Source of the DNA: a virus | DNA length: 30,077 nt | IMG/VR virus record: IMGVR_UViG_3300038548_000094 | Location: 1-30,077 of that record | Reading direction: 5' to 3' (one strand) | Position numbers and translations under genes: made by a program | Shown: positions 1 through 30,077 of the stretch, in pieces | Position numbering within the stretch: the stretch's first letter is position 1 | Layout: every line of letters starts with the position of its first letter | Notes under the pieces: model-generated | Seen by the model: the letters and a program-made list of their open reading frames with translations, nothing else | What the model was told of the DNA's origin: nothing | Databases searched by the model: none

Positions 1-180
1 CGCGGCAAGGGCGAGCAGCCCGGTCCCGATGTAATCGACGCACCGGGGCACGTAGGCTTCTTCGCCGGATGGGACGGGGAGAGCGACGGCGCAATCGAAA
101 TTCTCGGCGGCAACCAATCGAACACCGTAAAAATTTCTCGCTACTCGCAGGAACGACTATTAGGAGTGCGAAGATTATGA
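1..180 (+). CDS. Endolysin, TIGR02594-like peptidase (C-terminal part)
   Basis: Frame 1 is open from the window edge to TGA at 178-180 and gives 59 residues; the N-terminus lies outside. The visible part has the pattern GHVGFFAGWDG, then ILGGNQSNTVKIS, then RLLGVRRL at the end. This is the conserved tail of TIGR02594 (NlpC/P60-CHAP-like) phage lysins, in which the GH dyad belongs to the active site and the GGNQ segment follows it. The expected role is cleavage of peptidoglycan at the end of infection. A holin gene starts 148 bp downstream, which fits a lysis cassette. The nucleophile cysteine would lie upstream of the window, so activity cannot be judged. The family call rests on motif recognition only. 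Confidence 0.75.
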   Translation, partial: RGKGEQPGPDVIDAPGHVGFFAGWDGESDGAIEILGGNQSNTVKISRYSQERLLGVRRL

Positions 181-326
181 TCGAGCTAAACAATCCGCTG
201 CCACTACTCAGCGCGAAAATTCTCGGCTTCGGCATCGAACTGGTGTACGAGCACCATGACGATTCCCGCGACAAACTTTGCTTGACGATTGAAGCTATCG
301 CGTGGAAATACTGCAAGGTCTGGTGA
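177..326 (+). CDS. Small hypothetical protein (49 aa)
   Basis: The ATG at 177 overlaps the lysin stop in an ATGA arrangement, and the stop at 324-326 lies 1 nt before the holin ATG. This tight coupling is the main reason to accept the gene. The reading frame stays open upstream to 69, inside the lysin, but the ATG at 177 is the start coupled to the lysin stop. The protein begins MIELNNPLPLLSAKILGFG and ends KYCKVW, with an acidic/His middle (YEHHDDSRD). There is no signal peptide or clear membrane span. I do not recognise a family. Its position between lysin and holin suggests a lysis accessory, but nothing in the sequence proves that. Confidence 0.55.
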   Translation: MIELNNPLPLLSAKILGFGIELVYEHHDDSRDKLCLTIEAIAWKYCKVW

Positions 327-327
327 C

Positions 328-765
328 ATGGCACTCGGCGCGATTCTGAAAGGCATCATCGGTCCGATACTCGGTCCGCTAGTTGACAAGATCCCTGATA
401 TAAATCTTCGGCGCAAACTCGAAGCCGATGCCGAGCAAGCGCTGCTCGCGGCAATGACCGGCGTCGTAATGGCGCAAGTCGAAGTCAACAAGATCGAAGC
501 GCAGCATAAGAGCATTTTCGTCGCTGGCTGGCGTCCGTTTGTGGGATGGGTCTGCGGTATCGCACTGGCATACAATTTTGTGATCCGTCCGATTGCAATG
601 TATGGTGCATTTTTGGCGGGCGTCGATCTGACCGATGCGCCCGAGCTGAATATCACCGAGTTAATGACCGTACTCGGCGGAATGCTCGGGCTCGCGACAA
701 ATCGGACCTATGAGAAAACCAAAGGCGTAGCGTCAAGCGTCTGGAATGGAGCGAAGAAAAAATGA
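328..765 (+). CDS. Holin, 3TM family (GTA-holin-like)
   Basis: A 145-residue protein. It has an amphipathic N-terminal stretch (GIIGPILGPLVDKI), a charged segment with VEVNKIEAQHKSIFVAGWRPFVGW at about residues 52-75, a hydrophobic span with GIALAYNFVIRPI, and a C-terminal LMTVLGGMLGLATNRTYEK segment. The order 'KxEAxHxSxFVAGWRPFxGW ... LGxxLGLxxxRTxEK' is characteristic of the 3TM holins (Pfam GTA_holin_3TM, PF11351). Such proteins form inner-membrane holes that release or activate the lysin. I chose the ATG at 328, which sits directly after the stop of the preceding small gene, over the upstream ATG at 289, which would add 13 polar residues ahead of the first hydrophobic stretch. The lysin lies just upstream. 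Confidence 0.85.
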   Translation: MALGAILKGIIGPILGPLVDKIPDINLRRKLEADAEQALLAAMTGVVMAQVEVNKIEAQHKSIFVAGWRPFVGWVCGIALAYNFVIRPIAMYGAFLAGVDLTDAPELNITELMTVLGGMLGLATNRTYEKTKGVASSVWNGAKKK

Positions 766-887
766 CTCACACACGCAGAAGTCCCTATGAGCCGGAAATG
801 AATGACGGCGCCGAGCGAAACAGTCGCAAAGAGCCGAAGGCTGCGGCGAAAAAGAAAGCGAAAAAGAAAGCGAAAAACAAAAAATAA
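762..887 (+). CDS. Small lysine-rich protein (41 aa)
   Basis: The ATG at 762 overlaps the holin stop (ATGA) and TAA is at 885-887, immediately followed by the GTG of the next gene. The product has a polar N-terminal half (MTHTRRSPYEPEMNDG) and a C-terminal half made almost only of Lys and Ala (repeats of KKKAKKKAKNKK). It has no signal peptide or membrane span, so it is not a typical spanin. A tail this basic would bind nucleic acid or anionic membrane or wall polymers. Function is unknown. The gene call rests on exact abutment with both neighbours. Confidence 0.5.
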   Translation: MTHTRRSPYEPEMNDGAERNSRKEPKAAAKKKAKKKAKNKK

Positions 888-1400
888 GTGGGCACAATCG
901 CTGATCGCTACTGGCAAGTAGGCGAGCAGCTTGTGATCGGCGCCACGGAAAAAGCGGGCGCCACGTCGATAGGTCACGCATGTATTCGCTGCCGCAAATT
1001 CACGCCCGAGCAAGTGTTGCAGCGCGGCTTTCGCATCCGGCTTTACTTGCGGCACCCGATCACCCGATTCGCGAGTGTGTTTGCTTATTTCGCCCCGAAT
1101 GATAACTTCCCCATACAGCCGAGCCGTGCAGCGTACAAGCTGGCCGAGCATCCGACGCTTGAACAGTTCACCGATGCCGTGCTCGATGGGATGGATAATG
1201 AGCACTGGCGCCCGCAGCTCGCGCAGCATTTACCGATTGATGAGCTGTATCGATTCGAGAATATCGATGAGACATGGTTCGAGAAGTACACGCTTGGGCA
1301 CCACAACAAAGGGCGCATCCCGAAGCCGGAAATCATTCACCGGCTCGCGGATCTCGAAGAATTTTATCGTGAGGATTTAGACGCATGGCAGCAGTGCTGA
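888..1400 (+). CDS. Sulfotransferase-like protein
   Basis: A 170-residue protein from a GTG start directly after the previous stop. It shows the ordered signatures of PAPS-dependent sulfotransferases of the carbohydrate type (Sulfotransfer_2-like). A 5'-phosphosulfate-binding-type loop IGATEKAGATSI lies at residues 17-28, and a 3'-phosphate-binding-type segment RLYLRHPITRFASVFAYF at 51-68. An HWRPQ motif is at 106-110, then YRFENIDE at 121-128 and LGHHNKG at 136-142, like the 'EdL ... lPHxN' end of the family. The expected reaction is transfer of sulfate from PAPS to a glycan or other hydroxyl. At 170 aa it is shorter than most family members, so it may be a minimal core. Its 3' end overlaps the small terminase start by 16 bp, so it sits in the packaging operon. 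Confidence 0.7.
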   Translation: MGTIADRYWQVGEQLVIGATEKAGATSIGHACIRCRKFTPEQVLQRGFRIRLYLRHPITRFASVFAYFAPNDNFPIQPSRAAYKLAEHPTLEQFTDAVLDGMDNEHWRPQLAQHLPIDELYRFENIDETWFEKYTLGHHNKGRIPKPEIIHRLADLEEFYREDLDAWQQC

Positions 1401-1945
1401 AAGAAGATCGGCGGCGCGTGATCCCGGCGCCGACCACGTTTCGCAGCCCGAACGGTGGCACGCGCTTTCGCGTTCATAACGGCAAATACACTGACGGGAT
1501 CGCCCGCAAGATCTGCGAGCAGATCATGCTCAAAACGTCGCTCACGAACATTACCCGCGAGCCGAACATGCCGAGCATGCAAACGGTTGTGCGCTGGCTT
1601 GCAGATCCCCGCTTAGCCGATTTCCGCGAAATGTATTACTACGCCCGGCGCGTCGCTGCCGAGCTGTACGTCGATGAGATTTTCGACATTGCCGATGACG
1701 GCTCGCAGGACATGAAAGAGCGCTTCGACAAAGACGGCGTATTTATCGAGTACGTCACCGATAACGAAGCGATTCAGCGCAGCCGCGTGCGCATTGATAC
1801 GCGCAAGTGGTACGCGGCGAAAATGGTGCCCCGGATCTATGGCGATAAAGTTGACGTGGCACTCGATGCGACCGGCGATCTCGCCGAGCTGCTAGCGAAA
1901 GCATCGAACAATGATGCCGGGCTGCCGAAGCCGATAAATGACTAG
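1385..1945 (+). CDS. Terminase small subunit
   Basis: A 186-residue protein directly upstream of, and overlapping by 8 bp, the large terminase. The N-terminal half holds a helix-turn-helix-like segment (IARKICEQIMLKTSLTNITRE, then PSMQTVVRWL). The middle carries FREMYYYARRVAAELYVDEIFDIADD, and the C-terminal part the NEAIQRSRVRIDTRKWYAAKMVPRIYGDKVDV block. That block is typical of the Sf6/terminase small subunit family, where the HTH recognises pac/cos DNA, the central helices oligomerise and the tail recruits the large subunit. The ATG at 1385 overlaps the sulfotransferase end. Confident from both sequence pattern and context. Confidence 0.88.
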   Translation: MAAVLKEDRRRVIPAPTTFRSPNGGTRFRVHNGKYTDGIARKICEQIMLKTSLTNITREPNMPSMQTVVRWLADPRLADFREMYYYARRVAAELYVDEIFDIADDGSQDMKERFDKDGVFIEYVTDNEAIQRSRVRIDTRKWYAAKMVPRIYGDKVDVALDATGDLAELLAKASNNDAGLPKPIND

Positions 1946-3527
1946 CCCGCTCGACAAAGACAATCTCGCCGATCCGTGGTGGCGGCTCAATAACCTGTAT
2001 TTCATCAAGGATAAGAGCGGCAAGAAGATCCGATTCAAACTGAATTGGGCGCAAAAAGTGATGTACACGCAGATGTGGTATCTGTCGATCATCCTGAAAG
2101 CGCGGCAGCTCGGCATGACTACATTCATTCAGATTTTCATGCTCGACCGCTGTCTATTTAACGACAATCAGAATGCCGGAATCGTCGCGCACAACAAAGA
2201 AGATGCCGAAGCGTTTTTCACCGACAAGATAAAATTCGCCTACGATAATCTGCCGCAGGATCTAAAAGAGCGGCGCAAAGCGACCAGCGACACGGCACGC
2301 AGTCTGAAATTTTCAAACGGTTCAATGATCCGAGTCGGCACGTCGATGCGCTCGGGCACTTACCAGTATTTGCACATTTCCGAGTTTGGCAAGATGTGTG
2401 CGAAGTACCCGGACAAAGCGGCGGAAGTAATCACCGGCACGCTCAACACGCTGGCAGCCGGTCAGATAGCATTCATCGAATCGACTGCCGAAGGTCCGTT
2501 CGGCGAGTTTTACGATATGTGTCGGCATTCGCAGGACTTCACGCAAGCGGTCGCGAATGAGCAGACCGAATTCACGCCGCTTGACTGGAAATTTTTCTTC
2601 TTTCCGTGGTGGAAGCATCCCGATTACGCACTCGCGACACAAGTCGAGATCCCCGAAAAACTCGCGATCTATTTCATGGAGCTGCGCAAAGAACATGAAA
2701 TCGAGCTGACGCCGCAGCAGCAATTTTGGTACGTCAAAAAAGAAGCTGAGCAGCGCGACAAAATGAAACAGGAATACCCGAGCACGTTCGCCGAAGCGTT
2801 CGAGCGTGCAACGGAAGTCGCGATATACGGCAAGCAGCTTCGCCGCGCCCGAGAAACAAAACGCATTGGCACGATCCCCATTGTGCGCGGAATTCCCGTC
2901 AATACGTTTTGGGATCTCGGTCGCAATGACGTGACAGCAATTTGGTTTCACCAGCACGTTGAGCTGCGTCACCAGTTCATCTATTACATGGAAGGGCGGC
3001 TCGAAGATCTGACGTATTACGTGCAGCAATTGCAGGAATTGAAAGATTCCTATAAATGGTACTACGGCACGCACTACTTGCCGCATGATGTGGAAGTGAC
3101 CGATATTTCGGCTTTCGAGAGCAAGTCGCGGCGAACGATTCTCAGCGAAGCAGGCTTGCGCCCGATCCGTGTTGTGCCGAAAGTTCGCAATCTCAGCGAC
3201 GGCATCGAGCTAATGCGGCGCGCATTCGATGAGTGCTATTTCGATGAAGAAGGCTGCGAGCTAGGATTGCGGGCGCTCGCTGGCTACGAATGGAAATACG
3301 ATGAGCTGCACAAAACAACGCGCAGCACGCCCGCTGACAATTGGGCCCGGAACGGCTCGGACGCGCTGCGGCAGTTCGCGCAAGGCTACAAGGGCAAGGG
3401 CGCGGGCTGGAAAGAGCAAGCGAAAAAAGCCGGTGGTGTTGCGGCGGGCAGCGGGCGCAAGTATGCTGCGAAGCGGAAGTCTCGCCACGGCACCCTAATA
3501 AACCCGACACTCGATCACGTGGTATAA
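1938..3527 (+). CDS. Terminase large subunit
   Basis: The 529-residue DNA-packaging motor. The ATPase domain shows a variant Walker A KARQLGMTT (54-62), Walker B YLHISEF (144-150) and the coupling motif IESTAEG (180-186). The C-terminal RNase H-like nuclease domain shows FWDLGRND (324-331), LPHDVEV (381-387) and the late acidic residue in GSDALRQF (473-480), which together supply the metal-binding acids. This matches the Terminase_6 type large subunits of podoviruses. The last about 45 residues are basic (KGKGAGWKEQAKKAGG onward) and probably contact DNA or the portal. The ATG at 1938 overlaps the small-subunit stop. Confidence 0.95.
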   Translation: MTSPLDKDNLADPWWRLNNLYFIKDKSGKKIRFKLNWAQKVMYTQMWYLSIILKARQLGMTTFIQIFMLDRCLFNDNQNAGIVAHNKEDAEAFFTDKIKFAYDNLPQDLKERRKATSDTARSLKFSNGSMIRVGTSMRSGTYQYLHISEFGKMCAKYPDKAAEVITGTLNTLAAGQIAFIESTAEGPFGEFYDMCRHSQDFTQAVANEQTEFTPLDWKFFFFPWWKHPDYALATQVEIPEKLAIYFMELRKEHEIELTPQQQFWYVKKEAEQRDKMKQEYPSTFAEAFERATEVAIYGKQLRRARETKRIGTIPIVRGIPVNTFWDLGRNDVTAIWFHQHVELRHQFIYYMEGRLEDLTYYVQQLQELKDSYKWYYGTHYLPHDVEVTDISAFESKSRRTILSEAGLRPIRVVPKVRNLSDGIELMRRAFDECYFDEEGCELGLRALAGYEWKYDELHKTTRSTPADNWARNGSDALRQFAQGYKGKGAGWKEQAKKAGGVAAGSGRKYAAKRKSRHGTLINPTLDHVV

Positions 3528-3530
3528 GCG

Positions 3531-6158
3531 ATGGGACTAAGAGGCGGACAGGCAAACTCACCGAGCCGCAGTCAAACAGGCGGCGCCGGACGCGGGCGCG
3601 GAACTAGCGGCGGCACGGCGCAACGCGGAACGCAGTCGAGCCTACAGCCGGGCGGCGGACACACTCGCCGCGATTCAAATCGTCGCCAATCCGGGCGGCA
3701 CAATCTCGATGAAATGAGCGAGTCGCAAGTAGTCGGCTTTTTAGGTCGCAAGATCTGGCAGGCGATGAACGATGAAGATGGCGACATTTCCGACAACCGC
3801 GAAGAAAATTTCAATTACTACATCGGGCAAGAATACGGCAACGAACGCGAAGGCTACTCAAAATTCGTTACACGTGAAGCGCTGGAAACTGTCGAATGGG
3901 TGCTGCCGTCCGTGCTCCGGGTTTTCCTATCTGGCGACAAAATCGTGGCTTTCGAGGCGCAGGGTCCAGAAGATGAAAAAGCCGCCGAGCAAGAAACCGA
4001 CATAGCAAATTATTTCGTGATGCGCGCCAACAACGGCGGGCAGGGCGGCTTTCTGCCGCTGCATCATTGGATGAAAGACTGCCTCATGTACCCGAACGGT
4101 TATCTAAAAGTGTACATGGAAGAAAAAACGACTACCGATGTTGGCACCGTTTCAGGACTGACCGAGATCGGCGTCGCCATGCTCGAAGAAGATGACGATG
4201 TAGAAATCATCGAACAGCGTTCGCGCATGGTACAAATCACTCCGCAGCAACCCGCTGGTGCCCCGGCAATGCCCGGCCCGCCGCCCGGAAACGGTGCGGC
4301 GGCGCCCGGTGTTGTTCCCGGTGCTCCCCCGCAGGCTTCGCCGCCGCCCGGACCGATGGGAGTCGGCGGGCAACCCGATCCGAACATGCCGCCGCAGGCT
4401 GCGCCGCCGATCCCGCCCGAAATGTTGGGCGAGCCGCCGCAAGCCGAGCAAGAAGTGTTCGATCTAAAAATCCGCACCACAAAGCAGGTAATGGAGCTGC
4501 GCATCGATCCGGTGCCGCCCGAAGAATGCTTAGTCGATAACGACACGGTGACGCTGAATCTCGATGAAGCGGATTTCGTGTGCCATCGAGTGCGCAAAAC
4601 TTACACGTTGCTGGTGAATGAAGGCTTCGATCCCGATGAGCTAGATCAAGTCGGACTCGGCGAAGATTATCAGTGGAACGATGAGCGCGTGAATCGGCTC
4701 TTTTACGAAGATGAAGATCCCGACGCAGAAGATGAAGATGATCCGAGCATGCGCACGTTTTGGGTGCATGAATGTCATGCGTGGTTCGATTTCGAGGGAC
4801 TAGGCACGGCACAGCATCGGCGCGTGACGCTGATCGGCGACCGGGTTTTTGAAAACGTCGAAACGAATTATCAGCCGCTCATTGCAATGTCGGCGATTCT
4901 CATGCAGCACAAGCATACGGGCATGGGCTACATCGACATAATGAAAGATCTGCAAATTCTGCAATCCGTGCTCACCCGACAACTGCTCGACAATATCTAT
5001 AAAATCAATGTACGCCGCAAAGTTTTTTCCGAAGATGCACTCACCGAAGATGGCTCAACGATGGAAGCCATACTCAACGTGCAGGCAGAATTCATTCCCG
5101 TGCGTGGTCCGGCTGCGAATGCTTTTGTACCCGAGCCGACGCAATCGATAATCGGCGAGCTGCTGCCGGTCATTCAGCATTTCACGCAGCAGACTACAGT
5201 GCGGACCGGCGTCGCACCCGATCACACGCTAGATCCGAACGCGCTGCAAGAAATCCGGCAAGATGTGTATAACAACGCAATGGACCGGGCGAGCCAGCGA
5301 ATCGAAATGCTGGTGCGGATCTTCGCGGAAACCGGATACCGGCAGCTCATGTGCAAAGTGCATCAACTGCTGCGCTCGCATTGGGATATCGCCCGCACGA
5401 TCAAGCTGCGCGGCGAATGGGTTGACGTTGATCCGCAAGCGTGGCGGCAGCGTACCGATATGTCTGTCGAAGTGGGGCTCGGCTTTTCCACGAAGAATCA
5501 GCAGCTCGGGTTACTCACGCAGCTAATTGCAATGCAAAAAGAAGCAGCCGCGCAAGGCATGTCGAGCCCGGCGAAGATTTACAACACACTCGAAAAAATG
5601 GTGGCGGCTGGTGGTATTGGAACGGCGAAAAACTACTTCATAGATCCCGAGTCTGCCGAATTTCAGCCGCCCGAGCCGCCGCCACCCGATCCGAATGCCA
5701 TTCTCGCGCAAGCGCAAGCCGAAGCATTGAAGTCGGAGCAGGAGCGCAAGGGGCAGGAGTTCCAAGTTAAAGCGCAAGGCGACATGCAGAAAATGCAGTA
5801 CGAGCAGCAAAAGTCGCAAGCCGAAGCTGCGGACAAGCAGCAAGATCGCGAGCTGAAAACTCGCGAGCTGGCGCTAAAAGAATTGGAGCTGAAACACAAG
5901 GGCGCACTTGCCGAAGGCGAGCTAGAAGCGAAGATCGAAAACATTCGCGCTGACTCGTTACTGAAAGAAGCACTAGCCGACAAAGCAATGGCGGACGGTG
6001 CAGCGGTCGCGGTCGAAGCGAGCGAGACTTTCCGCGATGCGGTCAAGATCGTTTCGCAGGGCGCGGAATTAAACGAAGGCGAAGCACTATCAGCGGAGTT
6101 TGAGAGCGATGGCGACACCGAGGGATCGGCTGAACACGAAGCCGAAGAATCCGAGTAG
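3531..6158 (+). CDS. Portal protein with Pro/Gly-rich insert and coiled-coil tail
   Basis: An 875-residue protein right after the large terminase, in the usual place and size class for podovirus/SU10-type portals. The core begins near residue 62 (SQVVGFLGRKIWQ), runs through VEWVLPSVLRVFLSGDKIVAF (121-141) and the LHHWMKDCLMYPNGYLKVY wing segment (177-195), and continues to about 700. Unusual parts are a basic Gly/Ser/Arg-rich N-terminus (1-57), a Pro/Gly/Ala-rich insert at about 238-305, a long charged Gln/Glu/Lys/Ala coiled coil at about 718-830, and an acidic tail. The start at 3531 has a weak Shine-Dalgarno. An internal ATG at 3714 (residue 62) would remove the disordered N-terminus and is a real alternative. 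Confidence 0.9.
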   Translation: MGLRGGQANSPSRSQTGGAGRGRGTSGGTAQRGTQSSLQPGGGHTRRDSNRRQSGRHNLDEMSESQVVGFLGRKIWQAMNDEDGDISDNREENFNYYIGQEYGNEREGYSKFVTREALETVEWVLPSVLRVFLSGDKIVAFEAQGPEDEKAAEQETDIANYFVMRANNGGQGGFLPLHHWMKDCLMYPNGYLKVYMEEKTTTDVGTVSGLTEIGVAMLEEDDDVEIIEQRSRMVQITPQQPAGAPAMPGPPPGNGAAAPGVVPGAPPQASPPPGPMGVGGQPDPNMPPQAAPPIPPEMLGEPPQAEQEVFDLKIRTTKQVMELRIDPVPPEECLVDNDTVTLNLDEADFVCHRVRKTYTLLVNEGFDPDELDQVGLGEDYQWNDERVNRLFYEDEDPDAEDEDDPSMRTFWVHECHAWFDFEGLGTAQHRRVTLIGDRVFENVETNYQPLIAMSAILMQHKHTGMGYIDIMKDLQILQSVLTRQLLDNIYKINVRRKVFSEDALTEDGSTMEAILNVQAEFIPVRGPAANAFVPEPTQSIIGELLPVIQHFTQQTTVRTGVAPDHTLDPNALQEIRQDVYNNAMDRASQRIEMLVRIFAETGYRQLMCKVHQLLRSHWDIARTIKLRGEWVDVDPQAWRQRTDMSVEVGLGFSTKNQQLGLLTQLIAMQKEAAAQGMSSPAKIYNTLEKMVAAGGIGTAKNYFIDPESAEFQPPEPPPPDPNAILAQAQAEALKSEQERKGQEFQVKAQGDMQKMQYEQQKSQAEAADKQQDRELKTRELALKELELKHKGALAEGELEAKIENIRADSLLKEALADKAMADGAAVAVEASETFRDAVKIVSQGAELNEGEALSAEFESDGDTEGSAEHEAEESE

Positions 6159-6528
6159 AGAAGCAGGAATAGTCCGGCTGCCCGCTCCGATTGTGCGGGT
6201 AGCTGCGCCGCAAGTGAAAGTTAATCTCGCGGCGCCGGACATGAAACAGATCGCGAGAGCGGTCGATACGCTAGCGAGCGCGCACGGTCAATTCATGGAT
6301 CTGATCGGGCATCTTGAAAACGAGCAGCACAAGATCATGCGGGAGATCTCGAACACGATCAGCTCGCAGACCGAGATACTGCGCCAGCTTGCAGCGAAAA
6401 GCGGCGATATCAAGGTGGCAGCGCCGATTGTGAAAATGGCGCCGCGACCGGATTCGTTTTACGTTGAATTGGAAAAAGATCGCGGCGAGACAGTAGGCAT
6501 GCGAATCCGAGCAGAATCGCCGAACTAG
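6109..6528 (+). CDS. Small structural-region protein, unknown (139 aa)
   Basis: The start ATG at 6109 is preceded by GGAG at 6095-6098. An upstream TTG at 6100 is too close to that site, so I prefer the ATG. The gene overlaps the portal 3' end by 50 bp. The product has a basic N-terminus (RDRLNTKPKNPSRE), two similar APIV/APQVK hydrophobic repeats, and a helical, probably coiled-coil centre (MKQIARAVDTLASAHGQFMD ... MREISNTISSQTEILRQLAA). The segment KVAAPIVKMAP echoes the N-terminal VRLPAPIVRVAAP repeat. I do not recognise a family. Similar small coiled-coil proteins often sit between portal and scaffold genes in phages. Confidence 0.7.
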   Translation: MATPRDRLNTKPKNPSREAGIVRLPAPIVRVAAPQVKVNLAAPDMKQIARAVDTLASAHGQFMDLIGHLENEQHKIMREISNTISSQTEILRQLAAKSGDIKVAAPIVKMAPRPDSFYVELEKDRGETVGMRIRAESPN

Positions 6529-6597
6529 GCGTAGGGGCTTGCTGGTGCTAAGATCCGGCAGGCATTATGTAAAACTGACTATCAGAGGTATATCAAC
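6529..6597 (+). promoter_or_regulatory. Intergenic gap with weak promoter-like boxes
   Basis: One of only four sizeable gaps. It holds TTGCTG (6539-6544) and, 18 nt on, CATTAT (6563-6568), a poor sigma70-like pair, and an AGAGG Shine-Dalgarno-like site just before the ATG at 6598. This may supply extra head-gene transcription. Evidence is weak because the boxes match only partly. Confidence 0.25.
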
Positions 6598-6783
6598 ATG
6601 CCAGAAGGTCAAGGCTACAGTCACGGCTACTCGAAAATGGGCGGCACCACGAAATCAACGGCGCGGAATGCTCCGATGGATTCAAAAGGTGGCAACTACG
6701 GGAAGCCGATTGGCGATACGGGCTCGAAGTCGAAAAAGGGCAACCGTATGACGAAGATTCCGAGCGACCGTTACAACTACTAA
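6598..6783 (+). CDS. Small Gly/Lys/Ser-rich protein (61 aa)
   Basis: ATG at 6598 with a purine-rich AGAGGT site upstream; TAA ends at 6783, 3 nt before the next GTG. The product is polar and low in complexity (GQGYSHGYSKMGGTTKST, KGGNYGKPIGDTGSKSKKG) and ends PSDRYNY. No membrane segment or known domain is seen. It follows a rare intergenic gap, so its expression may be controlled apart from the portal. It could be a minor head or decoration component, but this is inference from position only. Confidence 0.65.
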   Translation: MPEGQGYSHGYSKMGGTTKSTARNAPMDSKGGNYGKPIGDTGSKSKKGNRMTKIPSDRYNY

Positions 6784-6786
6784 GCT

Positions 6787-7107
6787 GTGACGAAACCGGA
6801 TACTTCTAACGCGCAGATTCGCAAAGAAAGCAGCAAACGGAAATCCCCGGATGCTGCGGCGAACGAAGCGCAACGTCTGCTCGATGATCCCGCGTTCATT
6901 CGCGGTTTCGATGCAGTTCGCGAAGGCGTATTGAATGAGCTGGAAGCGATCAAGCATGACGGGCAGACGGAAACCGATGACTACGAACGCGAACTGTGCA
7001 GGACATTGCGAACGCTGAAAAGCGTTAGGCGTGCAATCGCACTAGGCGTACAAGGTCAGAAACTTAGGCTCGCCGAATTTCGTGCGGGCGAGCCCGAACC
7101 GGAGTAA
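6787..7107 (+). CDS. Small helical head-region protein (106 aa)
   Basis: GTG start at 6787, 3 nt after the previous stop. The product is mostly helical and charged, with LLDDPAFIRGFDAVREGVLNEL at about residues 31-52 and ERELCRTLRTLKSVRRAIAL at about 67-86, followed by an acidic end (GEPEPE). Small proteins of the same build ('npaf ... aLd.ie ... reelyr.l..l..v...l') are common just upstream of the scaffold or capsid gene in phages. I know no assigned function. Overlap-free tight spacing on both sides supports the call. Confidence 0.7.
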   Translation: MTKPDTSNAQIRKESSKRKSPDAAANEAQRLLDDPAFIRGFDAVREGVLNELEAIKHDGQTETDDYERELCRTLRTLKSVRRAIALGVQGQKLRLAEFRAGEPEPE

Positions 7108-7114
7108 GTGACGC

Positions 7115-8377
7115 ATGTCAGCAAACGCAGATGAAGTAAACCGACAATCTCCCACGCCTTCACAGGGCGGCGGCGAAGGCTCGGATTTACATTCAATTGC
7201 GAATAAGATCGAAGGGCTGCTCGATGATGACGGGCATTTCAACCCGACTCCCGATCAGCTCAGCAGATCTCACCCGGACTATGACCCTGATACTGATCCC
7301 CGGACCAGTAAGCAGGACCGCGACGAACGCGGGCGCTTCAAAGGCAACAAAGCTGCGGAAGCGACCGATGACGATACACAAACGACCGATCAAACGGATG
7401 CCACCGAAGATCGGGAATACGCAGCAGGCGATGAGCAAACCGAGGACACCGAGCAGCTAGATACTTCTACTGCCGGTGACACCGACGATGCTCAGACCGA
7501 ATCGGCAGTCGATGACGCCGCAACCGATGACGCAGAAACCGGCGACACTATTCAAACGCTCGCGCAGTTGGCGGAAGCACTAGAAACTCCAATCGAGGAT
7601 CTAAAGAATTCGCTTACGCACACGTTCAACGCAGCCGATGAAGAAGTCACGGTCACGCTCGCAGAATTAGAAGCTGGCTACCAAAAAGATGCTGATTACC
7701 GTAGGCAAACTGGCAAACTTGCAGATGACCGGCGCGCAGCCGAAGCGATCTATCAGAGCAACATGCAGCAATTTGAAGCGGCACACACTGTCGCTGCTCA
7801 GACGTTCAACGTCGCCGAGCAATTGTTTGCACAAGAGCTGAATGATCCGCGACTTGCTCAACTTCGCGAGAGCGACCCCGCAGAGTGGACTGCTCGGCGC
7901 GATGAAATTGGGCAGCGAGTCGGACAATTACAGCAAGCACGCCAACAAGCAGCGCAGCAATATGAATTCACTCGAAATCAGAATCGGGGGCAGTTAAAAG
8001 AAAGGGAAGGCATTGCTTTACGCGAACAGATCCCCGACTTTGGCAGCAACCACGTTCAAATTGCACGCGGCGCGATGGAATCGATTGGTTACTCGAAGCC
8101 TGAAATTTCCGAAATTTTCGATCATCGCCTTGTAATTGCCGCACTTGAATTAGCCGTTTTGCGGCAAGAAGTTGCGACATTTAAGGGCGAGAAAACGAAA
8201 GCGGCAGACGCAGTGAAGCGCATCAAAAAAGATGTGCCGAAATTGCAGAAGCCGGGCAAGCGGCAAATGAAGGGTAAAGGGATCAAGCGTGACAACGTGA
8301 CGCGACTACGCGAACGGGCAAAGAAATCTGGCTCGATTGATGACGCTGCGCGGGTAATCGAAACGATGATGCAATGA
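7115..8377 (+). CDS. Capsid scaffolding protein
   Basis: A 420-residue protein immediately upstream of the major capsid gene. Residues 1-150 are highly acidic and rich in Asp/Thr/Gln (TDDDTQTTDQTDATED and similar). A structured start, TLAQLAEALETPIEDLKNSL, is followed by VTLAELEAGYQKDADYRRQT, the 'sL.el..gy....d....' segment typical of phage scaffolds. A long Gln/Ala/Glu coiled coil follows (about 200-310), and the C-terminus is basic (KPGKRQMKGKGIKRD), the end that usually binds capsid subunits. It should guide procapsid assembly and leave before DNA entry. The ATG at 7115 has GGAG 10 nt upstream. Confidence 0.85.
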   Translation: MSANADEVNRQSPTPSQGGGEGSDLHSIANKIEGLLDDDGHFNPTPDQLSRSHPDYDPDTDPRTSKQDRDERGRFKGNKAAEATDDDTQTTDQTDATEDREYAAGDEQTEDTEQLDTSTAGDTDDAQTESAVDDAATDDAETGDTIQTLAQLAEALETPIEDLKNSLTHTFNAADEEVTVTLAELEAGYQKDADYRRQTGKLADDRRAAEAIYQSNMQQFEAAHTVAAQTFNVAEQLFAQELNDPRLAQLRESDPAEWTARRDEIGQRVGQLQQARQQAAQQYEFTRNQNRGQLKEREGIALREQIPDFGSNHVQIARGAMESIGYSKPEISEIFDHRLVIAALELAVLRQEVATFKGEKTKAADAVKRIKKDVPKLQKPGKRQMKGKGIKRDNVTRLRERAKKSGSIDDAARVIETMMQ

Positions 8378-8389
8378 GGTAGCCATCCC

Positions 8390-9406
8390 ATGTCAGCAAC
8401 AAACTTTGATCGTTTCGATCTAGCCACCGAAGGCGATAACGTCCGAGAAGATTTAACGGACGTGATTTATAATATATCGCCGACCGAAGTCCCGTTTCAA
8501 GCGAACGCGGGCCGAGGTAATGCAGATCAAACTCTGCACGAATGGCAGATCGATGAACTAGCTGCGGTCGATACGGGTAATGCCGCAATCGATGGCGCAG
8601 ACTTCGGGGCTGATGCTTCCGATCCGGCACAACGGATCGGCGTATTCAACCAAATCTCGATTAAGTACATCGCGGTTTCGCGACGTGCGAATATCGTCAA
8701 CAAAGCGGGCCGAAAATCTGAGCTGGCGTATCAAATCGCCAAAAAAGGTAAAGAGCTTCGGCGCGATGTTGAGGCGATTGCAACGCTGAATCAGGCGACT
8801 TTGCAGGGCAACAGCACGACCGCTTCACTCACAGCCGGACTCGGCGGCTGGATTGCTACTAACACCGTTCGCGGTGCCGGTGGCGCAGATCCAACGCTGA
8901 GCGGTGGCACATTCGGGCAACCGACAACTGCCGCCGTCGATTCGGCGACGCCTGTTGCACTGACAGAAACGAACATTCTGCAAGTGCTGCGCGAAGCGTA
9001 TATCGCAGGCGGCAATCCGAATATGATGATGTGTGGAACGACTGTGAAGCAGCGTTTCAGCAACTTCATGTTTACAGCAGGCGCTCGCATTGCCACGCAG
9101 CGACAGGATCAAGGTCCGGTCAATCGCGGCGGCGTTAGCGTTATCGGGGCTGTCGATGTTTACGTGTCAGATTTCACCGTGTTGGACGTGGTGCCGAACC
9201 GCTTCCAGCGTGAGCGGGATTTCTGGATTCTCGATACTGAGTATTGGGAGATCGCGTATCTCGACGGCTACAAGACGGAAACAATCGCGAAGATCGGCGA
9301 CGCCGAACGCAGGCACATTCTAGTTGACTGGTGCGTAGCCAGCCACAATGAAGCTGCGAGCGGCGTAGTTGCTGACGTTGATGAAACAACGGCAATGACT
9401 GCCTGA
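8390..9406 (+). CDS. Major capsid protein, SU10/DUF5309 type
   Basis: A 338-residue HK97-fold-type capsid subunit. The N-terminal arm holds REDLTDVIYNISPTEVPFQ and then LHEWQIDELAA, features of the SU10-like (PF17236, DUF5309) capsid family. SRRANIVNKAGRKSELAYQI and KGKELRRDVEAI form the probable spine-helix region. The later part (VDVYVSDFTVLDVVPNRFQ, DFWILDTEYWEIAYL, KIGDAERRHILVDWCVA) matches the conserved C-terminal P-domain strands of this family. A GAGGT Shine-Dalgarno (8376-8380) lies 9 nt before the ATG, and a GC-rich hairpin follows the gene. Order scaffold-capsid is canonical. Confidence 0.93.
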   Translation: MSATNFDRFDLATEGDNVREDLTDVIYNISPTEVPFQANAGRGNADQTLHEWQIDELAAVDTGNAAIDGADFGADASDPAQRIGVFNQISIKYIAVSRRANIVNKAGRKSELAYQIAKKGKELRRDVEAIATLNQATLQGNSTTASLTAGLGGWIATNTVRGAGGADPTLSGGTFGQPTTAAVDSATPVALTETNILQVLREAYIAGGNPNMMMCGTTVKQRFSNFMFTAGARIATQRQDQGPVNRGGVSVIGAVDVYVSDFTVLDVVPNRFQRERDFWILDTEYWEIAYLDGYKTETIAKIGDAERRHILVDWCVASHNEAASGVVADVDETTAMTA

Positions 9407-9427
9407 TACTCGCTAAAGCGGAGGCAT

Positions 9428-9451
9428 TCGGGGCGGGCTCGCCCGCCCCGA
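9428..9451 (+). terminator. GC-rich perfect hairpin after the capsid gene
   Basis: Positions 9428-9438 and 9441-9451 are perfect reverse complements, giving a 10-11 bp stem of nearly pure G/C around a CTCG loop. Only a mixed ATTCAATC follows, not a U-tract. It may therefore be a partial terminator or an mRNA 3' stabiliser that sets capsid message above downstream messages, rather than a full stop. Confidence 0.6.
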
Positions 9452-9475
9452 TTCAATCCCGCAGGAGTAACGAAG

Positions 9476-9976
9476 ATGCCACGTGTAAAGATCAAACAAA
9501 TGGACGAACGTGTAGCAACGAACGGGTTGCACATGGGCGGCGGACCGGAGCGACGCAAGTTGCAGCCCGGCGAAGTGATCGATATCAGCGAGGATTTTCT
9601 ACTTCCTGACGGGCGCGCTTTGCTCGATGTGATGTGGGAAACGAAAAAACTCGAAATGACGCTCGATCCCGCTTCCCGCCCGCTCGATTATCTCAACTAT
9701 CGAGAAGCTACACTCTGCGCTCCACAGTTCAAGCCACGTGACCCTTCGGAAGAAAACGAAAGAAACAAGGCGCGTGAAGCAGTAGCTTTGCGCATGTCCG
9801 AAGCAGAGTCAGAAGCAGTGCCGCCCATAGCGGACTCGCCCGCAGCCGATGACACGCTCGATGACTCTGAGCCCGAAGTCGCGGCAGAAGCGATTCCACC
9901 GACAGCGACAAATCGAAGGGCAGAGCGTCGAGCCGCATTACAGGCGGCAACACGTGGGGCAGCGATTTCTACTTGA
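9476..9976 (+). CDS. Head-associated protein, unknown (166 aa)
   Basis: AGGAG at 9463-9467 lies 8 nt before the ATG. The N-terminal 85 residues look folded (RVKIKQMDERVATNG, LQPGEVIDISEDFLLPDGRAL, LDYLNYREATLC). The C-terminal half is acidic and Ala/Glu/Pro-rich and ends in a short basic helix (NRRAERRAALQAATR). The 'G.HMGGGPERRKLQPGEVIDI' phrase suggests a small beta-barrel-like start. I cannot name a family. As the first gene after the capsid hairpin it may be a minor head or head-completion protein. Confidence 0.7.
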   Translation: MPRVKIKQMDERVATNGLHMGGGPERRKLQPGEVIDISEDFLLPDGRALLDVMWETKKLEMTLDPASRPLDYLNYREATLCAPQFKPRDPSEENERNKAREAVALRMSEAESEAVPPIADSPAADDTLDDSEPEVAAEAIPPTATNRRAERRAALQAATRGAAIST

Positions 9977-10304
9977 TATTGCACCGACAGGTGTAGAGCA
10001 CTATTGCGAAATAGATCACGATGGCGATGAACTGACGCTCATCGAGCACACACCTACGCGCATCGAAGATGAAATTCTCGATCACTGCGCGAAGCTGCGT
10101 GGTATGGCGCAAGGGCGCGGCAATGCGTTTCAGCATGCCGCCACAATCCCGATTAACACGTATCAAGCGTGGAAAAAAGAATGGCGCGAGCATTGGGCCG
10201 ATAAATTCACTTGGTCAACTTTTGAAGTAATGAAGTTGAACAGTCGCGACAATTGCAAACTTCGCACCGGGCACCAGCGCGGCGTTTACGGGAAACTATT
10301 GTGA
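9954..10304 (+). CDS. Small conserved-looking head-region protein (116 aa)
   Basis: The frame is open from 9849, but the upstream part encodes an out-of-frame, Arg-rich shadow of the previous gene. I place the start at GTG 9954, after AGGCGG (9942-9947), where protein-like sequence begins (GQRFLLDIAPTGVEHYCEID). The end carries PINTYQAWKKEWREHW and NSRDNCKLRTG. The latter resembles the 'LNdpdnrhFRt' ending seen in small phage proteins beside capsid genes. It overlaps the previous gene by 23 bp and the next by 4 bp. Function is unknown. Confidence 0.65.
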   Translation: MGQRFLLDIAPTGVEHYCEIDHDGDELTLIEHTPTRIEDEILDHCAKLRGMAQGRGNAFQHAATIPINTYQAWKKEWREHWADKFTWSTFEVMKLNSRDNCKLRTGHQRGVYGKLL

Positions 10305-10963
10305 GCACATTAGGACAACTCAAAACGTCCGTCGATGCGTGGCTCGCACGCGATGACGTTGCTGTGACCGGCTCGGACTTCACCGAGATTTTGTTGATCT
10401 CCGAATCGGAGATCGCACGCGATTTCCGTTTTGCCATTCAAGAAGCGAAAGCAACGCTGACATTTACCGGGCGCTCGCAAGATCTGCCCGATGATTTTCT
10501 CGAAGCGCGAAACCCGTTCATCGATGACAACATTCGCCGCATCGAGTACCAAACTCCGCAGGCGATTCGCGAAGGGCGCGCATGGGAAGATTCACGCGCC
10601 GGGCAGTTTTTCACGCTCGAAGGCAACAACGCATCCCCGCTGCTTGCGGGCGCGACATTCCAAATGACCATTACTGGACCGGGCACCGTGGCAGATCCGG
10701 TCGATATCGATATCAATTATTGGGCGCGCTTCCCGGCGCTCACTGCCGATCCCGACACTAACTGGATTTTGGTAAACCACTTCGACATTTATCTGTATTC
10801 GACGCTGCGGGTAGCGTGCGAATACATTCAAGAAGATGTGCTCGAAGATCGCTACGCGGGCAAATATGATCGCGTGATCGAGAAGCAGAACAAGCACGAA
10901 AATCGCAAGCGCTTCGGCGGCTTCCCGAAACAGGCTTACGGCAACCCGCGTGGCGTGATATGA
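10301..10963 (+). CDS. Head-tail adaptor protein, SU10 adaptor-like
   Basis: A 220-residue protein. GTG at 10301 overlaps the previous stop (GTGA) and begins with TLGQLKTSVDAWLARDDV. This 'TLgeLrt.v...l.R.d' opening, followed by IARDFRFAIQEAKATLTF, then DLPDDFLEARN, and a helical C-terminal part (FDIYLYSTLRVACEYIQED), matches phage adaptor proteins of the SU10/gp4-like class. These form the dodecameric ring between portal and tail nozzle. An upstream start at 10253 would add 16 basic residues (within an overlap) and is less likely. The next gene is the nozzle protein, as expected. Confidence 0.8.
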   Translation: MSTLGQLKTSVDAWLARDDVAVTGSDFTEILLISESEIARDFRFAIQEAKATLTFTGRSQDLPDDFLEARNPFIDDNIRRIEYQTPQAIREGRAWEDSRAGQFFTLEGNNASPLLAGATFQMTITGPGTVADPVDIDINYWARFPALTADPDTNWILVNHFDIYLYSTLRVACEYIQEDVLEDRYAGKYDRVIEKQNKHENRKRFGGFPKQAYGNPRGVI

Positions 10964-12459
10964 GCACGCAAGCAAATGTAGTGCAGTTCGGCGAATGGCT
11001 GCCGGATCTGCCCGAGTACCAGAATCCGGGCGCGTTGATCGCGCAGAATGTGATTCCGCAACTGCAAAGCTACCGCGCACTCAATTCGCTTTCGTCATTC
11101 TCGAACGCGCTTGCGAATGTCGCGCTCGGTGTATTTTGGGCGCAGGATGATGCAGGCGTGGTCAGCAACTTCGCGGGCGACGTTGATGCGCTCTATGAGC
11201 TGGCAGGCGGCAATAATTGGGTTGATGTTTCGGGCCCGAGTGCGCCCTATGCCGTGGACAATTGGGAGTTTACGAAATTCGGCGACAGGGTAATCGCTGC
11301 CGGATTTCAGACCGACTTGCAGCAATGGGATCTCGCATCATCGATAGCGTTCGGAGATCTCGCGGGCAGCCCGCCACGCGGCAGACGCATTGCGACCGTT
11401 CGCGATTTCGTAATGGTTGGCGATACCGATGTGAACGGCGGCGGCGGCGGCTCGAACGTGGGACCGAATTTCGTGCAGTGGTCCGGTTTCAACAATTCCG
11501 AGCTGTGGACTCCATCGCTCGGCACGCAGTCAGACTTTCAGGAATTATTCGGACGCGGCGGGCGCGTGCAAAAGATCGTGCCCGGCGAGTACGCCGTCAT
11601 TTTTATGGAGCAATCCATTTTCCGAGCGGACTATGCGGGCCCGCCGATTGTTTTCCAGTTCGATGAAGTCGAGCGCAAGAAAGGTACGCCCGCGCCGAAT
11701 TCCGTTGTGTGGAGCGGCGGGCTTATCTGGTATTACGGATGGGACGGCTTCTATGTGTTTGACGGGCAGCGTTCGCAGGAGATCTCAGCGAATCGCGTTT
11801 CAAACTGGTTCGCGCTAAACGCGGCAACCGACGCACTCGATTCGATGCGCGGCGCCGTTGATCGACGCAATCGGTTAGTGCTTTGGGCATTCCGCACCAG
11901 CGCATCGGCACCGATCAATGATCGGCTGATTATTTACAATTGGGCGGCGGACAAGTGGAGCATGGCAGAGATCGATACGCAGCTTATCGATGAATTTTTG
12001 TCGCCCGGTTTCACACTCGATGAGCTAGACGGACCGCTACCGCTCGGCATTGATCTCGAATCGATTCCAGTCGATAGCGACCAATTCGCGGGCGGCAATC
12101 TCAACTTGCAAGCCTTTGACGATCAGAATCAGGCAGCGACATTCGACGGCGTGCCGCTGCCTGCGACAATGGACACGAAAGAAATCAGCGGGCCCGACAA
12201 CTCGCGCATGTTTACGAATTCCGTTCGCCCATTAGTCGAAGCGAGCGGCACGCCGACGATCACGGTCGAGATCGGTTCGCGAAATCGATTGCAGGATAAC
12301 GTAGTTTTTACGCCGCCGAAGGCGCTCAACGCGATCAACGGCGAAGCAAATTTCAGAGTTAATTCACGATATCAACGCTATCGCGTCAACGTCGCCGATG
12401 GATTCGTTCACGGCAACGGCGTGAAAGCACAAAGCAGATTAAATGGAGGCAGGCGATGA
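10960..12459 (+). CDS. Tail nozzle / DNA stabilisation protein
   Basis: A 499-residue protein starting with ATGA overlap to the adaptor. It opens with VQFGEWLPDLPEYQNPGALIAQNVIP, the 'DlP.y.npG...a.NviP...gY' start of podovirus nozzle/gp10-like proteins. Then come beta-propeller-like repeats (FAGDVDALYEL, VRDFVMVGDT, VQWSGFNNSELWTP) and PNSVVWSGGLIWYYGWDGFYVFDG near residues 246-269. The last third is rich in beta structure and polar residues. Members form a ring under the adaptor and close the tail channel until ejection. A stretch of Gly and Asn (NGGGGGSN) near residue 160 is a probable loop. Confidence 0.8.
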   Translation: MSTQANVVQFGEWLPDLPEYQNPGALIAQNVIPQLQSYRALNSLSSFSNALANVALGVFWAQDDAGVVSNFAGDVDALYELAGGNNWVDVSGPSAPYAVDNWEFTKFGDRVIAAGFQTDLQQWDLASSIAFGDLAGSPPRGRRIATVRDFVMVGDTDVNGGGGGSNVGPNFVQWSGFNNSELWTPSLGTQSDFQELFGRGGRVQKIVPGEYAVIFMEQSIFRADYAGPPIVFQFDEVERKKGTPAPNSVVWSGGLIWYYGWDGFYVFDGQRSQEISANRVSNWFALNAATDALDSMRGAVDRRNRLVLWAFRTSASAPINDRLIIYNWAADKWSMAEIDTQLIDEFLSPGFTLDELDGPLPLGIDLESIPVDSDQFAGGNLNLQAFDDQNQAATFDGVPLPATMDTKEISGPDNSRMFTNSVRPLVEASGTPTITVEIGSRNRLQDNVVFTPPKALNAINGEANFRVNSRYQRYRVNVADGFVHGNGVKAQSRLNGGRR

Positions 12460-13337
12460 GCGGTGGCGGCGGCGGACTGAGTGCGGCATTACAAAACTTG
12501 CGGGGGCAACTCCCTGAAAACATCGGCGGCACGGGCACGTTTCCCGGCATGCCGCAAAATCAGCAGCCTATGGCGCCGCAGAATTACAATTACGGGCAGC
12601 AAGGCACGTACAACACGCTCGCGCAGGACATGCAGCAGGGCAACACGGGCGCGTATAACTTCGGCGGAAATCAGTTCAATTACTCGCCCTACGGCATGAG
12701 CAATCAAAGCCCTAGCTCGAACTATTTTCAGTATTCGAGCGATCCGAATCGCAATCCGAATCAGTACACGAATCCGAACATTCAGCAGCCGCCCGGACAA
12801 GATCAGAATCAGCAGCCTTATCCGTGGTTTCCGACTCAGCAGCCGATCATGGGCGGCGGCGGACAGTTCGGACAAGGCTTCGGCGGCGACGGCGGGCGCT
12901 TCGGACGCGGCGGCGGCAGCTTTGCCGGACGCGGCGGCGGCGGCATGCCGGGACGTTTCAACAATGCCGGACGCGGCGGCGGACAAGGCTACGGCGGCGC
13001 CTATGGCGGCGGCGGCTTCGGCAACTTCGGCGGCTTCGATAATTACAGCCGCATGCAGCAGGGCGGCGCGATGCCTTACGGTGGCGGCGGCGGATTCCAG
13101 AGCAATTACGGATCGCCATTCAGCGGCGGCGGGCAGCAGGCAATGCTCATGGCGGAAAATCGCTACCAGCAACCGGGGCAAGCGCAAACGCCGAACCAAA
13201 TTCAGCCCGCGCAGCAAGTCGAGCAGTATCGTAATTATCGCTCGCCGTTCGCAGGCGGCGGACAGTCAACGCAGTACGGTCCGCAGTTCGGCGGCTACGG
13301 CGGCGGCGGCTACGGTGGGGGCATGCAGTGGCGTTAG
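12456..13337 (+). CDS. RGG/prion-like low-complexity protein
   Basis: A 293-residue protein made almost wholly of Gly, Gln, Asn, Tyr, Phe, Pro and Ser. The first 130 residues are Q/N/Y/P-rich (YNYGQQGTYN, NPNQYTNPNIQQPPGQDQ). The middle is Gly/Phe/Arg-rich with RGG-box-like repeats (FGRGGGSFAGRGGGG, NAGRGGGQGYGG). The end has repeated RSPFAGGG/SPFSGGG and GGYGGGG units. It resembles disordered RGG or prion-like domains that drive condensates or bind RNA in other organisms. No folded domain is visible. ATGA overlap with the nozzle gene and 10-bp overlap with the next gene argue that it is a real translated gene. It may be an internal or ejected virion protein, since its neighbours are. Confidence 0.8.
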   Translation: MSGGGGGLSAALQNLRGQLPENIGGTGTFPGMPQNQQPMAPQNYNYGQQGTYNTLAQDMQQGNTGAYNFGGNQFNYSPYGMSNQSPSSNYFQYSSDPNRNPNQYTNPNIQQPPGQDQNQQPYPWFPTQQPIMGGGGQFGQGFGGDGGRFGRGGGSFAGRGGGGMPGRFNNAGRGGGQGYGGAYGGGGFGNFGGFDNYSRMQQGGAMPYGGGGGFQSNYGSPFSGGGQQAMLMAENRYQQPGQAQTPNQIQPAQQVEQYRNYRSPFAGGGQSTQYGPQFGGYGGGGYGGGMQWR

Positions 13338-13783
13338 CGGCAACAGAAGAAGTTTTCGACGAAATCGAAACGCCGATAGGCGGCGTGCCCGCCGAGCAGT
13401 TGATGAACGTGTGGCACAAAGTCGAGCCGATGCTTGCCCGCGTTGTGAAAGAAGAATGCGGCTACACGCTCGAATCGCTGCTGACTGAATTGCAGTTTTC
13501 GCGCATGCAGCTATGGGTGATCGGAGATTTTCAAGGCGTGGTCATTACGCAAATTCGCGTGTGTCCGCCGCCCGTGCCGCCGATACTTTGGGTGCAGTTT
13601 TTTGCTGGCGATCACATGCAGGACTGGCTCACGGATTGGAAAGATGTAATGGAAGCGTTCGCTCGCCACAACGGATGCAATGCAATCGAATTCGCCGGGC
13701 GCAAAGGCTGGAATAAAATTTCAGAAATGCACCCCGAGTACAAGGCGAAGTGGACGATTTTTCGGAGAGAATTAGATGGGTAG
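13328..13783 (+). CDS. GNAT-like internal/virion-region protein (151 aa)
   Basis: GTG start at 13328 inside the end of the previous gene, and the end overlaps the next gene by 8 bp. The middle has alternating strands LQFSRMQLWVIGD, GVVITQIRVCPPPVPPILWVQFFAG and then WKDVMEAFARHNGCNAIEFAGRKGWNKI (about residues 104-131). The last segment is like the 'A+..Gc..i.+..gR.gW' strand-helix of GNAT-fold proteins found near tail genes of podoviruses and compared there with T7 internal protein gp13. The acetyl-CoA-binding R/QxxGxG/A signature is not seen, so an enzyme is unlikely. A structural use of the fold is the best guess. Confidence 0.6.
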   Translation: MALAATEEVFDEIETPIGGVPAEQLMNVWHKVEPMLARVVKEECGYTLESLLTELQFSRMQLWVIGDFQGVVITQIRVCPPPVPPILWVQFFAGDHMQDWLTDWKDVMEAFARHNGCNAIEFAGRKGWNKISEMHPEYKAKWTIFRRELDG

Positions 13784-15248
13784 CAAGAGCGACCAAACTT
13801 CGACCCAAACAAGTACACCGTGGGAAGGGCAGCAACCGTATCTGACGGATTTATTTTCGCAGGCGCAGCAGCTCTATGGCGCGGGCGGGCCGCAGTATTT
13901 CCCCGGTCAGACCGTCGCACCATTCTCGCCGCAAACGCAGATGGGAATGGATCTGACCACGCAGCGCGCACTCGGCGGCGATCCGTCGATGCAGGGCTTC
14001 GGAAATTATTTATCGAACACGTTCAATCAGCAGCAAATGGACCCGAACCAAATTGCACAGTATGGAGTGCAGGGCATCGGTCAAGGTCGAGATCTTTTGC
14101 AGCAGGCAGGACAAGGCGCCATCGGATTACCGGGCGCCTCACAGTATGCGGGGGGCGTGACGAATCCCTACACGTCTGCTCTTATGGGCAGCTCGGGATA
14201 CGGCGGGTTAGGCGAGGCCAGCCAATTTTTCGGACAAGGGCAAGGCGCGCTCCCCGCAGCTACATCATTCGCGCAGAACATGATGCAAACGCCGGGCGGC
14301 GGCGCCATCGATCCCGCCGCAGCGCAGCAGCTCGGCGCGACGGCGGGCGGATCGTATCTCGGCAGCAATCCGTATCTCGATCAAATGTATGACGTTGCCG
14401 CAGGCAAAGTCGGCAAATCGTTTCAGGAACAGATCATGCCCGGCATACAGGGGCAGTTCGGTGCCGCTGGACGCACCGGAAGCGGCATGCAGGCGCTTAC
14501 GAGTGCAAACGCAGCAGGGCAAGCCGCCGAGCAGCTTCGTGGCTTAGCGGGCGACATATACGCCCCTGCGTATGAATCCGAGCGCGGGCGACAAGTGCAG
14601 GCAGCCGGGCAGCTCGGCCAGCTCGGGCTCGGTGGCGGACAGCTACAGCTCGGCGCGGGCGGACTCGCGGGCGATATCTTCGGCCAGCAAGGGCAGCGGC
14701 TCGGCATGGCGGCGGATATGTACGGGCAGCAGCGCGGACTCGGGCAGCAGGCAATGCAGCAAGCCGGGCAGCTTGGACTCGGCGGCGGGCAGCTCGCTTC
14801 GCAGCTCTACGGCACGGGCATGCAGGGCATGCTCGGCGCGGGCGGCTCACTCGGGCAGCTCGGCGTAGGCGGCATGGGCGGGCTCACGGATCTGTACGGG
14901 CAGCAAGGGCAGCAGCAATTCCGAGCGGGATCGCTGGCGCCGAGTTATCAGGGCATGCAGTACGGCGACATTCAGCAGCTTATGAACATGGGCGCGATGA
15001 ACGAAGATCAGGCGCAGCGACTCATTCAAGGCGATATGGATCGCTGGAATTTCCAACAGAATGCGCCCGCGCAAAATCTCGGCAACTACGCGAACACAAT
15101 TTACGGACTGCCGGGCGGCTACGGTACGCAAACCAGTACCACGCCGGGCGGCTCGCGACTCGGCGGCGCATTCGGCGGCGCGATGGCAGGCTCAGCGATG
15201 GGACCGTGGGGCATGCTCGGCGGCGGCATCTTAGGAGCACTCGGCTAA
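13776..15248 (+). CDS. Gly/Gln-rich ejection or virion protein with repeats
   Basis: A 490-residue protein opening with SKSDQTSTQTSTPWEGQQPYLTDLFSQAQQLY and FPGQTVAPFSPQTQMGM. This 'PW..QQPyL..l...A..lY....p.yfpg.tv.pfs..tq.gm' start is recurrent in phage virion proteins next to nozzle and ejection genes. Residues about 270-390 hold degenerate repeats of GQLGLGGGQL and YGQQGQ/YGQQRG. The C-terminus is a glycine-zipper hydrophobic segment (GGAFGGAMAGSAMGPWGMLG) able to cross or enter a membrane. I infer a protein delivered with the DNA that helps cross the cell envelope. It ends directly before the next gene. Confidence 0.7.
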   Translation: MGSKSDQTSTQTSTPWEGQQPYLTDLFSQAQQLYGAGGPQYFPGQTVAPFSPQTQMGMDLTTQRALGGDPSMQGFGNYLSNTFNQQQMDPNQIAQYGVQGIGQGRDLLQQAGQGAIGLPGASQYAGGVTNPYTSALMGSSGYGGLGEASQFFGQGQGALPAATSFAQNMMQTPGGGAIDPAAAQQLGATAGGSYLGSNPYLDQMYDVAAGKVGKSFQEQIMPGIQGQFGAAGRTGSGMQALTSANAAGQAAEQLRGLAGDIYAPAYESERGRQVQAAGQLGQLGLGGGQLQLGAGGLAGDIFGQQGQRLGMAADMYGQQRGLGQQAMQQAGQLGLGGGQLASQLYGTGMQGMLGAGGSLGQLGVGGMGGLTDLYGQQGQQQFRAGSLAPSYQGMQYGDIQQLMNMGAMNEDQAQRLIQGDMDRWNFQQNAPAQNLGNYANTIYGLPGGYGTQTSTTPGGSRLGGAFGGAMAGSAMGPWGMLGGGILGALG

Positions 15249-16013
15249 ATGGGATGGCTCAGCGACAATCTCGACTTTGAGAAATTCCACTTATCCGATA
15301 TGTGGGATCGGCTCAAAGATGATCCGAAACGATTGCTGCTCGGCGTCGATCCGTTTAGCACGTCGATCTGGAATACGGCGCTCGGTCGCGATGACGATCC
15401 GATAATGAATCAGCTCGGCGGACCGATGGGCGGCGATTATCTCGGCATCGGTAGCGGCGGCGTTTATGATCGAGCGCAAGAAGCAGGAGTCAACACCGGG
15501 CCCGCGATGCAGATGCACGATCTCGCCGAAACGGTCGCGGCATTTTACGGTGCGGGCGGCGCGGCACGTGGACTCGGCAACATCGGCGGCAGCGGCGGCG
15601 GCATTGTCGCGGGCGAAGGTGGCGGCGGCATACTCGGTGGCGAAAGTGGCGGCATACTCGGTGGCGGCGGCGGCGCCAGCGGTGGCGGCGGAATCGGCGG
15701 CGGCGCAACGGGCGGCACTGCACCCGCAGGCGGCGGCAGCGGCAGCGGCGGCATGTTTGATTTTGGTTCGATGGATTGGGGCAACCCGCAAACGTACATG
15801 GATTTAATGCAGATGATGCCGCAGGGCGGGCAGCAACAGCAGCAGCAGCCGCAGGGTCCGCCACCGATGCGACTGCCGCAGGGTCCGGGCGGCATATCGC
15901 AACCGGGCGGCATGTACGGACACGCAGCGCCCGCGAATCGGGAAGCGCTTTTAGGCTTGCTCGCGAGTGTTGATGATGATGAATTGCAAAAGGTACTCGG
16001 AGGATTATTGTAA
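15249..16013 (+). CDS. Gly-rich virion/ejection protein (254 aa)
   Basis: The ATG abuts the previous stop and TAA overlaps the next ATG by one base. Residues 1-85 look folded and carry WDRLKDDPKRLLLGVDPFSTSIWNTALG and IMNQLGGPMGGDYLGIG. This block recurs in podovirus proteins of the ejection region. Residues about 100-170 are a Gly-rich stretch with GGILGGESGGILGGGGG, encoded by a direct repeat. A Gln run (QQQQQQ) and a Pro/Gly segment follow, and a short acidic/hydrophobic helix (LLASVDDDELQKVLGG) closes it. Likely an internal or ejected protein. The function is inferred from place. Confidence 0.65.
   Translation: MGWLSDNLDFEKFHLSDMWDRLKDDPKRLLLGVDPFSTSIWNTALGRDDDPIMNQLGGPMGGDYLGIGSGGVYDRAQEAGVNTGPAMQMHDLAETVAAFYGAGGAARGLGNIGGSGGGIVAGEGGGGILGGESGGILGGGGGASGGGGIGGGATGGTAPAGGGSGSGGMFDFGSMDWGNPQTYMDLMQMMPQGGQQQQQQPQGPPPMRLPQGPGGISQPGGMYGHAAPANREALLGLLASVDDDELQKVLGGLL
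15624..15666 (+). repeat. Direct repeat in Gly-rich coding segment
   Basis: The same 19-nt sequence starts at 15624 and again at 15648, 24 nt (8 codons) apart. It encodes GGILGG twice within the Gly-rich stretch. This looks like a slip-strand duplication that kept the frame. Confidence 0.75.
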
Positions 16014-16468
16014 TGGCGAACGGCACACCACCAAAGAAAGGATTTCTCGGGCAAGATTGGTCATGGGAAAATCTCAAAGGCAAATTCGGTGACATTGCAA
16101 GCGATCCCGGCTCGCTTACGGCTAGCCCGTGGTTTCAGGGCGGCATGGGATTACTGTCGGCAAGTCGCGATGCCCGAGTCGATCCGTTTCAGGCATTTTC
16201 GCAAGGGCTGCAAACGGGTAAAACTGAAAAGCAGGCAGATGAAGATCGCAAACGCATCGAGGAACTGCGCAAGAAACTCGGCATTTTAATCGCGGCACAA
16301 ATTGCAGCGCAGCAGGGCGGGCAAGATCCTGATACGCCAGCCGAGCAAGCGGCGCAAATGTCGATGATACCCGGAGCGCCGGGCTCGGGCGTGGCGCCCG
16401 GCTCACCCGGCGCACAGCAGATCCCGCCCGATTTAATTCAGCAGTTAATGCAAAGCAGAGCGCAATAG
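16013..16468 (+). CDS. Small ejection-region protein (151 aa)
   Basis: ATG at 16013 overlaps the previous stop by one base and follows a strong GGAGGATT Shine-Dalgarno. The protein opens KKGFLGQDWSWENLKGKFGDI and then carries SPWFQGGMGLLSASRDARVDPFQAFSQGLQTG (about residues 39-69). I recognise the 'gg.gLL...rD.rv.Pf.gf..GL..g' phrase from small proteins in the ejection block of many podoviruses. A charged helix (KQADEDRKRIEELRKKLG) and a Pro/Gly/Gln-rich end follow. It probably belongs to the internal core. The specific function is unknown. Confidence 0.7.
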   Translation: MANGTPPKKGFLGQDWSWENLKGKFGDIASDPGSLTASPWFQGGMGLLSASRDARVDPFQAFSQGLQTGKTEKQADEDRKRIEELRKKLGILIAAQIAAQQGGQDPDTPAEQAAQMSMIPGAPGSGVAPGSPGAQQIPPDLIQQLMQSRAQ

Positions 16469-16477
16469 GAAACGGCT

Positions 16478-17605
16478 ATGCCACAACACGATATAGGCGG
16501 CTTGCTCGGCGACGAAACCGATCCGGCTGCACAGGAAATCGCCGCGCTGCGAATGCAGATCGAGACATTGCAGGGCGGCGGACAAGGGCGCGGCATGCAG
16601 CCTTACGGCGGGCAGGGCAGCGGCGGATTGCTCGGCGGCACGTTTTCAAAAAGCCAGCTAGATCCTTCGCAGATTCAGGGAGTTTACGGGCTGCTCGCGC
16701 AACTCGGTGACGATCCCGCAGAAGTCGGTAATCAGTACGTTAAAGCGATGCAGAATCAGGCATCGATTCGCGGCGCCTATGGGCAGGCACCGTCGAGCGT
16801 GCGCGAATGGGAATACTACAATTCGCTGAGCGATGAAGATAAAAAAGCGTATCTCGAAATGAAGCGCGGCGTGGATCTGCAAAACATCGCGGGCTCGCTG
16901 CAAGGCATTTACTCATCGGGGCTGCGCGATCCTACGCCAGTCGGCGGCGGCGGCGACGTTTACTCGACACTCGGGCAAGAAGCCGGGGCAGCCGAAGTTA
17001 TGGCAGCGGGCGGCGCACGCGGCGGGCAGCTCGCGACACGTTACGGCGTGCTCGAAACCGGGCGCACGGGACGTTACGAAAACTACAGCCAAGCAACGCG
17101 GCTGCGCAATTTAGTCGAGCAGGACAAACTCAAAACTGGTCAGTACACGTCACTGATTTACAAAGTGATACCGCAAGCCGATCAGGAATCGCTCGACTCG
17201 CTCGCGTTGCAAGTTGCACGCACGAAGCTGCGAATCGAGTTCGGCGAAACGCGCATGACCGATGCCGATGTTGACAACATGATGAAAGCGCTATTCGGCA
17301 CCGGGCGCACGGAAGAATTCACCGTCGAAAGTCTCGACCGTTTGCTGCGCGAGATTCAGAATCAAGAAGATGAATACACCCGGCTTTCGCAATACTTTTC
17401 GGGATTCACCGGCACGCAGCAGGGCGAAGCCGGTTACGTGCCCGGCGCGCAAGTGGGCGGCGGCGGCGCACAATTGCCGGGCGGCGGCGGGCGCACGGAA
17501 CTGCCGCAGGGCACAACGCAGCCGGACCCTTACGCGGAAGCGTCCGCCGAAGATTTACTCGCTGAGCAACAAAGGCGGCGAGCACTCGGACCGGGGCAGC
17601 AGTAA
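16478..17605 (+). CDS. Ejection/internal virion protein (375 aa)
   Basis: AGGA upstream of the ATG at 16478; the stop overlaps the next ATG by one base. The N-terminal 60 residues are Gly/Gln-rich. The centre has SSVREWEYYNSLSDEDKKAYLEMKRG (about residues 106-131), typical of phage internal-core proteins. A helical domain then runs IYKVIPQADQESLDSLALQV and FGETRMTDADVDNMMKALFG (about 222-274). The C-terminus is low in complexity (GGGGAQLPGGGGR). Its position before the largest glycine-zipper protein fits a pair of DNA-ejection proteins, as with gp7, gp16 and gp20 of P22, though homology to a specific one is not shown. Confidence 0.7.
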   Translation: MPQHDIGGLLGDETDPAAQEIAALRMQIETLQGGGQGRGMQPYGGQGSGGLLGGTFSKSQLDPSQIQGVYGLLAQLGDDPAEVGNQYVKAMQNQASIRGAYGQAPSSVREWEYYNSLSDEDKKAYLEMKRGVDLQNIAGSLQGIYSSGLRDPTPVGGGGDVYSTLGQEAGAAEVMAAGGARGGQLATRYGVLETGRTGRYENYSQATRLRNLVEQDKLKTGQYTSLIYKVIPQADQESLDSLALQVARTKLRIEFGETRMTDADVDNMMKALFGTGRTEEFTVESLDRLLREIQNQEDEYTRLSQYFSGFTGTQQGEAGYVPGAQVGGGGAQLPGGGGRTELPQGTTQPDPYAEASAEDLLAEQQRRRALGPGQQ

Positions 17606-19800
17606 TGGCGAAATACGCTCAGCTAGTTGAGGGATTACGCGAAGCGTTGCGCAATGGCGAGCAAGGCATGGCGGACCGTTTCGCCGAGCTGATTCGTAAC
17701 AAAGATTACGAAGAAGAATCGAGCGGCGTCGCATCGGCATTACAGGGATTCGGACAGGGCGCGACGTTCGGGCTCGCCGATGAACTAGGCGCGGGCGTGC
17801 GATCAGCGCTATTCGATCCGATAGCGTCCACGCTTGCCGGTGGCGATATCGGCGGCGTAAGCGGTTTCAAAGATTACTTTACCGGCATGCGTGAGCGATA
17901 CAATTTGAATCTCGGCTCGCAGCGTGACGCACTCGAAACTGCACGCCGCGAAGATCCGTGGACTACCGGACTCGCAGAAGTCGCGGGCGGCATCGGCACG
18001 GCGGGCGTAGGCATGGCACGCTCAGCGGGCGGACTCGCTGCACGCGCAGCAGCTCGCGAAGCGGGCACGCAAGTCGCACGGCGCGGGCTCGGCGAAGGCA
18101 TTCGAGCGGGCGCGAAAACGGGACTCGGTTTCGGCGCGCTCGCGGGCTACGGTTACAGTGAAGGCGATCCCATTGCAACCGCAGTCTTTGAAGTAATGCA
18201 GCCGACCGGCGAAGATGGCAAGCGCGATTTCACGCGCACGATGGAAGAATTAAAAGAGGCAGGCGTAGGCGCCAGCATCGGCGGCGTTATGGGCGGCGCA
18301 TTCGGCGGCGTGCTGCCGGTAATCGGTGCGAGCATTCGCGGCGTTGCGCGCTTCATAGCGAATCCGTTCACGAAAGGGGCGCGACTGAATGAAGTCGGTC
18401 GCCGTCAGATTGCCGACTCAATCGAGCAAGATATCAGCTCGGGCGAATTTGCCGATGAAGCGGAACGGCTCGGCATTACGTCGATGGAATACATCAAGCG
18501 CGAGCTAAGAAAAAGCGATATGACGATTGCCGATCTCAGCCCGCGCATGCGCCAGCTCACAGAAGATATCGCACAGACCGGCACGGCGGGCGGGCGGCGA
18601 ATTCGGGCAGCGCTAACGGAACGCGCCGAAGGCGTGCGCGTCGATGGCGAAGTGACGGGCGGACAGTACAGCCGCATCATGCCGAATCTGCTGAAAGCGT
18701 TCGGCATTAGCGGCGAAACAAGTAACTTCGCCCGCTCGATGTTATCGATGCAGAAATCAGCGCGCCGCAAAGCTGATCGCATGTTTGGCGCAGCGTATCG
18801 GACGCCGGTACAGATGACGCGCACGCTCTATAACGCTTTGATGAAAACGGACGCGGGCAAAGCGGCGCGAGAGCTGGCAGCGACAACGGCACGAAACGAA
18901 CAGCGCAAGCCGCCCGGCATTCCGAAACCCGGCGCGATGATGAGCACCCGCGATTTTCACATGCTCATGCAGGGCATGGATGATGCAGTCGATGACGCTT
19001 TCCGAAATCTGCCGTATCGCGCAGCGAATTCATACAAAAGCGTGCGCAATAATTTCGTGCGCGAGATCGAAGGCGCGAATCCGGGGCTAGCAGAAGCCCG
19101 CAGCATGTGGGGCACGCGCAAATCCGCAGAAGAAGCGATGGATCTAGGGCGCTCAATTTTCCGTGAAGATTTCGACGTGACCGGGATAGCATTGCAGCGC
19201 TTGAATCCGAATCAGAAATTTCATTTTCGCATCGGCGTAATGCGCGAGATCGAAAAGCGCATGGGGCGCAAGATGGACGTTGCCGACATGACTCGCGATC
19301 TATTGAAAAAGCGCGAGACTCGCAACGCGCTGCGCGAAGTGTTCGGCGACGATGACAAATTCCGGCAGTTTATGAATTTGCTGGAAACCGAAAACAAAAT
19401 GCAGCTCACGTTCGAGACTGCCGTAGGCAACTCGGCAACCGCTCGACGGCTGTCGCAAGGCGCGACCGACTTCGGCGAAAAACTTTCGTCGCTTGTTGGC
19501 TACGGGCTCGGCATTAGCACCGGGCTCGGCATCCCGCCGAGTACAACCGGATTCCTAGCCGGGCGCGCTTACCGCGCATCGGGCGGACCGAAGCGAGCGC
19601 AGCAGGCTTACGAAGGCATTGTCGGCGGGCAAGCCGACATGCTTATGAGCAACAATCTGCGCGACATTATGAGCCCCGTCACGCTCGGCGGATTGCTCGA
19701 CACGGGCGCCCCGGCATCATCATCGCTGCTCGGCGGCGGGCTGATCGGTTCGGGCATGATTAACCCCGAAGCGCAGGGCAGATTCGGCGGGCCGCAATAA
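17605..19800 (+). CDS. Large membrane-active ejection protein (731 aa)
   Basis: The segment VASALQGFGQGATFGLADELGAGVRSAL (about residues 42-69) is the 'qG.t.GfaDEl.a' motif found in many phage internal or ejected proteins. Glycine-zipper hydrophobic stretches follow at about 121-187 and 220-246 (AEVAGGIGTAGVGMA, KTGLGFGALAGYGY, GASIGGVMGGAFGGV). They suit insertion into the host inner membrane to form a DNA channel. Residues about 260-620 are charged and helical. A second Gly-rich hydrophobic zone with SLVGYGLGISTGLGIPPS lies near 632-655. No lytic transglycosylase motif was seen. Both ends abut neighbours without gaps, so it is part of the late operon. Confidence 0.8.
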   Translation: MAKYAQLVEGLREALRNGEQGMADRFAELIRNKDYEEESSGVASALQGFGQGATFGLADELGAGVRSALFDPIASTLAGGDIGGVSGFKDYFTGMRERYNLNLGSQRDALETARREDPWTTGLAEVAGGIGTAGVGMARSAGGLAARAAAREAGTQVARRGLGEGIRAGAKTGLGFGALAGYGYSEGDPIATAVFEVMQPTGEDGKRDFTRTMEELKEAGVGASIGGVMGGAFGGVLPVIGASIRGVARFIANPFTKGARLNEVGRRQIADSIEQDISSGEFADEAERLGITSMEYIKRELRKSDMTIADLSPRMRQLTEDIAQTGTAGGRRIRAALTERAEGVRVDGEVTGGQYSRIMPNLLKAFGISGETSNFARSMLSMQKSARRKADRMFGAAYRTPVQMTRTLYNALMKTDAGKAARELAATTARNEQRKPPGIPKPGAMMSTRDFHMLMQGMDDAVDDAFRNLPYRAANSYKSVRNNFVREIEGANPGLAEARSMWGTRKSAEEAMDLGRSIFREDFDVTGIALQRLNPNQKFHFRIGVMREIEKRMGRKMDVADMTRDLLKKRETRNALREVFGDDDKFRQFMNLLETENKMQLTFETAVGNSATARRLSQGATDFGEKLSSLVGYGLGISTGLGIPPSTTGFLAGRAYRASGGPKRAQQAYEGIVGGQADMLMSNNLRDIMSPVTLGGLLDTGAPASSSLLGGGLIGSGMINPEAQGRFGGPQ

Positions 19801-20199
19801 ATGGCTTTCGACGTTACACATGCGCAAGGCGAACTGCTCGCGCAAGTGCGTCCGGCTGGCGTGGGCGCGGTCACGTTGTATCAAGTACCAGTCGGCGGGC
19901 TGCGAACTGAAATTACGTTGCTGATCGCGGTAGTGGTATCGGGCACGGCGGGCAATACCGAGATCGAATTATTTCACGATGACGATGGCGCCGTGTATGA
20001 CAATGATTCACTCATCGCGAGCATTCAGCGCGCCGACAATGCGGACGGGCTAGTATTTCAGGCGCAGCATCCGGGTTCGGGTATTATGATGAAACCGGGC
20101 GCATCGCTAGGTGTTTCGATCAGCCAAGCGAACGCAGTCAACTTTTCAGTTTATGGAATCACGGAAACGCTCGCCGAACGTGTCAGAGGATTGGAGTAA
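19801..20199 (+). CDS. Small beta-rich structural protein (132 aa)
   Basis: The ATG abuts the previous stop and the gene's own stop abuts the tail-fibre ATG. The product alternates short strands: AVTLYQVPVGGLRTEITLLIAVVVSGTAGNTEIELFHDDDG (about residues 22-62), then GIMMKPGASLGVSIS and FSVYGITETLAERVRGLE. This looks like a single beta-sandwich. Similar small sandwiches sit beside fibre genes and could decorate the fibre or cap the tail. No catalytic signature is seen. Neither exact family nor role is recognised. Confidence 0.7.
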   Translation: MAFDVTHAQGELLAQVRPAGVGAVTLYQVPVGGLRTEITLLIAVVVSGTAGNTEIELFHDDDGAVYDNDSLIASIQRADNADGLVFQAQHPGSGIMMKPGASLGVSISQANAVNFSVYGITETLAERVRGLE

Positions 20200-22173
20200 A
20201 TGAGCACACTTAACGCATGGGAAATTGTTGACGCCAACAATAACGCAGTGCCGCCCGATGGCTGGCCTGAAAACACGATGAACTATTCGGAAGTGAACAA
20301 CACGGGCCGAGCAGTTCAAGGCACGATGAAGCGTTATTTCGCGGACATTAACGGCTCGCTTGCAGCGGGCGGCATCGCGGACGCCTACACGCTCACGCTG
20401 AATGAAGTCGGATATCTCGCTTACTTCGCGGGCATGTATTTCGCTTGCGAGATCATGGCGACGAACACGGGCGCGAGCACAATTGACGTGAACGCTATCG
20501 GCGTGCAGCAGATTTTGAATCGCGACGGTTCGCAGCTCGCGGCGGGCACATTGCAGAGCGGCGGCATTTATGAATTCCGCTATGACGGCACCGATTTTCA
20601 ACTCATGGGCACGGTCGCGGGCTCGGCAGTCAGCTTGTCGAATGCCAATCTCACGAACAATGCGGGCATCGATCTAGTCGATACCGATGTGGCGCTCAAT
20701 GTCGGCGCCGCAGATCCCGATACGCAGTTTCACACGGAGTTTGCGGGCGGGCAGATCCAAGCGAAAACAAACGCCACAACCGCGACCACGTTGCAGATAA
20801 ACCCGCAAGGCGGCGACGTACAAATCGGCAACACGCTCGCGCTGGCAGATCTATCTTTCGTCGGCTTGTTTCACGGCGACACGTTTCTAAAAATCGAAAC
20901 GCGGGATGAAGGGGGAACGCTTTACGGCGATACCGATGGCAATCCGGCAACGCCCGATGCGACAGCTACTTTTCTCAGCCTTCAAAGTCGCGACGGGCAG
21001 AGCTACGGCTTAATGGGATTCGATACGAGCGTCGATCTGGTTTTGGAATCTTTCGCCGAAAGCGGTCACGTGCTGCTTGTCGGCACTGACTCGGGCACCG
21101 TAACTCGAAATCTATTCCGGGGCGATCCTGACGCTGCATCGGAACTGTTTCAAGTGGGCGTATCGGTAGCGCGCACATTGACAGCGGCGCTCGGCGGACT
21201 CGAAGCAAACAACACGCTAACCGGCGCAGGCTTCGAGCGTGTGCTGACAACGGGCGATCTCGCGGGCGCCGGTTTCGATCCGTCAGCGAATCAGACCATT
21301 ACGGGCGACTGGATTTTTGAAGGGCGGACGCTTTTCGATAACAGTGCCGACGATCTCGAATTAGATGTAGGCGTATCAGTTGACATTCGCAATTTTGCGG
21401 ACGATAGCGCGACGTTTATTCAGAATCTCGGCGCCACGTTGCAATTCGGCGTCGCGGGCGGCGACTTCGGTTCGCAGAAAGTCGATTTCGGATTCAGCTT
21501 CGCGGGCATCATCGTAAACCGCTCGATCTTCATTGACGATCAAGCCGCCGAGCAAGCGGACGTAACCGGGCAAATTCAGGTATGGGCTGAAACCGATACA
21601 CTCGGCGAGCGGTTCATGGCGACGAACGATGAAGGTACGCAATTCACGCTCGGCACGAATTACAAAACATTTCGCGGGCTCGACGGTAACGGCTTCGACA
21701 ATGCAGGCGTGGGCGTTTACGTCATGCAAGCGGACAACTCCCGCGCCTTTGTCGGCAGCCCGAATGATGAACCGGATCTCGACACGGACGCCGTGCTAAA
21801 TGCAGGCTACTATCGCGTCGAAGCGTTTTTGATGTTCAAAACCAATTCGGGCACCAGCGACATGCGCGTGCAGATCGAATCGAACGGTATAGGGCTCGGC
21901 GGGCCCGTCATAATGAGCACCGACGAAAACGGCGTCGCAGGCGGCGAAGCGCCGCTCGGATTGTTCGCCGAGCCGTCATTTTTCTCGGGGATAGATTACA
22001 ATCTCGATGCAGGAATCGGGCGCGGCATTTGGATTCATGGCGCCTGCTACTTCACAAGCGGAACCGTGCGACGCATTAACGTCGCATGGGGGCAAGACAA
22101 TCTCGACGCTGGAAACCCGCTCACGCTGCAACGCGGATCGTGGTTGAAAGTCGAGCTAATTAAAAACATCTAG
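20200..22173 (+). CDS. Tail fibre protein
   Basis: A 657-residue, beta-rich, Asn/Gly/Thr/Asp-rich protein after GGAG (spacing 4). The N-terminus LNAWEIVDANNNAVPPDGWPENTMNYSEVNNTGRAVQGTMKRYFADINGSL has the 'pPdGwpe.m..s.vNdt.Re.mga.kr...d..Gsl' anchor found in phage tail-fibre and short-tail-fibre N-terminal regions. It is followed by a repeating beta stem with NATTATTLQINPQGGDVQIG. Near 490-657 is a globular tip (YKTFRGLDGNGFDNAGVGVYVMQ, YYRVEAFLMFKTN, LKVELIKNI) that resembles C1q/TNF-like or carbohydrate-binding trimers. No polysaccharide lyase motif is seen. It should decide host binding. Confidence 0.82.
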   Translation: MSTLNAWEIVDANNNAVPPDGWPENTMNYSEVNNTGRAVQGTMKRYFADINGSLAAGGIADAYTLTLNEVGYLAYFAGMYFACEIMATNTGASTIDVNAIGVQQILNRDGSQLAAGTLQSGGIYEFRYDGTDFQLMGTVAGSAVSLSNANLTNNAGIDLVDTDVALNVGAADPDTQFHTEFAGGQIQAKTNATTATTLQINPQGGDVQIGNTLALADLSFVGLFHGDTFLKIETRDEGGTLYGDTDGNPATPDATATFLSLQSRDGQSYGLMGFDTSVDLVLESFAESGHVLLVGTDSGTVTRNLFRGDPDAASELFQVGVSVARTLTAALGGLEANNTLTGAGFERVLTTGDLAGAGFDPSANQTITGDWIFEGRTLFDNSADDLELDVGVSVDIRNFADDSATFIQNLGATLQFGVAGGDFGSQKVDFGFSFAGIIVNRSIFIDDQAAEQADVTGQIQVWAETDTLGERFMATNDEGTQFTLGTNYKTFRGLDGNGFDNAGVGVYVMQADNSRAFVGSPNDEPDLDTDAVLNAGYYRVEAFLMFKTNSGTSDMRVQIESNGIGLGGPVIMSTDENGVAGGEAPLGLFAEPSFFSGIDYNLDAGIGRGIWIHGACYFTSGTVRRINVAWGQDNLDAGNPLTLQRGSWLKVELIKNI

Positions 22174-22184
22174 GAGCACTCGCC

Positions 22185-22514
22185 ATGTCAAGAAAAGGTA
22201 ATCGCGGCCAGCAGCCGCCGCAGCAAAATCGGAAGCCGCTTGCAACAGCGCGCCCGGCAATGTACATCGAAGTATCAGTCGCAGGGATCGATGGCGGGCA
22301 AATTTACCCGGTCCACGTCGCCCGCGAATTGCATCGCGAGCTAGGCTTAGCAATCGCTGCGGTCGATGCGCCTAATGAGCTAGTGCAAGGGAGCGAGCAA
22401 GCAGGGAACGGAAGTCAGCAACCGAGTCTAGGACCGATACCGGATGACCAAGATCAGACAGCATCCGATGACGCTCAAGCTGCTGCGGACGCGGACGCTC
22501 ACCCGGACGCTTAA
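22185..22514 (+). CDS. Small hypothetical protein with antisense 3' end (109 aa)
   Basis: The start is set by AGGAGCACTCGCC directly before the ATG, the same leader as at 26407. The first 20 residues are basic and Gln-rich, then a folded-looking part MYIEVSVAGIDGGQIYPVHVARELHRELG. The last 47 residues are disordered and acidic/Gln/Ala-rich (DDQDQTASDDAQAAADADA). That tail is encoded exactly where the leftward nuclease gene is read on the other strand (22372-22514). It is probably a late rightward gene. Function is unknown. Confidence 0.6.
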   Translation: MSRKGNRGQQPPQQNRKPLATARPAMYIEVSVAGIDGGQIYPVHVARELHRELGLAIAAVDAPNELVQGSEQAGNGSQQPSLGPIPDDQDQTASDDAQAAADADAHPDA

Positions 22515-22677
22515 ACTCGACAATCATTAGCGTGGAATAAGGCAGAAAAAAGATTCGATCCGGCCAGCTTCGGTCGATCTTGTCTGCTTTCAGCGATGGG
22601 ATACCTTCGGCGAGCGCGAGCGCGACGCACTTTGATTCTATGTCAGCTTCAAGCGGCTGTGGCGAGTTCGAGTTCAT
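22372..22677 (-). CDS. VRR-NUC domain nuclease
   Basis: A 101-residue minimal PD-(D/E)XK enzyme of the VRR-NUC type (PF08774). It has an N-terminal acidic residue in ADIESKCVALALAEG (E14), the SWPDRIFF motif with D40, the VEFKRPGERPRPQQ core with E54 and K56, and the following Gln residues (Q65/Q66). Stand-alone phage VRR-NUC proteins are thought to act on branched DNA and often pair with a helicase. Here the gene starts inside the last 29 bp of the helicase gene. Its 3' 143 bp, encoding residue 55 to the end, lies antisense to the rightward gene at 22185-22514. Confidence 0.85.
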   Translation of the reverse strand: MNSNSPQPLEADIESKCVALALAEGIPSLKADKIDRSWPDRIFFLPYSTLMIVEFKRPGERPRPQQLERHRMLSDLGHPVSVLDSVADFRSLLARSLALAH

Positions 22678-24064
22678 CGAGAAAATCTTCCATGCCCGAC
22701 AGTTTGCCGGTTACGGTGCCGAAAACTTCTTCATCGATAGTATTACGAAAAAGCGCGGTATGCACGAAGATCTGCTCGGCTAGTTGCCCGCGACGGCACA
22801 GCCGCCCGATGATCTGCTTGTACATGCCGCCGCTCCACGGCATTGTTAAAAATGCGATGCGATGCGCGGCGGACTTTTGCAAGTTTAGCCCGTGCCCGGC
22901 ACTGCCCGGATGCAGCGCGAGTTTGTCGATCTCGCCAGCATTCCACGCAGCGATGCGGGCTCGGGCTTTTTTGTTGCTCACGCCGCCGCCTAGAAAATCG
23001 ATATTCGGATAGCGCCGCAGCAGTTCATCTTTTTCTTCATTGAAGTGATAGAAGATCAGCATTTGATCGCCCGAGTATTCGCGCAGCAACGCATCGAGCC
23101 AATCGAAGCGAGCGCGGGAATGCCACACGGCTTCTTTCGTTTTGTCCACGTAGGAGAACCCGGCGCAGATCTGTTGCAGCTTGCCGCTGAGCACTGCGGA
23201 ATTCGCGGCGTCAACTTTGCGCGTGCGCCCGTGCTCATCGGGCAGCGTCAAGAAGAAATCTTTTTCGAGTTTGTTGTAGCGCTCGCGGATCTCGGGCGGC
23301 AGCGTCATGCGATGCGACGGCAACGCGATGACGGGCGGCAGACCCTTCGCTTTCAATCGGAACGCTAGCGAGCTGAGCGTGTCGATCATGTCGGCGCGGG
23401 TATTCGGGAACGGCGCCCACTTGCGCTGCTGATAGTCAGTCGGATAGAAATTCAGGCGGCGCCATTCGTAGAAACTGCGCCCGAACGATTCGCCGCCGTC
23501 AATGATGAATGTCTGCCCCCACGCTTCGGTTAGTTTGTTCGGAATCAGCGTGCCGGTCAGACCGATGCGCTTGCGGAAGCAGCGAATGCGTTCGCGAAAT
23601 GTTTTGAATCGCTTCGCCGATACGTCTTTGAGTTTGTCGATCTCATCGCAGATTAAACCGTCGAATGGCAGCGTGTCGATCTCGCGCACGCCGCGAATTG
23701 TTCGCGGTCGCGGGTACAGTGACAGAAGCCATTGCAGATTTTCATAGTTCATTACGACGATATCGGCGCCAGAATCGACCGCGAGAGTGCGCTGCTTTTC
23801 GTTTCCGCAGGCTATTGCTACTGAAAGATGACGCAGATGCTCCCACTCGCCCGGCTCGATCTGCCACGTGTCGGTAGCGACTAGCTTCGGTGCGAGCACA
23901 AGCCAGCGATGCACTTCGCCTTCGGCGAGCGCTTCATCGGCAGCCGTGAGTGCGATCACCGTTTTGCCCGTGCCCACGTCTGCACAGATGAGCGAATCTT
24001 CGCCGCTCGCAATGAACGTGATGCACTGGATCTGCTCGGCGTCGAGATCCGCCCGCGTGAGCAT
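22649..24064 (-). CDS. SF2 (SNF2/DEAD-like) helicase
   Basis: A 471-residue two-domain ATPase. Motif I is DVGTGKT (29-35), motif Ia LVLAPK (55-60), motif II DEID (140-143), motif III GLTGT (168-172), motif V HPGSAGHGLNLQ (385-396) and motif VI QIIGRLCRRGQ (417-427). DEID in place of DEAH/DEAD, and the 'GRlcRrGQ' motif VI, fit the SNF2-like helicases that phages carry next to VRR-NUC nucleases. The start overlaps the upstream gene's stop as TAATG, with GGAG 8 nt before. Likely role: remodelling DNA in phage replication, recombination or repair, with the nuclease downstream. Confidence 0.9.
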   Translation of the reverse strand: MLTRADLDAEQIQCITFIASGEDSLICADVGTGKTVIALTAADEALAEGEVHRWLVLAPKLVATDTWQIEPGEWEHLRHLSVAIACGNEKQRTLAVDSGADIVVMNYENLQWLLSLYPRPRTIRGVREIDTLPFDGLICDEIDKLKDVSAKRFKTFRERIRCFRKRIGLTGTLIPNKLTEAWGQTFIIDGGESFGRSFYEWRRLNFYPTDYQQRKWAPFPNTRADMIDTLSSLAFRLKAKGLPPVIALPSHRMTLPPEIRERYNKLEKDFFLTLPDEHGRTRKVDAANSAVLSGKLQQICAGFSYVDKTKEAVWHSRARFDWLDALLREYSGDQMLIFYHFNEEKDELLRRYPNIDFLGGGVSNKKARARIAAWNAGEIDKLALHPGSAGHGLNLQKSAAHRIAFLTMPWSGGMYKQIIGRLCRRGQLAEQIFVHTALFRNTIDEEVFGTVTGKLSGMEDFLDELELATAA

Positions 24065-24348
24065 TAGTCGCGATCTCCGCTATGCAATTCGATGTAGCAG
24101 CCGCAGTCAACGTCCGATGGGCACCCGCAGACCGGGCAGCTCGGCTCATAGCCGCCGACGCTGCTCGACAGATGCCATTCGCCGCACACGCATTCGTAAG
24201 CGGTCATGCCGGGGATCTGCCGGGCCCGCTTGCGCGCTTTGTTGCGCGATGGGAATTTCACCTTGTTAGGGTGCGGACATTCCGCGAGCGCCTTCGACGT
24301 GCGTTGCAGATCGCGAATGAATTTAGGTAAGGGGAAAGTCACTGGCAT
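24064..24348 (-). CDS. Zinc-ribbon-like protein (94 aa)
   Basis: It carries two likely metal sites. The first is CPHPNKVKFPSRNKARKRARQI followed by AYECVCGEWHLSS (about residues 24-61), the 'CPHp.K..f.sr..A...a......Y.C.CG.wHLt' layout of small phage zinc proteins. The second is CPVCGCPSDVDCGC (about 71-84). It starts 26 bp inside the gene before it and ends in a TAATG overlap with the helicase start, so translation is coupled. The role is probably nucleic-acid binding. The partner is not known. Confidence 0.75.
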   Translation of the reverse strand: MPVTFPLPKFIRDLQRTSKALAECPHPNKVKFPSRNKARKRARQIPGMTAYECVCGEWHLSSSVGGYEPSCPVCGCPSDVDCGCYIELHSGDRD

Positions 24349-24745
24349 GCTCGAAATTCCACGTGTCGATTTTGCGTTGCCATTCCTGATCGGTCACTGC
24401 GCCCGCGTAAGTTTCCCAATTGCTGCGAATCATCGGCTTGCCGCATTCGTGGCACATGCCCTGATTATCTTCATAGTGATACGTGCTTTTGGACTTCGGG
24501 CAGGGATCGAGCCATTCAAGCACGGTCAGCTCGCAACTGTCGAGCCGTTCGAGTACGGCATTCCAATCGTCCGGCGTCCAGTTGAATTTGTGCCCGGCTG
24601 CGCACGTGTATAAGCAGAGTGCGTGCCCGTTTTGATCGCCACGGGCGGCGACGGTTCGCACTTTGCTTTTGAGCACGCGCTGATCGCACAAAAGTACGTC
24701 GCGGGCTTGTTTCAGATCGGCGCTAATAGCCTGTTTCCTGCTCAT
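24323..24745 (-). CDS. Cys-rich hypothetical protein (140 aa)
   Basis: First gene of the leftward operon, with AGGA 9 nt before its ATG. The N-terminus is helical and basic (SRKQAISADLKQARDVLLCDQRVLKSK). The middle and end are Cys/His-rich: HALCLYTCAAGHKFNW, CELTVLEWLDPCPKSKSTYHYEDNQ, GMCHECGKPMI. These can build two zinc sites. A trailing WNFEH segment follows. I do not recognise a family. It is next to the divergent control region and is the first product of the helicase-nuclease operon. Confidence 0.7.
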   Translation of the reverse strand: MSRKQAISADLKQARDVLLCDQRVLKSKVRTVAARGDQNGHALCLYTCAAGHKFNWTPDDWNAVLERLDSCELTVLEWLDPCPKSKSTYHYEDNQGMCHECGKPMIRSNWETYAGAVTDQEWQRKIDTWNFEHASDFPLT

Positions 24746-24823
24746 TTTTCCTGATCCTGTTTACCATTACGGTATAGCATGGTAGCATACAATTCTTGCG
24801 CCAATCAACCGGAGAAAAACCGC
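24746..24823. promoter_or_regulatory. Divergent promoter/operator region
   Basis: The only divergent gap in the window. On the plus strand TACAAT (24788-24793) is a 5/6 match to a -10 box; no good -35 lies at 16-18 nt. GGTA occurs at 24771 and 24781 (10 bp apart, one helical turn), each followed by AGCAT 5 or 4 bp from its start, and TACC is at 24762. ACCAT (24763-24767) and ATGGT (24779-24783) form an inverted repeat with 11 bp between. These repeats are candidate binding sites for the adjacent ribbon-helix-helix protein. Promoter positions are tentative; the divergent gene layout is certain. Confidence 0.6.
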
Positions 24824-25075
24824 ATGTCTCAGCGCCGCCAAAAGAAAGCGCCCGCCCCGATCATAGATCTAGGTACACCATTAAAGCGGGCAGGCTTTCG
24901 CGATCCCGACTACGTTCAAAGCGTGGTGCTGCGCATGGGCACCGGCTACGTTGATGCACTCGATGAGCTGTGCGAACTAAACGGACGCAGCCGCCGCGAA
25001 GTAGTCGAAATTCTAATCAACGAAGCCGCGACCGATCTCGCATTGAATCCCGGCTCACGCATCAACCCTATATAG
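24824..25075 (+). CDS. Ribbon-helix-helix DNA-binding regulator (83 aa)
   Basis: I chose the ATG at 24824, after GGAG at 24811-24814, over ATG 24779, which lies in the operator region. After a basic N-terminus (SQRRQKKAPAP) comes SVVLRMGTGYVDALDELCELNGRSRREVVEILINEAATDLAL (about residues 28-69). This is the beta-strand, helix, NGRSRxE turn and second helix of MetJ/Arc/CopG-type RHH proteins. Such proteins dimerise and place the strand pair in the major groove, usually at repeats in their own promoter. It sits exactly beside the divergent region with repeats, so autorepression and control of the leftward operon are likely. Confidence 0.8.
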   Translation: MSQRRQKKAPAPIIDLGTPLKRAGFRDPDYVQSVVLRMGTGYVDALDELCELNGRSRREVVEILINEAATDLALNPGSRINPI

Positions 25076-25086
25076 GAGTATTCGAC

Positions 25087-25485
25087 ATGGGGCTTTTCTC
25101 GCCAAAAAAGAAAACGGAAATTGACACGCTGCAAGATGATTACGATTCATCGCGCAAGCTGATACGCGATCTCAAAGATGAGATCGCCGGACTGAAAAAC
25201 GAAAAGAAAATCACCGAAGAAGATATCAAACACATGGTCCGGCTGAAAGAAGAAAGAATGGAAGTCGCGAACGAGAAAAAGAATCTCGAACGCGACCGCG
25301 AAAAAGAAAATGCAATCGCCGAAGTCAAAGATAATTACCGTGACAAAATGGAAGCGCGCTTGCAAAAAGAAGTCGAGAGCATTAAGGAAATGTACGCGCA
25401 GATTTTGCAGCGGCTCCCGAAAGTCACCGTGCGACAGATGGACATAGTAAATGAAGAAGTCGGAGCGGCTAGCGAATCTGAGTGA
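25087..25485 (+). CDS. Coiled-coil protein (132 aa)
   Basis: ATG at 25087 after AGGAG. An in-frame extension upstream to 24970 reads through the previous gene in another frame and is rejected. The product is nearly all charged coiled coil, from LIRDLKDEIAGLKNEKKITEED through MVRLKEERMEVANEKKNLERDREKENAI to KMEARLQKEVESIKEMYAQIL. A short end, PKVTVRQMDIVNEE, follows. There is no known domain or membrane segment. It overlaps the next gene by 35 bp. It is a likely early protein because it follows the RHH gene. Function is unknown. Confidence 0.7.
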   Translation: MGLFSPKKKTEIDTLQDDYDSSRKLIRDLKDEIAGLKNEKKITEEDIKHMVRLKEERMEVANEKKNLERDREKENAIAEVKDNYRDKMEARLQKEVESIKEMYAQILQRLPKVTVRQMDIVNEEVGAASESE

Positions 25486-25792
25486 TCTAATGGGATCGAT
25501 ACAGGGCGGACCGGGGATCTTCGGGCAGGGGCTCGCGGGACTCGGGCAATCGGCGCAGCAAGCGCAGCAGCAGCATTACGGTGTGTCGCAGATGATGCGT
25601 GAGCAGCAAATGCACGCGCAGCAGCAGATGAACGAAATCGCTCGGGCACAGCTCGACGCTTTGAAATTCGGCAGGGGTGCGGCTCGCATCATTGGCGTTG
25701 ACATGGCAAAAGTGCCCGATGAATTACTAACAATAAGACAGCAACTTCAAAAGGAAACCGACACATGGCTAGCGAGCGTGACGATCAACTAG
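25451..25792 (+). CDS. Gln-rich hypothetical protein (113 aa)
   Basis: ATG 25451 lies inside the previous gene. A second ATG at 25490 (residue 14), just past that gene's stop, is an alternative start, and neither has a strong Shine-Dalgarno. The front holds GSIQGGPGIFGQGLAGLGQSAQQAQQQ, similar in style to the Gly/Gln-rich virion proteins. This is followed by a Met/Gln-rich helix (SQMMREQQMHAQQQMNEI) and a small folded-looking end with ARIIGVDMAKVPDELLTIRQQL. No family is recognised. Confidence 0.6.
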   Translation: MKKSERLANLSDLMGSIQGGPGIFGQGLAGLGQSAQQAQQQHYGVSQMMREQQMHAQQQMNEIARAQLDALKFGRGAARIIGVDMAKVPDELLTIRQQLQKETDTWLASVTIN

Positions 25793-26013
25793 CATTCCCA
25801 TTCGATGAGATCAAAAACTTTAGAATTGCCGAGCCGAGCGAAGGCATTGTAATGATGTACGCGGCGGGCTACGAAGTCGCCCGATGGACACGCGACAAAG
25901 GCTGGATGCTGCGAATAGATCACGCCGAAGTGTCACTCGAAAGCACGATCAGATCGCTCAACGAAATGCAGTCTGCTTTGCAGCGTGTACTCGGCGAGCA
26001 TTACGGACACTAG
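25765..26013 (+). CDS. Small hypothetical protein (82 aa)
   Basis: ATG at 25765 overlaps the previous gene by 28 bp, and the stop directly precedes the next ATG. The product has acidic and aromatic segments (DDQLAFPFDEIKNFRI, IVMMYAAGYEVARWTRDKGWMLRIDH) and a C-terminal helix (LESTIRSLNEMQSALQRVLGEH). It looks like a small alpha/beta protein. No domain is recognised. Its place in an unbroken early operon is the main evidence. Confidence 0.65.
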   Translation: MASERDDQLAFPFDEIKNFRIAEPSEGIVMMYAAGYEVARWTRDKGWMLRIDHAEVSLESTIRSLNEMQSALQRVLGEHYGH

Positions 26014-26409
26014 ATGACAAAGAAAACAGCAAAGCAAGCGCGCACCGAACTGCGCTCGAAGCCCGGCACGCCCGCGCTAATGGATTGCATCGTGTGCGGC
26101 GGACCGGCAAACGGCGTGCTGCTGAAACAGATCAAACAAGAAGCGCAGTGGATCGAGCTAGCGCGCCCCGACTACATTCGACCGCTCGCGAGTGCGTTTC
26201 AGAAGCACCCCGAAATTGTTCGGACCGAAGCAAAGTACGAAATTCACCCTGTCGGACTGCGCAACAGTGGCGAAGTCGAAACGCATATCTTCGGCATCGC
26301 AGTGGTCGAAGGCGAATCTTTAACGTGGGCATTCTCGCAATTGGTAATCGGCTACGTCGAGAATGTCACTCAGAAACTTTTAGCCGATGGAATCATTCAG
26401 AAACAATAG
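26014..26409 (+). CDS. Hypothetical protein (131 aa)
   Basis: The ATG abuts the previous stop. The TAG stop (26407-26409) forms part of the next gene's Shine-Dalgarno. After a basic start comes a single CIVCGG motif (residues 25-30). The body then holds IELARPDYIRPLASAFQKHPEI and ETHIFGIAVVEGESLTWAFSQLVIGYVENVTQKLL. One CxxC is not enough for a zinc site without partners. No family is recognised. Confidence 0.65.
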   Translation: MTKKTAKQARTELRSKPGTPALMDCIVCGGPANGVLLKQIKQEAQWIELARPDYIRPLASAFQKHPEIVRTEAKYEIHPVGLRNSGEVETHIFGIAVVEGESLTWAFSQLVIGYVENVTQKLLADGIIQKQ

Positions 26410-26420
26410 GAGCACTCGCC

Positions 26421-26711
26421 ATGCAAACAGGACAAGATTACGGACCAGAAACCGCAAGCGCGCCGCCCGCGTTCGATCTCGCATCGGATCGCGCCAGCTC
26501 GATAGTCGGCATTCAATCCGACGCACTCGGACTGCTCGGGCAACTCGACGCGATGTTATTCGGAGATCAGCCGACGAATCCAATCGGCAGCGCTGAAAAA
26601 GCAGCGCAGCCGTCCGGCAAGATCTCGCAACTCATGGCGCATATCGACGCCGGGCAGAATCAGGCGCAGACAATCCGCGATCTGATTCAGTCACTCATCA
26701 ATCGACTGTAA
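26421..26711 (+). CDS. Small hypothetical protein (96 aa)
   Basis: The start is fixed by the leader AGGAGCACTCGCC just before the ATG. The frame is open far upstream to 25884, but that part is an Arg-rich shadow of two other genes. The product has an acidic/Ala-rich front (GPETASAPPAFDLASDRASS), then IVGIQSDALGLLGQLDAMLFG and a C-terminal helix with MAHIDAGQNQAQTIRDLIQSL. It looks helical and soluble. Function is unknown. Confidence 0.65.
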   Translation: MQTGQDYGPETASAPPAFDLASDRASSIVGIQSDALGLLGQLDAMLFGDQPTNPIGSAEKAAQPSGKISQLMAHIDAGQNQAQTIRDLIQSLINRL

Positions 26712-26725
26712 AGGATTCACTCGCC

Positions 26726-26935
26726 ATGAATTGCAAAATCCCAAACTGTGAAAACGAAACCGTGTACCCGATTCTCGGAGTGTGCAGCGCATGCTATTCG
26801 GGGCTCGCGTATTGGCGCGGCAGATCTGTTTACGACAAGCGCAAGCGCTTGAAGCAGACAGCGCGATTGACTAGCCGCATGGAACACATGATCGACAAAC
26901 CGCATGATGCACCGAAACGGAAAAGGAGAGCCTAG
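26726..26935 (+). CDS. Small zinc-finger-like protein (69 aa)
   Basis: The ATG is preceded by AGGATTCACTCGCC, a variant of the repeated leader. The front has CKIPNCENETVYPILGVCSACYSGLAYWRG, with C3, C8, C20 and C23 able to hold one zinc. A very basic C-terminus follows (DKRKRLKQTARLTSR ... PKRKRRA). This is a common phage layout for small nucleic-acid-binding proteins. The stop is 2 nt before the next ATG. No specific target is known. Confidence 0.7.
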   Translation: MNCKIPNCENETVYPILGVCSACYSGLAYWRGRSVYDKRKRLKQTARLTSRMEHMIDKPHDAPKRKRRA

Positions 26936-26937
26936 CC

Positions 26938-27315
26938 ATGAGATTTCGATACTTTTTGAAACTTGAAGGCATGCGCGAATCACAACTGCATGCAATTTTT
27001 CCCGCCATTCAAGCGGCGAAAATCAAATACACGCTCAACGTGGAAGATCTCGCACCGGCTACCGTACACCCCGAAGAATTCAACCGAACTAGCGTAGGCT
27101 TAGACGATTACGTGATACTCGGAGATATCAGCCGAGTGCGCGATGACACGCTGGCGCATCATCTAATCAATGAACTACAGAAGTACGAGAAACGGCACGG
27201 CATCGGTGAAATGACCAAGCGTAAACTTCGAGACACAATGAAAAAGCATTCGGCTGCACCCGATGCCATAATCGGAATGTCACTCAAAAACGGTGTAATA
27301 AAGGGAGCACCCTAA
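26938..27315 (+). CDS. Hypothetical protein (125 aa)
   Basis: A strong AAAAGGAGAG region precedes the ATG. The stop overlaps the next start as TAATG, so it is probably translated together with the nuclease gene. The product begins RFRYFLKLEGMRESQLHAIFPAI and has GLDDYVILGDISRVRDDTLAHHLINEL and TKRKLRDTMKKHSAAPDA. It reads as a small alpha/beta protein. No known family. Confidence 0.65.
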   Translation: MRFRYFLKLEGMRESQLHAIFPAIQAAKIKYTLNVEDLAPATVHPEEFNRTSVGLDDYVILGDISRVRDDTLAHHLINELQKYEKRHGIGEMTKRKLRDTMKKHSAAPDAIIGMSLKNGVIKGAP

Positions 27316-28520
27316 TGGAATCAAACCCGCTAGCTCACAGTAATGTAATGGGCGGCAGCACTGCCGCGCAACGTCGCCATTGTCCGGGCAGCTATTCGCT
27401 CGAAGCGACAATGCCAAAGCAACCGGCGAGCGAGTTTGCAGCTCGCGGATCGATGCTGCACGCAGCAATGGAATTGCTCATCGTCGCCGATCCCGCGAAC
27501 GTCAAAGAAGCCGAGCCGTTATTCGCGGAATTGATCGGGCAAGATATGGGATTCGACGGGCACGAAATCACGCAAGAATTAGTCGATGACAAACTGCGCC
27601 CGGCGCTCGAAGCGTGGTTCGAGATTGTCGCCGAATGGGGCATCGATGACTGGTTCATCGAGCAGCGCGTGTCGCTCGAAGCAGTTGTGCCCGGCGCGTT
27701 CGGCACGGCGGACATTATCGCCAAAGATACGAAAGGGCGGCTGCATGATCTCGACTGGAAATTCGGCGACGGCGTGCCGGTAGCGGTCGAAGAAAATGAC
27801 GGCAGCGCATTCTATACGGTCGCGGCGCTCTACGATGAAGATGAAGAAATGAAAGAGTTTTGCGCGAACGTGAGCGGCATTGTTTTTCATATCGTGCAGC
27901 CGCGTGTCGGCGCCGAAGCCGTTTACCAAACGTGGGAAACTACCGAAGAATGGCTCGAAGCGTGGCTCAATCAAACCGTGTCCAGTATCACCGCTGCGCA
28001 GCAACCCGATCCGCCCATTAAGCCGGGCCCGTGGTGCAAGTGGTGCGACGCGAAACCGATCTGCCCGGCGCACAAGAAACTCGCGAGCGAAGCGCTCGGC
28101 GGCAAGAAGCCGGACGCAATGACAACCGTCGAGCTGGCCGAAGCGATGACGAATGCCGAGCTGCTGAAAGGCTGGATCGCGGACGTGTTCAAGCTGGCGC
28201 TGCACGAAATGGAGCAAGGCGCCGCCGTGCCCGGTTTCAAACTGGTAAACAAGCAGCCGCGCCGCAAGTGGACCGACGAAAAGCTGGCAGAATCGACGCT
28301 GAAAAAGCGCAAGGTCAAAGTGGCAGTGATGTACAAGCGCACGCTGCTGACGCCCGCGCAGATGGAAAAGGCAATTCCGAAGTTGTATGGCGAAGTGCTA
28401 TCGGATTTGGTAGTATTGAAATCATCGGGGCTCACGGTAGTACCGGACTCCGATAAAAGAGCAGCGGTCGCGAGCAGTATGGAATTGCTGGCGAACGCAA
28501 TACCGGAGCAGGAAAAATAA
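27315..28520 (+). CDS. DUF2800 / Cas4-like Fe-S PD-(D/E)XK exonuclease
   Basis: A 401-residue protein with the RecB/Cas4-type nuclease layout. ARGSMLHAAME (43-53) is an 'xRGxxxH' start motif. GTAD gives D133 and LDWKFG gives D147 and K149, the metal-binding and catalytic residues. Four Cys fit a 4Fe-4S site: C23 in RRHCPGS, and C241, C244 and C250 in WCKWCDAKPICPA. This matches phage DUF2800 (PF10926) proteins, found beside DNA polymerase genes and thought to act in phage recombination or DNA processing. The C-terminal 150 residues are helical with a basic segment (STLKKRKVKVAVMYKR). Known cellular Cas4 enzymes are smaller, so the C-terminal part is phage-specific. Confidence 0.87.
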   Translation: MESNPLAHSNVMGGSTAAQRRHCPGSYSLEATMPKQPASEFAARGSMLHAAMELLIVADPANVKEAEPLFAELIGQDMGFDGHEITQELVDDKLRPALEAWFEIVAEWGIDDWFIEQRVSLEAVVPGAFGTADIIAKDTKGRLHDLDWKFGDGVPVAVEENDGSAFYTVAALYDEDEEMKEFCANVSGIVFHIVQPRVGAEAVYQTWETTEEWLEAWLNQTVSSITAAQQPDPPIKPGPWCKWCDAKPICPAHKKLASEALGGKKPDAMTTVELAEAMTNAELLKGWIADVFKLALHEMEQGAAVPGFKLVNKQPRRKWTDEKLAESTLKKRKVKVAVMYKRTLLTPAQMEKAIPKLYGEVLSDLVVLKSSGLTVVPDSDKRAAVASSMELLANAIPEQEK

Positions 28521-28536
28521 ACAGGAGATAGGATCA

Positions 28537-29322
28537 ATGAACGATCTAGTAAAATTCGGCACGGGCGGCGTGCCAACAACCACCGAAGATCTAGTCAAAG
28601 GCTTGCAGAATGTCGGTCAGACATTGCAAGGCACCAGCGGCGGACTCGCATTCATGCGATTACTAAAATCCGGCGTATTCGCTTACGGTCCAGAAAACAT
28701 CGAGCCCGAGCCCGGCGCAGTGTGGGGCATTAACCCGTACTCGCTCGCGCACGGCTTCGCGTGTTGGGGCGACGGCGAATTGCTCGATGAGCGAATGGTG
28801 CCATTCAATCAGCAGCCGCCATTACGCGGCGAGCTGCCCGATTACGGTCACGAATGGACGCAGCAAGTCGCTATGCAGATGGCTTGTCTCGACGGTGAAG
28901 ATGAAGGCATTAACGTGCTTTACAAAGGCACCAGCACGGGACTGCGCAACGCTGTCAAGAAACTGATCGATGAGATTATCGCGCAAGCGCAGAGCGATGC
29001 GGCGCATATCGTGCCCGTGATCGAACTGGAATGCGACAGCTACCAGCACAAAAAGTACGGTGAGATTTTCTTCCCCGTGCTCGAAGTGAAGCGCTGGATC
29101 AGCATCGATGACGGCGTAGCAGCGCCGGAAGCCGAAGATGAGCCCGAAGAAAAAGCCGAAGGCGACGCAGAAGCGCCCGGCGAGCCCGAGCAAGAAGCTG
29201 CACAAACGGACGCGCCAGCACCAACCCGCAGGCGCCGCCGCAAGGCAGCCGAAAAGCCCGCAGCGAAAGCAGAGGCAGCGCCCACGGGCAACCGTCGCCG
29301 CCGCCGCAAAGCCAAGCAGTAG
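28537..29322 (+). CDS. Probable ssDNA-binding or replication accessory protein (261 aa)
   Basis: AGGAGA lies before the ATG. The N-terminal 190 residues look like one beta-rich domain with VKFGTGGVPTTTEDLVKGLQN, FAYGPENIEPEPGAVWGINPY, AHGFACWGDGELLDERMVP and ELECDSYQHKKYGEIFFPVLEV. The C-terminus is first acidic (about 195-227, EDEPEEKAEGDAEAPGEPEQE) and then very basic (RRRRRKAAEK, NRRRRRKAKQ). It lies between the DUF2800 nuclease and DNA polymerase genes, where DUF2815-like ssDNA-binding proteins often sit in phages. I cannot confirm that family. The basic ends would bind nucleic acid. Confidence 0.65.
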   Translation: MNDLVKFGTGGVPTTTEDLVKGLQNVGQTLQGTSGGLAFMRLLKSGVFAYGPENIEPEPGAVWGINPYSLAHGFACWGDGELLDERMVPFNQQPPLRGELPDYGHEWTQQVAMQMACLDGEDEGINVLYKGTSTGLRNAVKKLIDEIIAQAQSDAAHIVPVIELECDSYQHKKYGEIFFPVLEVKRWISIDDGVAAPEAEDEPEEKAEGDAEAPGEPEQEAAQTDAPAPTRRRRRKAAEKPAAKAEAAPTGNRRRRRKAKQ

Positions 29323-29333
29323 GGCAATTGCAG

Positions 29334-29358
29334 CCGGGGCGTCCGCGCCCCGGTTTTT
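29334..29358 (+). terminator. Intrinsic (rho-independent) terminator
   Basis: An 8-bp GC stem (29334-29341 with 29346-29353), a TCCG loop and a run of five T (29354-29358) form a textbook terminator 11 nt after the previous stop. It lies only 9 nt before the ATG of the polymerase gene, leaving no room for a promoter in between. Confidence 0.85.
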
Positions 29359-29367
29359 CTCGCCGCC

Positions 29368-30077
29368 ATGCCCGAGATCTGTTTCCTAGATTCCGAAACG
29401 CGCTCGCTCGCCGATGTAACGGTGTGCGGCGCGTACACCTACGCCCGGCACCCGAGTACCGAAGGCATCGTGTGGGGCTACGCATTCGATTCTGAGCCCG
29501 GCGCCGTGTGGTCGCCGCAATGGGCGTGGGGCAACTCGGTCGCGTCGCAGACGGACGCTGAGAGCCCCGAGCAGCTAATTGAGCACGCCCGCTCGGGCGG
29601 GCTGCTGATCGCGTGGAATGCTTTCTTCGACCGGCATATCTGGAATTCGGTAATGGTGCCGAAATACGGCTGGCCGAAAACCGATCCCGAGCAATGGCTG
29701 TGCGCGCAGGCGCAGGCGGAAGCGAACAATCTGCCGGGCGGACTCGCCGCCGCGTGTCTCGCGCTCGGCACCCCGTACAAGAAAGATCCGCAGGGCAAAA
29801 AGCTAATCATGCAGCTCAGCCACGGGGCACGTTCCACGTGGAACAGTCAGCGCTTTGAGACTCCCGCGAAGATGGGGCATTTCCGGTCCTACTGCGTGCG
29901 CGACGTGCTCGCCATGCGCGACGTGTGGGACGTGACGCGACCGCTGACGGCGAACGAATGGGCGGAATACCACGCCAGCGAGCGGATCAATGATCGCGGC
30001 GTGCGCGTCGATGCCGAGTTTGCCGCCGCCGCCATGCAGTACGCCGAAGCGGAATTCAGCGATATCAACGGGCAGCT
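29368..30077 (+). CDS. DNA polymerase, family A (N-terminal exonuclease part)
   Basis: Open from ATG 29368 to the window edge, cut off on the right; 236 complete codons. The 3'-5' exonuclease motifs are clear: ExoI FLDSETRS (residues 6-13, D8 and E10), ExoII IAWNAFFDRHIW (N84, D88) and ExoIII YCVRDVLAMRDVW (Y178, D182). This is the proofreading domain of phage DNA polymerase I-type enzymes. The polymerase palm and fingers would lie beyond the window. No Shine-Dalgarno is seen: the 9 nt before the ATG follow a terminator U-tract. The frame is the same as that of the previous gene, with no stop between its TAG and this ATG. The start at 29368 is favoured because ExoI begins at residue 6. Confidence 0.9.
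   Translation, partial: MPEICFLDSETRSLADVTVCGAYTYARHPSTEGIVWGYAFDSEPGAVWSPQWAWGNSVASQTDAESPEQLIEHARSGGLLIAWNAFFDRHIWNSVMVPKYGWPKTDPEQWLCAQAQAEANNLPGGLAAACLALGTPYKKDPQGKKLIMQLSHGARSTWNSQRFETPAKMGHFRSYCVRDVLAMRDVWDVTRPLTANEWAEYHASERINDRGVRVDAEFAAAAMQYAEAEFSDINGQ

Follow-up and report, generated by a model that had tools for sequence, protein, structure and literature searches.

A predicted disordered, glycine-rich protein follows the tail nozzle gene in one podophage clade

Organization of the nozzle-ejection cassette

The window, meaning the whole stretch of 30,077 nucleotides that was analysed, is the 30-kb IMG/VR virus record IMGVR_UViG_3300038548_000094 and represents a podophage whose capsid and adaptor proteins match Pfam SU10 families. 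Its genes run in the order adaptor, nozzle, glycine-rich open reading frame (ORF), 151-aa protein, a protein assigned by PHROG as 'DNA ejection protein', and then more glycine-rich and structural genes. The region of interest comprises the following features:

10253-10963, plus strand: head-tail adaptor (Pfam SU10_adaptor)
10960-12459, plus strand: tail nozzle protein (PHROG 3287; relatives PDB 9nwi_Y and 8zkk 'nozzle gp16')
12445-12449, plus strand: GGAGG, a Shine-Dalgarno-like site ahead of the start codon (ATG, 12456), as read from the sequence
12456-13337, plus strand: Gly/Gln/Tyr-rich, predicted disordered protein of 293 aa, the slot protein of the nozzle-ejection cassette
13328-13783, plus strand: conserved 151-aa protein after the slot, GTG start
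13776-15248, plus strand: first ejection-type protein, Gly/Gln-rich (PHROG 4287 'DNA ejection protein')

The identity of the nozzle rests on PHROG 3287 and the PDB nozzle chains, since the C-terminal half of SU10 gp17 aligns collinearly with the window's nozzle family but without significance; no nozzle relatives were found in genome contigs with the patterns used. At the position of the 151-aa gene, the counterpart in Paracoccus phage KLEP18-1 is annotated as 'putative aminoglycoside acetyltransferase'.

The glycine-rich ORF starts with an ATG that shares bases with the nozzle stop codon (ATGA), continues for 293 codons and terminates within the ORF at 13328-13783, confirming the sequence-only reading of a frame with overlaps on either side whose product passes from a Q/N/Y/P-rich first part through a G/R-rich middle to a G/Y/Q-rich remainder. 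Its position and frame are conserved in relatives, indicating that it is a gene rather than an artefact of composition, and a chance or frame artefact was ruled out by synteny and codon pattern. Two shadow ORFs, one of 242 aa in antisense (12489-13217, minus strand) and one of 188 aa in the +2 frame (12922-13488, plus strand), are probably both by-products of GGC-rich codons.

From the nozzle onward, all ORFs within 10960-20199 are free of Cys except the 151-aa gene at 13328-13783 (3 Cys), a compositional trait suggesting that the Cys-free products may be virion or ejected proteins. Elsewhere in the window, positions 28537-29322 encode a 261-aa protein with an Arg/Lys-rich tail at its end (TRRRRRKAAEKP...NRRRRRKAKQ), which is possibly nucleic-acid binding.

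Composition, predicted disorder and RGG boxes

The slot protein contains 26% Gly, 15% Gln, 9% Asn and 7% Tyr, with Ile, Leu and Val together accounting for 4% and Cys for none, and among the window genes its ORF is a strong outlier for Q, N, Y and aliphatic residues. In glycine content it is about equalled by the products of 13776-15248 and 15249-16013 (22-26% Gly; both Cys-free). AlphaFold (AF2), working from a shallow alignment of only 6 sequences, returned no fold (pLDDT 44, pTM 0.13) and a single helix of five residues (residues 9-13) at low confidence; based on this pLDDT, the protein is predicted to be intrinsically disordered. Prion-like composition and predicted disorder thus occur together, and the earlier description of a disordered, prion-like protein encoded between the nozzle and ejection genes was borne out by composition, model and synteny. 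Within this chain, several shorter segments can be distinguished:

12462-12530, plus strand: N-terminal GGGGG and short amphipathic stretch (residues 3-25)
12588-12632, plus strand: conserved motif NYGQQGTYNTLAQDM at residues 45-59 (pN/pS 0.10-0.39), a candidate docking helix
12846-12992, plus strand: G/R-rich stretch with three RGG boxes (residues 131-179), RGG not conserved
12936-12962, plus strand: GGMPGRF block (about residues 161-169), aligning with GYGGMPGRY of L003, L020, L024 and L114
13065-13091, plus strand: GAMPYGGG block (about residues 204-212), common to L003, L020 and L024
13203-13262, plus strand: C-terminal block QPAQQVEQYRNYRSPFAGGG (residues 250-269), common to L003 and L004

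It had also been proposed that the protein resembles FUS/hnRNP proteins, binding RNA or DNA and forming condensates during assembly or ejection. The composition, the three RGG boxes and the presence of 21 Tyr and 12 Arg agree with such a role, and with these numbers of Tyr and Arg phase separation in vitro is possible. However, the RGG boxes are only weakly above chance in the window protein (3 versus 0.8 expected by shuffling, p about 0.04 over the whole protein; p 0.11 when shuffling is restricted to residues 131-220), are absent from 8 of the 14 family proteins and lie at or slightly above the shuffled expectation in the rest, while the number of Arg ranges from 0 to 13 across the family. 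Moreover, no RNA-binding domain (RRM or zinc finger) was matched in Pfam at E<=1 in the window protein and the glycine-rich relatives scanned, and the conserved residues fall in a YN.L motif instead; the conserved short motifs look like docking segments, judging from their sequence, rather than nucleic-acid binding elements. The RGG and RNA-binding part of the proposal is not supported, and a FUS-like function is considered very improbable.

A family recognized by gene order and a short motif

Scans with alignments of the nozzle, the ejection protein and the 151-aa protein, together with annotated phage regions, yielded 180 loci, some of which are overlapping views of one contig. A glycine-rich ORF of 204-327 aa was found between the nozzle and the 151-aa gene in 10 further distinct contigs (L003, L004, L007, L020, L023, L024, L025, L099, L100 and L114), all of which keep the synteny nozzle, slot, 151-aa protein and ejection protein, and a Pro/Ala-richer version, carrying the motif as in the glycine-rich class, is present in three (L026, L103 and L110). 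In the nozzle tree the glycine-rich class forms one clade that includes a single loss, the phage L006, whose slot is empty; the Pro/Ala-rich members fall inside or beside this clade, L026 grouping with L007, and L103 and L110 being sisters. Cys is absent from all 14 family proteins (window included) and I/L/V are scarce in most of them. The window protein found no match in INPHARED phages (tblastn), PHROGs or Pfam and no significant one in PDB sequences, and the family found none among 50,697 phage records. The family is thus unannotated, and what unites it is synteny together with a short motif, not alignable sequence; disordered and glycine-rich phage proteins are already known in general. 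One member locus, L020, carries between its nozzle and glycine-rich genes an extra ORF of 100 aa (L020:7895-8197), very Lys/Arg-rich and histone-like, whose product is a possible DNA-binding virion protein.

Near residues 44-60 the family carries a motif, NYG..G.YN.L.QDM, which occurs in its strict version in 9 of the 14 proteins against 0.01 expected by shuffling, a count that treats related sequences as separate, so that the shuffle p-values overstate independence; it is weak or absent in L007, L024 and L114. Smaller blocks are GMPGR[YF], PGSYS, GAMPYGGG and a C-terminal PAQ.V..Y..RS.[FY]AGG. Segments similar to the motif recur in the slot proteins of L027 and L108, the former (L027:9437-9931) having a YN.L-like segment followed by a different C-terminal part with a weak DUF4214 match, and the latter being a protein of 95 aa.

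Constraint at the protein level, which the sequence-only reading had proposed to check among relatives, was detected. The motif block has a pN/pS of 0.10-0.39 (six aligned members) and the whole gene, over all alignable codons, one of 0.63-0.70. The corresponding values are 0.21-0.32 (nozzle), 0.40-0.47 (151-aa gene) and 0.39-0.52 (ejection gene); with synonymous sites close to saturation, all these ratios are a guide rather than a measurement. At most one substitution in the glycine-rich gene separates the window from its population variant L002, and the same holds for other close pairs. In L100, a tandem duplication of 135 bp (98%) indicates that the low-complexity part can grow via repeat expansion.

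These data bear on the notion that the gene encodes a nearly neutral, expandable accessory, namely a short assembly factor or linker in which only the N-terminal motif is functional and the glycine-rich part drifts by slippage. The whole-gene pN/pS of about 0.65, the loss of the gene in one lineage and the L108 protein, which has a motif-like segment without a glycine-rich part, are in line with this notion, but the whole clade retains the composition (no Cys, few I/L/V, high Tyr), and in some members short blocks are still recognizable towards the C-terminus, which makes the notion quite unlikely.

Occupants of the slot in related phages

A folded class of protein, of ~104 aa or ~260 aa, is found in the slot region of 97 of 132 distinct nozzle loci. 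Its model (pLDDT 75) combines a helix with a beta domain, and among solved folds it comes closest, at modest Z scores of 5-6, to the domains at the C-terminus of phage tailspikes and fibres. Two profiles of this class gave a best E of 0.5-0.7 in the window, with no hit to the glycine-rich ORF, and nothing in any of the glycine-rich loci examined; a search with the same two profiles likewise revealed no folded-class tip protein hidden in another part of the window. In SU10, the nozzle gene is immediately followed by that of the tail needle gp18 and, after one intervening gene, by those of the ejection proteins gp20-24 (PMC9509320), and the slot product of a Bruynoghevirus matches PDB 9nxp, which was deposited with 3 chains. 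Taken together, the folded class, SU10 gp18 and PDB 9nxp indicate by synteny that this is a tail-tip slot in related phages. The comparison of loci shows that in one clade a protein predicted to be disordered replaces, in a non-orthologous manner as far as profiles and gene order reveal, the unrelated folded occupant of the slot. The slot is not universally needed, as nothing lies between the nozzle and the next gene in L028, L125 and L158, as in L006.

The cultured relatives (L010, L011, L012, L014 and L015) differ directly after the nozzle, which marks this site as an exchange hotspot: the post-nozzle gene encodes a beta tip protein in C72C1 and Venkman, a 49-aa protein in HTVC106P, a 133-aa protein in KLEP18-1 and a macrodomain-type protein in Microcystis phage Mae-JY35. 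Outside the clade, L036 has, 1108-1539 bases past the nozzle end, a glycine-rich slot protein of 143 aa with GGGKxQ repeats that is probably independent of the clade.

The receptor-domain-like fold that otherwise occupies the slot fits the possibility of a glycine-rich host-range adhesin, in which a glycine-rich scaffold at the tail tip would present variable residues for binding to the cell surface. Rapid evolution, changes in length and the expansion of repeats (as in the 98% duplication of 135 bp in L100) point in the same direction, and brush and polyglycine domains are known to act as phage antireceptors (PMC13243795). Against this, the protein has no Pfam match, AF2 with its shallow alignment of 6 sequences does not produce a polyglycine sandwich, and Y, Q, N and M interrupt the glycine runs, so that an adhesin is regarded as unlikely.

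Possible roles of the glycine-rich protein

The explanation tentatively favoured is that the product is a Cys-free, disordered component of the virion's tail exit, which would dock through its motif and serve as a soft plug or brush in place of the folded tip. Given its gene position, the protein would be part of the virion, at the tail exit, where the G.YN.L.QDM motif (near residue 45-60) would dock it to either the nozzle or an ejection protein, and the Gly/Tyr/Gln-rich remainder would cohere with itself into a soft plug or brush, in or at the mouth of the nozzle. Such a structure would close the tail or meet the cell surface, would be displaced or ejected on infection, and would do the job of the folded needle or tip of relatives. 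This reading is supported by the synteny, the restriction to one clade, the folded-class occupant of the slot, the SU10 needle and the PDB 9nxp match, the predicted disorder and the motif. Counting against it are the empty slots of L006, L028, L125 and L158, the weak or missing motif in L007, L024 and L114, and a chemistry wholly unlike that of a needle.

The main rival is an internal protein that would be packaged in the head together with the ejection proteins, travel through the tail channel in a sufficiently unfolded state and, on its release into the periplasm, contribute to building or lining a DNA conduit. It fits nearly as well, because the adjacent ejection proteins are also glycine-rich: the gene lies directly upstream of the ejection genes, the neighbouring products of 13776-15248 and 15249-16013 share its lack of Cys and its high glycine content, the absence of Cys and the disorder suit passage through a narrow channel, and gp20-24 of SU10 are likewise encoded just downstream of the needle. 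On the other hand, the slot precedes the 151-aa gene, and its occupant in relatives resembles a tail-tip or fibre fold and not an ejection protein; an ejected internal protein is hence seen as possible, if on the unlikely side.

A bolder form of the tail-exit explanation, that the tail of this podophage clade is sealed by a cohesive Gly/Tyr/Gln gel, disordered and anchored by a short docking motif, instead of a folded needle or tip, is doubtful at present. If the protein proves to be virion-borne, a low-complexity, disordered chain carrying docking motifs would be able to take the place of a folded tail-tip protein, and the family, which has no Pfam or PHROG match, would provide a case, open to testing, in which the plug, the brush or a part of the conduit of a phage tail is disordered.

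Comparison with known systems

Podophage tail needles, such as SU10 gp18 and P22 gp26, offer a positional parallel, the gene of SU10 gp18 lying, like the glycine-rich gene, directly after the nozzle and before the ejection genes. However, the needle consists of a trimeric coiled coil whose tip is a beta prism, whereas the glycine-rich protein is predicted to be disordered, contains 4% I+L+V and has neither a long coiled coil nor a trimeric beta tip, its AF2 model (pLDDT 44) holding a 5-residue helix; functional equivalence to the needle is a guess, as the chemistry is wholly different and there is no coiled coil. The folded slot protein (alignment A7; Phage C72C1 WJE88087.1, Venkman gp48) shares with the glycine-rich protein the slot from the nozzle to the 151-aa homologue, but it is unrelated in sequence, has a helix and a beta domain and finds no profile match in the window.

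The likeness to the tail plugs of N4 and DEV (gp53/gp74) concerns a possible function only, namely closing the tail until receptor binding; these have been modelled as folded plugs (PMC12892993), in contrast to the predicted disorder of the glycine-rich protein. The polyglycine domain of gp38 from T-even phages and the 'brush' adhesin domains are similar in being glycine-rich, variable and possibly located at the tail tip, but the glycine-rich protein has no family match and no predicted fold. FUS/hnRNP proteins resemble the window protein in their Q/N/Y/G-rich low complexity and its few RGG boxes, yet in the latter these boxes are not conserved, an RNA-binding domain is missing and the gene belongs to a phage structural operon. 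Finally, the proposed Gly/Tyr/Gln gel would be comparable in principle to the gels formed by FG-nucleoporins.
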